This document shows positions 1 to 64,000 of a stretch of 64,000 bases of DNA, piece by piece. The stretch is from Methylacidiphilum infernorum V4 (GTDB lineage Bacteria; Verrucomicrobiota; Verrucomicrobiia; Methylacidiphilales; Methylacidiphilaceae): the NCBI RefSeq assembly GCF_000019665.1, contig NC_010794.1, positions 1,674,001 through 1,738,000 on the forward strand, given 5' to 3'. The translations under genes and the position numbers were made by a program. The notes beneath the pieces were generated by a model. That model was not told the origin of the DNA. It ran no database searches and saw nothing but the letters and a program-made list of their open reading frames with translations. Each line of letters begins with the position of its first letter. The stretch's first letter is position 1.

Positions 1-155
1 AGAAGATCATGGAGACCAAATCGGTAGATAGAATAGGTATGTCCTCCACAGACTTCCATGATCCGGTAACAGCGTTGGGGATCGGCATAGTGCAGTATCT
101 CCTTGGAAAGATTCTTGATGAGTAGGCCGTCTCGAAATTCGTCAACAAATTGCAT
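1..155 (-). CDS. hypD: HypD, hydrogenase maturation protein (5' end only)
   Basis: The first 51 codons of a gene that runs off the left edge of the window. The product begins MQFVDEFRDGL and contains MEVCGGHTYSIYRFGL, the hallmark N-terminal motif of HypD, whose cysteine takes part in building the Fe(CN)2CO centre of [NiFe] hydrogenases together with HypC. HypD is an iron-sulfur scaffold that receives cyanide from HypE/HypF. It is the last visible gene of a minus-strand hyp cluster and starts 43 bp after the hypC stop, so it is probably co-transcribed. The remainder of the protein is outside the window. Confidence 0.93.
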   Translation of the reverse strand, partial: MQFVDEFRDGLLIKNLSKEILHYADPQRCYRIMEVCGGHTYSIYRFGLHDL

Positions 156-198
156 CGGTAGGGATTCCCGTCAAAAAGCCGTTCTCGATAAACATCCT

Positions 199-489
199 TT
201 ACTCTTCTTCGCCGAATCGATATCCCTCTAATTCTTGGAGGGCTTGTTGTTGTTCTCCAAGTATTGCAAGCATCTGGAGTTGTTCCCTTGCTTCAGACTC
301 CGAGATTTTTGCCAAGGCAAACCCGACATGAACCAACACCCAATCCCCAGGATGTATGCCCTCCTCTTGAATAAGTTCAATATTGATCTTTCGCCTGACC
401 GAGGAAACCTCGACAACGGCAAAATGCATGAAAGGATTTTCTCCTAAATTTAAAACTTCAACTATTTTACCGGGAATAGCCAGGCACAT
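199..489 (-). CDS. hypC: HypC/HupF family hydrogenase maturation chaperone
   Basis: A 96-residue protein starting MCLAIPGKIVEV, the signature of HypC. Cys2, exposed once the initiator Met is removed, contacts the iron of the nascent active site and the hydrogenase large subunit. HypC works with HypD as the scaffold for Fe(CN)2CO assembly. The usual family length is about 75-100 residues, so this is full length; the acidic C-terminal tail (LEGYRFGEEE) is not part of the core. It sits 36 bp after hypF and upstream of hypD in the same direction, consistent with one operon. Confidence 0.95.
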   Translation of the reverse strand: MCLAIPGKIVEVLNLGENPFMHFAVVEVSSVRRKINIELIQEEGIHPGDWVLVHVGFALAKISESEAREQLQMLAILGEQQQALQELEGYRFGEEE

Positions 490-525
490 TTTTATTTAAA
501 AGCCTATTGTGCTTTTCGCTGGCTG

Positions 526-2874
526 TCAATGATTCGATTCCATCCTGGGAATTTGAGGGTCAATTTCCCGCCCCTCCTTCCCATAAAGGGCTCCTATTAA
601 TTGGCCAAAGCTTATATTTTCATCGTTAGGAGAGATCTCGTCATGGAAAAAAAGATCAAACCTACCTGCCCACTGCAAATAAAGGAGATCAACAAGCAAG
701 CTATTTTGGAACACTCCCCCCGAGAAAGCGATCTTCCTTGCCCCGGTATTTTCAGCCAATTTCCCGATGAGTTTTGATAACCAAAAATGGAACCCTAGGG
801 ATATTTCCTCCTTGGGTATTTCCTCTACAATGGACTTCTCTATAGATTTCAAAAGATTTTCCAATGAAATGGGCCGGCGCAAGGGTGCCTTTTCGTCAAA
901 CCAACGGAGAGGAATTTTTTCTAAATCGCTTAAAGATTGCACGGAGCTTGATGCCAGTCTTTGAAGGGCAATTGCCGCTTCACCTTCAAAGGAGGCTCGA
1001 TCACATAGACCGAGCAAAGAGGCCAGGGCATCGAAAAGCCTACCGACACTACAACAAGCCCAATATTTCTTTCTATCGAGAAGAGCCCGGTAAGTTTTCC
1101 ACTCCCAAGGGTTAAACTTTGGTTTTAAAAAATCTTCAACAATCTTTCTTTCTTTCCGGAATATTCCAAGAGCCGAGATCCTAGGCTCCCTTACGGCTTT
1201 ATCTCCCAAAAGAAGAGGAAAATACTCAAAATGGTTCACCCTTTCCATTCTCCCTTTATAATAGAGGAAGAATTCTCCCCCCCACACCGCTCCATCTTCA
1301 CCGTATCCGGTTCCATCCCATATTACCCCAAGAACGGGCTCTTCTAGTCCTAGGAGTTTTTTTTCGGCGAGTATCGCCCAGAAATGAGCTTTATGATGCT
1401 GAAAATAGATTCTCTCGATGTTCTTTTCTTCAGACATCGCCTCACCAATAAGGCGGGAACGGTAAAGAGGGTGAAGGTCCAAGATTATCTTCTGGGGTTT
1501 GAACCCCCAAAGGTTAAAAAAATGAGATAGAGTTTTTTTGAAATTTTCTTCAGCTTCAAAACAGTCCAGATCTCCTAAATATTGGGAAAGAAAGATGTTC
1601 CCTTCATGGCAAAAACAAACAGTCGATTTTTTCTCGGCGCCCAAGGCTAAGTAACACTCCCCCTTAGGAACCCTTAAGGAAGCATTCAAGAAAGGAGCAA
1701 AAGAACGGCTTCTTCTCAAAAAAATGGTTTGTTTGAAAAAAAAAGAAACCCGAATCACCGAATCGTCTTGAGGAACCACGATGTCCCTGTTATGCGTCAA
1801 GACCTTGTCAAAGACATGCCCAAGTTTCAAAAAAAGCATTCCTTCTTCAAAAACAATGGGCAAGCCCGATATGTTCGCACTCGTGGCTACCAGTGGCCTT
1901 TTCAGGTAGTCGAGCAAAAGAATATGCAGGGGAGTATAAGGGAGCATGATCCCAAGGGTGTCTTGCGCAGGAGCCACAAGATCGGCTATGGGACTTTGCG
2001 TTTTTTTCCTTTGCAAGATGAGAATCGGTTTTTGGCGGGAAATAAGCCAACTTTTTTCTTTTTCACTGAGGTAGACCTCCTTTTCCACCTCTTGGATGTC
2101 ATTGAACATCAGGGCAAAGGGCTTGGAAGCTCTCCGTTTTCTCTCCCTTAATTTCAAAATAGCGGCAGGATTAAGGGCATCGGCCATGAGCAGATATCCC
2201 CCTATCCCTTTCACGGCAACAATCTGTCCTTCGGCAATGGCCCAAGCTCCCTCTTTTATCGCCTCCTCGCCTTGAGCTATCTCCTCTTTTTGTTTTCCAT
2301 AAAGATAGACCCTTATTCCACATTCTTTACAGGAATTGGTTTGGGAATAAAAACGCCTATCGGAAGGATTCTCGTATTCTTCAAGGCAGTCTTTACACAT
2401 GGGGAAAATATTCATCGTCGTCTTCGACCTATCATAAGGAAGAGAATAGATGATGGAGTAGCGGGGACCACATTCAGTACAAGTTATGAAAGGATACCTA
2501 AACCGGCGATTAGAAGAGCAATAAAGCTCTTCTTTGCAGCTTTCACAAACATCCAGATCCGGAAGAACAATTACGGAATGTTCTTTTTCCTCGATGCTTT
2601 CTTTGACGATAAACCCTTCTAAACCCAAGAAAGGGGCTTCTCTGCAAAAAGATTCTGTGAGGAGGGCCAATGGAGGGTAATCTCTCAAGAGATCCCGGTA
2701 AAATCTCTCTAGTATTTCTTTTTGACCCTCAACATGGATATGAACGCCATCTGTCCCATTGCTGACCCAACCTTTGAGATCGTAGGATCGAGCCAAGCGA
2801 TAAACATAGGGACGGAAACCCACCCCCTGTACTTTTCCCTTTAGCTGAATATGTATCGCCTCTTTGTCAGCCAT
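526..2874 (-). CDS. hypF: HypF carbamoyltransferase for hydrogenase maturation
   Basis: About 782 residues with the complete HypF architecture. An N-terminal acylphosphatase domain (KGKVQGVGFRPYVYRLA) is followed by four CxxC zinc motifs with Rubredoxin-like spacing, then a YrdC-like nucleotide-binding domain, and finally a Kae1-like carbamoyltransferase domain with the metal-binding HHKAH motif. The enzyme uses carbamoyl phosphate and ATP to make the thiocarbamate on HypE that becomes the CN ligands of [NiFe] hydrogenase. I prefer the ATG giving MADKEAIH, six bases after the stop of the upstream gene. A start eight codons further upstream (MGFSTVTQ) would overlap that gene. No frame damage is seen. 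Confidence 0.95.
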   Translation of the reverse strand: MADKEAIHIQLKGKVQGVGFRPYVYRLARSYDLKGWVSNGTDGVHIHVEGQKEILERFYRDLLRDYPPLALLTESFCREAPFLGLEGFIVKESIEEKEHSVIVLPDLDVCESCKEELYCSSNRRFRYPFITCTECGPRYSIIYSLPYDRSKTTMNIFPMCKDCLEEYENPSDRRFYSQTNSCKECGIRVYLYGKQKEEIAQGEEAIKEGAWAIAEGQIVAVKGIGGYLLMADALNPAAILKLRERKRRASKPFALMFNDIQEVEKEVYLSEKEKSWLISRQKPILILQRKKTQSPIADLVAPAQDTLGIMLPYTPLHILLLDYLKRPLVATSANISGLPIVFEEGMLFLKLGHVFDKVLTHNRDIVVPQDDSVIRVSFFFKQTIFLRRSRSFAPFLNASLRVPKGECYLALGAEKKSTVCFCHEGNIFLSQYLGDLDCFEAEENFKKTLSHFFNLWGFKPQKIILDLHPLYRSRLIGEAMSEEKNIERIYFQHHKAHFWAILAEKKLLGLEEPVLGVIWDGTGYGEDGAVWGGEFFLYYKGRMERVNHFEYFPLLLGDKAVREPRISALGIFRKERKIVEDFLKPKFNPWEWKTYRALLDRKKYWACCSVGRLFDALASLLGLCDRASFEGEAAIALQRLASSSVQSLSDLEKIPLRWFDEKAPLRRPISLENLLKSIEKSIVEEIPKEEISLGFHFWLSKLIGKLAENTGARKIAFSGGVFQNSLLVDLLYLQWAGRFDLFFHDEISPNDENISFGQLIGALYGKEGREIDPQIPRMESNH

Positions 2875-2879
2875 TTGCG

Positions 2880-3575
2880 TTACTGTTGAAAAACCCAAAA
2901 TATACCGACAGCTATGGCTAAAAGACCAAATAAAATACCTATCCCTTTTTTGCCGCGGTCCGTTTTGACAGCGCCAGAGACAATCAATTTCCCCATCATC
3001 ATCGAAAAACAGATCATTCCCAGGATTGACCCTCCTCCAAAACCAATAATGTAGGCTAGGGCAAGAGAATTATCGGGGAAAGCCAAAACAGGAAGGGCGG
3101 AAAGAAAATGGTTACTGCCGGCAAACCCATGGAGTATCCCTATAGCCAGCGGGAAATGGCAATGACGATGAGCAAGTTTTTCATGGCTGTCCTCGGTGGG
3201 TTTATCTTTATGGAAGTGGATATGGGAGTGAACGACGCCGTCGTGACAATGCGTATGCACATGGACTCTCTTCTGGAGATTCTTTTTTAATCCCCACGCC
3301 CCAATTCCAATAAGCACAATACCCACCATTTTTTCAGATCCCTGGGATATAGAGGAAAGGGGCAGGATGTTCTTGAGAAGGAAAAGGAGCAGGGTCAAAA
3401 TCCATACTCCTCCACTATGACCGATACCCCAATATAAACCTATCCTCCAAAAAGAGGTTCTTTTTTCCAAAACTAAAGGAGCTATAGCTGCCAAGTGATC
3501 AGGACCACTAAGGGCGTGAATAAAACCGGCAGTAATTCCACTTCCTAGGGCTACAGGGAGGATCCAGCCTATCAT
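2880..3575 (-). CDS. NicO/UreH-type nickel (cobalt) membrane transporter
   Basis: A 231-residue polytopic membrane protein. It carries HALSGPDHLAAI near residue 20 and a GHSGG motif in the next helix, both typical of nickel/cobalt permeases of the NicO, RcnA and UreH type. The middle has a long histidine-rich loop (HVHTHCHDGVVHSHIHFH) that probably binds Ni2+. It lies between hypB and hypF on the same strand, so supplying or balancing nickel for [NiFe] hydrogenase is its likely job. The sequence does not show whether it imports or exports. RcnA-type exporters share the His loop, but the hyp context favours delivery. Confidence 0.8.
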   Translation of the reverse strand: MIGWILPVALGSGITAGFIHALSGPDHLAAIAPLVLEKRTSFWRIGLYWGIGHSGGVWILTLLLFLLKNILPLSSISQGSEKMVGIVLIGIGAWGLKKNLQKRVHVHTHCHDGVVHSHIHFHKDKPTEDSHEKLAHRHCHFPLAIGILHGFAGSNHFLSALPVLAFPDNSLALAYIIGFGGGSILGMICFSMMMGKLIVSGAVKTDRGKKGIGILFGLLAIAVGIFWVFQQ

Positions 3576-3605
3576 TGGGAAGGATAGCTAATGTTTCTCC
3601 CCATT

Positions 3606-4376
3606 TCAGAGAAGGGGTTTATGGGTAAATTTTTCGAACTCTCTTTCGATCCAACAAAACCAATTTTCCATTCCCTCCCCCGTCTTTGAGGACAAAGCCA
3701 GGATTTCTATACCGGGTCTAATTTTTCTCAGGTAATCTTCGCATCTTTCCATGGAAAAATCGACATAGGGTAACAGGTCTATCTTGGTCAAAATCAAGAG
3801 ATCAGCTCCATAAAAAGCTTCAGGATATTTTGCCGGCTTATCTTCTCCTTCAGCAACCGATAGGAGGAGAACTCTTTTTGTTTCTCCAAGATCAAACAGG
3901 GACGGACAGATCAAGTTGCCTACATTTTCAATCCACAATAGTTGTTCCTCTCTCAAAGGGATCTCTTCAAGGGCATGGCTGATTAGATGGGCATCCAGAT
4001 GACAACCTTTTCCTGTTTGAATTTGATAAGCGTATGTTCCCGTTGCCCGTATCCTTTGAGCATCGAGTTCGGTTTGTTGATCGCCTTCGATAACCAATTG
4101 TTCGATCTTTGATTTCAGCCGGTTGAGCGTTGAGACCAAAAGGGATGTCTTTCCAGAACCGGGACTGGAAATGATATTCAGCGCTAAAATCCTTTTGTCT
4201 TTGAAAAAAGTACGATTGCCCTTTGCATACTGGGCATTCTTTTCCAATAGGTCAACCGAAAGATCCCTATGCCTTCGCTCCTTTATTCCAGTGGCTCCAT
4301 GATCATGATTATGCCCCAGGCGGCCGTGGTCATGCATCGCTTCTCCAGGGCCGTTGCATCCACAATGTGCACACAT
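3606..4376 (-). CDS. hypB: HypB GTPase, nickel insertion into hydrogenase
   Basis: A 256-residue G3E-family GTPase. The N-terminus has CAHCGC, the high-affinity metal site of HypB, followed by a short histidine-rich stretch (HDHGRLGHNHDHG) that may store nickel. The G domain shows the P-loop SSPGSGKTS (about residues 70-78), IEGDQQTELDAQR, the metal-binding GKGCHLDA and LTKIDLLPY as the guanine-specificity motif. HypB delivers Ni2+ to the hydrogenase large subunit with HypA, which is not in the window. It appears to be the first gene of the minus-strand hyp operon; about 140 bp separate it from the lipoprotein gene upstream. Confidence 0.95.
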   Translation of the reverse strand: MCAHCGCNGPGEAMHDHGRLGHNHDHGATGIKERRHRDLSVDLLEKNAQYAKGNRTFFKDKRILALNIISSPGSGKTSLLVSTLNRLKSKIEQLVIEGDQQTELDAQRIRATGTYAYQIQTGKGCHLDAHLISHALEEIPLREEQLLWIENVGNLICPSLFDLGETKRVLLLSVAEGEDKPAKYPEAFYGADLLILTKIDLLPYVDFSMERCEDYLRKIRPGIEILALSSKTGEGMENWFCWIEREFEKFTHKPLL

Positions 4377-4518
4377 TGTTCTTTCCTCCTTTGTTTTTTA
4401 TTGGCTTATTCTGTCTCTCTATAAAATAACCAGGAGCAAAGAACTTCTTCATCCTAAATTTTTATTCTCCTTTATCCCTTATCGGTAATAGAATTTTACC
4501 TTAAGGGGTAGATCTGCT

Positions 4519-4962
4519 TCACGGCGGCATCGGCCGAGGAGAAAGAGATTGCCTGGCGGGCTGGCTCATCAGCCAATAGGTTTGCAGTTCATGAATCATG
4601 TCGGTCCACAAGGGAGAGAGATGGGTGGCCACGTCAATTTCTCCAAATGAATTTCTAGGGAAATCCTGGCTCATGTCGAAATGCCCGCAAAAACCGCTCA
4701 CGATGTTCCCCTCTTGGGATCTGGTCAACACCGTCACCGCCGTGCGCCACTGGATGGCAACCCCACAAGGATATACTCGACTCGGTTCAATCGATAGAAT
4801 GGTAATTTTGACGAAGGGCCTTTGTTCCAATCTCTCGGAAAAGAGTTGCTTATCCCTTTCTGTAACAGGACAGGGGTGTTGGTCTTTTTTACTACATGAA
4901 ACCAAGCAGAAAAACACGACTAAAGACAATCTCCCTAAACTATTCCCGAAGATTTTATACAT
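4519..4962 (-). CDS. Putative lipoprotein of unknown function
   Basis: A 147-residue protein whose N-terminus is a signal peptide ending in a lipobox-like LVSC (Cys23), followed by the charged SKKDQHP. This indicates an inner- or outer-membrane lipoprotein. Two further cysteines (PCPV and PCGVAI) and FCGHFD are present, but no domain was recognised. The tail is proline- and arginine-rich. It follows its own promoter region and is transcribed towards the hyp cluster, but the gap to hypB is about 140 bp, so co-transcription is uncertain. Confidence 0.65.
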   Translation of the reverse strand: MYKIFGNSLGRLSLVVFFCLVSCSKKDQHPCPVTERDKQLFSERLEQRPFVKITILSIEPSRVYPCGVAIQWRTAVTVLTRSQEGNIVSGFCGHFDMSQDFPRNSFGEIDVATHLSPLWTDMIHELQTYWLMSQPARQSLSPRPMPP

Positions 4963-5134
4963 CGTAGCGATTTCATTTATAACTCTGTAAAAAGAATTTC
5001 TCCGCTTTCTATCTCAACAAAACATATTCTTAAAATAAAGTTACGGTTTCTTTTCAGGAGGAAGAAAGTAAAAAAAATTCTTGTCGAATAGAAGATCTGT
5101 TGATGATAAAATACTTGTCCAGGATAACTTAAAG

Positions 5135-5893
5135 ATGATGCATTCCAAAGCCTTGAGCAGGAAAACGGCTATCATTATTGGGGCATCAAGCGGCATTGGT
5201 TATGCAACAGCTCTTGCTCTTGCCGGCGAAGGAGCAAACATCGTTGTCGGTGCCCGCAGAATAGACAGATTAGAAAATCTCGTGCAGAAAATCGAATCCA
5301 TGAATGGAGCTGCATTGGCAATCCGCACCAACGTCAGGGAGCTCAGCGATGTTGAGAACCTCGTCGTGGGGGCAAAGAAAAAGTTCGGTGGGGTAGACAT
5401 ATTTGTGAACAGTGCCGGGATAATGCCCCTTTCGTTGATGAGAAAAATGAGAGTCGTGGAGTGGTTGAATACCATCGATATTAATTTTAAAGGAGCCGTA
5501 CACGGACTAGCAGCTATACTTCCCACTTTCCTCGAGCAAAAATACGGCCATCTTGTGTTCGTTTCCAGTATCGCTTCTCGAAAGGTTTTCCCCGGTTCAG
5601 CTCTCTATTCCGCCTCTGCAGCAGCCCTGCGTACCCTTGCCGAAGGATTGAGATTGGAACTTTCCCCCTACGACCAAATTAAAGTCACCCTCGTGGAGAC
5701 AGGCTATGTTCAAACCGAGATTTTCGATACCATTGAAGATGAGGAAATGAAACGATCGGTGCGCACACAGCTGGATAATCTTTCCATTCTCAAGCCCGAA
5801 GAAGTGGCTTCAGCCATTCTCTATGCCCTTCTTCAACCCCCCCATGCGGATATCAATGAAATAGTAATCAAGCCAACCGCTGAACCTGTTTGA
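5135..5893 (+). CDS. Short-chain dehydrogenase/reductase lacking the usual catalytic lysine
   Basis: About 252 residues with the classical SDR Rossmann features: GASSGIG cofactor loop, NSAGIM (the NAG motif), SSIAS with the catalytic Ser, and Tyr in ALYSASAAALR. In classical SDRs the last motif reads YxxxK. Here the lysine position is alanine (YSASA), read directly from TAT TCC GCC TCT GCA. The ARR after the second strand suggests NADP(H). The start is one of two tandem ATGs. An upstream TTG would add 18 residues unlike the family. The substrate cannot be told. It could be a weakened enzyme or one using an alternative base. Confidence 0.85.
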   Translation: MMHSKALSRKTAIIIGASSGIGYATALALAGEGANIVVGARRIDRLENLVQKIESMNGAALAIRTNVRELSDVENLVVGAKKKFGGVDIFVNSAGIMPLSLMRKMRVVEWLNTIDINFKGAVHGLAAILPTFLEQKYGHLVFVSSIASRKVFPGSALYSASAAALRTLAEGLRLELSPYDQIKVTLVETGYVQTEIFDTIEDEEMKRSVRTQLDNLSILKPEEVASAILYALLQPPHADINEIVIKPTAEPV

Positions 5894-6049
5894 GCATTAG
5901 GCTTCATTCCCGTCATGGAATTCTATTTACCTAGAGGTTGAAAAAGATCCGTTCTTTGCCCCTTTACCAAGATGAAACTTCGCCTGTCCTTCGAAAAACA
6001 GCTTCTTCTACACAGCAAAAACCGTTCCGCCAGGCTTACTCACTTGTGC

Positions 6050-6290
6050 TCAAAAAGGAACAAAGCTGACAGACTCACTCTTTGATGCCGGTTTTACTCG
6101 GGCCTTGCGACCCAAGCCAAAGCCTTCCTCTCCAAGGTAAAGACGGCCGGCGGAATTGTCCGTAGGGCCGGCCGTTAAGGGCGGCCAATCCATGCGCCAG
6201 GAGATTCCCGGCCGCATTTGTATCCCGGCCGTGGAGCGTCCTGCACCCGGGACACACCCAGGCAGGATGTCCAGGGGCATGGAACCTTGT
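6050..6290 (-). pseudogene. TnpB (IS200/IS605-type) C-terminal remnant
   Basis: One minus-strand frame reads VCPGCRTLHGRDTNAAGNLLAHGL, the second half of the TnpB zinc ribbon followed by the DRDxNAA RuvC-III motif. Another frame then continues YLGEEGFGLGRKARV and KPASKSESVSFVPF before a stop, which is the usual type of TnpB tail. At least one frameshift separates the two parts, and all residues before the zinc ribbon are missing. TnpB is the RNA-guided nuclease carried by IS200/IS605 and IS607 elements. The remnant directly abuts the C-terminal end of the broken serine recombinase. The DNA is visibly GC-richer than the host genes. Confidence 0.75.
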
Positions 6291-7788
6291 GCAAATCTAA
6301 CACCCTCACCGGCCCAAAGCGATACGTCACCACGACCCGGTTACCCGGATGAGCCTGTATTCCCTCCACCAACGCCTTGATCAGCGGACGCCGTGCCTCC
6401 GCCGTCACCAACACCTCAACCCGCTCCCGCAACTCCTCCAAAAACTCCTCGGTCGTCACCAGCTGCGTTGCCCGCTCCGCCCTAGCCTGCGCCCGCGCAA
6501 ACACCTGCTCCTGGTGCTCCAAAAGTACCCGCCGCAAACCCCAATCCGATCCAACTCCCGATCTATATACTCCCGCCGCCCAGGCTTGCGGGCCAGGTGC
6601 ACTAAGTTAGCCGCCTCTTCGTCCAGTCGCCGAAGCGCCCGCTCTATCTCCTGCTGCTCTCGCAATTCCTCCGCCTCTCTTTCCCCCATCTCCGCCAGGC
6701 GCTTCCGCACCTCATCGATAACCGAACCCGGCTCCCGGCAAAACGCCGGGATGTCCCCAGACCAACTGCCCTATCTCCACCACCCGCACCCTAGAATGAC
6801 CGCGTCGGTGGCGGTAGGCATCCCCTGAACAGTAATATATATACACCATGCTCGTCACCAGCGTCTTGCCGCAACAGCAGCGGATCAGCCCCCGCAGGAG
6901 GTATGTCCGTTTAGGGCGTGCGGTGGCGGCACTTCTTGAAGCGCTTCTTCAAGAGTGCCTGGACACGCTCAAATGCCTCGTCGTTCACGATCCTGGGGGC
7001 ATTCGTACTCGTCCAGTTCCTGACGCCGTGCCCGTCGATGACAATAGCGGCCCATATAGACCGTGTTGGTCAACAGCCGGTACAGCGTGCCGACCTGCCA
7101 GCCGTTTCCGCGCTTCCCCCGGTGCTGCGAACGGAACGGGAACGCCGCGTGCGTTGAACAGGTTCTGAAGCTGCACCAGGCCGTAGTCCAGTGCCAGGTC
7201 AAAAATGCCCCGCACGACCTGGGCCTCCGGCTCGTGCACGACCAACCGCCGGTTGTGCTTGTCGCCTTCAATCCGGTAGCCGAACGGCTCTACACCCCCA
7301 GCCAGCGCTCTTCTCTGACCGCCAGGCTGCGACCGAAAGACATGCACTCCAGGATCGTCTCCCGCTCCAATTCGGTCATGCTGCCCAGCAAGTGCATCAC
7401 GAAGCATCCAATGGTCTGTGCGGTATCAAACGGCTCGGTGACCTACCTCAACGACACATTGGTTGCGTTCAAGGCTTCGTAGGCGTCCAGAAGCACCCAC
7501 AGCGACCATGCCACCCGGTCCAGGAGGTAGACAACGACCTGACCAAACCGCTCTTACGGGCGTCTTCGAGCAGGCACTCCACCTCCGGCCGTCTGCCTAA
7601 TGGTGCTTTGCCGCTCACACCGTCATCGGCATAGATGTAATAGACAGGCAGGCTGTTCAACTCAGTGAAGTGGCTCAGATACTCACGCTGTTTCTCAATG
7701 GTGCTGGCCTGAGCCGCTCCTCACTGCTGACACGTATGTATCAGGCATCCGGCCTGCTGTCACTGGGGAAAGAGTTCAAGATGCTCAT
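6290..7788 (-). pseudogene. Large serine recombinase, multiply frameshifted
   Basis: Reading the minus strand and switching frames reconstructs a large serine recombinase of roughly 500 residues. The parts in order are: MSILNSFPSDSRPDA, an in-frame TGA, YIRVSSEE with the catalytic serine region, QASTIEKQREYLSHFTE, YYIYADDGVSGKAPLGRRPE, VTEPFDTAQTIG, MHLLGSMTELERETI, GVEPFGYRIEGDKHNRRL, a recombinase domain, RTYLLRGLIRCCCGKTLV (zinc ribbon), a coiled coil (REQQEIERALRRLDEEA) and a C-terminal VVVTYRFGPVRVLDL. Several frameshifts and stops make it inactive. Such enzymes integrate phages and mobile elements. GC content is clearly higher than the host's, which marks it as foreign. Confidence 0.88.
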
Positions 7789-7886
7789 GTCTTCGACTAT
7801 CACTTTCGTCCCCGGCCTCGTTCGGTCAAGTCAGGCCGGTGTTTGGCCCAAGGGGTGTGTCGTTGACCGCCTAGAATGCCCATGTG

Positions 7887-8057
7887 CTACTTATAGCGCA
7901 CTATGTACGCCTTGTTGATTAGCCAGTCACGGCCTGCCTTTCGGGCTTCTATCCGGTGCTCCTGAGTCAACTAGCGTATGTGCGAACGGCTATAGCTGGT
8001 AATTTTGGCGGCCTGATCTATTGTAATACATCCTTCTATCAGTTCACTAATCTTCAA
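7887..8057 (-). pseudogene. Small helix-turn-helix (excisionase-like) protein, broken by an amber codon
   Basis: A 56-codon minus-strand frame starting at TTG reads LKISELIEGCITIDQAAKIT then SYSRSHIR, an in-frame TAG, and LTQEHRIEARKAGRDWLINK plus AYIVRYK. The pattern (sensing 'TIDQAAKIT..SRSHIRQL', then 'RIEARKAGRDWLI') matches HTH_17/excisionase-type DNA-binding proteins. The TAG is one base away from CAG (Gln), the residue expected there. It lies about 100 bp upstream of the broken large serine recombinase and points the same way. It may have been that element's excision or control factor. The low codon count leaves some doubt. Confidence 0.6.
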
Positions 8058-8399
8058 TACAATTATCCATTATAAGTATTCCACAGCTTTTGAGGGTGGT
8101 CAAAGGGGGGGGTAGTTAGAAATCGGATTCTTACTCGTCCCTTGCCTGATGCACACCTTCGACGTAGAATGAGGGTCATGCGTCGCTTGCCCATGGCCGT
8201 CCGCCTTGCCCTCCTGGAAATCAGGTTGGCTTGCGGGCTCCCCGCACCAGGTCGTGCCCAGCCACTCTGAGCGTCTCCGTGTGATTGTAGCGGGCAGCGT
8301 ACAGGCTACCGGTGAGGGCCCAGAGTCCAGGCATGGGGGTGCTTGTCGCCAACGGCCGACATGCCAGCCTGTTTCAGTATTTCAGCCTCAACCGGTGGA

Positions 8400-8507
8400 A
8401 ATACCCTCCTCGGCTGTCTCTCCGAAGGAGGATCAGTCTTTCAAGTCCGGAATGTCAGCGATATATCCACAATCTTCATAGAAGATATTGATATGATAAT
8501 CCTTCAT
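8400..8507 (-). pseudogene. hicB-like antitoxin remnant, third cassette of the integron
   Basis: The minus strand reads MKDYHINIFYEDCGYIADIP then DLKD, a TGA, and SSFGETAEE. This follows the HicB pattern of a beta strand, 'GGYIAxIPDLxxC', then 'GdTxEEA'. The TGA stands where a cysteine (TGC) is usual in the family. The frame is lost soon afterwards. The ATG lies only 9 bp after the end of the second attC-like site, which is where integron cassette genes usually start. HicB proteins neutralise the HicA mRNA interferase, and toxin-antitoxin genes are common integron cassettes. No hicA partner was recognised. The assignment rests on a short match. Confidence 0.5.
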
Positions 8508-8515
8508 GATTAGTC

Positions 8516-9622
<1,107 letters not shown>

Positions 9623-9641
9623 TCGTCGTCTTCCGAGCGTG

Positions 9642-9725
9642 GCCTAACGACCCGTGGTTCAGCCGCACGCGGAGCGAGGAGCAAAGCGATCGAACGGAGC
9701 GTGTCTGCTGGATGCAGCGTTGGAC
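9642..9725 (-). repeat. attC site with consensus cores between two cassettes
   Basis: On the minus strand the site begins GTCCAAC (fits RYYYAAC exactly) and ends GTTAGGC (fits GTTRRRY exactly), 84 bp apart. The inner arms TCCAGCAGACACGC and GCGTGCGGCTGAA are imperfectly complementary, as expected of a site that recombines as a folded single strand. The centre (CTCCGTTCGATCG and CTCGCTCCG) is the variable tip. It starts 13 bp after the stop of the SfiI-like gene and ends 20 bp before the DUF3800 start codon. That position is diagnostic of an integron cassette boundary. Confidence 0.85.
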
Positions 9726-9738
9726 GGTGCATAAGCTC

Positions 9739-10455
9739 TCATGAACTCCAGTGGAACGGTTCAGGCGGCATCGGGATAGTTTGGACATGCCAAGTTGCTT
9801 TTTGCTTTAGCAGCGAGAACTTCAAACAAACCCTGAATTCTTCACCCAAAGAAGGAGCATTGCGTCCAGCCCTCCAAATCGTATCTTGTGGGGTAGGATT
9901 GTGCCTTTCTTGCAACATGCCATTTGGAACAGCAGCCACAATGATACTCTTGAGAGTATGAACGCCACTTTTTTCCTCGTCGTAGTTGTATTTCACAAAC
10001 AGAGTTGTGGTCAAATATTTCTCGCCTCTCAAGGTAATCACCGTTGGCATTTTGCCTTGAACCTCTACCTCTTGCCCGGAACGAATTTGTTTAACAACCA
10101 TAGAGAGCTGCGATATCTGCAATGTTGCCGTGCCTCGTTCACTCATTTTCTCTGCTTTTGAATCCACAAAAAGGGCTTGCTTGATTGCGTAGTCTGGGTG
10201 AAACAAGTAACAAGCATGTTTGTAATCCACCTTACCAAACAAACGTTTGTCAATCCTGGGCATCCCCAGTCGATCTAGGGCCTCTCGCGTTATATCTTCG
10301 CCGATGTCCGAAACCAGATCGCCTTCTTCGCGGAAGATTTCAAGTGCCGTTTCTCTGTAGTCATAGATCGCCTGGACCACAAGCCACAGGGTCACTTTTT
10401 CGATTTCTTCAAGACGATCCAAATCATGCTGAAGGTCTTCAGGCTTTAGGAGCAT
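9739..10455 (-). CDS. SfiI-family type II restriction endonuclease
   Basis: About 238 residues from the ATG giving MLLKPEDLQHDLDRLEEIEK. This start lies 2 bp after the methyltransferase stop and has a purine-rich ribosome site (GGAGAGG). The whole protein follows the SfiI endonuclease as I recall it: EKVTLWLVVQAIYDY, EDITREALDR, the active-site parts KVDYK and FVDSKA (D...DxK of the PD-(D/E)XK fold), TLQISQLSM, TTTLFVKYNY, HTLKSIIVAAVPNG and RHNPTP. SfiI cuts GGCCNNNNNGGCC as a tetramer; the specificity of this homologue is not shown. An upstream-extended frame inside the methyltransferase gene is unlikely to be used. It is intact although its methyltransferase partner is frameshifted. Confidence 0.85.
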   Translation of the reverse strand: MLLKPEDLQHDLDRLEEIEKVTLWLVVQAIYDYRETALEIFREEGDLVSDIGEDITREALDRLGMPRIDKRLFGKVDYKHACYLFHPDYAIKQALFVDSKAEKMSERGTATLQISQLSMVVKQIRSGQEVEVQGKMPTVITLRGEKYLTTTLFVKYNYDEEKSGVHTLKSIIVAAVPNGMLQERHNPTPQDTIWRAGRNAPSLGEEFRVCLKFSLLKQKATWHVQTIPMPPEPFHWSS

Positions 10456-10457
10456 TG

Positions 10458-11502
10458 TCACCTCTCCGCAGGATTTTCCGCTGAAACTCTTTGGCGTGCC
10501 AAGTTCACATATTTTTCCAGGATTTCTATCCCGATGTACTGCCGATTTTCGCGAATGGCAGCTACTGCTGTTGTCCCGCTTCCCATAAAGCAATCAAGCA
10601 CAATATCACCAGGGTCAGTAAGTAATCGAATTACTCTGGTAGGTAATTCTACGGGGAACTTGGCTTCATGATCGTCATTCGCTCTTACAGAGGGAAAATA
10701 CCATACCCCCCTAGAACCCCAATTCTTCCATTCGTCGGCGGAGAGTCTTTTCCTGTCAAACTTGGTAATTCCCGGTTTCCAGAAGAAATACAAGTACTCA
10801 AACTCGTCTACGGACCGATAGGAGAGACTTGCCCACCGCGAGTTTTCCCAAGCAGCATCTTTCACCCAAACCCGACGATCATACGGATAAAACCCAGTAC
10901 TCAATGTCCACTCCTCTACAAGACCTCCAACAATCTTGATTCGAGTTTGTGACTCATATTTTCCACCTCGTATATTGTTGCCGTGAATGAAGTCGGCGGT
11001 CTATAGTTTGCTCGCTGCATCCAAGGAGTTTGGCTAGCTGATAACGGTTATAGTCAGGATGTTCAGCCATAGCTCTCAATACATCCTCTCTTGTAACAGG
11101 TGACCGCTTCCTGTTTACGGCTTCAGCTTGAATACGAGGTATAGACGGGTCCCTGAAGACCAAAATATCAGCTATATTGATAACTAAAAATCCTCCAGGT
11201 TTGATTATTGGGTAATGAAGGCGGATAACCGTTTTTAAGAGATTCTGCCAATCTTCAAACGACAAATGTGCCTCATATTTTTTCCCAAAGAAATAGGGTG
11301 GGGACCAAACGCTTAGAGCAATGCTATTAGGCTCTATTTGGGGCAGTAGCTGTCTAGCATCTCCCAAATAGATTTCGTTGGGACGCAAGTAATGAACCGG
11401 TTCATTTCCTTCGTCTTTCAAGTAGAGTTCACGGAATTTATCCTGCAAACCCTTAGGCAACCGGTCTATTCTGAATTCAGTTTCCTCAACCATACAGCTC
11501 AT
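10458..11502 (-). pseudogene. DNA methyltransferase (probably N4-cytosine) of the SfiI-like system, frameshifted
   Basis: Two adjoining minus-strand frames together encode one beta-type DNA methyltransferase of about 347 residues. The first part (MSCMVEETEF...) holds the catalytic SPPY motif in LSVWSPPYFFG, which favours N4-cytosine methylation, and an HTH-like stretch (YQLAKLLGCSEQTIDRRL). It ends RWKI at a TGA. One base less in the AAAA run at about 10974-10977 gives RWKYESQTRIKIVGGLVEEW and then TLSTGFYPYDRRVWVKD. That leads on to DCFMGSGTTAVAAI, the SAM-binding motif. The two halves lie in different frames, so as written the enzyme is truncated. A sequencing error in the homopolymer is possible. 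It is the first gene of the first integron cassette. Confidence 0.82.
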
Positions 11503-11580
11503 GGCTTACCTACGACTATGGCGAACCCATGTCCTAATTATACCCTCTCTCGGAGGAAATTGCTACTCTTCCGGAAAGCC

Positions 11581-11587
11581 GCCTAAC
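11581..11587 (-). other. Integron core site (attI-side boundary of the cassette array)
   Basis: On the minus strand the seven bases are GTTAGGC, a perfect GTTRRRY integron crossover core in the context TTACAA-GTTAGGC. It stands upstream of the first cassette and 113 bp from the ATG of the divergent integrase remnant, where attI is expected. No matching RYYYAAC and inverted arms were found next to it, which suits attI (a simple core) better than attC. Assignment rests on the short core and its position. Confidence 0.6.
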
Positions 11588-11700
11588 TTGTAATCATCTT
11601 GAGTTCCTATCTTATCTTGCGTGACTCTCTATTTTATGCTATGCCGTGAGCCACGCCGTTGACTCAAGACCTGTGGACCATATCATATCCCAGGGAGAAA

Positions 11701-12763
11701 ATGCTGTCAAAAGGGAAAAATCACGCCACAACAGAAAAAGTTGCCGACTGCCTCCGCGGGGCAATTCGCCTGTGCGGCTACTCCATCCGCACTGAGATAG
11801 CCTATCTCCATAGGTACGAATGCTTCATCCGCTTCCACAAACTGTGCCACCCCTCTACCATGGGCGAACCAGAGGTTGAAGCCTTCCTCACCCATCTCAC
11901 TGCCGTGGAGCAGGTCTCCGCTTCCACCCAAAACCAGGCCCTCTCCGCCCTTCTATTCCCCTACTAGGAAGTCCTCGGCATCCCATTGGGCGATGTGCAT
12001 GCCCACCGCGCCAGAAAAACCACCTATGTCCAGCCCTATCTCAGCCACGACGAATGCCTGCACATCCTGGCCCGATTGAACAGCACACCCTATCTCGTCG
12101 CCTGCTTCCTATATGACAGAGGCCTGTACCTCCTGGAAGTTTGTGCCTGCCCATCCAGGACCTCGACCTTGAGAATTCACTCGTTACCGTCCGCGATACC
12201 AAGTCCAACCGCGACCGCGTGACCTTCCTTCACGACTAGGAGCACTTCCGCCAACGCCTCCGTATCCACCTGGAACAGGTGCGCCGCCTCTACGACGCTT
12301 ACCCCGATGCCCAGGCCTCCATGTCCCCAGCCCTGGCCTGCAAGTATCCGGCAACCGATCGATCCTGAGCATGACAATATGTCTTCCCTGCGTGCAATAT
12401 CTCTGTGAACCCTTGTACCCTGGCGATTAAGCGGCATTACCTCCACTCCAGCGCCATTCAGAGGACCATTACCGCAGCTGTCCGTGCCGCCAGCATCTCC
12501 AAACGCGCCACTCCCACACCTCGAACTCTGCCTTTGCCCATCGGCTCAAGGAGGCCGGTTATCAGTTCGACGATATACAAAAGCTCATGGGACACGCCAA
12601 CATCCCCACCATGCAATATTATCTCGAAAGCCAGCTCCCTGCCTACAAGCACCTGCGCAGTCCTTTCTCCTCCAAACCCTGTGCTGCCTCATCCTCCCGG
12701 TCACGCAAGCAAGGATCGGAGCGTCTGCCGGTAATACCGCCGGAAGTCTCTGCTTACAGCTAG
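11701..12763 (+). pseudogene. intI: Integron integrase (IntI-type tyrosine recombinase), degenerate
   Basis: The frame opens with ATG after a good ribosome site (CAGGGAGAAA) and reads CLRGAIRLCGYSIRTEIAYL then HRYECFIRFHK and CHPSTMGEPEVEAFLTHL, very like the N-terminal part of IntI. After a TAG it continues YLSHDECLHILARLNS and FLYDRGLYLLEV. A second frame gives DLDLENSLVTVRDTKSNRDR and ALACKYPATDRS with three further stops. KYP lies where IntI proteins carry their extra domain. A third frame gives HTSNSAFAHRLKEAGYQFDD then IQKLMGHANIPTMQYYLES, matching the HxLRHSFA...LLGH...Y region, with HxLR degraded. At least two frameshifts and four stop codons make it inactive. It is GC-rich and diverges from the cassette array, as intI genes do. 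Confidence 0.88.
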
Positions 12764-12799
12764 GAGAACTGCACCGGGATGTGATCTCTATAGTTTTGC

Positions 12800-12916
12800 T
12801 ATGAGCTCATTATAGAAGCTGTCCAACACGCAGTCCGGTGTCTTATGCCATTCCTCCAGGGCTGCCAGGATGGAGGCTCGCTCTTCATCCGTTAGGTACA
12901 GTTTGTCAGGCATCAT
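12800..12916 (-). CDS. Possible short open frame of unknown function
   Basis: A minus-strand frame of 38 codons starting with two ATGs behind a GGGAGGTAG stretch. It begins MMPDKLYLTDEERASILAAL and continues EEW, which looks like an acidic helical protein. The later part is less protein-like; a single-base change of frame would give a longer alternative end. It lies in decayed sequence after the integrase remnant. No family was recognised, and it may be a broken gene. Confidence 0.22.
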
Positions 12917-13126
12917 CTACCTCCCTCTAAACAAACGGACCGTCCGCGCTTTGACGCGAGCAGCTTGATTTGGTACACATTCGATTGCCGAACGCTGCGA
13001 CCGTGCTAACCATAGCCGGGGGTGTTAACGCACCAGCCGGCCTTTTTATTTATGCCTCATTTTAGCACATCAATCGGGCGTGCACCATGTCGTCTCAGAA
13101 ACCCGCTTGAACCCGCCCCTTTGTAG

Positions 13127-13306
13127 CTAGGCTTTGGCGTCCTCAATTGCGTTCAGACGGTTATAATGCGGTCGCGTCTCGTGGAATATATAACCGTCAA
13201 ACTGGTCGCGCACCAACCCCACGAACTTTTCAACCCTCGGCGTCGGGAAGGCCTATAGCATATCGGCGGCCAGCTCTAGCCTCTCTACAGTGATGATGTA
13301 CTCCAT
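13127..13306 (-). pseudogene. Short decayed gene of unknown function
   Basis: A 59-codon minus-strand frame reads MEYIITVERLELAADML, a TAG, AFPTPRVEKFVGLVRDQFDG, then YIFHETRPHYNRLNAIEDAK. Apart from the stop it has the composition of a real protein, and the frame ends at TAG. Nothing in it points to a family. It sits at the end of the accessory island among other degraded genes, in the roughly 650-bp stretch between the integrase remnant and manC where I see no intact gene. Confidence 0.35.
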
Positions 13307-13421
13307 CGTGTTATCCTTCTTTCTGATGCTAAATTTTCACATGGTGATTCCTGCATAAACACGACAAACCGAGCAAATCCTGCTGCAAAAAGATCTACTA
13401 ACGAGTCAACTGTTCAAGCTC

Positions 13422-14498
13422 CTATTTAACCTCCGGAGGTAAAAAAGAATACAGTTTCTTTAATTCCTGCAATTTATCTTTTGGACAGACAAGAATAGCC
13501 TGGTCAGATTCAATAACGACAAGATCCTTGACGCCGCATAAAGCGATTAATTTGGAATTGGAGACAACAATGTTTTCTTCGGATTCATAAGCGCAAATTT
13601 TCCCTTTAACCTTGTTGCCTTTTTCGTCGCTTTCTAGATATGAAGCCGCTGATATCCAACTGCCGAGATCATCCCAATCGAATTTAGCTTCTATAGCAAA
13701 TATTTTATCGGTTTTTTCCATCAAGGCATAATCGATGGATATCCTGGGAAGCTCGATAAATTTATTTTTCCATCCGAAAGGATCCTTTAAATAATCAAGA
13801 ATGAATTGGTGGAACGCAGGAGCCCACCTAGAAGTTTCATCCAGGAATGTTTTAACCGACCATATGAATAAACCGGCATTCCACCCATAGTTTCCTTCCT
13901 TTACGTAGCTTTGCGCATATTCCATGGTCGGCTTTTCCACAAAGCGGACGACAGGAAAAAATTTTTCATCTTCCTTTAGAAAATAGCTTGATTTATCCAG
14001 TTTCAAGTAACCGAAGCCTGTAGACGGGTATCTTGGAGGAATAGAAAAGGCTACAATCCTCCGCTCCTCCTTGGCAAAGACAAAACAAGCACGGAGTTGG
14101 CGCTGGAATGCTTTTTTGTTCTCTATTTTACTATCCGCAGGCAGAAGAATAACAACGGCCTCTTCCGAATGCTTTGCCGCCATGGCTGCGGCTAAAGAAG
14201 CTGCAGCGGCGGTGTCCTTTTTTTCAGGCTCAGGAATGATTCTTTCGAGAGGAAAGCCGGGCACCGTCCTCTTGATCAAGGAGAGCTGGTGGCTATTGGT
14301 CAAAATGTAGAGATTGTCATCGGGAACCAAGCCCTTTACTCTCTCTATAGTTTCTTCAAGCAGGGTTTTCCCAGAAAAAAAAGGAATCAAGTGTTTTGGA
14401 GCATCGGCTCGGCTCATCGGCCAGAACCGTTCGCCACTGCCTCCAGCCAAGATAAAAACAAAACAATTATCCACGAATGCCCCGTGCTTTTTAAACAC
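13422..14498 (-). CDS. manC: Mannose-1-phosphate guanylyltransferase
   Basis: A 358-residue nucleotidyltransferase. The GTP-binding signature reads FILAGGSGERFWPMSR near the N-terminus, followed by LIPFFSGKTLLEETIERV, the metal and sugar region FVEKPTMEYAQSYV, YGWNAGLFIW, and IDYALMEKTDKIFAIEAKFDWDD. The enzyme converts mannose-1-phosphate and GTP to GDP-mannose for polysaccharide or glycan synthesis. It lacks the C-terminal isomerase domain of the bifunctional type. A separate type I phosphomannose isomerase lies at 24332-25273. It ends about 40 bp from the start of a secreted beta-helix gene on the same strand, which hints at a polysaccharide function for the pair. Confidence 0.93.
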   Translation of the reverse strand: MFKKHGAFVDNCFVFILAGGSGERFWPMSRADAPKHLIPFFSGKTLLEETIERVKGLVPDDNLYILTNSHQLSLIKRTVPGFPLERIIPEPEKKDTAAAASLAAAMAAKHSEEAVVILLPADSKIENKKAFQRQLRACFVFAKEERRIVAFSIPPRYPSTGFGYLKLDKSSYFLKEDEKFFPVVRFVEKPTMEYAQSYVKEGNYGWNAGLFIWSVKTFLDETSRWAPAFHQFILDYLKDPFGWKNKFIELPRISIDYALMEKTDKIFAIEAKFDWDDLGSWISAASYLESDEKGNKVKGKICAYESEENIVVSNSKLIALCGVKDLVVIESDQAILVCPKDKLQELKKLYSFLPPEVK

Positions 14499-14537
14499 AC
14501 AAAAGACAGCTCAATTCTTCCTGGCCGGACAAAAATG

Positions 14538-17126
14538 TCAATCTTTTATAACAATCTCTTTTTTTTCTTTGATCCTTAATGGCTCTTTAACATCAAAATA
14601 GAGGTTGCGCCTCACTACGGCTTGTCGGATCCCTCCTCCTATCTCTATACCCACCGGCCCATGTTCAAACCAATTATGATCTATGAGCAGATCTTTCCCC
14701 ACCACGGCCTGGGCGGAAGCACTCTCCCCGCCGTGGTCTATGCCCACAACAATCCTCTGTCCAAAGGCAAGGCGATTTGACCTCATCACTCCTCCCCGGA
14801 TCGTCTCGAAAGGGACCATCGTAGCACCCCCCATTTTCTGATCTATAAGAAATCCCAGCGTGCCAAAATCTGGGCTCTTTATCCTCGACCGCAAAAGCTC
14901 TCTATTCTCAACCAGAGGATAATTTACGGCCACGTCCAAAACATTGTTAAGCCATTGGATGAAATAGCCTCCTTGTGCGATTAATCCCTGGGATCGCCTC
15001 AGTTGATTACCATCGAATAGAACGTCGTAGGCAAAGCCACTTAAAGGGAAAAGAAACCGGCAATCCTGTGCCTGATTTTCGAAGAAAATCGACTTTCCTT
15101 CCCACTGATAAAAAAACAAAAGACTAGAAAAATCGGGAGGAACATCCCAAGGCCTGTCCACGCGGATAGCATTGGAATTTTGAGCGGTGACCTTTCGCAG
15201 TTGACCGGCTCCTTTACCCGAAACAACAAGGACATCTAGCCCCACAAGACCGGGAAGTACATTTTTTCCCAATATTTTCGTCTCCGATGCTTCAGAAGAC
15301 TCTACAGGGGCCGCGAATGGACTGCTCCAGGGAAGGAAATAAACCGCTATCTCTTTATTTAAAGGCAAGGAAGTTCCTTGATCAAGGGATAGTTTCCGTT
15401 CGCTATTGGCAATGACTTTCCTGGGTAGGGGTTCTTTATTGTCCTCCTCGACGATGAGTATCTGCTGGTCCACTAAAGAATCCTTGGCAAAATTTCCCTC
15501 TTTAAAAATAATCTCGGTTCCCGCGATAGTCGCTTTAAGAGGTTGAATCTTGGCTAAAGGATCGGTTTTTTTCTTCCCCATGGGAAAACCAAGATCGATA
15601 GACAAAGCCAGCCGACTGCCGCGGCCAAACTCAGAAAACTGGTTATGCGCAACATACATGAACCTCAAGGGGGCAAGCCTCCTGTAAACAGTCGATTCAT
15701 CCGAAAACCAGTTATCTTCGACAAATAGCCTTTCTCCGCCCATTTCGGTCCAACAAAAAGCGCCCATCGGGTTATAAAAACTATTTTGGGTGATCCTGCC
15801 GTTTTTTAAATGCACAGCCCTCTGCCTGCAGCCGATAATCTCACAGCCAGAAATCTCAACATTCTCAAGACTCCCTAGGGCGAGTGAAAAACCCACTCCA
15901 GGCACGCCCTCCAACCCCCATCGTAATATTTTCCACAAGGGGCCGTTGACAACAGAGCCATGGGGGTAGCCATAGAAAGGGAGAAATTGTATGCGGATAT
16001 TGCGCAAGAATACATCTGAAAGATCCTTAGAAAAAGGGATTTTTCCTTGAAAAACAAGGGATAAATCTTCCCAATCTTTAGCATTGCCTAAAAGTTCCTC
16101 GTCACCCAGGGCAGATCGATCGACCAGGACACGCTTGGCATTCCTAACCCTGATCGACAACTCTTCGAGGGCAAACTGTCCAGAAGAAAAAAGGGCAGCA
16201 GGAATGAAATCTTCCTCGCCATGGGGTTCATTTTCAGGCCAATTTAACCATGAGAAATCCGTTCCATCTCCTTCTATTAAAGTCTTTGGGGGAATGAAGA
16301 AACTCCCTCCTACCTTGTATGTTCCTGCTGGAATGTAGACTATCCCTCCCCCGTTGGACTCCGCCGCCTTCAAGACCTTCCGCAAAGCTTCTGAATCATC
16401 ACTTAGGCCGTCTCCTTTTGCCCCATATTCTTTAATATTGAAAATCTTGGATGGCCATGCCGTGGGATTAACAACCCGGAGCAGGAAGGCTTCACTCCAA
16501 CCGGATTGCCCTCCATGGCCGTTATGAATGAATAGATCGTATTCTCCCACGGGCAATGTTTCAGGGATTTTAACCCGGCAGCAGTATTTTTCGGCTTCAA
16601 GGGTTTCAAGAAATGTAGGTTGAGTCCCTTTTTTGGGAACAACCATGACCTTCAATTTTTGAACGTCTTCTGGAGATAAAAGAATATTGCGACCGATGAG
16701 ACACAACTCCGATCCTGGATAGGCTTCATCTTGTTTTAAGCCGGGAAGCAGCCTGCTTGGCTGGCACCATTCTATTTGCGGCCGATTGATCAAAAACCGA
16801 TTTTCGGCAATCTCTACTCCGAAGATTCCCGGGGGGAAAACGGCAGGAATCTCAAATTTTATAGACTGTTCAGATACCTGGATCGGGCTAAGTGAAACTT
16901 TTTTTTCATTGGGAAAAGAAAAAGGTACATAGCCGGTTTTAGGATCGTCGTCGGGGACGGACCAAAGCAATACCTCTTCTTTAGGAACAAACCCCCAACC
17001 ATAAACGATCACCCCATCAGCGGGTTCTACCGGCTCGGATACCCAGAAGGAGCTCGATTTCGAATAAGCAACAGAAGAAAACCACAAGAAACAATAAAAA
17101 GAAAAGAAATGAAAAAATATCTTCAA
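14538..17126 (-). CDS. Secreted right-handed beta-helix protein (pectate lyase superfamily)
   Basis: An 862-residue protein with a signal peptide (hydrophobic residues 3-20, ending SVAYSKSS). Residues of about 25-220 form two immunoglobulin-like or TIG-like segments. Then comes FNIKEYGAKGDGLSDDSEAL, the classical opening of Pectate_lyase_3 domains, followed by GGGIVYIPAGTYKVGG. Later repeats such as ENVEISGCEIIGCRQRAVHL, HNQF and DHNWFEHGPVGIEIGG suit a parallel beta-helix. It probably binds or cleaves an extracellular polysaccharide, or acts as an epimerase; the substrate is unknown. The protein is long and intact, with no sorting signal seen. It precedes manC on the same strand. Confidence 0.8.
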   Translation of the reverse strand: MKIFFHFFSFYCFLWFSSVAYSKSSSFWVSEPVEPADGVIVYGWGFVPKEEVLLWSVPDDDPKTGYVPFSFPNEKKVSLSPIQVSEQSIKFEIPAVFPPGIFGVEIAENRFLINRPQIEWCQPSRLLPGLKQDEAYPGSELCLIGRNILLSPEDVQKLKVMVVPKKGTQPTFLETLEAEKYCCRVKIPETLPVGEYDLFIHNGHGGQSGWSEAFLLRVVNPTAWPSKIFNIKEYGAKGDGLSDDSEALRKVLKAAESNGGGIVYIPAGTYKVGGSFFIPPKTLIEGDGTDFSWLNWPENEPHGEEDFIPAALFSSGQFALEELSIRVRNAKRVLVDRSALGDEELLGNAKDWEDLSLVFQGKIPFSKDLSDVFLRNIRIQFLPFYGYPHGSVVNGPLWKILRWGLEGVPGVGFSLALGSLENVEISGCEIIGCRQRAVHLKNGRITQNSFYNPMGAFCWTEMGGERLFVEDNWFSDESTVYRRLAPLRFMYVAHNQFSEFGRGSRLALSIDLGFPMGKKKTDPLAKIQPLKATIAGTEIIFKEGNFAKDSLVDQQILIVEEDNKEPLPRKVIANSERKLSLDQGTSLPLNKEIAVYFLPWSSPFAAPVESSEASETKILGKNVLPGLVGLDVLVVSGKGAGQLRKVTAQNSNAIRVDRPWDVPPDFSSLLFFYQWEGKSIFFENQAQDCRFLFPLSGFAYDVLFDGNQLRRSQGLIAQGGYFIQWLNNVLDVAVNYPLVENRELLRSRIKSPDFGTLGFLIDQKMGGATMVPFETIRGGVMRSNRLAFGQRIVVGIDHGGESASAQAVVGKDLLIDHNWFEHGPVGIEIGGGIRQAVVRRNLYFDVKEPLRIKEKKEIVIKD

Positions 17127-17273
17127 GTTTATCCCATCCTGCTTTCCGAATTATTCCCCTTTTATTTTTATAAGATCGACAACGATAAACAAGTGAATAC
17201 CTTGTAAAGAAATTGTCTCTTTTTTTCTACGGTGTTGAATTGCTTTTCATAATTGGGAAAATAATCTGCTATT

Positions 17274-18407
17274 ATGGAAAAAGCGGACTGTATCATTATT
17301 GGGGCAGGCATTGCCGGAGCAACGGCCGGGTTTCACCTTGCACAAAAGGGACTTTCCGTCATTATCTTGGAGAAAGAGGCTTGCCCGGGTTATCACTCCA
17401 CGGGAAGATCGGCGGTTTTTTACAGGGGTAGTCACGGGCTGCCCCTTGTCAGAGCCCTTACCCGTGCAAGTAAAAAGTTCTTCGAATCCCCGCCGGAGCC
17501 TTTTACTTATCCCCTTACTACTCCCCGAAATGCTTTATTTATTGCGAGAAGAGAAAAAAAAGAGCTTTTAGAAAAATGGTTTCTACAAAACCAAGCCCCT
17601 GAGCTTTCTCTTGAGAAAATCACCCCCGAAAAAGCCCTCGATATCGTTCCTATCTTGAAAAGGGAATCCGTGGAAGGGGGAGCCGTTCTTGAAACGGCCG
17701 GAAAGGATATCCATCAACCCGACCTCCTCAATGGATACCTCAAAGGAGTGGTCCAAAAAGGGGGGAAAATTTATTTCAATGCCCCGGTAAGAAATATTGA
17801 AAAGCAACAAGTATACTGGAGAGTGGAAGCCGGTAAAGAGCTTTTCGAGGGGAGAATCCTTGTCAATGCTGCGGGAGCCTGGGCCGATGAAATAGCCAAG
17901 TTAGCTTCCATACCCCCTCTAGGCATTATTCCCAAAAAAAGGACCGTGATTACGTTCGAGCCCCCTTCCCCTCTTTCCTTTTCCGATTGGCCTATGGTTA
18001 TCGAAATCGGCGAAGAATTTTATTTCAAACCCCACCACAATGAAATATTGGCCTCTCCAGCTGATCAAACTCCCTCCCTACCTTGTGATGCAAAGCCGAA
18101 CGAATCCGACTGCCTGCTGGCTCAAAAGAGGATAGAAAAGGCTACTACGCTTAAAATCCAAAAGATAAACAGGAAATGGGCGGGGCTCCGCTCTTTTGTC
18201 AAGGACGAGATTCCCGTCATCGGGTTTGATCCAGATAAAGCAGGTTTTTTCTGGGTAGCTGCACTCGGGGGTTCAGGTATAGAAACTTCACCCGCTGTTG
18301 GAGAAATATCATCATGCCTGGTTGTCGGTGAAGACCTTCCCGAGGCTTATTCTTCCCTCAACCTCGAAATCGAACGCTACTGGCCTAACCGTTTAAAAAA
18401 AGAATAA
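17274..18407 (+). CDS. FAD-dependent amine/amino-acid oxidoreductase (DAO family)
   Basis: A 377-residue flavoprotein. The N-terminus has the dinucleotide-binding motif CIIIGAGIAGATAGFHLAQK and an acidic strand end (IILEKE), followed by YHSTGRSAVFYRG. The C-terminal part contains WAGLRSFVKDEIPVIGFDP and FFWVAALGGSGIETSPAVGE, typical of DadA, glycine oxidase and D-amino acid dehydrogenase relatives. It probably oxidises a secondary or primary amine with FAD. The acceptor and substrate are not shown. It stands alone on the plus strand between two minus-strand groups, with a short AT-rich promoter region upstream. Confidence 0.82.
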   Translation: MEKADCIIIGAGIAGATAGFHLAQKGLSVIILEKEACPGYHSTGRSAVFYRGSHGLPLVRALTRASKKFFESPPEPFTYPLTTPRNALFIARREKKELLEKWFLQNQAPELSLEKITPEKALDIVPILKRESVEGGAVLETAGKDIHQPDLLNGYLKGVVQKGGKIYFNAPVRNIEKQQVYWRVEAGKELFEGRILVNAAGAWADEIAKLASIPPLGIIPKKRTVITFEPPSPLSFSDWPMVIEIGEEFYFKPHHNEILASPADQTPSLPCDAKPNESDCLLAQKRIEKATTLKIQKINRKWAGLRSFVKDEIPVIGFDPDKAGFFWVAALGGSGIETSPAVGEISSCLVVGEDLPEAYSSLNLEIERYWPNRLKKE

Positions 18408-18436
18408 GAATCGGGCTTCTGTGACTTATTTTCTTC

Positions 18437-19018
18437 TCAAGGATAAACTTTTGTCCCTAAAAGGGAGAGGAAAAGGGATAGCCACTTGGGATGAGCCGGC
18501 CAACCCGGAGCCGTAACAAGGTTCTTATCGAGGAGTGCATCCTCAAAATCCACCGAAACATACTCGGCCCCGCTCAAGTTTACCTCCGGCCCCACTGCAG
18601 GATAAGCCGTAAGCCGATAACCCGAAAGCACTTTTGCCGCCGTGAGCAACTGTATGCCATGACAGATGGCTGCTACGGGTTTTTTCTGCTCAAAAAAATG
18701 ACGGACCATTTCAATGACTTTTGGATAAAGGCGCAGATATTCCGGGGCACGGCCACCAGGGAGAACAAGGGCGTCGTATTCCGGGGCGGCCACTTTTTCA
18801 AAATCCGCATTCAAGACAAAAGAATGTCCCCTTTTTTCAGAATAGGTCTGTTCTGTCTCAAAATCATGAATGGCCGTAGCGATCTTCTGCCCTTTGGTTT
18901 TACCGGGACAGACGGCGTCCACCTTATGGCCTATTCCACAAAGAAACTGGAAGGGAACCATGACTTCGTAATCTTCGGCAAAATCTCCAACGATCATGAG
19001 AATCTTTTTTTCAGCCAT
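18437..19018 (-). CDS. DJ-1/PfpI family protein
   Basis: A 193-residue protein of the DJ-1/PfpI superfamily. The nucleophile elbow is AAICHGIQLLTAAKV, with the conserved Cys followed by His, and VLPGGRAPEYLRLYP supplies the glycine-rich loop. Members include intracellular proteases, glyoxalase III-type deglycases and stress proteins. The activity of this one cannot be told from sequence. It lies 4 bp after the frr stop on the same strand and is probably co-transcribed with frr and pyrH. Confidence 0.88.
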   Translation of the reverse strand: MAEKKILMIVGDFAEDYEVMVPFQFLCGIGHKVDAVCPGKTKGQKIATAIHDFETEQTYSEKRGHSFVLNADFEKVAAPEYDALVLPGGRAPEYLRLYPKVIEMVRHFFEQKKPVAAICHGIQLLTAAKVLSGYRLTAYPAVGPEVNLSGAEYVSVDFEDALLDKNLVTAPGWPAHPKWLSLFLSLLGTKVYP

Positions 19019-19022
19019 AGGA

Positions 19023-19583
19023 CTACACTTTCATGAGATCCTTTTCTTTTGCAGCCAGGATACGATCTATCTTTTCTATATACTCATCGGTGAGTTTTTG
19101 GATTTCTTTTTCCGCCCGCTCAAGCTCATCTTCGCTAAGATGGGCTTCTTTTTCAAGCTTTTTCAGTTCTTCCAAGCAATGACGCCGCACAGCCCTAATC
19201 CCCACCCTGCCTTCCTCAGAAATCTTCCTGGCTACCCTTATCAGTTCCAGCCTCCTTTCCTCGGATAAAGGAGGAATAGGAATCCTTATTAATTTGGCAT
19301 CCACGATAGGATTTAAACCCAATTTCGATTCTTCTATCGCTTTACGAATCGAGTCAACCAGGGTCAGGTCCCAAGGCTGAACAATAAGCAAGTTCGCATC
19401 TGGAGCTGTAATCGCTGCCAGGTCCTTTAATTTCATGTGGGTCTCGTAAGCTTCAACGGATACATTGGAGAGTATTTCCGGATGGGCTTTCCCGGAACGC
19501 AAGGAAGCGAGTTCCTGGCGAGTTTTCTCAACCGCCTTTTCCATTTTTTCCTCAGCCTCCAGTAAGACATCTTCGATACTCAT
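19023..19583 (-). CDS. frr: Ribosome recycling factor
   Basis: A 186-residue protein of normal length for RRF. It shows [36 protein letters not shown] and [19 protein letters not shown] then RRLEL, followed by the three-helix-bundle C-terminus ([21 protein letters not shown]). RRF acts with EF-G to split ribosomes after termination. It follows pyrH with a gap of about 70 bp, the usual pyrH-frr order of bacteria. Confidence 0.97.
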
Positions 19584-19654
19584 AATTACTCACCCTTTAT
19601 GTAACTTGAGGATTCAATATTTCAACATTATAATAAAGAAGAAAAAAACATACT

Positions 19655-20416
19655 CTATCTTCTTATTTGGCTTTTTTGACGGTCGGAAACCAAGGTTCCC
19701 ACCGGGGCTCCAAAAATCACGGCCTTGAGATTGCCCGGCTTGAACATGTCGAAAACCACTATCGGGATGCGATTATCCATGCACAAAGAGAAGGCTGTCG
19801 AATCCATGATGGTCAGCCTATTTTGGATCGCATCAAGATAGGTTAAATGCTCATATCGTTTTGCCATAGGGTTAATCTTGGGATCACTATCATAGACCCC
19901 TTCAACTTTTGTGGCTTTGAGAATAACCTGCGCCTCGATTTCGCTCGCTCTTAATGCGGCCGCGGTATCCGTTGAAAAAAAAGGGTTCCCTGTTCCCGCC
20001 ACGAAAATAACGATCCTGCCCTTTTCTAAATGTCTTATTGCCCTTCTCCGGATGAACGGCTCGGCTACATTTTTCACTTCGATGGCCGTCTGTACTCGAG
20101 TGGGAATGCCCAGGTGTTCGAGCGCTCCTTGCAAAGCCAGTCCGTTGATAATTGTAGCGAGCATTCCCATGTAATCGGCGGTTGGTCTATCCAAAAATTC
20201 TGAATGGGCAGCCATTGAACCCCTCCATATGTTTCCACCGCCAATAACGATCCCAATGCCCACCCCTAAACTATAAATTTCGGCAATCTGTTGGGCGATC
20301 TTGCGGGCTACATCCAGATCCAAATGTTCAGACTCACCTGATAATACCTCCCCGCTGAGCTTTAAAAGAATTCTTTTGTAAACGGGTGTTCTGTTCCGAT
20401 CGTCAAAGAATTCCAT
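19655..20416 (-). CDS. pyrH: UMP kinase
   Basis: A 253-residue amino-acid-kinase-fold enzyme. It carries [13 protein letters not shown], the glycine-rich [30 protein letters not shown] and [20 protein letters not shown], all diagnostic of bacterial hexameric UMP kinase. The enzyme phosphorylates UMP to UDP. The N-terminus has about ten extra residues ([10 protein letters not shown]) before the conserved core. It stands upstream of frr on the same strand. Confidence 0.97.
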
Positions 20417-20510
20417 ATATTTGCCTTTCTCCAGTTATTGCATCTTCTTAAAGTTAGAGATAAAAGTCCATTCTAAAGAGATCTCCTTTGCAAGCTTTCC
20501 CCCCTCTTCT

Positions 20511-22586
20511 TTACCCTTGCTTGAGTACTTTTTTGCTTCGTTTCTTTCCTCTTTTCCCCAAGGGAATAGGAGTAAAATCAGCTTGGGGATCTTTTTCCCC
20601 TTTCAATCTTCTTTTCAACTCTTCAATTTGATCACGGAAAAGAGCAGCCTTTTCAAATTCCAGTTTTGCAGAAGCCTCGATCATCGCCGCACCCAATTCC
20701 TTTATCAACTCCATGTAATCCATTTTAGCCTGGGTATCTTTAAAGTGGACAATTTCTTTTTCTTCCGATCTTATCAGTCCATGCAGGCTGACCAATTCCT
20801 TTGCTCGGACACCCCTTGGAGTGACGCCATGCTCCTCGTTATACTGTAGCTGCTTGGCTCTCCGATAATTGGTCACGGCGATGAGCTTTTTAATGGATTG
20901 GGTCATGACGTCAGCATAAAGAATGACTTTGCCCTTCTCATGACGGGCAGCTCTTCCGGCAATCTGGATAAGGGATTTTTCGGACCTTAAATATCCCTCC
21001 TTGTCTGCGTCAAGAATGCACACTAAAGAAACTTCCGGCAGGTCCAGCCCCTCTCTCAAGAGATTTATCCCTACAAGAACATCAAAATCCCCTGCCCTTA
21101 GTCCACGTAATATTTCCACCCTTTCTATAGCGTCGAGTTCGGAATGAAGATAACGTACTTTAAAACCGAGTTCTCTAAGATAATCCGATAAATCCTCGGC
21201 CGTCTGCTTCGTCAGGGTAAGTACGAGCACCCTTTGTCCTTCTTTGATCCGCCTGGAGCTTTCTTTAATTACGTCGTCAATCTGTCCTTCAAGAGGGCGA
21301 ACCTCAACTTCAGGATCCAATAATCCGGTAGGCCTGATAATTTGTTCAATCACTTGGCCGCCGGTCTGTCTCAATTCATATTCTCCAGGAGTAGCCGAAA
21401 CATAAATCACCTGCCCGATTTTAGCCTCAAACTCGGAAAATGACAACGGCCTGTTATCCAAGGCAGAAGGCAATCTAAAGCCATGCTCAACGAGGGTCCT
21501 TTTCCTAGACATATCTCCTTCATACATCCCTTGTATCTGGGGAATGGTCGCATGACTTTCATCTATGACGGTCAAAAAATCTTCAGGAAAAAAATCAAGC
21601 AAAGTATAAGGAGCTGAACCGGCAGGCCTCCCGCTTAAATGCCGACTGTAATTCTCTATGCCGTTGCAAAAACCCAGCTCTTCAAGCATTTCAAGGTCGT
21701 TCTCCGTCCTCAACCTCAATCTTTGAGCCTCCAACAACTTTCCTTTAGACTCCAGTTCCGCTATGCGTTCGTCAAGTTCACGCCTAATCGACCCAATCGC
21801 CCTTTTTAATTTTTCAGACGTGGTCACAAAGTGGCTTGCCGGAAATATCAATTCTTTTTGGAGCCTACATAAGCTCCTTCCCGTCAGTAATTCAAATTCA
21901 GTAATTCGATCGATCCGATCTCCAAAAAATTCTATCCTAAGCCCTCGATCCGGGGATACGTGGCAGATTTCAACCACATCTCCTCTTACTCGAAACTTAC
22001 CTCGAGTTAACTGCAAATCGTTTCTTTCATAAAGCATCTCCACGAGCATGGCTAAAAACTGATTCCTGGATATATTCTGTCCAACCTCTACCTGGCAACA
22101 CAAGCTCTCGTAATCCTCAGGAGATCCTAAACCATAAATACAGGAAACACTGGCAACCACGATCACATCCCTCCGTGTCAATAGGGAGTTTGTTGCCGAA
22201 AGCCGTAGTCTTTCAATTTCGGTGTTGACGCTCGAATCTTTTTCAATGTAGGTGTCTGTGCTCGGTATGTAAGCTTCGGGTTGGTAATAATCGAAATAGG
22301 ACACAAAATATTCAACGGCGGAATCGGGGAAAAATTGTTTATACTCGCTGTATAGTTGAGCTGCCAGAGTCTTATTGTGACAAATGACCAAGGTGGGTTT
22401 TTGCACTTTTTCTATACATTTGGCAATGGTAAAAGTTTTTCCCGATCCTGTTACCCCAAGGAGCACTTGATGTTTCTTTCCAGCCTTAATTCCACGAGAA
22501 AGCTCATCTATGGCTTTTCCTTGATCTCCACAGGGTTCAAAAGGGGAAACAACCTTGAATTGTCTCTCTAAGTTTTTATCAAACAT
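20511..22586 (-). CDS. uvrB: Excinuclease ABC subunit B
   Basis: A 691-residue UvrB of full length. It has Walker [14 protein letters not shown], the damage-probing beta-hairpin region [20 protein letters not shown], helicase motif II VIDESH, VISATPGEY-type motif ([10 protein letters not shown]), [13 protein letters not shown] and QIAGRAAR, plus a C-terminal UVR domain ([20 protein letters not shown]). UvrB verifies lesions handed over by UvrA and recruits UvrC in nucleotide excision repair. The lysine-rich tail is typical of a basic C-terminus. Downstream lie pyrH and frr, with a gap of about 95 bp. Confidence 0.98.
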
Positions 22587-22604
22587 AGCCGATGGGGATA
22601 AAAG

Positions 22605-23291
22605 TCAGGAATTGGTTAATACTTCATGGCCTTTCCCAGGGGTTTCCTTCCGGGACTCCCTCAGCATCGAACAAACATCCCAATCGGAGAGTTGGCTGAA
22701 ATTTTCATACCACTGGCCAACTCCCACAAACCCTTCTGGAGTCATCAATATGATCAGCTTGTCGGCAATTTTTTTCATTTCGTTGTACACAGGTGGCGGA
22801 GCTACGGGAACAGCAACAACGATTTCTTTTGGCGATAATTTTCTTATAGCTGCAACGGCTGCTCTCACGGTCGAACCGGTAGCTATGCCATCGTCTACTA
22901 AAATTATTCTTTTATTCTCTATGGATAGGGCGGGAAGTTCTCTCCGATAAAGGTTCTCTCTCCTATGCAATTCCTGGAGTTCTCTAGCAGTTGCTTCCCG
23001 AATGGTTTCTTCATCAATATTTAAAGAGTTGATCACCGACTGATTTAATACCTGGATTCCTCCGGAAGCAATAGCCCCCATGGCCAGCTCCTGTTGCCAA
23101 GGAACCCCAATTTTCCTTACAACAAATATGTCCAAGGGAAGCTTAAGAACCTGGGAAATGACAAAACCGATTTCCACGCCCCCCCGAGGTAAAGCCAAGA
23201 CAACCACATCCGGCTTGCCCCCATATTCGAGAAGCTCTTCGGCCAAGAGCCTGCCCGCTTCTTTCCTATCACGAAAAACTCTATAAGGCAT
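22605..23291 (-). CDS. Phosphoribosyltransferase-domain protein
   Basis: About 228 residues. The PRPP-binding loop is RIILVDDGIATGSTVRAAV, and PDVVVLALPRGGVEIGFVIS matches the stand-alone phosphoribosyltransferase family often found near UDP-glucose or hydrolase genes in environmental bacteria. The natural substrate is unknown. I chose the ATG giving MPYRVFRDRKEAG rather than a TTG four codons upstream. The stop is 18 bp before the uvrB start on the same strand, so the two may share a transcript. Confidence 0.82.
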   Translation of the reverse strand: MPYRVFRDRKEAGRLLAEELLEYGGKPDVVVLALPRGGVEIGFVISQVLKLPLDIFVVRKIGVPWQQELAMGAIASGGIQVLNQSVINSLNIDEETIREATARELQELHRRENLYRRELPALSIENKRIILVDDGIATGSTVRAAVAAIRKLSPKEIVVAVPVAPPPVYNEMKKIADKLIILMTPEGFVGVGQWYENFSQLSDWDVCSMLRESRKETPGKGHEVLTNS

Positions 23292-23434
23292 TTTTTTATA
23301 CAATTTAAAACAAAGACTATTCCTTTTCTACCCTTTTACTGGTTTTTTTCTTTTTGTTCTTTTCTTTATCTTGAAAATAGGGTCGAACTTTAAAAGCGCT
23401 TCTTGTTAAGCCTCGATGTGATCTCAACGGGATC

Positions 23435-24331
23435 CTATCCTTCAATAGATTTTTTGACGGTCAGGGCATTTTCAGCCGCCCACCCCATTGCCGTATTATT
23501 AAAAAAGATGTAGACTTCCTTGGCCCCTTTCTCCACCAGCTTCCTAGCCGTGGTGAGTATTTCATCAATTTCACCGGGAGTGTAAAAATGATAGAACCAC
23601 TGCTTTCTTCCATGAAGCCTGATATAGCCTATAGTTGAGGTGAGGATGGGCTGCATCCTGACCAAGGGTGAGTCAGCGATACAGTATACCGCTTTTTTAG
23701 TTTCTAAAAGGTCTAAAAGAAAGGATACATCCTTCTTTGTCCGGAATTCCACGGCCACCTTGGAAGGATCCGGAAAAGCATCCAAGGCTTGTTCCAGTCT
23801 CTTTTGATCGAGGGGAAATTTTGGGGAAAGCTGCAACAAATAAAGTCCCATTTTATTCCCCAGGGCCGAGGAAACTTCGCAAAAATGCAAAATCAACTCC
23901 TTTACATCTTCTAATAGACGCAAATGGCTAATGGTTCGGGGGACTTTCAAAACAAAGTGGAATCCGTCCGGCACCCTCTTAGCCCAGCGTTCATAAGTCA
24001 CCTTGGGAAAAGTTCTATAAAAAGTAGCGTTGATTTCAACCGTGTTGAAAACCTTGGAATAATAATCAAGCCAATGGGAGGGCGATAGCCCTTCGGGATA
24101 AAAAGATCCTTTCCACTCTTGGTAATTCCACCCCGAGGTACCAATCCAAAATAGGGGACGGGTTTTTGTCGAATGGTCTATCACCGAAATCGCATTTTCT
24201 TTTATAGAAAAACCAACACCAATAATATTTTTATTCCATCCTTCTTCGCTTCTACTTACCAAAGATCCTATCCTTCGGCATAGTTGTCCAGCAAAAGCTA
24301 AGAAAGATAAAAAAGAACAAACTTTTCCCAT
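23435..24331 (-). CDS. DUF72 (YecE-like) domain protein
   Basis: A 298-residue protein with the DUF72 TIM-barrel pattern: FWIGTSGWNYQEWKGSFYPE, HWLDYYSKVFNTVEINATFY, ERWAKRVPDGFHFVLKVPRT, VAVEFRTK, YIRLHGRK and a C-terminal VYIFFNNTAMGWAAENAL. Its function is unknown. The first 60 or so residues (MGKVCSFLSFL...) precede the conserved core and may not be translated; internal starts are possible. The ATG used here immediately follows the stop of manA, which supports coupled translation. Confidence 0.85.
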   Translation of the reverse strand: MGKVCSFLSFLAFAGQLCRRIGSLVSRSEEGWNKNIIGVGFSIKENAISVIDHSTKTRPLFWIGTSGWNYQEWKGSFYPEGLSPSHWLDYYSKVFNTVEINATFYRTFPKVTYERWAKRVPDGFHFVLKVPRTISHLRLLEDVKELILHFCEVSSALGNKMGLYLLQLSPKFPLDQKRLEQALDAFPDPSKVAVEFRTKKDVSFLLDLLETKKAVYCIADSPLVRMQPILTSTIGYIRLHGRKQWFYHFYTPGEIDEILTTARKLVEKGAKEVYIFFNNTAMGWAAENALTVKKSIEG

Positions 24332-25273
24332 TCAAGGAAAATATACGGCGACGATCTCGTTTTTCTTATCTATCCCGGTAATTTTGAGTGGTCCATGGTC
24401 TGCCGAGACCAAGAGGGCCTGTCCCTTTTCATAGAGCTTTTTTTCGACGAGCAGCTTTCCCTCGCAAAAAAAGAAATACATAAAAGAATCTTCATCGATG
24501 AGATGAAGCAAGGATTGGCCAGGACCAAGCTCAATTCTCTTGAGGGCAAAACTTTTTTCTATAATGGAGATTTCTTCTGGAGGAAGAAGCCTTGGGGTGT
24601 AAGGGAAAAGCGATAGAGAATGCATGGCTTCCCGGTCGTGTATAGGCCGGGGGTGTCCGTCCCCGCCCTTTCTTTCCCAATCGTAAATCCGAAACGTTGT
24701 ATCCGAATTTTCCTGGATTTCAAGAATGAGATTGCCTCCACCAATGGCATGGACTTGGCCTGAGTGGACTAATAGCCCATGAGAACGAGAAGTTGGAATC
24801 GCATTTATATACTTAATAATCTCTTTTTTGCCGATGACCGATGCTAATTGGCCTGGAAAGAGCCGTTCCTTGAATCCGAGATAAACAAAAGAACCGGGAG
24901 CGGTATCCAAGAAAAACCAAAACTCTGTTTTCTTTTCCCAGCCATGGATTTTTGCAGTGTTTTCATCCGGGTGCACTTGAATGCTGGTCGGCAGGCGGCA
25001 ATCCAGGATCTTGATGATCAAGGGAAAGTGAGATCCAGCAGGAGATTTTTTCCCGAATATCTCCTCTCTTTTGTTTAACCAAAGCTCATGGAGATTATTC
25101 ATGGATCCGCAAGGAACTTCCAGCTCGCTGCGTTCCTCTTTCCTATCTACAAGTTCCCAAACCTCTCCAACTTCGGTCAGCTGTTGATGATTATGTTTTG
25201 CCGAAAAAAACTTTAGACGGCCTCCTCCCCATATTTTCTTCTTGTATATAGGCTTAAATTGAAAAATAGCCAT
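24332..25273 (-). CDS. manA: Mannose-6-phosphate isomerase, class I
   Basis: A 313-residue cupin-fold zinc enzyme. It has IYKKKIWGGGRLKFF, GEVWELVDRKEERS, PLIIKILDCRLPTSIQVHPD with the zinc-binding QVH, and HSGQVHAIGGGNLILEIQEN, all typical of the short bacterial type I isomerase. It interconverts fructose-6-phosphate and mannose-6-phosphate, feeding mannose-1-phosphate to ManC (13422-14498). The gene for phosphomannomutase was not seen here. The DUF72 gene follows directly with no gap. Confidence 0.92.
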   Translation of the reverse strand: MAIFQFKPIYKKKIWGGGRLKFFSAKHNHQQLTEVGEVWELVDRKEERSELEVPCGSMNNLHELWLNKREEIFGKKSPAGSHFPLIIKILDCRLPTSIQVHPDENTAKIHGWEKKTEFWFFLDTAPGSFVYLGFKERLFPGQLASVIGKKEIIKYINAIPTSRSHGLLVHSGQVHAIGGGNLILEIQENSDTTFRIYDWERKGGDGHPRPIHDREAMHSLSLFPYTPRLLPPEEISIIEKSFALKRIELGPGQSLLHLIDEDSFMYFFFCEGKLLVEKKLYEKGQALLVSADHGPLKITGIDKKNEIVAVYFP

Positions 25274-25345
25274 AAAAGGAAACTAGGATTGAAGGGATTA
25301 AAAAAATATATAGAATAAGCTTTCTTGTAATTTTATTTTTTGTCT

Positions 25346-26518
25346 ATGACAGATTCCAAGTCCGAACAAGCTAAAAGTCATGGGGTAAGCAGGGCCAATC
25401 CCTATCTTGCCTCTATAACCGCCAACTTTCCGCTTACAAAAGAAGGCTCAGAAAAAGAGACCCGGCATATCGTCATCGATATCAGGGGAAGCGGCATTAG
25501 TTATCAAGTTGGAGATTCTCTAGGGATCTTCCCTTCTAATCCTCCTTATATTGTCGAGGCGATGCTCCAGGCTCTATCCCTTGAACCTGAAGAACAGGTT
25601 ACCTCTCAAAATGCCAAAATTTCCCTAAAAGAATTTCTCTCGAAACATGTCGTCCTCACACGGGTGACCAAGAAATTCGTGCAACTATTGCAGCAAAAAG
25701 TCTCTTCTGCTTTTGCAAGGAAAAGACTCGAAGAGATCCTGCAAAATGAAAAAGAGCTCGAATCTTATTTATGGGGCAAAGATTACCTGGATCTTTTAGA
25801 AGAATACCCGGGTATTTCTTTTAATCCCGATGAACTGGTTTCTTCATTGGGTCGAATGGTCCCCCGGCTTTACTCCATTGCTTCTTCTCCACTCCTGTTT
25901 CCCGAAGAAGTGCATTTAACCGTTGCCGTGGTAAGCTACAAGGTAGCCGGAAGAATGAGGTACGGGGTGGCCACAGGCTACCTGAGTAGATTCGCCAAGA
26001 TAGGAGTTAAAGAAATCCCCGTTTACAACCAACCCGCAAAACACTTTCATCTCCCTGAAGATCCTTCAGCGGACATTATCATGATCGGACCGGGAACGGG
26101 AATAGCCCCTTTCCGCGCTTTTCTCCAACACAGGACGGCAGCGGGACACCGGGGAAAAAATTGGCTTTTCTTTGGAGAGCAACACCAAAAGACGGATTTT
26201 CTTTACCACGAAGAACTGCTTAACTGGTTAAATCAAGGGATCTTAACCCGGCTGGATACCGCTTTTTCCAGGGATCAATCCTACAAAATTTACGTGCAAC
26301 ACAAAATGAAAGCGGCTTCAAAAGACCTGTGGGGTTGGTTACAAAGGGGAGCCTATGTCTATGTTTGCGGAGATGCGAAACGAATGGCTAAAGATGTTCA
26401 TCAAACACTCATCGAGATAGCCATGGAGGAAGGAAGAATGTCCCAGCAAGAAGCAAGCCATTACATTAATGTTGTCTTGGCCAAGGAACAAAAACGTTAT
26501 CGCAAAGATGTTTATTAA
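25346..26518 (+). CDS. CysJ/P450-reductase-like FAD-NADPH reductase without a flavodoxin domain
   Basis: About 390 residues containing the linker, FAD and NADPH modules of diflavin reductases: YQVGDSLGIFPSNPPYIVEA, the FAD motif RLYSIASSP with GVATGYLSRF, then GPGTGIAPFRAFLQHR and YVYVCGDAKRMAKDVHQTLI for NADPH. The N-terminal flavodoxin (FMN) domain of sulfite reductase alpha subunits is missing; only about 40 residues precede the first motif. It resembles the stand-alone 'sulfite reductase subunit alpha' annotated in several phyla. Its electron acceptor is unknown. The ATG was chosen over a TTG two codons upstream. Confidence 0.85.
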   Translation: MTDSKSEQAKSHGVSRANPYLASITANFPLTKEGSEKETRHIVIDIRGSGISYQVGDSLGIFPSNPPYIVEAMLQALSLEPEEQVTSQNAKISLKEFLSKHVVLTRVTKKFVQLLQQKVSSAFARKRLEEILQNEKELESYLWGKDYLDLLEEYPGISFNPDELVSSLGRMVPRLYSIASSPLLFPEEVHLTVAVVSYKVAGRMRYGVATGYLSRFAKIGVKEIPVYNQPAKHFHLPEDPSADIIMIGPGTGIAPFRAFLQHRTAAGHRGKNWLFFGEQHQKTDFLYHEELLNWLNQGILTRLDTAFSRDQSYKIYVQHKMKAASKDLWGWLQRGAYVYVCGDAKRMAKDVHQTLIEIAMEEGRMSQQEASHYINVVLAKEQKRYRKDVY

Positions 26519-26556
26519 GGGAATTGGGCTCTGGGAAGGATTAAAGCAGCGGACGG

Positions 26557-28113
26557 TCAGCCAAAATAATAAGGAAGTATTTCTTCCCATTGGCTTTTTT
26601 GATCCAAAACCAGGCGTGATGTAGAACGCATCCAGAAAAGGGCCTCCGCTATGTTTTCAGCCACCTCCCTCGGGAGCAATCCTTCCTTCGTTTTTCTTTT
26701 TTCAGCCCCTATATCGGCCGATTTTCCATGAATCCACACCCCACAGCGCGCAGCATCAAAAGGATCAAAACCCTGGGCTATAAGTCCGGCAACAATACCC
26801 AGCAAACTATCTCCCGAACCTCCCGTAGACAGCCCGGGATTACCGCTGGTGTTAACAAAAAGGGGCTTCCCTTCTTGAGCAACCAAGGTTCTTACCCCTT
26901 TCAATACCAGCGTTATTTTCTTGTCCTTGACAAAAGACCGGGCTATCTCTGGCCTTCGTTCTGCAGAGAAATCCATCCTGAGTAGCCGCTTCATCTCACC
27001 CGGATGAGGAGTCAAAACAGCCCATTTTTTAATCTCCTGGTAGAGTTCGGGATAACGGGCGAGCAGGGTCAAACAATCCGCGTCGATCACTAGCGGCTTA
27101 TCCAGCTCAATAAGCGTTCTAAAAAAAACCTCAGAGTCCTTTTCCAATCCAAATCCAGGTCCCATAGCAACAACCGTCGCCTGGGAAACGGCCAGGTCAA
27201 ATAACCGACTATCCTCGTAAGGGAAAACCAGGGATTCAGAAAATATTTTTGTTGCCACAATGGGATAGATTTCCTGGGGTACGCCCACCTGGACAAGACC
27301 CGAACCTATGCGCAGGGCAGCCTGAGCCGCCATGACAGGAGCACCGCTAAAACCCCTACTGCCACCAAAAATCACCACCCTGCCGTAATTTCCTTTGTGG
27401 GAATTCGAGCTTCTATAGGGGAAAAGGGATGCCAGTTCCCATCCTGTTAATGACTCAAAGCCAGAATAAGAAGAAGGAGATTGATCAAAAATCGGGATGA
27501 CTTCGATTCTACCCGTAAAATGAGAAAGTTCTTCTTTGAAGAGGAAATCCTTGCCGTAGCCGATGGTAATTGTCAAATCGGCAACAACAGCAAGAGAGTT
27601 TTGTTTTGAACCTTCCCAAAGACCGGTAGGGCAATCAACGGCAATCGTTTCAAAAAAACAACTCTTTCGTTTTTCATTAAGCTCATTGACAAGATTGGCT
27701 ATTTCGCCTTGCAGTTCTCCTCTCATGCCAATGCCGAGGATAGAGTCCAAAACATAGTCGGCCTTGGTCCAAGGAACGGGACAGGGATATTCGTAAATGG
27801 GCAGGTCGGGAAAAGCATGAACCAACTCGTTCAATTTCTTTTTACATAAAGATCCTAACTGGTTTCTTTCCGTCGTAAGATAAACGGAAACATTCCATCC
27901 TTTTTTCAGTAACTCTCTGGCTATAACAAGGCCATCTCCCCCGTTGTTCCCCTTCCCAATTAATGCCAAGAGAGCATGCCCACGGGAACAATACGCTTCA
28001 ATAAAGGCGGCGGCCATTCTCCCCGCTCTTTCCATGAGGACCTCGGCAGAGATACCACGGGTTATCTCCGCTTCTTCAAGCTTTCTTATCTCCTGGACAT
28101 CAACAATGGTCAT
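26557..28113 (-). CDS. nnr: Bifunctional NAD(P)HX epimerase/dehydratase
   Basis: A 518-residue fusion typical of bacteria. The N-terminal YjeF_N half has LIGKGNNGGDGLVIARELL and the C-terminal ribokinase-like half has VVIFGGSRGFSGAPVMAAQA, AVLTPHPGEMKRLL, and STGGSGDSLLGIVAGLIAQG with the catalytic Asp. The enzyme repairs NADHX and NADPHX, hydrated dead-end forms of the cofactors, by epimerisation and ADP- or ATP-dependent dehydration. It is convergent with the flavin reductase gene, separated by about 40 bp. Confidence 0.95.
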   Translation of the reverse strand: MTIVDVQEIRKLEEAEITRGISAEVLMERAGRMAAAFIEAYCSRGHALLALIGKGNNGGDGLVIARELLKKGWNVSVYLTTERNQLGSLCKKKLNELVHAFPDLPIYEYPCPVPWTKADYVLDSILGIGMRGELQGEIANLVNELNEKRKSCFFETIAVDCPTGLWEGSKQNSLAVVADLTITIGYGKDFLFKEELSHFTGRIEVIPIFDQSPSSYSGFESLTGWELASLFPYRSSNSHKGNYGRVVIFGGSRGFSGAPVMAAQAALRIGSGLVQVGVPQEIYPIVATKIFSESLVFPYEDSRLFDLAVSQATVVAMGPGFGLEKDSEVFFRTLIELDKPLVIDADCLTLLARYPELYQEIKKWAVLTPHPGEMKRLLRMDFSAERRPEIARSFVKDKKITLVLKGVRTLVAQEGKPLFVNTSGNPGLSTGGSGDSLLGIVAGLIAQGFDPFDAARCGVWIHGKSADIGAEKRKTKEGLLPREVAENIAEALFWMRSTSRLVLDQKSQWEEILPYYFG

Positions 28114-28261
28114 TATTTAAGATATTATAGATAAAAAAATTCTTCTTTCTATTCTTCTATCTTAAGATGACTCGAATGCCAATTCAAAGAACTATACTTG
28201 CCAAGAAAATCTCTACAGAAAAACTACAATTTTTCTTTAATAAGGGTAATTTTAAGTGCAA

Positions 28262-28291
28262 TTGACCAAAACAGCAGCTAATAATTATAAA
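28262..28291 (+). promoter_or_regulatory. Sigma-70-like promoter of tRNA-His
   Basis: TTGACC at 28262-28267 and TATAAA at 28286-28291 are separated by 18 bp. The -10 box ends 15 bp before the first base of the tRNA, so transcription would start just upstream of it. The match was found by eye. Confidence 0.6.
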
Positions 28292-28306
28292 GGAATTTAT
28301 AAAAAT

Positions 28307-28380
28307 GGCGGCCGTAGCTCAATAGGTAGAGCACCAGATTGTGGCTCTGGCTGTTGCGGGTTCAAGTCCCGTCGGTCGCC
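28307..28380 (+). tRNA. tRNA-His (anticodon GTG)
   Basis: The sequence folds as a complete cloverleaf. The seven-pair acceptor stem is GCGGCCG with CGGTCGC, one pair being G-U. The D arm contains AGCTCAATAGGTAGAGC. The anticodon stem CCAGA/TCTGG encloses TTGTGGC with anticodon GTG at 28341-28343. The T arm is GCGGG-TTCAAGT-CCCGT. An extra 5' G (position -1) opposite discriminator C73 is the identity mark of tRNA-His. CCA is not encoded. A T-rich tract follows about 12 bp later. The next 150 bp up to the minus-strand oxidoreductase gene hold no gene that I can see. Confidence 0.97.
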
Positions 28381-28533
28381 CTTAATTACAGGGTTTTTTG
28401 CGTGATCCTAGCCGATCTTGCCGAGGAGATTTTTCTTTTCCTTTTTGTTCAATCTATTCTTCGGAAAAATTTCTTCTCGGGATAGGTTTTTTAAAAGCTG
28501 GCCGATTTTACCCGGCGAATCCAGCGCCTCCGT

Positions 28534-29523
28534 TCAGCTGACCTTAAGCAGGAGTTTGCCAAAATTTTTATTTGCTTTTAAATATTCCAAGGCCTGGGGC
28601 AACTCTTCCCAACTAAATACCCGCTCTATAATGGGCTTAAGCTCTCCCCTCGTAAAATAAGGAAGGATTTTTTTTCTAAAATCCTGGGTTAAGATCATCT
28701 TTTCTTCTATCGGTCTTGAACGCAGGGTAGATCCAACAATGGTTAATCTTTTCCGCAGCAAAAGATCAAGGGAGATTTCCGTTTTCGTTCCCCCCAAAAG
28801 TCCAAGACACAAAATCCTTCCCTTTTCCGCAACAATACAAGGATAAAGGCTAAATTTTTTTCCACCTACCAGGTCAAAAATCAAGTCCATGCCTTTTCCG
28901 CCCGTCCGGGATAAAGACCAATCTCCAAGATCTTGCTCCTCTTCCACGAGCACATCCAAGGCTCCGAGTTTCAAAAGCTTTTCTTTTTTAGAAGGGGTTC
29001 TTACGGTGCAAAAGGGTCTCAAGTTCTTTATCTTGGCTAATGCTAATGCGGAAAGACCAACCCCACTTCCCGCAGCCGAAATCAAAATGGTTTCATTTTC
29101 TTTGGCTTTAAGCCGGTATTCCAACCCATCCCAGGCCGTAAAGAAAGTTTCAGGAATAGCTGCCGCCTCCATCAAGGAAAGAGAACCTTCCACGGCCAAC
29201 AACATCCTTTGCTGAACGATAATTTCCGTGGAAAAGGCTCCACCTACGACCAATCCAAAGACCGGATCACCTTCTTTCCAGTGTTCTACTTCTAAGCCAA
29301 CCTCGCTTATGAAACCAGAAAACTCTAACCCCGGAATCTCGTGGGCAACGGGTGGTCCTGGCTGCGGATAGACTCCTTCCCATTGAAGGAGATCGGCCCT
29401 ATTGATCCCCGCATAATGAACTTCGATTTTTAACTCTCCCCTTCCCGGATGAAGGGAAGGAAGGGAAACCAGCCTTAAATTTCTTTGCTTATCTTTCTTT
29501 TCAATAATCCAGCAGTTGCTCAT
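28534..29523 (-). CDS. Quinone oxidoreductase-like zinc-free MDR dehydrogenase
   Basis: About 329 residues of the medium-chain dehydrogenase/reductase superfamily, quinone oxidoreductase branch. HYAGINRADLLQWEGVYPQP and IPGLEFSGFISEVG form the N-terminal catalytic domain, ILISAAGSGVGLSALALAK is the NADPH-binding loop, and GKGMDLIFDLVGGKKF follows. There are no structural or catalytic zinc ligands. It probably reduces quinones or enones with NADPH. The ATG giving MSNCWIIEKKD is preferred over an upstream TTG. Confidence 0.88.
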   Translation of the reverse strand: MSNCWIIEKKDKQRNLRLVSLPSLHPGRGELKIEVHYAGINRADLLQWEGVYPQPGPPVAHEIPGLEFSGFISEVGLEVEHWKEGDPVFGLVVGGAFSTEIIVQQRMLLAVEGSLSLMEAAAIPETFFTAWDGLEYRLKAKENETILISAAGSGVGLSALALAKIKNLRPFCTVRTPSKKEKLLKLGALDVLVEEEQDLGDWSLSRTGGKGMDLIFDLVGGKKFSLYPCIVAEKGRILCLGLLGGTKTEISLDLLLRKRLTIVGSTLRSRPIEEKMILTQDFRKKILPYFTRGELKPIIERVFSWEELPQALEYLKANKNFGKLLLKVS

Positions 29524-29579
29524 TATAAAAACCACATTCTGCTGAGTTAAAAAGAATGCTTTAATTTTCCTCGACTTGT

Positions 29580-30026
29580 TTAAACTTTTCTTTTTTTAGC
29601 CGCCAACCAGGGGTAAGCTTGAGCCCAGTTTAAGGGAATAGGGGCAGGCTTGCCTCCCGGAATTTTAACGCAGGCAAGAGTTTGAAGGCAACTGGCAAGC
29701 AGTTGGCCACAAGCTTCTTGCTTTCTTAATTCAAACTCGATTTGAAAACGTATTCTTTCCACCCTACAGAGCCTTGAAACGATATGAACGATATCACCCA
29801 GCCTTGCCGGGGCCTTATAATCGATCTCTGTCCTTATAACCACGGGGACAATTCCCGTTCGCTCCATTTCCTTCAAAGGCCAACCGAGTTTTTCGGCAAG
29901 TTCTGAACGGGCAATCTCGATCAAGCGCAAATAGGCTACGTTATGAACAACTCCACAAGCATCCGTGTCAAAAAAAAAGATCTTGATTTTCGTTTCGGAT
30001 TCGGGAAGTTCAACTAGATTAGACAT
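29580..30026 (-). CDS. YbgC-type acyl-CoA thioesterase (hotdog fold)
   Basis: A 148-residue hotdog thioesterase. IFFFDTDACGVVHNVAYLRL matches the 4-hydroxybenzoyl-CoA thioesterase/YbgC signature with its catalytic Asp, and FQIEFELRKQEACGQLLASC completes the domain. YbgC homologues act on short acyl-CoAs and often accompany Tol-Pal genes, though none are here. It lies about 57 bp upstream of the quinone oxidoreductase gene on the same strand. Confidence 0.88.
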   Translation of the reverse strand: MSNLVELPESETKIKIFFFDTDACGVVHNVAYLRLIEIARSELAEKLGWPLKEMERTGIVPVVIRTEIDYKAPARLGDIVHIVSRLCRVERIRFQIEFELRKQEACGQLLASCLQTLACVKIPGGKPAPIPLNWAQAYPWLAAKKRKV

Positions 30027-30091
30027 GGGAAATACATTATAACTGATTTTTCAGTTCCCGGTCATCTTTTTTCACTTTAAAATCAATCTTC

Positions 30092-31024
30092 ATGATTAGA
30101 AAGATAGTTTCTGGAGGGCAAACAGGCGCCGATAGGGCAGCCTTGGATTGGGCAATCGCCAAGGGCATAGCTCACGGAGGATGGTGTCCCAAGGGCAGGC
30201 TTTCTGAAGCCGGTGTCATTCCTTCAAAATACCAACTTTGTGAAACCCCTTCGTCCAGTTACACGACGAGAACCGCATGGAACGTATGGGACTCGGATGG
30301 GACTCTCATCGTGACCTTAGACCCTACTCTCACCGAAGGGTCTCTGGCAACTCAAAAGTTTGCAGAAAATTTTGGGAAGCCTTGTCTGCATGTTCACGAA
30401 AAGCTCCCCGGAAAGGAGTTCAAGATCAAGGACTTTCTCTTTTCAAATGCAATAGAAATCCTCAACGTCGGCGGTTCCCGTGAAAGCAAGGAAAAAGGTA
30501 TTTACGAATTCTGCTACCGGCTCCTCGATCGATCTATCGAGAAGGAAATGCTCCCTGAATCTTTTTTTCAATCTCCCTACCACGGGTTAGTCAAGGCTTT
30601 TAAACAAGGCCGGAGAGGGAATCGTTTTTCATTATCCCCCGACGTCATCCACATGGAAGACCTAAAAATTGAGACATGCATCGGAGCCACGGAAGAGGAA
30701 AGGAGAAACAAACAACAAATCAGGCTATCCCTCGATATCTATGTAGATCCAAGCCTCATTCGCAAAGCTTGGATGACGGATAACCTTGCCGACACGCTGG
30801 ATTACGCTTTAATAAAAGAAAGAGTCGAAGCCTTGGCCTCTTCAAAACCAAGGAACCTCATAGAAACCCTGGCCGAAGAAATCGCCGAGGAACTTTTAAG
30901 GCTTCCCCTGGTTTTAGGACTGAAAATCAGGGTTACAAAATTTCCTTTCCCCAACGTGGGCTCTGTCTCTTTGATTATAGAACGATTTGAAGATACCCCA
31001 ATGAATCAGATAAAGCCTTCTTGA
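30092..31024 (+). CDS. Fusion of a YpsA-like putative molybdenum carrier domain and dihydroneopterin aldolase
   Basis: A 310-residue protein with two unrelated domains. Residues 1-150 begin MIRKIVSGGQTGADRAALDW and contain GGWCPKGRLSEAGVIPSKYQ, the pattern of the 'putative molybdenum carrier' (cpYpsA) family, a Rossmann-like nucleotide-binding fold. Residues of about 188-300 (IHMEDLKIETCIGATEEERR then NKQQIRLSLDIYVD, DTLDYALIKERVEALAS, LIETLAEEIAEELLRLP, and IRVTKFPFPNVGSVSLIIER) form a FolB domain. FolB cleaves dihydroneopterin in folate synthesis or epimerises it. Joining a possible ligand-carrier domain to a pterin enzyme is unusual. Its end overlaps the convergent next gene by 19 bp. Confidence 0.83.
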   Translation: MIRKIVSGGQTGADRAALDWAIAKGIAHGGWCPKGRLSEAGVIPSKYQLCETPSSSYTTRTAWNVWDSDGTLIVTLDPTLTEGSLATQKFAENFGKPCLHVHEKLPGKEFKIKDFLFSNAIEILNVGGSRESKEKGIYEFCYRLLDRSIEKEMLPESFFQSPYHGLVKAFKQGRRGNRFSLSPDVIHMEDLKIETCIGATEEERRNKQQIRLSLDIYVDPSLIRKAWMTDNLADTLDYALIKERVEALASSKPRNLIETLAEEIAEELLRLPLVLGLKIRVTKFPFPNVGSVSLIIERFEDTPMNQIKPS

Positions 31025-31536
31025 CGAAAATCTTGTATGTTCTTCCCCATGGACATGCGCACCCAATCTACGAGGAACTTCAGCAGGGAAACTTCCCAAA
31101 GTTCTTCTTCTCCTTTTAAAAGAACAGACAAGGGATTGCCTTCCTTAACCAACTCTTCTTTAAGCCTGTTGCATACCTCTTCAGAAGAACCCTTCACTTC
31201 GTTAAAACGCAGATCGTCTTTCTTGAACAAGAACCCGTAGCGTAAAAAGGAAACATTCCCCTGTTGGGAATTTTTTAAAAGCCACTGGGCGTACTCTTGG
31301 GCTTCTTTACCGAAGCCTTCCAAGGAAAGCTTGGCAAACTGGGGGGAGGTGATAATCCTTGGTCTTTCGGCCTCAAGCTTCCCTTCCCTTACAAAACAGA
31401 GATCCACTTTGTCCAGATCCTCGGTAACCAGGTAGTAATGCAGAAGAGTCGTCCCAAATGTTGAAACGATTCGCCGAGGAAGCAATATAATTTTTGTATT
31501 TTCCAAAGCATACAAAAAGTTGTCTTGAAAATTCAT
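31006..31536 (-). CDS. Conserved-looking protein of unknown function
   Basis: About 176 residues from the ATG giving MNFQDNFLYALENTKIILLP; a longer upstream frame would start 16 codons earlier. It has no signal peptide or membrane segment and no family that I recognise. LLHYYLVTEDLDKVDLCFVREGK is followed by ERPRIITSPQFAKLSLEGF and a C-terminal WEVSLLKFLVDWVRMSMGKN. The composition suggests a compact soluble protein. It is downstream of the FAD-linked oxidase gene on the same strand, with a gap of about 90 bp, and its 3' end overlaps the FolB fusion gene. Confidence 0.7.
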   Translation of the reverse strand: MNFQDNFLYALENTKIILLPRRIVSTFGTTLLHYYLVTEDLDKVDLCFVREGKLEAERPRIITSPQFAKLSLEGFGKEAQEYAQWLLKNSQQGNVSFLRYGFLFKKDDLRFNEVKGSSEEVCNRLKEELVKEGNPLSVLLKGEEELWEVSLLKFLVDWVRMSMGKNIQDFRQEGFI

Positions 31537-31627
31537 AGTTTTACCCAGTTTAATCTTGGCGATGCATTTCTCTATAGAGAGCAAGAACTTAAAAATAATG
31601 CCTTAGAACGATAAAAACTATACAAAT

Positions 31628-32989
31628 TTAAACAAATTTTCCAGGATTTAAAATCCCTTTTGGATCCAAGCACCTCTTGATCTTCTCGTGGACCAACCGT
31701 GACTCTCGACTGAGGGCTTTTCCCCACCAAGGCAACTTGGCGATCCCTATGCCGTGTTCCCCGGTTATGGATCCATTCCATGCCAAAACCGAATCGAAAA
31801 GAAGATCGAGGGCTTTCTCTGCCTTGTTGCGGTTTTCTACCTTGGTCCAATCAACCATCAAGTTGACATGAATGTTCCCATCCCCGGCATGACCGAAACA
31901 AGCAACGGTCAAGTTAAATTCCTTTTGAAGATGTTCGCCTAAACTGATCAAATCCGCAAGCCGGCTGCGCGGCACAGTGACATCTTCGTTGAGCTTGGTC
32001 AACCCGCTGGCCTTAAGAGAAGCGGAAAAAAGACGGCGCGTTTGCCACAGTTTTTCACATTGTTCTTCGCCTAATGCTTTTGACAAGTTCCTCGGGGAAA
32101 AAGAGCGGACAAGTTTTGCAAAAAAATCGATATCCGCATTCACCGCGGCCTCGCTCCCGTCAACTTCTAAGAGCAGATGGGCATCAAAAGGGGGAATTTC
32201 TTCTTGTGTAAATTCCCTTGCACAATTAAGGGTAAATCGATCGGCGATTTCTAGGGCAGAGGGCATTATTCCCGAGGATAAAACGTGGTTTATGCATAAA
32301 ATAGCCTGATCCATTTTCTCGAAATAAGCCGAGAGAGCAGCTCTAAACGGGGGTTTAGAAATGAGCCGCAGGGTAATTTCTGTAACAAGGCCTAGCATAC
32401 CTTCGGAACCCACAAAAAGTCCCGTTAAATCAAACCCCGTTTTGTTCTTTATCGTTCTTCCACCTACTCTAGCCACCGATCCATCGGCCAAAATGACTTC
32501 GAGGCCTAAGACATAATTCCTTGTCACCCCATATTTAAGGCACCGGGGTCCTCCGGCATTCGTGGCGACATTTCCTCCAACCGTGCATTCCATGATACTG
32601 GCAGGATCCGGAGGATAAAACAGCCCCATCTCTTTAACTTTTTCTTGCAGAACCCCGGTAATTACGCCCGGTTCTACCACAGCGACAGAGTCAACCGGAT
32701 GGATCTCTTTAATCCTATTCATTCTTTCAAATGAAATAACAACTCCTCCTTTTACAGGCACAGCCCCTCCTACATATCCCCTGCCTCCACCCCGAGCTGT
32801 TACATAGACCCCTTTTGAATAAGCAAACTGCATCAACTCGATCACGTCTTCCTTGGATTCCGGGAAAAAAACTCCATCGGGATTGTGGGAAAAAAGCCAG
32901 GCATCTTTCGCATATTTTTCCAAAATGTCTTTCCGGTATGAAAACTTATCGGTAAAACGCTCCTTCAACTGCTCAAGCCATAATTCCAT
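31628..32989 (-). CDS. FAD-linked oxidase, glycolate oxidase GlcD / D-lactate dehydrogenase type
   Basis: A 453-residue VAO-family flavoprotein. The FAD-binding domain has VTARGGGRGYVGGAVPVKGG, DPASIMECTVGGNVATNAGG and VGSEGMLGLVTEITLRL. The C-terminal substrate domain has VACFGHAGDGNIHVNLMVDW with the metal-ligand histidines and GEHGIGIAKL. It oxidises a 2-hydroxy acid such as glycolate or D-lactate. Glycolate salvage would suit an autotroph with RuBisCO, but neither GlcE nor GlcF partners are adjacent, so the substrate stays open. Confidence 0.9.
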   Translation of the reverse strand: MELWLEQLKERFTDKFSYRKDILEKYAKDAWLFSHNPDGVFFPESKEDVIELMQFAYSKGVYVTARGGGRGYVGGAVPVKGGVVISFERMNRIKEIHPVDSVAVVEPGVITGVLQEKVKEMGLFYPPDPASIMECTVGGNVATNAGGPRCLKYGVTRNYVLGLEVILADGSVARVGGRTIKNKTGFDLTGLFVGSEGMLGLVTEITLRLISKPPFRAALSAYFEKMDQAILCINHVLSSGIMPSALEIADRFTLNCAREFTQEEIPPFDAHLLLEVDGSEAAVNADIDFFAKLVRSFSPRNLSKALGEEQCEKLWQTRRLFSASLKASGLTKLNEDVTVPRSRLADLISLGEHLQKEFNLTVACFGHAGDGNIHVNLMVDWTKVENRNKAEKALDLLFDSVLAWNGSITGEHGIGIAKLPWWGKALSRESRLVHEKIKRCLDPKGILNPGKFV

Positions 32990-33079
32990 GAAAATCGCTC
33001 CTCGAATTTTTCAAATTTCCTTTCTTCGGCAAAAAAATTATTGATTATGATAATTATACATAAAAAAAAGTAGGGATCT

Positions 33080-33580
33080 ATGAGCTTGTTTTTTCCGGCC
33101 ATGAAAAAAAACAAGGGGGAGGGGCTCAAAGTCGGCTCTGAAATTCCAGGGATAAATGTTTTCGATACCGAGGGCAATCCTCTTTCTCTTCGAGAACTCT
33201 GCAACCAAGGAATAGTTTTACTTTATTTTTTCCCCAAAGCCTTCACCCCAGGTTGTACCCTTCAAGCTTGCCATCTTAGAGATCGCCTATCCGACCTGCA
33301 GCAACATAAAATAAAGGTCTACGGGATAAGCAAGGATAAGCCTTGCATTCAAAAAAAATTTTCTCAAAGCTACCGGTTGAACTTTTGCTTATTAAGCGAC
33401 CTCCATGGAGAAGCCTGTAAAACTTTTGGAGTTCCTCTTTTTCTAGGAATGCCCAAACGGGTTTCCTTTTTAATCAAAGAGGGAAAACTTCTGTGGCGGG
33501 ACTTTCATCCTCACGTAGGGAAAACCGCCGATGATATTTTGGAAGCAATTGCTGCAAGCATGTACTGGCCAAAAGATTGA
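33080..33580 (+). CDS. bcp: Peroxiredoxin (PrxQ/Bcp type)
   Basis: A 166-residue peroxiredoxin. The peroxidatic site is FTPGCTLQACHLRDRL, with the peroxidatic Cys and a second Cys five residues later, the arrangement of atypical 2-Cys PrxQ/Bcp. IVLLYFFPKAFTPGC precedes it and GISKDKPCIQKKFSQSY follows. It reduces hydrogen peroxide and organic peroxides using thioredoxin. The first 15 residues (MSLFFPAMKKNKGEG) are not conserved; another ATG exists within them. Its TGA overlaps the TTG start of the next gene. Confidence 0.9.
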   Translation: MSLFFPAMKKNKGEGLKVGSEIPGINVFDTEGNPLSLRELCNQGIVLLYFFPKAFTPGCTLQACHLRDRLSDLQQHKIKVYGISKDKPCIQKKFSQSYRLNFCLLSDLHGEACKTFGVPLFLGMPKRVSFLIKEGKLLWRDFHPHVGKTADDILEAIAASMYWPKD

Positions 33581-35151
33581 AAATCCCCGCTCTAAAGATC
33601 CCCTTTAAAAACATTGAAAATCCCTTGGCTTTATGGCTCTTTTGCCGTTTCCTTTCCCTTGTTTACCTCGTCGCTTTTTTTTCCCTTTCCCTTCAAATCC
33701 TTGGATTAGTTGGAGCTGGAGGGATTCTGCCCGTTTCCCCATTTCTCCGTTTTGTCCGTGAAAACATGGGATGGGAAAGATTTTTTTTTGTCCCCACTCT
33801 TTTTTGGCTTGTTCCTCCGACGGATCTTGTTCTTGAGCTGGGAACCTTTCTGGGAATCTTTTTATCCCTTCTTCTTTTTCTTAATATCGCCCCTTCGGTT
33901 GTTTCGCTGGGCCTTTGGTTTCTTTATCTCTCCTATGTATCCGCAGGACAGGTCTTTTTTAATTTTCAATGGGATGGGTTGCTGCTGGAATGCGGTTTGC
34001 TTTCATCTCTCTTTTTGCCATGGAAGCTTTCTTGTCGCTTTACCACGTTGACTTCCTCTTCGGCTTGGACCACTTTCCTATTTCATTGGCTGCTTTTCAA
34101 GCTCATGTTTCTTTCGGGGTTGGTTAAATTGGAAAGTCATGACCCCACGTGGCGGGCGCTCACCGCTTTAAAATACCATTATGAGACCGAACCCCTGCCC
34201 ACTCCCCCTGCCTGGTATTTCTATCATCTGCCCATGAAGTTTCATGAAATAACCACTTTTCTCGTTCTATTCATCGAACTGGTCGTTCCTTTCGCTATTT
34301 TTTTGGGCAAAACAGCCAGAAGAATAAGCTTTTTCCTTTTTAGCTTTTTCCAGCTTTTCATCATTTTGACGGGCAATCATGCCTTCTTCAATTGGCTTTC
34401 TCTAGCCTTGTGCTGGACTTTACTCGATGACGGCTTCATAAAAAAAATCATCCCCTATTTCTCTTCATTTTCTCCTTGCCCTAGTCCGACCTTTCAGAAA
34501 AGGATTATCCCTTTTCTTTCCTTTCTTGTCCTTTTCATAAGCCTATTGTTTTTCTTGGAATCTTTTTCTTTTCCCTATCCTCAAGGCATAAAAAAACTTC
34601 TATATTTCCTGGGGACCTTCCGCTCGGTAAACAATTATGGAGCCTTCGCCGTGATGACAACCCGAAGACCGGAAATCATTATCGAGGGAAGCAGGGATGG
34701 GATCGAATGGAAAGAGTATCCTTTCCGGTGGAAACCGGATGATCCCTACAAGGCTCCATCCTTTGTATCCCCCTACCACCCAAGAATGGATTGGCAAATG
34801 TGGTTTGCCGCTCTCAGTACACCCAGAGAAAATCCCTGGTTTGTTTCCTTATTATCCTGCTTGCTCAAAGGCAACAAAGAAGTAATCAAGCTCTTCAAGG
34901 AAAACCCCTTCCCCTCATCTCCACCTAAGTATATCCGGGCCCTTCTCTATGTTTATGAATACAGCTCTCCCTCTGAAAAAAGAGAAAAAAAACTATGGTG
35001 GCACAGGACCTACCTTGGACTTTATTTCCCCCCTTCCTCCCTCCTTCCCGAATTTAAATCCAATCAAACCAAAACCCCTATTTACCCAAAAACGGCAGGG
35101 TCTTTAAAAGATTTCCGCTACCCTTTGGGCTTCCCGGGTAGCTTTGAATAA
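33577..35151 (+). CDS. Lipase maturation factor family membrane protein
   Basis: A 524-residue polytopic membrane protein. FNFQWDGLLLECGLLSSLFL, LMFLSGLVKLESHDPTWRAL then TALKYHYETEPLPTP, and a soluble C-terminal segment (FRSVNNYGAFAVMTTRRPEI, FVSPYHPRMDWQMWFAAL) follow the LMF1/LMF2 family, which in animals helps lipase folding in the ER. Bacterial members are common but uncharacterised. About nine hydrophobic segments are visible. The start is TTG and overlaps the peroxiredoxin stop by 4 bp (TTGA), which suggests translational coupling. The 3' end overlaps the convergent azoreductase gene by 48 bp. Confidence 0.85.
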   Translation: MKIPALKIPFKNIENPLALWLFCRFLSLVYLVAFFSLSLQILGLVGAGGILPVSPFLRFVRENMGWERFFFVPTLFWLVPPTDLVLELGTFLGIFLSLLLFLNIAPSVVSLGLWFLYLSYVSAGQVFFNFQWDGLLLECGLLSSLFLPWKLSCRFTTLTSSSAWTTFLFHWLLFKLMFLSGLVKLESHDPTWRALTALKYHYETEPLPTPPAWYFYHLPMKFHEITTFLVLFIELVVPFAIFLGKTARRISFFLFSFFQLFIILTGNHAFFNWLSLALCWTLLDDGFIKKIIPYFSSFSPCPSPTFQKRIIPFLSFLVLFISLLFFLESFSFPYPQGIKKLLYFLGTFRSVNNYGAFAVMTTRRPEIIIEGSRDGIEWKEYPFRWKPDDPYKAPSFVSPYHPRMDWQMWFAALSTPRENPWFVSLLSCLLKGNKEVIKLFKENPFPSSPPKYIRALLYVYEYSSPSEKREKKLWWHRTYLGLYFPPSSLLPEFKSNQTKTPIYPKTAGSLKDFRYPLGFPGSFE

Positions 35152-35721
35152 AAGCTCATCTCTTTTTTGAAAAAGAGTTCCCTCGACAATCACTTGGTGA
35201 ATTTCACTAATGCCGATAAATCCAAGGATAAGCTTAAGATAGGGAAGTTGGAAATCAAGTTTTTGGAGTTCATCCTGGTAAGTTCCCCCCCTGGCACAGA
35301 CCAGGCAGGCTTTTTTTCCCAAAACAAGCCCCTTGTACCCTTCCTGCGGAGAATAAGAAAAGGTATAGGTAGGCTGAACGAGGATATCGATATAATGTTT
35401 CAGTTTATAGGGAATTCCGAAATTCCACATGGGCAGGGAAAAAATATATTTATCAAAGGATATAAAATGACCGATGATCTCTTCCACCGCTTTCCATGCC
35501 CTTTTTTGCTCTGGAGTATGTTCCAGCCCATGAAAAAGGGCGTATTTGCTTTCAAGCACATATCCATCAAACCGCGGTAAATCCTTAGCCCAAAGATCCA
35601 ATAATTCAACAACATCTTGCGGATGCTTTTCCTTGTATTTTTGAAGAAAGGCTTGTGTAGCGGCTATAGAAAAAGACCGATCTTTCCTTGGAGAAGCTTC
35701 GATATACAATATCTTGGACAT
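35104..35721 (-). CDS. azoR: FMN-dependent NADH-azoreductase
   Basis: About 205 residues of the flavodoxin-like quinone/azo reductase family. ILYIEASPRKDRSFSIAATQ is the FMN phosphate loop, FSLPMWNFGIPYKLKHYIDI and TFSYSPQEGYKGLVLGKKAC then LVCARGG are family marks. It reduces quinones and azo compounds with NADH. The ATG giving MSKILYIEAS is favoured because GGGGGAAAAG directly precedes it; a start four codons upstream would sit on that ribosome site. It overlaps the 3' end of the convergent lipase-maturation-factor gene. Confidence 0.9.
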   Translation of the reverse strand: MSKILYIEASPRKDRSFSIAATQAFLQKYKEKHPQDVVELLDLWAKDLPRFDGYVLESKYALFHGLEHTPEQKRAWKAVEEIIGHFISFDKYIFSLPMWNFGIPYKLKHYIDILVQPTYTFSYSPQEGYKGLVLGKKACLVCARGGTYQDELQKLDFQLPYLKLILGFIGISEIHQVIVEGTLFQKRDELLFKATREAQRVAEIF

Positions 35722-35763
35722 CTTTTCCCCCATTTTAAAGCCTCAGATTTAAAGCTTAAGAAA

Positions 35764-36087
35764 TTACTTTTGAGAAGGGTTCTGAAGGTTCCTTGATTTC
35801 CTACTCGGCATAAGGTTGGGAGAAGAACGAGAAGATTTCTTTAAAGTCGGTTTTCTTGAGGGTTTTTCCGTTGTAGGTAAAAAGGTGCGCACATAGGGCT
35901 TTTGCGGAGTATAGTACAAGTTGGTTGAGACAACACAGTAGGCATAGCCATAAGGATCCGTTGAACCGTAAGGGAAAGTGGGGTATTTCGCATCAAAGTG
36001 CTTACCCATCAAGGGCAGGGCTGCCGCCCTATCGAATGCCATGGAAAAGAGGCTTAAGAGCAAGGAGAGGAAAAAAAATTTTTTCAT
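35764..36087 (-). CDS. Small secreted protein with a basic, proline-rich tail
   Basis: A 107-residue protein with a clear signal peptide (MKKFFFLSLLLSLFSMAFDR then AAALP). The mature part has an aromatic-rich segment (FPYGSTDPYGYAYCVVSTNL then YYTPQKPYVRTFLP) and a tail full of Ser, Lys, Arg and Pro. One cysteine remains after cleavage. No family was recognised. It follows an outer membrane beta-barrel gene by 18 bp on the same strand, so a periplasmic or surface role near that protein is plausible. Confidence 0.7.
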   Translation of the reverse strand: MKKFFFLSLLLSLFSMAFDRAAALPLMGKHFDAKYPTFPYGSTDPYGYAYCVVSTNLYYTPQKPYVRTFLPTTEKPSRKPTLKKSSRSSPNLMPSRKSRNLQNPSQK

Positions 36088-36105
36088 GGGAAAGAAATTA
36101 AAAAA

Positions 36106-37077
36106 TTAAAACTTGTATCTCAATCCACCAAGGACAAGATTGGCTTCAAACTGATCAAAATGGTTATTAATTGTTGTTCCCGAACCAAAAACGGCCGGAT
36201 TTCCCGAATAGGTAAAGTTTGAAGTCCCCACCCATACAAACCGGTATTCCACGATGAAGCTTAAGCGGTCGGTTATCCATCTTTCCACCCCGGCAATGCC
36301 CTGGAGGGCAAAGGCCCCGTTAGAGGTATCAATTCCCTTGCCAAACAAGTTTTTCCCGGAAAAATTCCCTTTCGATCCCACGCCGGAAATCGACGATTCC
36401 CATAGGTAAGCCCCCCCCACCCCAATACCAAAGTTAATGACGAGAATAGGCGTATAGAGCCTGAGCAACCCGTCGATGAAGAACAGTCCAGAATTAAAAT
36501 TATCCTTAAAATCGATATTCCCCGCCACCGGGTTGATTTGCGAAGCGGCAGCGGTCATACCCATGTAATAACCATCAAATTGCACCGATGGACTCCAAAA
36601 AAAATCCCCGGTAGTCCCCATGGCTTGCTTGGGAAACTCATAACCTACTTCTACTCCCCCCACTCCATTTACTATGCCTCCTCTAGGATTAAACGTGGCC
36701 AAGCCTACGGGAGATGGATATTGAGAATAACCGTAATTGCCCGGAGCAGAAAAAGATCCTCCCCCAAATACTCCTGCATACAGGCCCGTCTTCAATGAAA
36801 AAGGAGCCTTTTGTGAGTTTATTTCCTTGATATTCTTTTCGAGTTCCCTTTTGTCCTTGTCAGGAGGAAAAGCATGCTCATTTTGAGACCCCGCCACTTC
36901 CTCACCGCCTGATTGGGCATAAGAGGGATTTTGAACTGCAGAAGCCAAATTGGGTTTTTCTTCGGCATATTCATCTTCGATTTCAGCTTTCAAAGGATAA
37001 ATGCACAGCGACAGGCTCAACCCGAAAAAGCATAATCCCCGTGCTAAATCCACTTTTCTCTTTTTCAAATCGATCAT
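36106..37077 (-). CDS. Outer membrane beta-barrel protein
   Basis: A 323-residue protein with a signal sequence (LARGLCFFGLSLSLCIYPLK then AEIEDEY). An acidic N-terminal segment of about 60 residues is followed by glycine- and aromatic-rich alternating strands (GLYAGVFGGGSFSAPGNYGY, GVGGVEVGYEFPK, LQGIAGVERWITDRLSFIVE then YRFVWVG) and a C-terminal LVLGGLRYKF ending in Phe, the mark of beta-barrel assembly. It probably forms an eight-stranded OmpA-like or opacity-type barrel. About 390 bp without a protein gene lie upstream, holding a terminator and a structured element. Confidence 0.82.
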   Translation of the reverse strand: MIDLKKRKVDLARGLCFFGLSLSLCIYPLKAEIEDEYAEEKPNLASAVQNPSYAQSGGEEVAGSQNEHAFPPDKDKRELEKNIKEINSQKAPFSLKTGLYAGVFGGGSFSAPGNYGYSQYPSPVGLATFNPRGGIVNGVGGVEVGYEFPKQAMGTTGDFFWSPSVQFDGYYMGMTAAASQINPVAGNIDFKDNFNSGLFFIDGLLRLYTPILVINFGIGVGGAYLWESSISGVGSKGNFSGKNLFGKGIDTSNGAFALQGIAGVERWITDRLSFIVEYRFVWVGTSNFTYSGNPAVFGSGTTINNHFDQFEANLVLGGLRYKF

Positions 37078-37208
37078 TGCTAAAAAACGTTAAACAGTTA
37101 AGAAACCTAGAAAACTTGCTATCATTAATGTTTAGAAACTGTCAATGGTTTTCTCAAAATAATTCAGTTACACTGGCCGTCAGCCCATGCCGGGCGATAA
37201 AAAATGAA

Positions 37209-37247
37209 GAAAGAACCGGCAATGAAATGATAATTGCCGGTTCTTTC
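37209..37247 (-). terminator. Intrinsic terminator with a 15-bp perfect stem
   Basis: GAAAGAACCGGCAAT (37209-37223) and ATTGCCGGTTCTTTC (37233-37247) form a perfect 15-bp stem with a 9-base loop. On the minus strand a T-rich run (TTCATTTTTTATC) follows, and on the plus strand TTTT follows, so it may work both ways. It is well placed to end transcription from hsp20, whose stop is about 220 bp away, before the outer membrane protein gene. Confidence 0.75.
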
Positions 37248-37261
37248 TTTTCAATAAGAGA

Positions 37262-37464
37262 ATGCAATCTGCCTTTGACCCCCTCCTCCGCCTGAATGCG
37301 GAGGATTCCTTCCTGCCATCAGGGGCCTTGCCCCTTGGATCGGTCAACGACCGACTCTCCGACACCACGCCTAAGAACAGGCGATCCGGGCCGGTCCGGC
37401 CCTTCGAACGTTTACGACGCGCCTTCTCCTCTTCCTTCGGGAAGAGGTTTACGGCGCGTTTTTT
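37262..37464 (+). ncRNA. Structured non-coding element, candidate omega-RNA-like or IS200/IS605-end RNA
   Basis: About 200 bp that are GC-rich, contain no convincing protein frame and hold many hairpins on the plus strand. CCTCCGC-CTGAAT-GCGGAGG lies at 37285-37304. GGGCCGG/CCGGCCC also pairs. A nested stem of ACGCGCC with GGCGCGT encloses CCTCTTCC-TTCG-GGAAGAGG (37417-37459) and is followed by TTTTTT, an intrinsic terminator for plus-strand RNA. The first hairpin has the same CTGAAT loop as one at 52302-52321, next to another structured element. This suggests a mobile-element end or a guide-like RNA without its nuclease gene. Expression is not shown. Confidence 0.45.
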
Positions 37465-37469
37465 CCAGA

Positions 37470-37958
37470 TCAACTTACCTTAACTTCTACGGTTTTCGGC
37501 TGCGCTTGTTCTCCCTTGGGCATATGGAGATAAAGGACACCATCTTTAAACTCAGCGGATATTTTATCTTTCTCAACCCCCTCGGGTAATTCAAAACTCC
37601 GGCTAAATGCCCCATAGGCCCGTTCTACCCGGATGTATCTTTTCTTTTTATCTTTTTCTTCCTTTTCCACCTTTCTTTCCCCAGAAACAGTCAAGATATT
37701 ATTTTGTATCGATACCTTGACCTCTTCCTTTTTTATCCCGGGAAGATCCATTTTCACTAGGAACTCCTTGTCATCCTCGGTAATATCTGTAAATGGCCGC
37801 CACTCACTCAGTTCAAAGGGCTCGATCTCCTCGGAAGTCAGGAGTTCCAGTGGTTTTTCAAAAAGAGAAGCCATCTTTCTCCTCATCTCTTCAAGTTCCT
37901 TGAAAGGATCCCAAAGGGAAGGCAAAAAAGAACTTCTCTTGGATAATAGATCAGCCAT
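37470..37958 (-). CDS. Hsp20 family small heat-shock protein
   Basis: A 162-residue alpha-crystallin-type chaperone. The core includes EWRPFTDITEDDKEFLVKMD, LPGIKKEEVKVSIQNNILTV, SGERKVE, AYGAFSRSFELPEGV and ISAEFKDGVLYLHMPK. The N-terminal arm is rich in Leu, Phe and Ser. It prevents aggregation of unfolded proteins without ATP. The ATG is preceded by AGGAGGTGTT, an excellent ribosome site. Further upstream TTGACA (38017-38022) and TATAAT (37989-37994) stand 22 bp apart on the minus strand, too far for a normal sigma-70 promoter. No CIRCE element was seen. Confidence 0.95.
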   Translation of the reverse strand: MADLLSKRSSFLPSLWDPFKELEEMRRKMASLFEKPLELLTSEEIEPFELSEWRPFTDITEDDKEFLVKMDLPGIKKEEVKVSIQNNILTVSGERKVEKEEKDKKKRYIRVERAYGAFSRSFELPEGVEKDKISAEFKDGVLYLHMPKGEQAQPKTVEVKVS

Positions 37959-38119
37959 AACACCTCCTTGTTAAGGTTTCCGGTTTCAATTATAAACTTA
38001 AAAAAGAATCGTTTATTGTCAAGCCGTTGGGAATAAACAATTAATCAAAATATTTTATAGATATTATATATTGGACTTGATAGTTTAATGAAAAATATAA
38101 CTTTAGCTTGATCTCCACC

Positions 38120-38776
38120 ATGACCCCTTTATTGGAATTTTTCTTTCACTGGGACCACTATCTTAGGGAAATCATAGTGACTCACCAAGATTGGATTTAT
38201 CTTTTGCTCTTCGCCCTCGTATTTTGTGAAACAGGACTCATAGTTACCCCCTTCCTTCCCGGGGATTCCCTCCTTTTTACCCTAGGGATTTTAGCTGCTG
38301 AAGGATGGCTCAATATCTATTATTTATTTTTCTTTTTAACCCTAGCCGCCATTGGAGGAGATAACTTGAACTATTTCGTGGGGCATCGATTTGGAAAATG
38401 GATCTGCTCCTCAGAAAAATCTTATTTGATCAAAAAAGAGTATATTTTCAAAGCAGAGCAATTTTTTGCTCGATTTGGAGCAAAGGCGGTGTTTCTTTCT
38501 CGATTCATCCCTGTTATTCGCACCTTTACCCCTTTTATTGCCGGCATAGGATCGATGAACTACGGTCGTTTTGCCTTCTTTAATGTCTCCGGAGGGTTGA
38601 GCTGGATCGGTCTCTTTCTGGGGCTAGGTTTTTTCCTAGGCAACCAGCCCATCGTTAAAAACAATATTCAAATCTGCATTTACGGTATCATCCTTGTATC
38701 CGTTCTTCCTCTAACCTTGGAATGGATAAAATCCAGGCTTTCTCTTAAAACGAAAAGAAGCCCCCCCTTGAAATGA
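38120..38776 (+). CDS. DedA family membrane protein
   Basis: About 218 residues of the DedA/SNARE-associated family. FCETGLIVTPFLPGDSLLFT and the later GGDNLNYFVGHRFGKWI and FLSRFIPVIRTFTPFIAGIG are the conserved motifs, the last holding the reentrant-helix arginines. DedA proteins are needed for membrane homeostasis and act as undecaprenyl-phosphate or phospholipid translocases. The ATG giving MTPLLEFFFHW is preferred over a TTG four codons upstream. The downstream 60 bp before the peptidase gene contain no clear terminator. Confidence 0.9.
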   Translation: MTPLLEFFFHWDHYLREIIVTHQDWIYLLLFALVFCETGLIVTPFLPGDSLLFTLGILAAEGWLNIYYLFFFLTLAAIGGDNLNYFVGHRFGKWICSSEKSYLIKKEYIFKAEQFFARFGAKAVFLSRFIPVIRTFTPFIAGIGSMNYGRFAFFNVSGGLSWIGLFLGLGFFLGNQPIVKNNIQICIYGIILVSVLPLTLEWIKSRLSLKTKRSPPLK

Positions 38777-38860
38777 CTAAACAATAATAGGCAAAGAATC
38801 CTTATTGACTGCTCCGGCAAAGATCGCGTTGATAATTCAATAGCTTGCAAAAGGCATCCC

Positions 38861-39958
38861 ATGAAAAAAGAGTCCTTTGAATTCCTTTTATCTCTCTTGA
38901 ATACCCCCAGTCCTTCGAGCCTGGAAACCTTGGGGCAAAAAGTATGGATTGATTACGTAAAAAATTATGCCCACCGCGTAGAAGTAGATGCTTATGGCAA
39001 CGCCGTGGCGACTTTAAACTTGGAGGGCAAACCTAAAATTCTTGTCAATGGCCATATCGATGAAATCGCTTTCCAAGTCCAATATGTCGATGACAACGGT
39101 TTTATTTATTTTTCCCCTGTTGGTGGACCTGATCCAAAACTTTCCAGGGGAAGAAAAGTGAACATTTTCCATGAAGGCAAAGTTGTTCCCGGTGTAATTG
39201 GTACTCTTGCCATCCATATGCAGGAGAAGGAAGGGCAGGAAAAAACTCCGAAATGGAACGAGCTTTTTATCGATATTGGAGCATCAAGTAGGGATGAAGC
39301 CCTTGAACATGTCCAAGTTGGAGATCTCGTTCTTTACGATAGCGAGGCTTTCTGCCTTTTAAACGATATCTGGATATCCCGTGGATGCGACGACAAGGTT
39401 GGGGCTTTCGTCGCCGCAGAAGTTTTGAGAATCTGCTCGGAAGAAAAAATATCCGCTCCCTGTATCGTTGCCGCTTCCACCATCCAGGAGGAAAATGGAC
39501 TTTACGGAGCGAGCATGATCGGATACTCCATCCACCCCGATATTGCCATCGTAGTCGATGTTGGCCATGCAACCGATATTCCCATAGCGGATAAGAAAAA
39601 ATTCGGCGATATTCGTCTTGGGAAGGGCCCCATCCTCAGTCATGGTAGTGTCAATCATCCTGGAATAGTGGACTACCTGAATAAACTCGCCCACAAGCTT
39701 TCCCTTAGCCATCAGCATGGCATTGATCCCAGGCGATCGGGAACAGATGCCGATGCATTGTTTATTCAAAGAGGTGGAATTCCTAGCTGCTCCATCGGTA
39801 TTCCTAACCGGTACATGCATAGCCCCGTGGAGGCCTTTCATTTAAAAGATTTAGAAACGGCGGCTACTTGGATTGCTGCCTTTTGTAAAGAAATAAAAAG
39901 CAGGGAAGAAATTCTCCCTTCTATAGAAAAAGAACCTTTTTTAGAGAAGCGTTTTTAA
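38861..39958 (+). CDS. M42 family metallopeptidase (aminopeptidase/endoglucanase M type)
   Basis: A 365-residue di-zinc peptidase. Motifs in order are ILVNGHIDEIAFQVQYVDDN (His and Asp zinc ligands), RGCDDKVGAFVAAEVL, ASTIQEENGLYGASMIGYSI (Glu base), AIVVDVGHATDI and GTDADALFIQRGGIPSCSIG followed by RYMHSPVE. These match the tetrahedral aminopeptidase family. It probably trims peptides in the cytoplasm after proteasome-like proteases. It follows the DedA gene on the same strand by about 85 bp. The 226 bp after it, up to the glyoxalase-type gene, are AT-rich with nothing recognisable. Confidence 0.93.
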   Translation: MKKESFEFLLSLLNTPSPSSLETLGQKVWIDYVKNYAHRVEVDAYGNAVATLNLEGKPKILVNGHIDEIAFQVQYVDDNGFIYFSPVGGPDPKLSRGRKVNIFHEGKVVPGVIGTLAIHMQEKEGQEKTPKWNELFIDIGASSRDEALEHVQVGDLVLYDSEAFCLLNDIWISRGCDDKVGAFVAAEVLRICSEEKISAPCIVAASTIQEENGLYGASMIGYSIHPDIAIVVDVGHATDIPIADKKKFGDIRLGKGPILSHGSVNHPGIVDYLNKLAHKLSLSHQHGIDPRRSGTDADALFIQRGGIPSCSIGIPNRYMHSPVEAFHLKDLETAATWIAAFCKEIKSREEILPSIEKEPFLEKRF

Positions 39959-40184
39959 ATAAGTAGTTTTAGAAGAAAAAAATTTTTTCTCTTTATCCCT
40001 TTTAAAATTTGAAAAATATTACTTCTGTAGCTTACCAAGAAGGGAAGTTTCTTTTACCCTTTTTTGTTACTGTGATGGAGTTATCGAAAACTTCCCGAAA
40101 AGTTTCCGTTGAATATATTGTAAACGAAAATTAAAAAATATTAAAAAATTCGATAATGTACCTGTTTTTTCAAGAATATTCTCG

Positions 40185-40580
40185 ATGAGTATGAAAGTAA
40201 AAAAACTGCTTCATACCCGGCTTCGGGTGAGCAAGCTTGAAGAGTCGGTTAAATTCTTTACGGAAGTTCTTGGAATGGAAGTCGTCAGACAAACTCAATC
40301 CCCTAGGGGCTCCGTTCTTTTGTTTCTGAAAATTCCCGGGAATGAAGAAGAAATAGAACTTTGCTATTATCCAGGAAGCGGTAAAGTCACCGTTCCTCCA
40401 GATTTAATGCACCTCGCCTTCGAGGTAGACGACCTGGAAGAATTCGCCGCCCATTGTTCAAAGCTCGGCTATCCGTTTTCAGATGGTCCGACAGTATCAA
40501 GCTCCGGGACAAAATTTGCCTTCATCGATGGTCCCGACGGCTATGAAATAGAATTAATCGAACGCAATGACACCCATTAA
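40185..40580 (+). CDS. VOC family protein, lactoylglutathione lyase-like
   Basis: A 131-residue single vicinal-oxygen-chelate unit made of two beta-alpha-beta-beta-beta modules. KKLLHTRLRVSKLEESVKFF then TEVLGMEVV has the first metal His, and IELCYYPG, MHLAFEVDDLEEFAAH and FAFIDGPDGYEIELIER provide the other ligands (Glu, His, Glu). This is the pattern of glyoxalase I. It probably removes methylglyoxal or a related 2-oxoaldehyde. It stands 13 bp before rpe on the same strand. Confidence 0.88.
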   Translation: MSMKVKKLLHTRLRVSKLEESVKFFTEVLGMEVVRQTQSPRGSVLLFLKIPGNEEEIELCYYPGSGKVTVPPDLMHLAFEVDDLEEFAAHCSKLGYPFSDGPTVSSSGTKFAFIDGPDGYEIELIERNDTH

Positions 40581-40593
40581 AAATTAAAAAATT

Positions 40594-41271
40594 ATGGCCC
40601 ATCCAATCCGCCTTTCTATAAATATCGGAATCAATCCCTTTCTATTATCAAAAGAGATAAAAAAAGCCGAAATTTTTAACTGTGATTCAATCCATGTGGA
40701 CGTAACCGATGGGCACTTTGTGCCCAATCTTTCTATAGGACCAGATTTTATTGCCGCTTTACGTTCAATGACAAACTTACCCATCGAAGTCCATCTGCTC
40801 ATTCAACAACCCGATCGTTTCGCCAGGGATTTTGTCGAATCCGGGGCCGACCTACTCATCGTTCACATGGAGGCACATCACGACGTTAAAAAAACGATTA
40901 ATCTTATTCACAGCATGGGTTGCCGCTGCGGACTCGCTTTAAACCCGCTGACCGTTTTCGAAAAAAGCATCAACTACCTTTCTCAACTGCAAGCCCTCCT
41001 TATTCTCATTACCAATTTCCCCTCCAAGAGCCATCCTTTCCAGCCTGATAAGCTATCAAAGATAAGGAAAGCCAGGGAATTCCGTGAAAAGAATAACCTG
41101 AATTTTCAAATATTGGTGGAGGGGGGCCTCTCCGCTCAAACCATCCCCTCAACCGTCATTGCCGGTGCCAACACGCTCATCTTGGAAAGTTCTTTTTTCA
41201 AAGAAGATCTTTCCATGGAAAGCCTGTCTGCAATTCTCAAAGATATCGATGAAGCTTCCGCAGGAGGATAA
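40594..41271 (+). CDS. rpe: Ribulose-phosphate 3-epimerase
   Basis: A 225-residue TIM-barrel enzyme. SINIGINPFLLSKEIKKAEI, DSIHVDVTDGHFVPNLSIGP (metal His and Asp), PIEVHLLIQQPDRF, LIVHMEAH, GCRCGLALNPLT and the C-terminal ILVEGGLSAQTIP with GANTLILESSFF follow the family. The typical opening SPSLLAADF is changed to SINIGINPFLL. It interconverts ribulose-5-phosphate and xylulose-5-phosphate in the pentose phosphate, RuMP and Calvin cycles. It is followed directly by a decayed TnpB remnant on the other strand. Confidence 0.9.
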   Translation: MAHPIRLSINIGINPFLLSKEIKKAEIFNCDSIHVDVTDGHFVPNLSIGPDFIAALRSMTNLPIEVHLLIQQPDRFARDFVESGADLLIVHMEAHHDVKKTINLIHSMGCRCGLALNPLTVFEKSINYLSQLQALLILITNFPSKSHPFQPDKLSKIRKAREFREKNNLNFQILVEGGLSAQTIPSTVIAGANTLILESSFFKEDLSMESLSAILKDIDEASAGG

Positions 41272-41570
41272 AACCGTCGCGCCTGTCTTGCCCGTTGCTG
41301 CCCAAATAGGAACGGAACCGGCTTCCTTCTTCGCCGAGGCTGGATGCAGCGGGCAATTGGATGTCGGGCCAGGGTCCTCTTCTCCATGGGTTGACACCGC
41401 CCAACTTACTGCCGTTTCCCTTAAATGGACCGAGGTGTGAACGCCCGCGGCCAGGTTCAGCTCCGTGGTCCGGGCAGGGCAAGCGCCGCAGCGTATTCAA
41501 CGCGACAGCTGGGAGTTCCGCAGCCTTGCGAATGCTTCCCTCTTGCGGGACATGCTTCAGAGCATGAATA
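41272..41570 (-). pseudogene. Decayed TnpB C-terminal remnant
   Basis: A GC-richer stretch between rpe and an aldehyde dehydrogenase gene. On the minus strand one frame reads ELPAVALNTLRRLPCPDHG, resembling the NAAxNxLRR helix near the TnpB C-terminus. Another reads ASAKKEAGSVPI, resembling the usual PxSxKKE tail. The nucleotide stretch around 41310-41340 is similar to one in the remnant at 45545-45790. No transposase start is left. The call rests on short patterns and their recurrence in the window. Confidence 0.5.
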
Positions 41571-41609
41571 AGCATGAACAAGCAAGAAATTTATTAACTG
41601 CTCAAGCCT

Positions 41610-43130
41610 TTAAAGTTGAATACAGACGGTTTTTGTTTCCAGGTAGTTCTCGAGTACCGCATGCCCCATTTCTCTCCCCCATCCCGACTGTTTATAACCT
41701 CCAAAAGGTAAAGAGGCATCAAAAACATTATAACAATTTATCCAGACCGTTCCCGCTTTCAGTTTTGAGGCGAGCCGATGGGCTTTTGAAATATCTCTTG
41801 TCCATATTCCTGCCGCAAGGCCGTATATGGTCTGGTTGGCCACCGGGGTAATCTCTTCGGTATCTTCAAAAGGAGCAGCACAAACAACGGGTCCAAAAAT
41901 TTCCTCATTCACAATTTTCATGGAGGGATTCACCCCGGTAAAAATGGTGGGAGTTATAAAATAGCCTTTCTCTCCATAGCGCTTCCCCCCGGTAACTACG
42001 GTCGCTCCTTCATCCATTCCGGAACGAATGTAAGAAAAAACCCTGTCGTATTGTTCTTGGGAAACAAGAGGTCCCATCTCCGTCGAGGGTTCAAGACCAG
42101 GGCCAAGGCGAATTTTTTTAGCCTCTTCGGTTATTCCCGCCAGGACTTTATCAAAAGCTTTCTTTTCTATATAAAGCCTGCTTCCTGCACAGCAACATTG
42201 GCCATGATTAAAAAATATGGCGGAAGCGGCTCCCGGAATAGCCGTTGACAAATCTGCATCGGCAAAGATGATGTTTGGAGATTTGCCCCCGAGTTCAAGA
42301 CTGACCTTTTTCAGATTTGAAGTTGCCGCTTTAACGATAATCTTGCCCACTTCTGTTGAACCGGTAAATGCAACCTTGTCGATATCCATGTGAGAAGCGA
42401 TCGCCGCACCCGCCGTTTCACCAAAACCGGGCAAAATATTAACAACCCCGTCGGGGAAACCGGCTTGCTGAATAAGCTCCCCTAGCCACAAAGCGGAAAG
42501 AGGGGTTTGTTCGGCCGGCTTGAGAACAACCGTGCAACCCGTAGCTAATGCAGGGCCTAATTTCCAAGCAGCCATCAACAAGGGAAAATTCCAAGGAATG
42601 ATCTGCCCCACTACTCCAATAGGTTCTCTCCTTGTATAAGCAAAAAATTTTTCTGGAGAAGCCAGGGAAAAAGGGATCGTCTCCCCTTCTATTTTCGTCG
42701 CCCATCCCGACATGTACCGGAAAAGATCGATGGACAAGGGGAGGTCTGCAACCCTGGCCACGGACATGGGTTTACCGTTGTCCAAAGATTCAACTTGGGC
42801 TAACTCTTCCAGGTTTTCTTCGATCAAATCGGCAAGCTTCCATATTAACTTGCCCCTTTCGGCAGGCGTCATTTTGCTCCACGGTCCTTTTTCAAAAGCT
42901 TCCCTAGCCGCTTTAACCGCTTTATCCACGTCCTCTTTATCGGCTTCGGCTACAAAGGCTAGTACTTCTCCCGTAGCGGGATCATAGGTTGGAAACGTTT
43001 TTCCGGAGACGGCATCTACCCAATTGCCGCCGATAAATAACTTTTTTGGAGACTTAAGAAAGTCCTGAACCTTGGGTAAAAGACTGTATGATAAGGCCTG
43101 GGATTTTTCAGTTGAAGTTTCTGTTAGCAT
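41610..43130 (-). CDS. NAD(P)-dependent aldehyde dehydrogenase
   Basis: About 506 residues of the ALDH superfamily. VGQIIPWNFPLLMAAWKLGP, FTGSTEVGKIIVKAA, SLELGGKSPNIIFADADL with the catalytic Glu, and FFNHGQCCCAGSRLYIEKKA with the catalytic Cys (a run of three Cys) are all present. NEEIFGPVVCAAPF and SLPFGGYKQSGWGREMG complete the C-terminus. It resembles betaine/indole-3-acetaldehyde-type ALDHs that oxidise aliphatic or aromatic aldehydes. I use the ATG giving MLTETSTEK because AGGAGGTATTG stands immediately upstream. An ATG six codons earlier overlaps that ribosome site. Confidence 0.93.
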   Translation of the reverse strand: MLTETSTEKSQALSYSLLPKVQDFLKSPKKLFIGGNWVDAVSGKTFPTYDPATGEVLAFVAEADKEDVDKAVKAAREAFEKGPWSKMTPAERGKLIWKLADLIEENLEELAQVESLDNGKPMSVARVADLPLSIDLFRYMSGWATKIEGETIPFSLASPEKFFAYTRREPIGVVGQIIPWNFPLLMAAWKLGPALATGCTVVLKPAEQTPLSALWLGELIQQAGFPDGVVNILPGFGETAGAAIASHMDIDKVAFTGSTEVGKIIVKAATSNLKKVSLELGGKSPNIIFADADLSTAIPGAASAIFFNHGQCCCAGSRLYIEKKAFDKVLAGITEEAKKIRLGPGLEPSTEMGPLVSQEQYDRVFSYIRSGMDEGATVVTGGKRYGEKGYFITPTIFTGVNPSMKIVNEEIFGPVVCAAPFEDTEEITPVANQTIYGLAAGIWTRDISKAHRLASKLKAGTVWINCYNVFDASLPFGGYKQSGWGREMGHAVLENYLETKTVCIQL

Positions 43131-43287
43131 CAATACCTCCTTTGCCAATTATTATTATAGGCATCGATCTCGAAACAAAACAACAAAATCTAATCAAAAG
43201 GAAAGGATTAAAATCTCTTGATTCCATCAACAATATCTGTTATGGGCTAGCCACTTCCAATTTGAAATCAACTCCATAAACCTAGTA

Positions 43288-44292
43288 TTGAAAACAATTT
43301 TTTCACATCTTTTCGATTGTCTTTCCATTTCCCTCTTCAACTGCTTTCAAAAGCCATGCATTTTAGCTGCCGATTTTTCCGTTCAACTCAAGTTGTACGT
43401 TCAATATTGGCAAAGAGCTTCTCTCGAGGAATATTACCTTCCCGATCCTAGGTACGAGAAAAAAATCTCCGCCTCCATAGCCTCCGGTCTTAACCGAGAG
43501 CGCCGGTTAATTTTCCCAAGCTTCATCAGAAGCCCGGATTCTTTTTCAAATTACGCTACCTTTGATCTCTTCCCGTCAATAAAAGGATGGAATCGATCCC
43601 CGACGATGATTATCGTCCATGGACTTTTATCCCTTTCTCTTAAAGGGTACAAAAAATGGATACACTGGCTCAACGAACAAGGATGGAATGGAGTCCTTAT
43701 GCATTTACCGTATCATTTTCAAAGAAAATCTCCTTCCTTGCTGTTCAGCGCCCGTTGCGTTCAACCCAACCTGGTTCACACCATGGAGACATTAAGACAA
43801 TCGGTTATGGATCTTTATACTTTTACAAGAGGACTAAGAAGAGTAGGTTCCCCCCTTATTGCGGGATGGGGAATCAGTTATGGAGCATGGACGATCAGTC
43901 AACTTTGCTCTTTTGACGATACCCTGCATAAATTAATACTGGTAGAACCCCTGCTCCATGTTCATTATGTCATCTGGCAGTCACCTGCAGGAAAAGAAAT
44001 AAGGAAAAAATTGACTCGATTAGGGATTACTCCCTCTGAAACCTACCCTCATCTCAGGTTGGCTTGCCCGAGTTTATCAAAGCCTAAACTCGATGGCCAG
44101 GATATACTCATCGTCGGAGGGCTTTACGATAAGATTAGCCCTCCATGGATTCTTAAAGAAATCAAAGAAAAATGGAAGGTAGACCATCTCTTTTTTTTCC
44201 CGGTAGGGCATCTCAACAATACATTGACTTCAAAGAGCTTTAAACTTGCCCTCGAATGCTGGAAAGATGATTTTTCCCTCTCCCATGATTGA
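43288..44292 (+). CDS. Alpha/beta hydrolase-like protein
   Basis: A 334-residue protein. MIIVHGLLSLSLKGYKKWIH suits the oxyanion loop of alpha/beta hydrolases, GWGISYGAWTISQL is a GxSxG nucleophile elbow, and ILIVGGLYDKISPPW with FFPVGHLNN supply the Asp and His of the triad. The family is that of uncharacterised hydrolases (DUF/abhydrolase type). The substrate is unknown. The start is a TTG and the first 60 residues are not obviously conserved, so an internal start is possible. It is followed by a FIST-domain gene on the same strand after 38 bp. Confidence 0.72.
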   Translation: MKTIFSHLFDCLSISLFNCFQKPCILAADFSVQLKLYVQYWQRASLEEYYLPDPRYEKKISASIASGLNRERRLIFPSFIRSPDSFSNYATFDLFPSIKGWNRSPTMIIVHGLLSLSLKGYKKWIHWLNEQGWNGVLMHLPYHFQRKSPSLLFSARCVQPNLVHTMETLRQSVMDLYTFTRGLRRVGSPLIAGWGISYGAWTISQLCSFDDTLHKLILVEPLLHVHYVIWQSPAGKEIRKKLTRLGITPSETYPHLRLACPSLSKPKLDGQDILIVGGLYDKISPPWILKEIKEKWKVDHLFFFPVGHLNNTLTSKSFKLALECWKDDFSLSHD

Positions 44293-44330
44293 CAAGAGCT
44301 AAGAAAAGCTAATGATAAATTAAGCCCCAG

Positions 44331-45512
44331 ATGCATGCTGTAAGTAGTATTTATAACGGCCCATTAGAAGAAAAGAGAATCATCCAGATGGTCTCAAAGC
44401 TCCGCATGGAACTTCCGGGAGAGCCGACTATTGGTTTTGCTTTTATATGGTCTGGATACTTGGATTTTGATTCGGATAGTCTTGCAGAACTTTCCGACCT
44501 GCTCACTATCTACGGTCATCTCCAACACCTGGTCGTAGTGGGTAGTTCTGGAGTCGTTGGCCAAGGGATAGAAAATGAAGGAACAGCTTCTTTCTCTCTT
44601 CTTCTTATCCATAATCCGGAGCTGAAATGCCATGGCCTGGAAATTCCTCCTCATGTCGTTGATTCTTTGGACCAGCAAGAGAATTGGCACTCCCTCATTC
44701 CTTTTGATGGCAACGACATCAAGGGGTTCTGCGTGTTTGCCGATCCGATAAACTTTCCAATAGAAAAATTTTTGAAATACTTGACCCAAGCCTATCCTCA
44801 CCTTCCTGCTTGGGGAGGAGTAACCAGCGGCAAAGAAAATGAATGTTCTCTCTACTATAATCGAAGGGCCCTAACAGGATGTTTGCTCTTAACTTTTGCC
44901 GGGAACATTACCCTGGATGTAATCGTCTCCCAAGCTTGTCGTCCTATCGGTGATCCCTACACGATCACCCATGTTGACCAGAACATTCTCTATACCCTGG
45001 GGAGAAAAACCGCCTACCAGGCCTTGGCTAAAGCCTTCGATTCCTTGACCGAACAGGAAAAGCTCACCGTCCAAGGTCATCTCTTCATAGGCTTGGCCGT
45101 TTCTGAATACCTAGAAGAGTTTAAACAGGGAGATTTTCTCATCCGCAATATCCTCGGCGCCGATCCCTCTACCGGTGCCATCGTCATTGGTGCTTTTCCG
45201 AGGGTAGGGCAGACAGTCCAGTATCAATTAAGAGATCCCCAGGCCGCCATTCTTTCTCTTCAAAAAGCCCTAGAAGAGGAAAAATTAAAATTCAATGCTC
45301 AAGGAAAAATTCCTTCTGCCGCCTTACAAGCGATATGCACGGGAAGAGGGAAAAATCTTTTTGGAACCTCTTCCCACATCGATGCTCAAAGTATTCAAGA
45401 ATTTTTTCCAGGTATCGCTCAAGCCGGCTTTTTTGCCCACGGTGAAGTAGGACCTTCTTGCGGGATGAATTTCCTCCATGGTTATTCGACTTCAATCGCT
45501 TTCCTTACCTAG
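44331..45512 (+). CDS. FIST domain signal-transduction protein
   Basis: A 393-residue protein. The N-terminal half (PTIGFAFIWSGYLDFDSDSL, HLVVVGSSGVVGQGIENEG then TASFSLL, AYPHLPAWGGVTSG) matches the FIST_N sensory domain, and the C-terminal half (GCLLLTFAGNITLDVIVSQA, then CRPIGDPYTITHVDQNILY, and the end AICTGRGKNLFGTSSHIDAQ, GFFAHGEVGPSCGMNFLHGY) matches FIST_C. FIST proteins are thought to bind small ligands such as amino acids and pass signals to kinases or cyclases. No output domain is attached, so it may act as a partner protein. It is intact. Confidence 0.85.
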   Translation: MHAVSSIYNGPLEEKRIIQMVSKLRMELPGEPTIGFAFIWSGYLDFDSDSLAELSDLLTIYGHLQHLVVVGSSGVVGQGIENEGTASFSLLLIHNPELKCHGLEIPPHVVDSLDQQENWHSLIPFDGNDIKGFCVFADPINFPIEKFLKYLTQAYPHLPAWGGVTSGKENECSLYYNRRALTGCLLLTFAGNITLDVIVSQACRPIGDPYTITHVDQNILYTLGRKTAYQALAKAFDSLTEQEKLTVQGHLFIGLAVSEYLEEFKQGDFLIRNILGADPSTGAIVIGAFPRVGQTVQYQLRDPQAAILSLQKALEEEKLKFNAQGKIPSAALQAICTGRGKNLFGTSSHIDAQSIQEFFPGIAQAGFFAHGEVGPSCGMNFLHGYSTSIAFLT

Positions 45513-45544
45513 GGAACTTTCCTTCATTCTCGCTTAGAAAAAAC

Positions 45545-45790
45545 CATCTCGGGAAGCCTGGATCACCGTTAAAGCTCGCTACCGCTTAGCCGGCAACGAA
45601 ACCGGCTTCTTTTCCACCGAGGTCGGTTTTGTTTCAACGGCATTCGACAGGCATGCGTTCGCTTACGGCTGGAAAGAGATTTCCCTCGCCTTTCGACTAC
45701 CGCACAAGGGGCACAACTTCCAAGAACCGGCCGTAGTCAGCGAAGCTGATCTTATCAATCTGATCGGTTCGACAGGCAGATGAAGCTTTA
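45545..45790 (-). pseudogene. Decayed TnpB C-terminal remnant with a zinc-finger half
   Basis: The roughly 340 bp between the FIST gene and the clpX-like gene hold no intact gene. On the minus strand, one frame reads TAGSWKLCPLCGSRKAREIS, the CPxCG half of the TnpB zinc ribbon, then a stop, NACLSNAVETKPTSVEKKPV and SLPAKR, the common TnpB tail pattern. Stop codons interrupt it and the RuvC residues upstream are absent. The DNA around the tail resembles the remnant at 41272-41570. Confidence 0.6.
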
Positions 45791-45849
45791 ATAGGTAGAA
45801 CTCCCCCTTTTGCTTTTATGCTTTCCTTGCCCGGAGAAGGGGAAGAATG

Positions 45850-47388
45850 CTACTGCTCTTGCGACCGGGATCCCGTTTTGTAAGAAGCGGCTATCCAGCG
45901 GTTTAAAGTTTCCTCAGGATCCCGGAGATCTTCTTTAGTCAGGGTAAAATCACTCATTCCATTATTATTTTTGATCAATTTCAGTCCCAAACTGTAATTT
46001 TTAAACTTCTCTTTGCATAGATCAATAACGGCGATCCCCTTTTCATGGGCTTCCTTTTTCAGAGCCTCGATCGCTTCTTGATCAAAATGGATATGAATAT
46101 CGGTTGTTTTATAAAATTCCAAGAGGAACTGATCGATCTGTTCATTGTCCCTACTTTTTTTATTTTCCTCTATCTTTTTCAGAATTTCCGCCAACTTTTT
46201 TTCCGGATCCAGAACCGTAAGACCGTCGATTTCCAACTCTTGGACACCGCTCCTGGGAAGTTCGAATCGAAAAGGCCTTAAAATCTTTTCACATATGGTC
46301 ATCAATCCCCTGGCCCCGGTTTTTTCTTCCATCGCTTGCTCGGCAATCAGCTGTAAGGCTTCTTCGGTAAATTTCAACTCTATTCCATAAGCAGCAAAAG
46401 AACTTTTATACTGCTTGAGGATAGAACCTTCCGAATCGCGCAACACATGGAATAGATCGTCTTTCCCCAGGGGTTGACAAAAGACCCGAACAGGCAACCT
46501 CCCTATAAACTCCGGCTCAAGTCCATACTCGACAAAATCAGCCGTTTTAGCTTCGGCGATAATGTCCGATGGAATGCCTTCGGGACCATGAGGTTGGAAT
46601 CCTAAGTGAGACCTTCGGATTCTTTTCTGAACAATTTCAGAGAGTTTTTCGAATGCTCCGCTTACAATAAAAAGAATATACCGGGTATTGATGGTCTTAC
46701 GGGGAGCTTTAGCCCCTTTTTGAAAATCGAAAAGCGACTGCATCTGTCCAAGGACGTCATGGGCGGCTTTTATAGGAACATCGGTTTCTTCGAGTAGCTT
46801 CAATAAATTGGACTGCACACCCCTGCCACTGACATCCCTTCCCATGAAATGGGAAGTAGCCAACTTGTCTACTTCATCCAAGTAGATAATCCCGAACTGG
46901 GCGATTTCAACGTCTCCTTCGGCTTGCTGAATAAGTTCTCGCACCAGGTCCTCCACATCGGCCCCCACATAGCCTGTTTCTGAAAACTTCGTTGCATCCG
47001 CTTTAACCATGGGTACACCTATACAGTCGGCAAGGCAGCGGACAAGATAAGTTTTACCCACTCCACTCGGGCCAACGAGCAGAACGTTTTGTTTGACATA
47101 ATGAGCCGGTCCCCTCCCCATCAAGGCTTCTTTAACTTGGTTGTAATGGTCGCATACGGCAACGGAAAGGACTTTTTTAGCTTCCTCCTGCTTAATGACA
47201 AACCGGTCAAGATAGGCTTTAATATCCTTAGGTGTAAATTGAAATTGTAATATTTTTTCTTTAAATCTTTCTTTTCGATCCTCTTTGAGGGGTTCACTGG
47301 CCATGGGAGAAGGGCTGCCAAAAGATTTTACGAAATCCTGGAGCCGCTTTTGCATCTCCTGGGGATCGGGAAAAATAAAAGAACTCAT
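45850..47388 (-). CDS. ClpX-like AAA+ unfoldase lacking the zinc-binding domain
   Basis: A 512-residue AAA+ protein close to ClpX. VLLVGPSGVGKTYLVRCLAD is Walker A, IIYLDEVDKLA is Walker B, and GYVGADVEDLVRELIQQAEG, GRGVQSNLLKLLEETDV, YILFIVSGAFEKLSEIVQKR, VEYGLEPEFIGRLPV and GARGLMTICEKIL are all ClpX motifs. The N-terminal four-cysteine zinc finger that recruits ClpX substrates is missing. In its place is a short non-conserved segment. The C-terminus is about 130 residues longer than in ClpX. The IGF loop that docks ClpP was not found in its normal place, so it may act without ClpP. Confidence 0.85.
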   Translation of the reverse strand: MSSFIFPDPQEMQKRLQDFVKSFGSPSPMASEPLKEDRKERFKEKILQFQFTPKDIKAYLDRFVIKQEEAKKVLSVAVCDHYNQVKEALMGRGPAHYVKQNVLLVGPSGVGKTYLVRCLADCIGVPMVKADATKFSETGYVGADVEDLVRELIQQAEGDVEIAQFGIIYLDEVDKLATSHFMGRDVSGRGVQSNLLKLLEETDVPIKAAHDVLGQMQSLFDFQKGAKAPRKTINTRYILFIVSGAFEKLSEIVQKRIRRSHLGFQPHGPEGIPSDIIAEAKTADFVEYGLEPEFIGRLPVRVFCQPLGKDDLFHVLRDSEGSILKQYKSSFAAYGIELKFTEEALQLIAEQAMEEKTGARGLMTICEKILRPFRFELPRSGVQELEIDGLTVLDPEKKLAEILKKIEENKKSRDNEQIDQFLLEFYKTTDIHIHFDQEAIEALKKEAHEKGIAVIDLCKEKFKNYSLGLKLIKNNNGMSDFTLTKEDLRDPEETLNRWIAASYKTGSRSQEQ

Positions 47389-47453
47389 ACCTATTCAAAT
47401 TGAATAAAATAGGTTTAAAATCAAGATGGATAGCCAAGGAATCCAAAAAATTT

Positions 47454-48383
47454 TTAGAAAAGCCATCCCGACTTGAAATATTCGGCAATTCCCTTTTCCA
47501 ATGAATATTCTGGGAAATATCCCAGATGAAGCTTGGTCATTCCTAGGTCGGCTTCCGTGTGCTCCTGATAAAAGGGATAAGGACAGGGAAAATACTCGGG
47601 TTGCGCTTGCGTATTTAAGGTTTGATTCAAAACACGAATGACTTCATTGAAAGATCGTGCATGACCACTGCCGATGTTAAGGAGGGGTACGGGACAATCC
47701 TTTAATTCTGTTAAAAGAGTCGCTTTAACGACATCGGCAACATAAACAAAATCCCTCTTTTGCTCCCCGTAAGAGAAAAGCCTGGGATTTTTTCCTTCTT
47801 TAATCTGTTGGGCCAGTTGAAAGATCATGCTTGATGAATTTTTTTTATGGGCTTCCCTTGGGCCGTATACATTGAAATATCTAAGCCCTGTTATCTTCGA
47901 TTGCGGATTTTCTTTACAATAAGCCTTGGCCAATCTCTCCATTTGCAACTTGGAATACCCGTAGGGATTTGCCGGTCGAGGATCATCTTGGAGGGAATTT
48001 CTTCCCGAACGCAACCCATATACCGCTGCAGAAGAAGCATAGATAATCTTGGTAGAAGAACCGGCAAAAAAACGAAGCAAGTTCCGAAAGCTCTCCACGT
48101 TATTTTGCATCTGCCTGCGTTCGTCTAGGACGGTGGTATCCGTAAGAGAGGCCAAGTGGTAAACTACCTCGATTTCCTTTTTAGAAAAATAATTTGACCA
48201 ATCAAACTCATAGAGGTTCTCGGTAATGACATCGCAGTGAGGATCGAGAATGTTTTTAAAGGAACCGCTCGAAAAGTCATCTATAATTATAAGCTCCCTT
48301 TGAGGAAAGACTTTTTGAAGTTCCAAAACAAGGTTGGAACCGATAAAACCGGCTCCTCCAGTAACGATAATTTTGTTTCCCAT
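47454..48383 (-). CDS. NAD-dependent epimerase, ADP-L-glycero-D-manno-heptose-6-epimerase-like
   Basis: A 309-residue extended SDR enzyme. The N-terminal NAD motif is IIVTGGAGFIGSNLVLELQK, followed by VYHLASLTDTT, IYASSAAVYGLRSG and the catalytic YGYSKLQMERLAKAY. ITGLRYFNVYGPREAHKKNS then SSMIFQLAQQI and KRDFVYVADVVKA match HldD, which makes ADP-heptose for the lipopolysaccharide core. Related UDP-sugar epimerases share most motifs, so the sugar is not certain. The next gene towards it on the same strand is the clpX-like gene, after about 65 bp. Confidence 0.83.
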   Translation of the reverse strand: MGNKIIVTGGAGFIGSNLVLELQKVFPQRELIIIDDFSSGSFKNILDPHCDVITENLYEFDWSNYFSKKEIEVVYHLASLTDTTVLDERRQMQNNVESFRNLLRFFAGSSTKIIYASSAAVYGLRSGRNSLQDDPRPANPYGYSKLQMERLAKAYCKENPQSKITGLRYFNVYGPREAHKKNSSSMIFQLAQQIKEGKNPRLFSYGEQKRDFVYVADVVKATLLTELKDCPVPLLNIGSGHARSFNEVIRVLNQTLNTQAQPEYFPCPYPFYQEHTEADLGMTKLHLGYFPEYSLEKGIAEYFKSGWLF

Positions 48384-48425
48384 GGTTTTTTAATCCGATT
48401 TTTATAGAACTAAAAAAAATTTCTC

Positions 48426-49154
48426 CTAAAGCTTCAGTTCATAATTCATGACGGATGCCAAAAAAAGGGCGGCCGTCTCGGAACGGAGAACTTGATTACC
48501 TAGGCTTACGGGAATGAAACCCTGATTTAAAACCATATTTTTTTCTTCCCCTGTAAAATCGCCTTCAGGACCAATCAGGATAACTACAGAAGAAACATTT
48601 CTAGAAGAGTAGCATTGCATAACTTCTTTCAAAGATCTTGCTTCTTTACCAAGGAAAGCAACAAGTTTCAAGGAAGAAGGAAAACCCTCTTTTAAAGCGT
48701 CAGCTAAGAGAGAGATTTTGAAAAGCTCCGGTAATTTTCTCCGGTGGCTCTGCTTCGCTGCCGCGATGAGAATCTCATTCCATTTTTTTTCTTTAAGTTG
48801 TTGCCCTTCTTCTACCGCCGACAAACTGCGTTTTGAAATCACCGGGATAATCCGATCAACGCCGATCTCTGTAACTTTTTGGAGGAGCCAATGCATGGCC
48901 TTGTTCTTCAGGACCGATTGGATCAAAACCAACAAGGGTTTTTTTGAAGGACTGTCCTCCTTTATTTCTCTTAAAAGGGAAACAAAAACTTGATGATTTT
49001 CTATTTTTTCGATCTTTGCTTCCCAGCTACTTCCCTTTCCGTCAAACACCTCGATAAGATCTCCTATCTTATGGCGCATGACATGTACGCAATGGTGAGA
49101 TTCTGCCCAATCCAGGCATCTGCGGGTGTAATCTGGACAAAAGTAAAGCTCCAT
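48426..49154 (-). CDS. rsmE: 16S rRNA m3U1498 methyltransferase RsmE
   Basis: A 242-residue SPOUT methyltransferase. HHCVHVMRHKIGDLIEVFDG forms the PUA-like N-terminal part, LLQKVTEIGVDRIIPVISKR and WNEILIAAAKQSHRRKLPEL carry conserved residues, and VVILIGPEGDFTGEEKNMVL with VSLGNQVLRSETAALFLASV makes the trefoil knot. It methylates U1498 of 16S rRNA. It stands upstream of the heptose epimerase gene by about 40 bp on the same strand. Confidence 0.95.
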   Translation of the reverse strand: MELYFCPDYTRRCLDWAESHHCVHVMRHKIGDLIEVFDGKGSSWEAKIEKIENHQVFVSLLREIKEDSPSKKPLLVLIQSVLKNKAMHWLLQKVTEIGVDRIIPVISKRSLSAVEEGQQLKEKKWNEILIAAAKQSHRRKLPELFKISLLADALKEGFPSSLKLVAFLGKEARSLKEVMQCYSSRNVSSVVILIGPEGDFTGEEKNMVLNQGFIPVSLGNQVLRSETAALFLASVMNYELKL

Positions 49155-49265
49155 AATCCAATTTTTTTAGAAAACTTTTGAAATTTGTTGTTTTGAATAT
49201 TTTCTTTCAAAGAAAAACATTCTGATCGTAAACTTTACTTTTATAACTAAGTAGGTGAGATCAAG

Positions 49266-50306
49266 TTGAAAGTCTTAGTCAGTGGAATGATCGCCGGGAT
49301 GAGCGATCGAGCCTTTATCCAGAAAGTCGTTGAGCTGGGCAGGCTTAACGGTAAAAATATCCATGTTTATGATGCCGTCCAGGAATTCACCAAAGGAGGG
49401 AAAAAACCTCTCGAACGACTTCTCGGGACGACCGATTATGTTTTCGAGCTGACCAGGGAAAGAGAATATGAAAAAATAGGTTTCGACATCCAAAAAAAAG
49501 GCTACAAGGATGTCATTATCAGGCTGCCTGCCACGATAGAGTGGAACAGGATAAATAGGAAATTTAAAGACCAGAGAATATTGCGTGATTTCATCGGACC
49601 CGATGTCATAGTTACGCTCATCGAGGCGGAATGGGTGATCAAAAAAGAGCTTGAATCCATTGAATCCCAGGACCCTTTTCTGAAAGCCCTAAAAGCTCGT
49701 CAGCATACCATTTATGAAATACTTTCCTGGATGAACGAGGAAGTTTCATTGTCTGAAGATTGGGCAAAATACATGAATATTCCTCATTACGTCCTTTCCG
49801 TTAATGAATCCCCTGACAGTCTCTACAAGCTTGTCGTTTATCCAAAACCTTGGGTTGTCTATGCCAGTTACTCCATGACCCATGCCACGGAAGAAATGAG
49901 GAAAATTGTTAACGAGATAATCCGCAAACTTCGGTATTACGCCGTTGTGATAGATCCTCAAACGGTAGAAATATCCCAGGAATTTGATTCTCCACTGGAT
50001 AAAGAAGTCATTTATGCCTACACGGTACACCGTGACCTCCATTGGTATGTCGGCAAGGTTGACGCGGTCATTGCGATCCATCCTTATCCCGAAAGACCTC
50101 CTCTTTCTGCAGGGATGATGGATGAGTTAGGACATGCCCGGGATTACATGAAAACCCGTTACATGATTTTCCCCAAGGGATTTTCGCCTTTCACCACGGA
50201 TTCTTATATCGAAAAAGGACACCTTTTCGAAACTGCCGAAGAATTTTTCGATTATTTAGAAAACGTGGAGAAGAGAAAAAAATATTCGGACATTCTTGAA
50301 CTTTAA
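49266..50306 (+). CDS. Two-domain protein: P-loop-like N-terminus and nucleoside deoxyribosyltransferase-like C-terminus
   Basis: A 346-residue protein not tied to a named family. The start (TTG, MKVLVSGMIAGMSDRAFIQK) looks like a degenerate P-loop of the AAA_33/adenylate-kinase type but lacks GKT/S. DYVFELTREREYEKIGFDIQ then KKGYKDVIIRLPATIEW suits a kinase-like core. The C-terminal third has YYAVVIDPQTVEIS, VDAVIAIHPYPERPPLSAGM and MDELGHARDYMKTRYMIFPK, like the D..vA......SxGt..E...A pattern of nucleoside 2-deoxyribosyltransferases. It is 9 bp upstream of deoC, so a role in deoxynucleoside turnover is plausible. The evidence is indirect. Confidence 0.6.
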   Translation: MKVLVSGMIAGMSDRAFIQKVVELGRLNGKNIHVYDAVQEFTKGGKKPLERLLGTTDYVFELTREREYEKIGFDIQKKGYKDVIIRLPATIEWNRINRKFKDQRILRDFIGPDVIVTLIEAEWVIKKELESIESQDPFLKALKARQHTIYEILSWMNEEVSLSEDWAKYMNIPHYVLSVNESPDSLYKLVVYPKPWVVYASYSMTHATEEMRKIVNEIIRKLRYYAVVIDPQTVEISQEFDSPLDKEVIYAYTVHRDLHWYVGKVDAVIAIHPYPERPPLSAGMMDELGHARDYMKTRYMIFPKGFSPFTTDSYIEKGHLFETAEEFFDYLENVEKRKKYSDILEL

Positions 50307-50315
50307 GGAGGTTTA

Positions 50316-50960
50316 ATGGCCGAGTTGTCAGCTTTTATCGATTCCACCCTCCTTCGTCCCACTGCTACAAAAGAGGATATCGTCAAGCTTTGTGAAGAGG
50401 CTAAGCAACATGGCCTTTATTCCGTCTGCATTCAACCCTGCTGGGTAGCCCAGGCCACCAAGCTGGTTCAGAAAAGTTCCCTCAAGATTACCACCGTCGT
50501 TGGCTTTCCCCTCGGGGCCAACAAGACCACGGTTAAAACGTTGGAAGCTTTTGAGGCGATCAAAGACGGAGCCGATGAGTTGGATGTGGTTGTTCCCCTT
50601 TGGGCCGTTTCTACGAACCAATGGGCAGTCATAGAAGAAGAGCTCAAGGCTATCTGTGAAGTCGCCAATGGAAAAGTGGTCAAGGCGATAATTGAAACAG
50701 GATATTTCAGCCGGATCCAGATCGAAAAAGCTTCCTATGCAGCTATTCAAGGAGGAGCAAAATTTATAAAAACCTCTACGGGATACGGACCCCGAGGCGT
50801 AAATATTGAAGATATTCATTTTCTCAAGTCCTTGTTGCCTCCTTGGATAGGAATAAAAGCTTCAGGTGGCATTCGTTCCAAACAATTTGCCCTGGATCTC
50901 ATCGAGGCCGGAGCAACAAGAATTGGAACATCTCATGCTCTTGCCCTTTTACAAGAATAG
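50316..50960 (+). CDS. deoC: Deoxyribose-phosphate aldolase
   Basis: A 214-residue class I aldolase. AFIDSTLLRPTATKEDIVKL, YSVCIQPCWVAQA, ITTVVGFPLGANKTTVKTLE, DELDVVVPLWAVSTN, VKAIIETGYFS and KFIKTSTGYGPRGVNIEDIH with the Schiff-base lysine are all present. IGIKASGGIRSKQFALDLIE supplies the second lysine. The enzyme splits 2-deoxyribose-5-phosphate into acetaldehyde and glyceraldehyde-3-phosphate. AAGGAGGTTTA precedes the ATG, an excellent ribosome site. It pairs with the upstream two-domain gene. Confidence 0.95.
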   Translation: MAELSAFIDSTLLRPTATKEDIVKLCEEAKQHGLYSVCIQPCWVAQATKLVQKSSLKITTVVGFPLGANKTTVKTLEAFEAIKDGADELDVVVPLWAVSTNQWAVIEEELKAICEVANGKVVKAIIETGYFSRIQIEKASYAAIQGGAKFIKTSTGYGPRGVNIEDIHFLKSLLPPWIGIKASGGIRSKQFALDLIEAGATRIGTSHALALLQE

Positions 50961-51240
50961 ACCATCCGTTGCCTCAGACTTACTCAGTTGTGCTCAAACA
51001 GGGGCAAAGCTGACAGACTTACCCATTGAGGCGGACGGGGCCGGCGCGTGCGCTCCAGGCCAGAGCCTTCCTCTCCACAGGCATGCCTTCCGGTGGAACT
51101 CGCCGTAGGGCCGTTCAAGACGGCCAATAAGAAGTAAAATGTACAAGAAAGATTGAAAAAGATCAAATAATTAACCAACTGTTCAAACCCCTTGCTCACT
51201 AAACGGGAACAAAGTTGACCGCCCTCTCCACCAAGGACCG
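50961..51240 (-). pseudogene. TnpB tail remnants, probably two copies
   Basis: On the minus strand a frame reads LIGRLERPYGEFHRKACLWR, GRLWPGAHAPAP, then SMGKSVSFAPV before a stop. It aligns with the remnant at 6050-6290 (LAALNGRPYGQFRRPS, LPWRGRLWLG, SVSFVPF), both in protein and in DNA: TTGTGCTCAAA and CAAAGCTGACAGACT occur in both. A second, poorer copy at 51195-51240 ends NFVPV and a stop. No catalytic residues remain. The 150 bp from there to the next gene hold nothing recognisable. The copies lie just 3' of deoC. Confidence 0.6.
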
Positions 51241-51395
51241 CGTAAAACTTTGCTTAAGGAGTGCTCCAATTTAACAGGCAAGCCAAGAGAGCAGGGTGGC
51301 AAGGCAGCATCGGCTAAGGAATAGCACGCATAAAAAAAAAGCTAAAAAGAGGATCGGCTGTTTGCTTGCTCTTCCAACAACAGGAAGGGAGCAAA

Positions 51396-51848
51396 TTATT
51401 TGACACCGAATCGCTGCAATATCTCCGTTTTATCAATTTTGGTTAAATCCGCAGGAATTGTCTTGATCAGGTTTTTCTTCGTCGCTTGATCCAGATTTTC
51501 GATAATTCTTGGAAGAATTTCCGCAGTTGCTGACAAAGCCCAAGCCGAAGGATTGTATTTCTTAATGATCTGGCCGATTATTTTCGATAATTCACAAATC
51601 AATTTTCTCCGAATTTCCAGTTTCTCATTATGCCTCTCTCCCACAGATCTTTCTCCTGTCAATGGATAACTGACGACTGCAAACTCTCCCTGTTTGTCGG
51701 TATCTATATCCTTCAGTTTTTTCCTTCCCATTTCAATGATCTGATCATCTATGAGTTGGACGTGGCTGTGAGCTGTAAGTTCATCCCTGATAACCTTGAA
51801 TGCCTTGATTTGGCCAAGATCGGCTACAATGATTATATCTAATCGCAT
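51396..51848 (-). CDS. Host attachment protein family (PF10116) protein
   Basis: A 150-residue protein beginning MRLDIIIVADLGQIKAFKV, with the ADLGxxK start of the family formerly linked to plant-host attachment. LTGERSVGERHNEKLEIRRK and WALSATAEILPRIIENLDQA then TKKNLIKTIPADLTK complete the pattern, the last part resembling release-factor-like L30e folds. Its true role in free-living bacteria is unclear. It has no signal peptide. It is alone on the minus strand between TnpB debris and a structured non-coding element. Confidence 0.75.
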   Translation of the reverse strand: MRLDIIIVADLGQIKAFKVIRDELTAHSHVQLIDDQIIEMGRKKLKDIDTDKQGEFAVVSYPLTGERSVGERHNEKLEIRRKLICELSKIIGQIIKKYNPSAWALSATAEILPRIIENLDQATKKNLIKTIPADLTKIDKTEILQRFGVK

Positions 51849-51952
51849 AGTTGTCTTTTTGAATTTTTTATTTATTTAAAAACTCGAAGAGAGTAATTTT
51901 TTGTTATAATCCGTTAAAATGCAAGATGAAATTACTCTACATGAGCATGAGC

Positions 51953-52321
51953 TGACTCAAGCAAGGAGCTTATCCTCGAGTCAACTACCCCGTCCTAAGA
52001 GGCGGAGCTTGCGGGTAAGCGCAGGCTCAGGTTGACCAGGGAAAGCGCTACCTAGTCCGCTACGTTGCATGGAGAGCAAAAGACCGACATTGGGATGCTT
52101 TCTAAAGCCCTAACCCCTCGAAGCCGGAGTTGCAGACAACCGCGAGGGCAAGGGCGCTGGGGTACTCCGGCATACGGCAGGCATGCAACATTCCCGAGGG
52201 GAGACGCCCCTCAAGGGGCACGTAACATGGCCCGTAAGGGCAAAAAAATGGCTCCCCCAGGCCTACCGGGGGAGCCCAACCAAAGGAGGCCGCGCTTTCC
52301 TCCCCAGCCTGAATGCTGGGG
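51953..52321 (+). ncRNA. Highly structured IS200/IS605-like element without an ORF (omega-RNA/HEARO candidate)
   Basis: About 370 GC-rich bases packed with stem-loops and lacking a believable protein frame. TGACTC...GAGTCA (51953-51983) is a left-end hairpin. AACTACCCCGTCC with GGCGGAGCTTGCGGG, a stem GAGGGG/CCCCTC near 52200, GCTCCCCC/GGGGGAGC (52251-52275) and CCCCAGC-CTGAAT-GCTGGGG (52302-52321) follow. The last is of the type found at the right end of TnpB-carrying elements, and its loop matches a hairpin at 37285-37304. The body resembles omega-RNAs that guide TnpB or IscB (HEARO RNA) nucleases. No nuclease gene is next to it. The alcohol dehydrogenase gene begins 20 bp after it. Confidence 0.5.
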
Positions 52322-52340
52322 TCTCAAACGCGGAAAAACG

Positions 52341-53333
52341 ATGATGAAAGCTATGGTTCTTGAAAGACCCAAAAACCCGCTCGTTTTAAAGGATGTCCCT
52401 ATACCCAGTCCGGGTCCGGGTGAAGTTCTCCTGGAGGTACTCGTATGCGGCGTATGCCGAACGGATCTCCATGTCGTCGATGGAGAACTTCCTAATCCCA
52501 AGCCGAATCTCATTCCCGGGCACGAAGTGGTGGGAATTGTAAGAAAATTAGGTAGCGGTGCTACCAAGTTTTCAATTGGTCAACGGGTGGGAGTTCCTTG
52601 GCTAGGGAAAAGCTGTGGTCAATGTCGGTTTTGTATTACAGGAAGAGAAAATCTTTGCGACAGGCCCGAATTTACCGGGTATACACGGGATGGAGGCTAT
52701 GCAGAATGGATAGTTGCCGATGAACGCTTTTGTTTTCCTATTCCTCCTCGATACTCTAATGAAGAGGCTGCTCCTCTTTTGTGCGCTGGATTGATCGGGT
52801 TTCGCTCCTACAGGCATGCAGAAAAATCTGCTCGCATCGGTTTCTATGGATTTGGAGCCGCTGCTCACATTCTTATTCAGATCGCCAATCATCAAGGGAA
52901 AGCCGTTTTTGCTTTTTCCAAGCCTGGAGATAGGGAAAGCCAGGATTTTTCTCTTTCCCTTGGTGCTGCGTGGGCCGGGGACTCCACGACCTTACCTCCT
53001 GTTCTTTTGGACACGGCTATCATTTTTGCCCCCGTAGGAGCCTTGGTTCCTCAAGCCCTTCGTGCCGTAGAAAAAGGAGGGACAGTTGTTTGCGCCGGGA
53101 TATACATGACTGACATCCCTTCTTTCCCTTATGAAATTTTATGGGGAGAAAGAAAAATCGTTTCCGTGGCCAATCTTACAAGAGACGATGGCGAAGAGTT
53201 TTTTAAAATTGCCTCGCAATTCAAAATCCAAACTCGAGTGGAAGTTTTACCTTTAACCGAGGCCAATAACGCTCTTCAAAGACTGAGAGAAGGGAAGGTC
53301 CAAGGGGCTCTTGCCTTGGTTCCAAAACTATAA
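52341..53333 (+). CDS. Zinc-dependent alcohol dehydrogenase
   Basis: About 330 residues of the zinc MDR family. Catalytic-zinc motifs are VCGVCRTDLHVVDGELP and IPGHEVVGIVRKLG, and the structural zinc loop is KSCGQCRFCITGRENLCD with four Cys. GYTRDGGYAEWIVADERF and IGFYGFGAAAHILIQIANHQ (cofactor domain, GxGxxA instead of GxGxxG) follow. It belongs near the AdhP/Adh type that oxidises alcohols with NAD(P). I take the ATG pair giving MMKAMVLERPKNP. A longer frame running back into the structured element at 51953-52321 is not credible. No strong ribosome site is visible. Confidence 0.88.
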   Translation: MMKAMVLERPKNPLVLKDVPIPSPGPGEVLLEVLVCGVCRTDLHVVDGELPNPKPNLIPGHEVVGIVRKLGSGATKFSIGQRVGVPWLGKSCGQCRFCITGRENLCDRPEFTGYTRDGGYAEWIVADERFCFPIPPRYSNEEAAPLLCAGLIGFRSYRHAEKSARIGFYGFGAAAHILIQIANHQGKAVFAFSKPGDRESQDFSLSLGAAWAGDSTTLPPVLLDTAIIFAPVGALVPQALRAVEKGGTVVCAGIYMTDIPSFPYEILWGERKIVSVANLTRDDGEEFFKIASQFKIQTRVEVLPLTEANNALQRLREGKVQGALALVPKL

Positions 53334-53576
53334 ACAGCTGAAGGAGCTGGAGCCCCCGCTCCGTTTCAACAAGGGAGCCCCATCCAAAATTGGCCTGTTC
53401 AAAAAGGCCGTGCACCCCTTACCGAAGTCAATAGAAAAAAACCCCGTAAAAAAACTTGCCTTTTTTATGGATCTGTCTTTTAGTAAATTCCTGCTTTTCA
53501 AATCGGCTTATTTAATTCAACAGGAAATTGAATAGGTTTTTAATAGCGATAAGGTAGAGATTATCGAAAGGAATGT
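53334..53576 (+). other. Intergenic region upstream of rpsU, with hairpins
   Basis: About 240 bp without a supported gene. Just after the alcohol dehydrogenase stop, GGAGCTGGAGC and GCCCCCGCTCC can pair, followed by GGCC-TGTTCAAAAA-GGCC, which may act as a terminator or be more transposon-end debris. A T-rich stretch follows about 60 bp later. The last part is AT-rich and probably carries the rpsU promoter. I could not settle a -35/-10 pair. Confidence 0.3.
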
Positions 53577-53762
53577 ATGACCGAAGTTAAAGTAAAAAAG
53601 GGAGAATCTATCGACAAGGCTTTACGACGATTAAAAAGGAAACTTGACCGTGAAGGAACGCTTAGAGAGGCAAGGCTAAGAAAAGCTTTTGAAAAACCTT
53701 GCAACCGAAGAAGGCGTAAAGCAAAAGAAGCTCGATTGAAATTATATTCATCCTTGTATTGA
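53577..53762 (+). CDS. rpsU: 30S ribosomal protein S21
   Basis: A 61-residue basic protein: MTEVKVKKGESIDKALRRLK then RKLDREGTLREARLRKAFEK, and a C-terminal NRRRRKAKEARLKLYSSLY. This is the full S21 pattern of a lysine-arginine helix pair. S21 binds the 30S platform near the mRNA exit and aids initiation. CGAAAGGAA lies before the ATG. A second possible start (ATG four bases earlier) is out of frame. Confidence 0.95.
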   Translation: MTEVKVKKGESIDKALRRLKRKLDREGTLREARLRKAFEKPCNRRRRKAKEARLKLYSSLY

Positions 53763-53834
53763 TTCTACCCCCCTCTTGTCTTTCAGGCATTCGTTTTCCA
53801 GCCTTTAGCTCTTTAGCTTTATCTCTTTAATGGG

Positions 53835-54770
53835 TTATTCGTCTCTACCTTTGAGGCTTGGAAGGCTTTCTTTTCCTAAATTCACAGAGGCGGGGTTAAC
53901 CGTGGCCCTAAAATCGGAATTGTGGATTGGGAGATAAAGAGTAATCTCTACCCTTCTATTTTTTTCTTTCCCTTCTTGGAAGCTATTGTCCGCAATGGGC
54001 TTAGTTGCTCCTCCGGCGGCCAAAGAAAAAATATCCTCGGGAAGCTGGCTCAATTGAATGAGCGTCCTGATAACCGCTGCTGAACGCATGGCTGAAATTT
54101 CCCAGTTTGTTGGATATACATTCTGCACTTCCAATGCCGGGGGATCATTGTCGGTATACGCACAAACTTCGATCTTCGCCTCTTTGGAGTTATCCAAGTA
54201 AGGCTTGAGGGCCGTGATCAATTTTTCAAGAAGGGCTTTTCCACTATTACTTATTTTAATTCCTCCATAACTGAACAGTGCACTCTTACTGAATCGAATG
54301 ACTATGTTTTGCGGGTTTTGTATTACCCAAGATTCTCCCTTTTGTATTTCTTCGGCAAAGAGAGCGTTTAATTTTTGAGCCATTTCATGAATAAGGGTAA
54401 AATTTTCGTGCGTTGAAACCGCTTCTTCTTGCCTTTTTTTTGATTCAACCGCCTTGAGAGACTGGGTTGTTTTTTCAAGAAGTTCTTCCTGGCTTTTTAA
54501 TAAACTCCCCGTTTGCGCTAGTTCGGCTTGGAGTTGATCGACAACCGCCCTTTGCTTTTGATTTTCTTGTTTTAAAAGTTCGTCTTCCTCTTTAAGCACC
54601 CTAACCGTCTTTTCTAGGGAAACATACTGGCCATAAAAATATATGGCACTGGCGCCGAGAAAAACACTTAAAGAGACCCAGAAAAAAAAAGCTCCAAGTC
54701 CACCCGAAGGCACTACGGCGTGTTTCTTCTTTTGAACTTTGACTGAAACAACTGCTGGTTTTTGCTCCAT
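53835..54770 (-). CDS. OmpA/MotB C-terminal domain protein with one membrane helix
   Basis: A 311-residue envelope protein. A basic N-terminus is followed by one hydrophobic helix (GAFFFWVSLSVFLGASAIYF), a coiled coil of about 75 residues (KTVRVLKEEDELLKQENQKQ and on to LLEKTTQSLKAVESKKR) and a peptidoglycan-binding domain with VIRFSKSALFSYGGIKISNS, IEVCAYTDNDPPA and WEISAMRSAAVIRTLIQ then KNRRVEITLYLP. The layout is like MotB or inner-membrane OmpA proteins, linking inner membrane and cell wall. No MotA partner is adjacent. It lies downstream of the sigma-factor locus on the same strand. Confidence 0.83.
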   Translation of the reverse strand: MEQKPAVVSVKVQKKKHAVVPSGGLGAFFFWVSLSVFLGASAIYFYGQYVSLEKTVRVLKEEDELLKQENQKQRAVVDQLQAELAQTGSLLKSQEELLEKTTQSLKAVESKKRQEEAVSTHENFTLIHEMAQKLNALFAEEIQKGESWVIQNPQNIVIRFSKSALFSYGGIKISNSGKALLEKLITALKPYLDNSKEAKIEVCAYTDNDPPALEVQNVYPTNWEISAMRSAAVIRTLIQLSQLPEDIFSLAAGGATKPIADNSFQEGKEKNRRVEITLYLPIHNSDFRATVNPASVNLGKESLPSLKGRDE

Positions 54771-54841
54771 TACTTAACAATAGCTTTTTAAACTAAAACA
54801 ACAAGAATAGAAAACATTCTCCGGCAAACAAATCAACCCAA

Positions 54842-55960
54842 TCAACGGGAACCGTTTGTTTTTTCAATAGGAGGGGATAAAGGAGCAGTGCTCACGGGGA
54901 GAGGATTGGTCCAAGCCTTTTTAAGTTCCTCTGGACTGCTGGGCAAAATTGTCGAACCCGAAGGAGCGTCTAGCGGTCTATCCCCAACCAAGAATTCAAA
55001 TAAAAGCGGTTTCCCGTCCCTTATTACCTTTACGGGTATTTTTTGGCCAACAGAAACAAAAAAGGAGGCATCCATGACATCGGATAAGTTCTCAATTTTT
55101 TTTCCATTTATGGAGACAACCACATCCCCTTCCCGCAAGCCACTTCCCACCACGGGTGTATTGGGGAAAAGACGAGCCACGACAACTTTACCCTCGGCAT
55201 CTTCTTTCCCTAGCTTTGTAACGGCTACCCCTACCCAACCATAACGGACTTTTCCAAATTGACATAGATCGTCAACGACCTTTTTAATCGCGTTACTCGG
55301 AAGGGCATAACTCCACTCTTCCTCTTTGATACTCATGGTTATCATCCCAATAGCTAGCCCTCTTGAATTAATGAGCGGACCACCAACTTGACCGGGATTG
55401 ATCCTTGCATTTATCCTCAAATGGGTTGTTGGGAAAAAATGGTTTAAATATTCGCATTCTTTGCCAGCAATCAAACCAAAAGAAGGAGAGGAGGGAAGAT
55501 TGTAAGGAAAGCCGATCCCGATCACGGGCATCCCTGGAGCAACATCCAAAGTCTTGGCTAGTTTAAGATAAGGAAAAGGTTTTTGATCATCACTGACTTG
55601 AAGAACAACAACTCCGCTTCTTTCGTCAACACCTACTGTTTTGGCTAAATGCCATTGGTTACGGTACTCTACATAAAAAAGAGCCTCGGCTGCTTGTCCA
55701 GCTGAGGCAGTGATCACTATCCCTTTGGGATCAATGAAAAAGCCTGAACAATAACCGTCTACTCCTCCTCTTTTTTCGATACGAATGCGGACCACCGCAC
55801 TTTTGTTGCTTTCAAAAATCCTGTTTACTTCTTTTCCAATGCTGTCAAAAAGGTTTTCGGAGCCGATAGCATAGGGAACCCCTAGCAAAACAAGGAAAAA
55901 AAAAAGAAACGAGGGAACTGTTCTTGGGAATGAAACCTTAAAAAGCCACCATTGCTTCAT
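54842..55960 (-). CDS. HtrA-like protein with degenerate protease site and one PDZ domain
   Basis: About 372 residues from the ATG giving MKQWWLFKVSFPR; a longer frame (MRETSNPC...) would run into the upstream gene. The start has a signal sequence (FFFLVLLGVPYAIG). The chymotrypsin-like domain keeps SGFFIDPKGIVITASAGQAA and NPGQVGGPLINSRGLAIG. In HtrA these are xTNxHV and GNSGGPL. The catalytic His is absent and the Ser is Val. A PDZ domain follows (ARLFPNTPVVGSGLREGDVV, SINGKKIENLSDVMD). It is probably a non-proteolytic binding protein in the periplasm. It overlaps the membrane gene upstream by 23 bp in the sigma-factor locus. Confidence 0.85.
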   Translation of the reverse strand: MKQWWLFKVSFPRTVPSFLFFFLVLLGVPYAIGSENLFDSIGKEVNRIFESNKSAVVRIRIEKRGGVDGYCSGFFIDPKGIVITASAGQAAEALFYVEYRNQWHLAKTVGVDERSGVVVLQVSDDQKPFPYLKLAKTLDVAPGMPVIGIGFPYNLPSSPSFGLIAGKECEYLNHFFPTTHLRINARINPGQVGGPLINSRGLAIGMITMSIKEEEWSYALPSNAIKKVVDDLCQFGKVRYGWVGVAVTKLGKEDAEGKVVVARLFPNTPVVGSGLREGDVVVSINGKKIENLSDVMDASFFVSVGQKIPVKVIRDGKPLLFEFLVGDRPLDAPSGSTILPSSPEELKKAWTNPLPVSTAPLSPPIEKTNGSR

Positions 55961-56459
55961 AGTGAGTAAGACTATCCTGGACAACGGATTGAGAATCTTG
56001 AGAATGGGGCAAACTAGGCGAAAGCCGAGTGGATTCGATTTCAAGTGGCTGTTTTGATGGCACTGAAGAAGAAATAACCTGCAAGGGTTGCTTGTTTCCC
56101 TCACCCTGTGGGCTTATCGAATTGGTCGCCGCCAAGGAAGAAGGGCTGATATTCTGGGTGCGTTTTGAAAGCCCGATGCTCATGGCAGCCAAGAAAGCAA
56201 CGAAAATAAAAATGCCGGCAAATGCGGAACGGAATAAAACCTTCCTCTCCGCATCAAAAAACCACTGGAGTTTTTCAAAAAGCATTTCGGAAAAGGTCGT
56301 GTTTTTTATCATCTCTACTCTTAGCCTTCGATGAAGGCTTTTATGCATCTGCTCAAAATAATGAGCTGAAGCATGTTTTTCCACTTGTTGTTCTAAATGC
56401 TCCTTGATTCTCTTTTTCAAACCTTCCAGCTCCATCCTGTCTTGACTCTTCATCTCCAT
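55938..56459 (-). CDS. Single-span membrane protein, possible anti-sigma factor
   Basis: A 173-residue protein. A charged N-terminal cytoplasmic part (residues 1-75, LKKRIKEHLEQQVEKHASAH then YFEQMHKSLHRRLR) precedes one transmembrane helix (FAGIFIFVAFLAAMSIGLSK) and a Ser/Pro/Gln-rich periplasmic tail. This topology, and the position directly after an ECF sigma gene, suits an anti-sigma factor, although no ZAS/RseA motif (HxxxCxxC) is present. HYFEQMHKSLHRR has histidines but no Cys pair. It is flanked by the sigma gene and the HtrA-like gene and probably shares their transcript. Confidence 0.65.
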   Translation of the reverse strand: MEMKSQDRMELEGLKKRIKEHLEQQVEKHASAHYFEQMHKSLHRRLRVEMIKNTTFSEMLFEKLQWFFDAERKVLFRSAFAGIFIFVAFLAAMSIGLSKRTQNISPSSLAATNSISPQGEGNKQPLQVISSSVPSKQPLEIESTRLSPSLPHSQDSQSVVQDSLTHYEAMVAF

Positions 56460-56512
56460 ATCAAGGCCTCCAATATTTCCATCATCTCGAGTTGCACTTC
56501 AGCTTGTTAGTT

Positions 56513-57127
56513 CTAACTTATAAAGTTATTATCATTTTTCAAAATCTTTTGAAGTTGTTTATGAGCATAAAACAATCTAGAGCGAATTGTTCCTTCCGAA
56601 CAGCCCATGATTTTCGCTATTTCTGAATGGCTCAGTTCCTCTAGGTCAAAAAGAACAACCACCGCACGATGCTTTTCTGAAAGTTTGGATAAAGCTTCAT
56701 TTAAAATTTTTCCTAACTCTTTCATCTCAATCTGCTTTACCGCTTGTTCCCCGGAGCGGTAATCGACAAATTCCTTTTCTACTTGCCCCTCTTCCTCGTC
56801 AGAAAAATGGGGAAAGGGTTGAGGCGTAAACTTCGATTTTCTTTTGAAACTTATAGCCGTATTAACGGCAATGCGGTAAATCCACGTATAAAAAGAAGCA
56901 CCAATGCGAAAGCCTCCTATATTCTTGTAGGCCTTAAGGAAAGTTTCCATCAAGACATCATTCGTGTCTTCGTGATGGAGAAGAACTCCATAAATAACCC
57001 TATACAGTCTTTTTTGATACCGTTCTACCAATATATCAAAAGCTTCTAATTCTCCGGACTTCATCCGAAGGATAAGCTCTTGATCTGTAGGTGAGCGTTC
57101 AACAACTTCTGGAATGGCTTTTTCCAT
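56513..57127 (-). CDS. ECF-type RNA polymerase sigma factor
   Basis: A 204-residue sigma-70-family protein with only regions 2 and 4. Region 2 is FDILVERYQKRLYRVIYGVL and DTNDVLMETFLKAYKNIGGF then RIGASFYTWIYRIAVNTAIS. Region 4 is LSEKHRAVVVLFDLEELSHS then EIAKIMGCSEGTIRSRLFYA with a helix-turn-helix. It resembles RpoE-type envelope-stress sigma factors. Its first 20 residues (MEKAIPEVVERSPTDQELIL) precede the usual core. The next genes on its strand are a membrane protein and a dead HtrA-like protein, so it may respond to envelope stress. Confidence 0.92.
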   Translation of the reverse strand: MEKAIPEVVERSPTDQELILRMKSGELEAFDILVERYQKRLYRVIYGVLLHHEDTNDVLMETFLKAYKNIGGFRIGASFYTWIYRIAVNTAISFKRKSKFTPQPFPHFSDEEEGQVEKEFVDYRSGEQAVKQIEMKELGKILNEALSKLSEKHRAVVVLFDLEELSHSEIAKIMGCSEGTIRSRLFYAHKQLQKILKNDNNFIS

Positions 57128-57256
57128 TATTTTAATATTTGACTAATTTTTATAGATTTAAATAGCCGGCTTAAAAAAATCAAGCAATATTTATTCGTTT
57201 TCTAGTCGAGAAAAGAAGAGAAGCAAGGGGGAAAAGTTTAAAAAAAGAAAAGGGAC

Positions 57257-57285
57257 TTGTCATTTTTCGTTTTTGCAAATAATAT
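57257..57285 (+). promoter_or_regulatory. Sigma-70-like promoter giving a near-leaderless transcript
   Basis: TTGTCA (57257-57262) and TAATAT (57280-57285) are 17 bp apart. The ATG of the next gene is 12 bp after the -10 box, so transcription would begin within a few bases of the start codon. Found by eye. Confidence 0.5.
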
Positions 57286-57297
57286 CCTATCCCATTG

Positions 57298-58329
57298 ATG
57301 TCTGTAGAAAAATTACCTTCTAAAGAAAAAACCTCCAAGCATCTTTTACCTCCCATCTACGCCTGGGCGGTCAGGTTCGTTATCCTTGTAGTTTTTATCC
57401 AGCTTTCTTCTCTTCTATCCATTTTTTGGCTAAGGCATTATGTTTTCAACCAGGTTTCCAAGAAAGATCGACTGCAGGCCTCCAATCGTTCTTTTCCCTT
57501 GCCTTCGTTCCTCTCTCCCAAGCCTCCAACATTACCGGTTATCCATTCCAAGGAACTCAAAAAAGATTTTTCTTCTATAGCCGAAGAAAGCAAGGAAGAA
57601 AAGCTGGATGCCTTCATTAAAGATGCTGAACGCTTTGAAAAGGAAGGCGACCTGAATTTAGCCCATGACGCTCTTAATAATGCGGAAGAAGTGGATCCTA
57701 CAAATTTTGAGGTGCTTATAAAACAGGCTCAACTTGCTGAACGTCAAAAAGACAGCCAAAGGGCATATATCTATTGGAGCAAGATTGCAAACCAAGACAA
57801 GAAATCGGGCTCCTTGTATAAAACAGCTCATCAAAAGATAGCAACTCTTAAAAACCAAGCTCAAAAAGATTTTTCATCTCCCTCCTTGATCCCCTCTTCT
57901 CTAAAAGATCCTCATGGGATGGGTAAAACGCTAGTCCTTGAGAAAATTCGTGTTGAAAAGAGCAATTTATCCAATACCCTTTGGGGCCAAGAAGTGACCT
58001 TGCGGATTCCTATCCTATTGACGGATCCCTCTATCCGCATAGACCCCAAACAGATCCGTTATCAAGTTTACATTTACGATGAGATCGACAAGGGACTCAT
58101 CCTTCAGTCCAACGCAAAAATCACCAGTTCTTTCGAAAATCCTCTTCCCACATGGACCATCCATCAGACGGAAATTTTACGCATAAATTATAAACCGGAA
58201 CGGCCTGTTCAAAATCAAAGGTTTTATGGATACATTGTCCGCATTTTCTATTGCGGACAACTTCAAGATCAAATCGCCGACCCTCCCGAACTCCTTACCC
58301 GCCTCCCCGGGTTGACGCCTAAGATGTAA
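57298..58329 (+). CDS. Membrane-anchored protein with a TPR-like segment
   Basis: About 343 residues. The cytoplasmic start is followed by one hydrophobic helix (FVILVVFIQLSSLLSIFWLR), then a Ser/Pro/Lys linker, a TPR-like pair of helices (DAERFEKEGDLNLAHDALNN then AEEVDPTNFEVLIKQAQLAE, RQKDSQRAYIYWSKIAN) and a C-terminal beta-rich part (LWGQEVTLRIPILLTDPSIR, YQVYIYDEIDKGLILQSN). Its function is unknown. It reads away from the sigma-factor gene, with about 170 bp between them. Its stop overlaps the convergent lpxB by 11 bp. Confidence 0.72.
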   Translation: MSVEKLPSKEKTSKHLLPPIYAWAVRFVILVVFIQLSSLLSIFWLRHYVFNQVSKKDRLQASNRSFPLPSFLSPKPPTLPVIHSKELKKDFSSIAEESKEEKLDAFIKDAERFEKEGDLNLAHDALNNAEEVDPTNFEVLIKQAQLAERQKDSQRAYIYWSKIANQDKKSGSLYKTAHQKIATLKNQAQKDFSSPSLIPSSLKDPHGMGKTLVLEKIRVEKSNLSNTLWGQEVTLRIPILLTDPSIRIDPKQIRYQVYIYDEIDKGLILQSNAKITSSFENPLPTWTIHQTEILRINYKPERPVQNQRFYGYIVRIFYCGQLQDQIADPPELLTRLPGLTPKM

Positions 58330-59512
58330 TCGATTGGATCTCTTTTTTTTGTTCTCCTTTTAGCAAAGCCAATACAAGGCTCGCCGCTTTTTGGCTTGCC
58401 CCTGCTGAACCCAGCTGATTTACCACCGCCATCATCTTGTTTCGCATCTCATTTCTTAGTCCTTCGTCATGCATCAATTTTATAGCCAAGGCACTGATTT
58501 TTTCAGGTTGAGCCGCCTCTTGAACAAATTCAGGAACGACTTTTTCATTAGCCAAGACATTGACGATACTAAGGTAGGGAACTTTGACGAGCCTTTTGCC
58601 AACTTGGTAGGTCAAGGGGTTGGTTTTATATATCACTATCTGCGGAACTCCAAGCAAGGCACATTCCAACGATACCGAACCGGAGGCCAAAATAGCCAGC
58701 TTGCACCGAGAAATATGGGAAAGAGGATAGCCAACCTGTATTCTCAGCCATTCAGGTAAATCTTTTAACCCTAACAAAGACAAACCAACTTCTACAAGTT
58801 CTTCATTGGGAGCAATCCATATAAATTGATAATCTTTACCCCTCATGACCATTTTCCATGCCGCTTTATAAAGGATAGGCAGATGGCTGGTTATCTCCAT
58901 TTTTCTGCTCCCCGGCAGCAAAGCAATCTTGGGTGCATTCGAAGAAGCCGTGGGCAAGCTATTAGGAAGAAGCCGATCCATTAAGGGATGCCCGACCCAT
59001 TCCACGTTGAGCTTGGGAGCATGCTTTTCAAACCACGGTTTTTCGAATGGAAAAATAACCAACATCAAATCGATAAGTTTATTGAATTTCTCCGCTCTTT
59101 GGCTATGCCATGCCCATACCTGGGGGCTGATGTAATAAACGATTTTAATCGAAGGTAACTCTTTTCGGATTTTAGAGGCCAGTTTCAGATTAAATCCCGG
59201 ATAATCGATCAAAATGACACAATCGGGTTTTTCCACAAGTGCGCAATGGACAAGATCGAGAAAAATTTTTCTGATTTCCCCTAAATGTTTAAAAACCTCC
59301 ACAAGACCGACAACAGCAAGTTTCGACAGATCATAAAGTTGAACCTGCCCAGCTGCAGCCATACGAGGCCCTCCCACTCCCAGGAACACGGCATCAGGAA
59401 CAGATTGGCCAATGGCCTCCATCAACAATGATCCATAAATGTCCCCACTCGTTTCCCCGGCAACAAGGAGAAATTTCGCTTTGGATTGTCTTAGCTGGGT
59501 CATTTTTTTCAA
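58319..59512 (-). CDS. lpxB: Lipid-A-disaccharide synthase
   Basis: A 397-residue glycosyltransferase. LLVAGETSGDIYGSLLMEAI, FLGVGGPRMAAAGQVQL, ILIDYPGFNLKLASKIRKEL, IVYYISPQVWAWHSQRAEKF, VEWVGHPLMDRL, IALLPGSRKMEITSHLPILY and LAILASGSVSLECALLGVPQ then IVIYKTNPLTYQVGKRLV follow LpxB throughout. It condenses lipid X with UDP-2,3-diacylglucosamine to form the lipid A disaccharide. Its start overlaps the stop of the oxidoreductase gene upstream by 4 bp, so the group lpxI, oxidoreductase, lpxB is probably one operon. Confidence 0.96.
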   Translation of the reverse strand: MKKMTQLRQSKAKFLLVAGETSGDIYGSLLMEAIGQSVPDAVFLGVGGPRMAAAGQVQLYDLSKLAVVGLVEVFKHLGEIRKIFLDLVHCALVEKPDCVILIDYPGFNLKLASKIRKELPSIKIVYYISPQVWAWHSQRAEKFNKLIDLMLVIFPFEKPWFEKHAPKLNVEWVGHPLMDRLLPNSLPTASSNAPKIALLPGSRKMEITSHLPILYKAAWKMVMRGKDYQFIWIAPNEELVEVGLSLLGLKDLPEWLRIQVGYPLSHISRCKLAILASGSVSLECALLGVPQIVIYKTNPLTYQVGKRLVKVPYLSIVNVLANEKVVPEFVQEAAQPEKISALAIKLMHDEGLRNEMRNKMMAVVNQLGSAGASQKAASLVLALLKGEQKKEIQSITS

Positions 59513-60429
59513 CTTCTCAATTGGATTAATTCGGTAATGCGCATGGCCAGTTTCAAAGCTTCAACCGCCTCATTCCCACCCACCAGGGGATTGTCCTTTG
59601 AGTTGATGCAGCCGATAAAAGATCGCAACTCAAAAAATAAAGGTTCTCCTTTCTCTATAGGTATAGGAGCACATTCGATCTGGCTATCTCTTTTTCTATA
59701 AATTTCTCCCTTTTGGTCGAGATAATTCAAAGAAATATAGGCGTCATCCTGGAAAATGCGTATTTTACGCATTTTCTCCGGGCTTATGCGACTGGTGGTA
59801 ACATTGGCTATGGCTCCATTTTTAAATCTAATTCTTGCGTTGGCAATATCTTCGGTAGAACTCAAAACAGAAACCCCCACCGCATCGATAAGCTGGATCT
59901 CCGAACGGACTAAATGAAGAATAGCTTCCAAGTCATGGATCATTAAATCCAGCACCACGCCCAACTCTACATTCCTCCCCGGGTAAGGACAAAGCCGATG
60001 GCATTCAATAAACCTTGGATTGGTCAGGTATTCTTCAAGGGCCCTGAAAGCCGGGTTGTATCTTTCGACATGTCCCACCTGCAAAATAACATTTCTTTTT
60101 TTAGCCGCCTCTACAAGAGCCTTGGCCTCTTCTAGGCTTGCGGTTATCGGTTTTTCAATCAGGACATGAACTCCGGACTGAAGGCATTTCATCCCTATTT
60201 CAAAATGAGACGGGGTGGGGGTGGCGATCGACACCGCATCGACTTCTTTTAATAAGTCCTCCAAAGAGTCAAAAGCCTTGCCTCCTATTTTTTTAGATAG
60301 GGCTTCGGCGGCATTCTTTTCTCTATCAAAACAGCCTACATAACGGACATCATTCATCTGCGCATACAAGCGGGCATGATGTTGTCCGATGTGGCCTATA
60401 CCTATCACTCCAAGTTTTATTGGGTTCAT
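59509..60429 (-). CDS. Gfo/Idh/MocA family oxidoreductase
   Basis: A 306-residue NAD(P)-binding enzyme. LGVIGIGHIGQHHARLYAQM is the Rossmann motif, VSIATPTPSHFEIGMKCLQS then GVHVLIEKPITASLEEA contains the family EKP lysine, and LGVVLDLMIHDLEAILHLVR supplies the C-terminal Asp and His. It is placed between lpxI and lpxB, where a related oxidoreductase (GnnA-like) makes an amino sugar for lipid A in some bacteria. GnnA with GnnB produces GlcN3N. No aminotransferase is next to it, so this stays a suggestion. Confidence 0.88.
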   Translation of the reverse strand: MNPIKLGVIGIGHIGQHHARLYAQMNDVRYVGCFDREKNAAEALSKKIGGKAFDSLEDLLKEVDAVSIATPTPSHFEIGMKCLQSGVHVLIEKPITASLEEAKALVEAAKKRNVILQVGHVERYNPAFRALEEYLTNPRFIECHRLCPYPGRNVELGVVLDLMIHDLEAILHLVRSEIQLIDAVGVSVLSSTEDIANARIRFKNGAIANVTTSRISPEKMRKIRIFQDDAYISLNYLDQKGEIYRKRDSQIECAPIPIEKGEPLFFELRSFIGCINSKDNPLVGGNEAVEALKLAMRITELIQLRS

Positions 60430-60442
60430 CGGTTAAACATTC

Positions 60443-61285
60443 CTAGGGAAATCCAACAAGACTGATTTTTGATTGATCAGCCATCTCGATTACCTTTCCT
60501 TTTTCTAAGACAAGAGTCTTTTCGGATTCACAAACAATAACCCCAATTCCATATCTTAATGCAGCATCAATCGTTTTTAAACCGATGACGGGAACATCAA
60601 ACCTGAAATCCTGGTCAGGCTTACTCACCTTTACAAGCATGGCTCCTCCCTTCCCCAGTTCGCCCCCCCTTTTCATGGTCTCATCGGTTCCTTCGAAGGC
60701 TTCAACGGAAAGAACCGTCCCATTTTTTACAACGACGGATTGACCAATATCGAGTCGAGCTATTTCTTTAGCAATTCTAAAACCAAATTCAACATCCCCC
60801 CAAAATCTTTTTTTAATTTGCGGCCCCCCGAAATGTCCGGAGGGAACTAATTGATCTTCCAAGAATGTTGTGGCTTTCAAAAGTAAAACTCCAATTTTCT
60901 CCAGTTCTTCAGCTATGGCGCCAAACAAGCTATGAGCATTCCTTTCCTTAAGTTTGGCAAGAAGCAAAAGGGTTTTTAAATCGGGTCTTAACTCGAAAAG
61001 ATGGGAAGGAGCTACTCCTCCTGCCATTATCGCTCGTTTTACTTCATTTTTTTTGAAAAATTGAAGCATCTTTGATAGTTGTCCCACTCGGATCCATTCC
61101 ACCGTGGTGGATAAGGACTCCATTTTTTGATCGGTTTCAGAGACAAAACAGACCGAATAAATCTTTTCAACTCCCGCTTTTTTTGCCGCTTCCGCTACCA
61201 AAATCGGGTAAACGCCCCGGCCAGCAATAATACCAAGAGGATGAGGGAAATCAAAAAGAGATTTTTTTTGAATAGGGTCGATCAT
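60443..61285 (-). CDS. lpxI: UDP-2,3-diacylglucosamine pyrophosphatase LpxI
   Basis: A 280-residue DUF1009 protein. LGIIAGRGVYPILVAEAAKK, VEWIRVGQLSKMLQFFKKNE, RAIMAGGVAPSHLF, SVVVKNGTVLSVEAFEGTDE then TMKRGG, AMLVKVSKPDQDFRFDVPVI and GLKTIDAALRYGIGVIVCES match LpxI. It hydrolyses UDP-2,3-diacylglucosamine to lipid X, replacing LpxH in many lineages. It is first in a minus-strand lipid A group with the oxidoreductase and lpxB. The gap to the next gene is 13 bp. Confidence 0.93.
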   Translation of the reverse strand: MIDPIQKKSLFDFPHPLGIIAGRGVYPILVAEAAKKAGVEKIYSVCFVSETDQKMESLSTTVEWIRVGQLSKMLQFFKKNEVKRAIMAGGVAPSHLFELRPDLKTLLLLAKLKERNAHSLFGAIAEELEKIGVLLLKATTFLEDQLVPSGHFGGPQIKKRFWGDVEFGFRIAKEIARLDIGQSVVVKNGTVLSVEAFEGTDETMKRGGELGKGGAMLVKVSKPDQDFRFDVPVIGLKTIDAALRYGIGVIVCESEKTLVLEKGKVIEMADQSKISLVGFP

Positions 61286-61407
61286 GCTAGAGATTTTTAA
61301 AACACAAACTATATTTTATGGAAAGAGAAAGAAAGAAAATCAAATCTTGACCGAAGATAACGATAAGTTTAAATTATTTCACCACTGGTTTTGTTGATTT
61401 TTAAAGT

Positions 61408-61440
61408 GGAAACTTTTGGAGAGTTTCCACTTTTTTCTTT
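61408..61440 (+). terminator. Attenuator-like hairpin with T-run in the nusA leader
   Basis: GTGGAAACT (61408-61416) and AGTTTCCAC (61423-61431) form a perfect 9-bp stem with the loop TTTGGAG-type bases, followed by TTTTTTCTTT. It lies some 20 bp before the nusA ribosome site and would stop leader transcripts. No rimP gene or upstream plus-strand gene ends here; lpxI runs the other way. It may attenuate nusA, which is known to be autoregulated in other bacteria. Confidence 0.65.
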
Positions 61441-61459
61441 AAAATTTAAGGAGAAAGCC

Positions 61460-62716
61460 ATGAATCAGGAAGTCCTAGCTATCATGGAATACATGGAAAA
61501 GGAAAAAGGGATCAACAGGCAGGTTTTCATCGAGGCGATGCAATCGGCATTGCTTGCGGCGGCAAAAAAAAGCATTGGACCTGCAAGAGATCTCAGGGTA
61601 GAAATACACCCTAAAACAGGACGGATCAATGTTCGGGCAAAACTTGAGGTTGTAGAAAAAGTTCAGAACAGTCATGATCAAATTTCCCTTAAAAGAGCGA
61701 GGGAAATCGATCCCAATGTCAATATCGGTGACCTTGTTGAAGTAGAAGTTACTCCTAAGGATTTTGGAAGAATTGCCGCTCAAGTCTTTAAGCAGACGAT
61801 TAACCAAGCTCTAAAAGGCATTGAAAGGAAAATGGTCCTATCGGAATTTAAAGACCGGATCAACAACATCGTCAGCGGAACAATACGAAGGATAGAACGA
61901 TCCGATATCATTATAGACTTGGGAAGATACGAAGGAATCATGCCTTTTAAAGAAAGGGTCCCCACGGAAGAATATGTTGTAGGAGAAAGGATAAAAGCCT
62001 ATGTGCTTTCCGTGGACGATACCCCTCATGGCCCAATGATCATCCTTTCTCGTAGCCATCCTAATTTTATTTTGCGTCTGTTGGAATTGGAAGTCAGCGA
62101 AGTAGCAGACAAGATAGTCGAAGTCAAGGCTATCGCTAGAGAACCCGGATTCCGTACTAAAATTGCAGTTTGGAGTAGCAATCCCAAAATTGATCCTGTT
62201 GGTTCTTGCGTGGGTGTAAGAGGGGCTAGAGTCAAAAACATAGTAAGAGAACTCCATAGTGAGAAAATTGATCTTTTTAAATGGTCTCCCAATGTTGAAG
62301 AACTCGCCATTGAAGCTCTTAAACCTGCAAAAGTAAAAAAGGTGGAAGTCGATCAACAAAATCATCGTGTTAAAGTTACGGTCGATGAAGAAAACTATTC
62401 TATAGCCCTTGGCAAAAAAGGAAAAAATGCCTGGCTTGCTTCTAAAATTGTCGGCTGGGATATTGATATTGTTAAAGAACCTTCTTTCGTGGTCGATAAT
62501 TTTACTCAAAAAATCACTAAAGCGGCTGAAGAAATGGCCTCTTCTTTAGCCATTGACCAAAGCGTGGCCGAGCAGATAGTTCGTGCCGGCTTTATAAATC
62601 CTGAAGCCGTAGCGGAAAGTGAAGAAGAAGATCTCATGTCTGCTCTCCCCGAACTTGATCCCCAATTGATTCATCGCTTAAAAGAAGCCGCCCTTCTCGT
62701 GGGAAAAACAAATTGA
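61460..62716 (+). CDS. nusA: Transcription termination/antitermination factor NusA
   Basis: About 418 residues. The N-terminal RNA polymerase-binding domain starts MNQEVLAIMEYMEKEKGINR, followed by the S1 domain (INNIVSGTIRRIERSDIIID then LGRYEGIMPFKERV), two KH domains (PGFRTKIAVWSSNPKIDPVG then SCVGVRGARVKNIVRELHSE, VDEENYSIALGKKGKNAWLA) and a short acidic helical C-terminus. I use the ATG preceded by AAGGAGAAAGCC rather than an upstream TTG. It lies 33 bp before infB, the conserved nusA-infB order. A hairpin with T-run (TGGAAACTTTTGGAGAGTTTCCACTTTTTTC) at about 61408-61437 precedes it. Confidence 0.96.
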   Translation: MNQEVLAIMEYMEKEKGINRQVFIEAMQSALLAAAKKSIGPARDLRVEIHPKTGRINVRAKLEVVEKVQNSHDQISLKRAREIDPNVNIGDLVEVEVTPKDFGRIAAQVFKQTINQALKGIERKMVLSEFKDRINNIVSGTIRRIERSDIIIDLGRYEGIMPFKERVPTEEYVVGERIKAYVLSVDDTPHGPMIILSRSHPNFILRLLELEVSEVADKIVEVKAIAREPGFRTKIAVWSSNPKIDPVGSCVGVRGARVKNIVRELHSEKIDLFKWSPNVEELAIEALKPAKVKKVEVDQQNHRVKVTVDEENYSIALGKKGKNAWLASKIVGWDIDIVKEPSFVVDNFTQKITKAAEEMASSLAIDQSVAEQIVRAGFINPEAVAESEEEDLMSALPELDPQLIHRLKEAALLVGKTN

Positions 62717-62749
62717 AATCATAACCTCAAGCCCATTTAATTTATTTGC

Positions 62750-64000
62750 ATGAATTCAAAAAAAAGCTCCTCATCCACCGAACTCAAGACTCTCAATAAC
62801 AATTCTTCCAACAGGCTTTCTTTAGATAAATCTAAAAAGCCTGCCAAGGAAGTGGATTTTGCCCTTCCTCCCAAAGAGAAGAAAACCAAGGCTGTTGTTG
62901 TCCTCGATGAAATTAAAGAAAAGCCTAGAAAAGAAGAAAAAAAGGAAGCTTTTCCTCCCCCTCTGGCTCAAGCAGAACAGCCTGAAAAAAAAGAGCCGAA
63001 AACCGGGCAGGGCAGCGATCAGGCGGCCCATTCTCAGGAGTCGGAAAAGAAAACCATCTTTATAAAAGGGCCTGTCACGGTCAAAGAGTTAGCCTCCCTC
63101 ATAGGCATTAAACCCTTTCAGCTCATCCATCATCTGATGGAAATGAACATTTTTGCTTCCATGACCCAGTTGCTTGACGAAACGGTAATCCAGGCCGTCT
63201 GCAACAAGCTCGGCATCGTCATTCAAACAGAAAAAAAAGAAAGGCATCTCCAATCTTCTGTTTTATCACCTCCTCCGAAACCAAAGGCTAAAGAGGCTCC
63301 TCCCCAACCTTCATCTCATATTAAACCGAGGGCTCCCGTAGTCACTTTTATGGGGCATGTAGATCACGGGAAAACCTCCTTGCTTGATGCTATCAGGCAA
63401 ACCCGAGTCGCCGCCGAGGAAGCCGGTGGCATCACCCAACACATTGGTGCCTACACGGTCGTGAAAGAGGGAAGAGCCGTAACCTTTATTGATACTCCGG
63501 GGCATGAAGCCTTTACGGCCATGCGTGCCCGAGGGGCTTCCATTACCGATATTGTTGTCCTGGTTGTCGCCGCCGATGATGGGGTGATGCCCCAGACCCT
63601 AGAAGCCATCAATCATGCTCGAAGTGCAAAAGTTCCTATTATCGTGGCTATTAATAAAATTGATCTTCCTGGAGCCAACCCCTTAAAAGTGAAATCCCAA
63701 CTCCAGGAAATCGGCCTGGTTCCAGAGGAATACGGTGGAAATACAATCTTTTGCGAGGTATCCGCCACCAAGAAAATCGGCATAGATAATCTCCTCGACA
63801 TGATTTTGCTCCAAGGTGAAATTCTGGAATTGAAAGCGGATTACGAGGGAAATGCCAAGGCTAGAGTCATTGAGTCTCAAATTGAAAAAGGAAGAGGACC
63901 CACGGCCACGGTCATCGTCCAGTCGGGACGCTTAAAAGTTGGAGATCTCGTCCTCTGCGGTCCCTACCATGGCAAGGTGCGTGCGCTTATCGATGATAGG
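62750..64000 (+). CDS. infB: Translation initiation factor IF-2 (5' part)
   Basis: The first 417 codons; the gene continues beyond the right edge. A low-complexity Lys/Glu/Pro-rich stretch (about residues 1-100) precedes an IF2_N domain ([20 protein letters not shown]). The GTPase domain shows G1 [21 protein letters not shown]2 [13 protein letters not shown]3 [14 protein letters not shown]4 AINKIDL and G5 [10 protein letters not shown]-2 positions initiator tRNA on the 30S subunit and promotes 50S joining. It follows nusA by 33 bp on the same strand. Confidence 0.97.

Follow-up and report, generated by a model that had tools for sequence, protein, structure and literature searches.

Envelope stress responses of the sigma-E type are usually described as being triggered by an active, PDZ-gated protease. 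In the AlgU-MucA-MucB-MucC-MucD operon of Pseudomonas, an HtrA gene accompanies the genes of the ECF sigma factor and the anti-sigma factor, and its product MucD is an active protease. Active DegS-type sensors (DegS, AlgW) are likewise known, and the PDZ domain of DegS binds the YxF C-terminus of outer membrane proteins (OMPs) (PMC8545111, PMC3582582). MamO of magnetotactic bacteria is an HtrA-derived pseudoprotease with another task: it keeps the His and Asp of the catalytic triad, has Thr at the Ser position, and is a metal-binding protein that takes part in magnetite formation (PMC4794232). A literature search, which left most subscription papers outside its reach, found no paper describing an ECF sigma operon with a linked dead HtrA.

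The window analyzed here is a stretch of 64,000 nucleotides of the Methylacidiphilum infernorum V4 genome, which is 2.29 Mb in a single contig. An earlier note on this DNA had described a minus-strand trio at 54842-57127 that encodes an ECF sigma factor, a single-span membrane protein and an HtrA-like PDZ protein (hereafter pseudo-HtrA), and the three genes are present as claimed. The features of the locus are as follows.

56513..57127, minus strand: ECF sigma factor gene, RpoE-like, 204 aa (Pfam Sigma70_r2 and r4_2)
55938..56459, minus strand: membrane protein of 173 aa with one span, probably the anti-sigma factor (AlphaFold topology; family profile matches)
56166..56243, minus strand: membrane helix of the probable anti-sigma factor, residues 73-98
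55941..55961, minus strand: conserved tail YEAMVAF of the probable anti-sigma factor, candidate PDZ ligand (aromatic last residue in 111/117 loci)
54842..55960, minus strand: pseudo-HtrA, 372 aa, with an N-terminal signal or anchor, a dead trypsin domain and one PDZ domain
55862..55960, minus strand: candidate N-terminal hydrophobic signal or membrane anchor of pseudo-HtrA, residues 1-33 (direct reading of the sequence)
55256..55795, minus strand: trypsin-like domain without catalytic residues (Pfam Trypsin_2, 3e-16; fold match to DegP and DegS)
55700..55702, minus strand: catalytic His position, here Ala87 (alignment)
55613..55615, minus strand: catalytic Asp position, here Gly116 (alignment)
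55385..55387, minus strand: catalytic Ser position, here Val192 (alignment)
54989..55240, minus strand: PDZ domain (PDZ_2, 2e-12) with the presumed carboxylate-loop motif GWVGV, Trp242 being its first position
53835..54770, minus strand: OmpA/MotB-like peptidoglycan-binding protein, next cluster gene after HtrA (OmpA domain, 6.6e-12)

With the RpoE-RseA-RseB system and DegS/RseP of E. coli, this locus has in common an RpoE-like ECF sigma factor (matching the TIGR02939 RpoE model below the cut-off), a single-pass probable anti-sigma factor, a DegS-shaped trypsin-PDZ protein and an RseP encoded in the genome. It differs in that the DegS-like protein is dead and is encoded in the sigma operon itself, the probable anti-sigma factor itself ends like an OMP, and the operon has no RseB gene. 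With the Pseudomonas operon it shares an HtrA gene in an ECF sigma/anti-sigma operon, and MucD is among the close fold matches of pseudo-HtrA, whereas MucD is active and the triad here is lost throughout the class.

The mechanically called HtrA reading frame starts at GTG 56104; most plausibly the gene starts at ATG 55960, overlapping the membrane-protein gene by 23 nt. Both Pfam matches, Trypsin_2 and PDZ_2, were above the cut-off. The AlphaFold model (pLDDT 85.6) aligned with DegP, DegS, AlgW and MucD at VIA-align Z scores of ~29-32 over ~285 residues. Pseudo-HtrA thus has the layout of the HtrA superfamily, a trypsin-like fold followed by PDZ and aligned over most of its length, and more specifically that of DegS and AlgW, with a candidate N-terminal anchor, the trypsin domain and a single PDZ domain. 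It fell below the cut-offs of the NCBIfam DegS model (98.6 bits vs 422.95) and the MamO family model (34.7 bits vs 800), and its fold is that of HtrA and not that of RseB.

Catalytic positions were read by alignment to the active DegP paralogue of the same genome, in which His, Asp and Ser are present. The earlier note had inferred the loss of His and Ser from the motifs ITASAGQ and NPGQVGGPL; both motifs are there, and their A87 and V192 align with the His and Ser of DegP, which bears the claim out. The loss of Asp had been overlooked: pseudo-HtrA reads RSGVVVL where active paralogues read xSDxAxxK, so that the whole triad is gone. The His-Asp-Ser triad of the DegS/AlgW site-1 proteases is replaced by A87, G116 and V192.

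Homologues were sampled from 60 relatives of the same order, 58 orthologue regions belonging to other families in the class, further class and phylum regions, and sigma-anchored searches of two families. An HtrA match was found in 60/60 order relatives, at orthologue level in all except G026 and G043, and the triad was absent in all 30 loci that were fully read. Across the class, not one of 123 operon-type homologues carries His at the His column or Asp at the Asp column. The earlier note had proposed to look for conservation of the His and Ser losses; the loss is universal for His (0/123) but not for Ser, which is kept as a lone residue in 11/123. Wherever the positions were readable, HtrAs outside the operon retain H-D-S, as seen in both own paralogues and in 11 proteins of the phylum. 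In a tree of 61 proteins, one branch with 100/100 support split active from dead HtrAs. Across the class, the dead HtrA is preceded by a sigma orthologue. An upstream sigma gene on the same strand was found in 85 of 88 loci (L001-L030 and L109-L166); two of the other three (L021, L138) are contig ends, and L023 is a real exception. The recurrence of the operon together with the triad loss in more than 100 genomes is far above chance.

Within the genus, the dead HtrA gave a dN/dS of ~0.07-0.11, compared with 0.03-0.07 in the sigma factor and 0.06-0.18 in the OmpA-like gene; values for the membrane protein were 0.16-0.20, apart from one noisy pair at 0.69. The missing triad by itself would also fit a decaying gene or a local mutation, and the earlier note had named an intact triad in relatives at this locus as the sign of the latter; no such relative was found among the 123 operon-type homologues, which share the same losses. 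Together with the single, ancient, fully supported branch and the dN/dS of ~0.1, this rules out a pseudogene or local mutation, to which we assign a practically negligible probability. These results well support the view that pseudo-HtrA is an old, maintained family, that is, a conserved pseudoprotease.

Some members deviate from this pattern. The locus without a sigma gene, re-read over 6 kb (L220 3288-4673, the same as L023, in G033), has a dead HtrA and no sigma gene within 6 kb, and is the sole real operon break in this first set of 88. Members of family f11 have kept the PDZ domain while their protease domain has eroded, 15/25 showing a gap at the His column; compact genomes that we take to be Akkermansia are among them. 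In L294 (1738-2613 and 1210-1731) of G106, presumably Akkermansia as well, erosion has taken most of the operon HtrA's protease domain, RLGCLL stands at the PDZ loop in place of GWxGV, and the anti-sigma factor ends in VLIEM and not in Phe.

The membrane protein is probably the anti-sigma factor, as judged from its position, topology and weak profile matches. Its gene adjoins that of the ECF sigma factor, and its AlphaFold model has three helices, a membrane helix and a disordered remainder, the cytoplasmic part being helical. The window protein itself matched no known anti-sigma domain family in Pfam or NCBIfam, and a search for solved structures related to the family found none. Among its relatives, 6 of 76 matched the NCBIfam anti-sigma model NF052375 (best 1.3e-8), so the label is sound but unproven; two members gave a marginal match to zf-HC2. 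The mean column identity of the family is 17%.

Against this low overall identity stands the C-terminal end. Of 56 members less than 60% alike, 51 end in Phe and the other five in Tyr; position -3 is mostly hydrophobic, and Tyr is frequent at -7. Where a locus offered both a readable tail and an HtrA (117 loci), the final residue was Phe in 101, Tyr in 10, Met in 4, Asn in 1 and Leu in 1; inclusion of L076, which ends in Leu, gives 111/118 aromatic tails. As a control, Phe was the last residue in 1/75 sigma and 0/75 HtrA reading frames of the tail loci. Conservation merely through the overlap with the HtrA start was rejected, because the Phe end persists even in several loci whose HtrA frame begins beyond the stop codon of the anti-sigma gene. 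The OMP barrels of the same genome end in GYSF, RFTF, QWSW and SVFF; this comparison is based on BamA and three TonB-type barrels, since LptD was not detected in the genome. By its sequence, the anti-sigma tail resembles the OMP ends that are read by DegS-type PDZ domains.

The tail also varies together with the PDZ loop, which is conserved across the class. All 103 loci with an aromatic residue at the Trp242 position have an aromatic tail, and 6 of the 14 lacking one there have a non-aromatic tail, these being all six non-aromatic tails in the table (Fisher p ~1e-6, with relatedness ignored and about three or four independent events underlying it). L076, which lies outside the table, breaks the rule by keeping the loop Trp with its Leu end. 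The earlier note had suggested that the dead homologue could bind the periplasmic tail of the putative anti-sigma factor. The conserved Phe/Tyr end, its likeness to the ligand type of the DegS PDZ domain and its co-variation with the PDZ loop give this idea independent support and suggest that the interpretation is right in part.

Our results suggest that the dead protease is a holder or sensor rather than a cutter. With about even probability, the locus encodes an envelope-stress switch in which the dead HtrA is the PDZ docking partner of the anti-sigma tail, has an RseB-like role and is displaced by unfolded porin ends. The ECF sigma factor would be held at the membrane by the single-pass anti-sigma factor, beside a DegS-shaped protein that has lost protease activity and kept its PDZ domain. 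We infer that the PDZ groove most likely grips the aromatic anti-sigma C-terminus, as DegS grips OMP ends, and that the tail is thereby shielded; the likeness to the RseB/MucB shields would lie in this proposed role only. Unfolded OMPs, which have the same type of end in this genome, would accumulate in the periplasm and displace the tail from the PDZ domain by competition. Once free, the tail could be cut by other proteases, and the sigma factor would be released; RseP and two HtrAs with intact triads are encoded in the genome. More tentatively, and somewhat short of an even chance, we propose that throughout the class the sigma-E pathway's site-1 sensor protease has become a PDZ receptor that does not cut and in which the OMP-mimicking C-terminus of the anti-sigma factor would be the resident ligand, so that stress would be sensed by ligand competition and not by PDZ-gated proteolysis.

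The chief rival to docking on pseudo-HtrA is that the aromatic tail serves as a handle for an active PDZ protease in trans, such as RseP, through its PDZ domains, or a DegP-like HtrA, and that pseudo-HtrA has a separate task, for example as an OMP chaperone or sensor. Active HtrAs and RseP are indeed present, and family f20, which is mostly without an operon HtrA and has a longer anti-sigma factor, retains a Phe end in 14/17. These Phe tails of f20, a sister family, are the main evidence against an exclusive pairing of pseudo-HtrA and tail. We nevertheless regard the handle in trans as unlikely, though worth serious weight: the tail changes together with the PDZ loop of the operon HtrA, and in genus g130 two genomes without HtrA have an anti-sigma end of -PGP, both the HtrA and the aromatic tail having been lost. 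An orphan dead HtrA acting in trans where the operon copy is missing was also considered. A search of seven f20 genomes turned up no dead HtrA at other loci, and in genomes without an operon copy all 28 HtrAs with readable catalytic positions were H-D-S; two further weak matches (L322, L324) had unreadable catalytic positions. In L287 (4031-4843) and other f20 loci (L227-L256), the anti-sigma factor is ~270 aa with a conserved end, for example DRVAIKF.

Alternatively, pseudo-HtrA may be a release factor rather than a shield, in which a porin end bound to PDZ causes a shape change that presents the anti-sigma factor to another protease. The DegS-like layout and the retained PDZ domain would suit this role, and the conserved tail is equally compatible with it; nothing in the data separates release from shielding. 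Such a mechanism needs the PDZ domain to be free for porin ends, although the tail has the same type of end, and we judge it improbable. Recruitment of the trypsin-like domain for binding a metal or small ligand, as in MamO, is more doubtful still, and we give it very little credence. His180 (55421-55423) is adjacent to the dead active site. It does not vary within the order and occurs in 74/93 core loci, but elsewhere in the class Tyr, Leu or Phe takes its place. MamO and pseudo-HtrA would have in common the retention of an HtrA-derived pseudoprotease for a non-proteolytic task, which for pseudo-HtrA is proposed here; pseudo-HtrA differs in always lacking His and Asp and in the linkage of its gene to a sigma factor. 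With the similarity to MamO only distant and His180 so replaced, a MamO-like metal protein was left unsupported.

If docking of the tail on pseudo-HtrA is correct, the class-wide combination of a dead DegS-shaped protein with an OMP-like PDZ ligand on the anti-sigma factor would be a second wiring of the same sensor. Methanotrophs are among the Verrucomicrobiota in which it would provide a candidate peptide-PDZ pair, and a gut genus that we take to be Akkermansia would have the pair in altered form. The automatic annotation of these operon HtrA genes as serine proteases is likely wrong with regard to activity.

The region upstream of the sigma gene, inspected by eye within the genus, contained no clear GGAAC-type ECF self-promoter motif. 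A genus-conserved CTTGATTT lies there, with an AT-rich block downstream of CTTGATTT, and the two together look more like a housekeeping promoter than an ECF-type self-promoter. At the other end of the cluster, the OmpA/MotB-like protein has an N-terminal membrane helix and is encoded 3' of the dead HtrA in the window's own family only; it is possibly a target or partner of the stress system.
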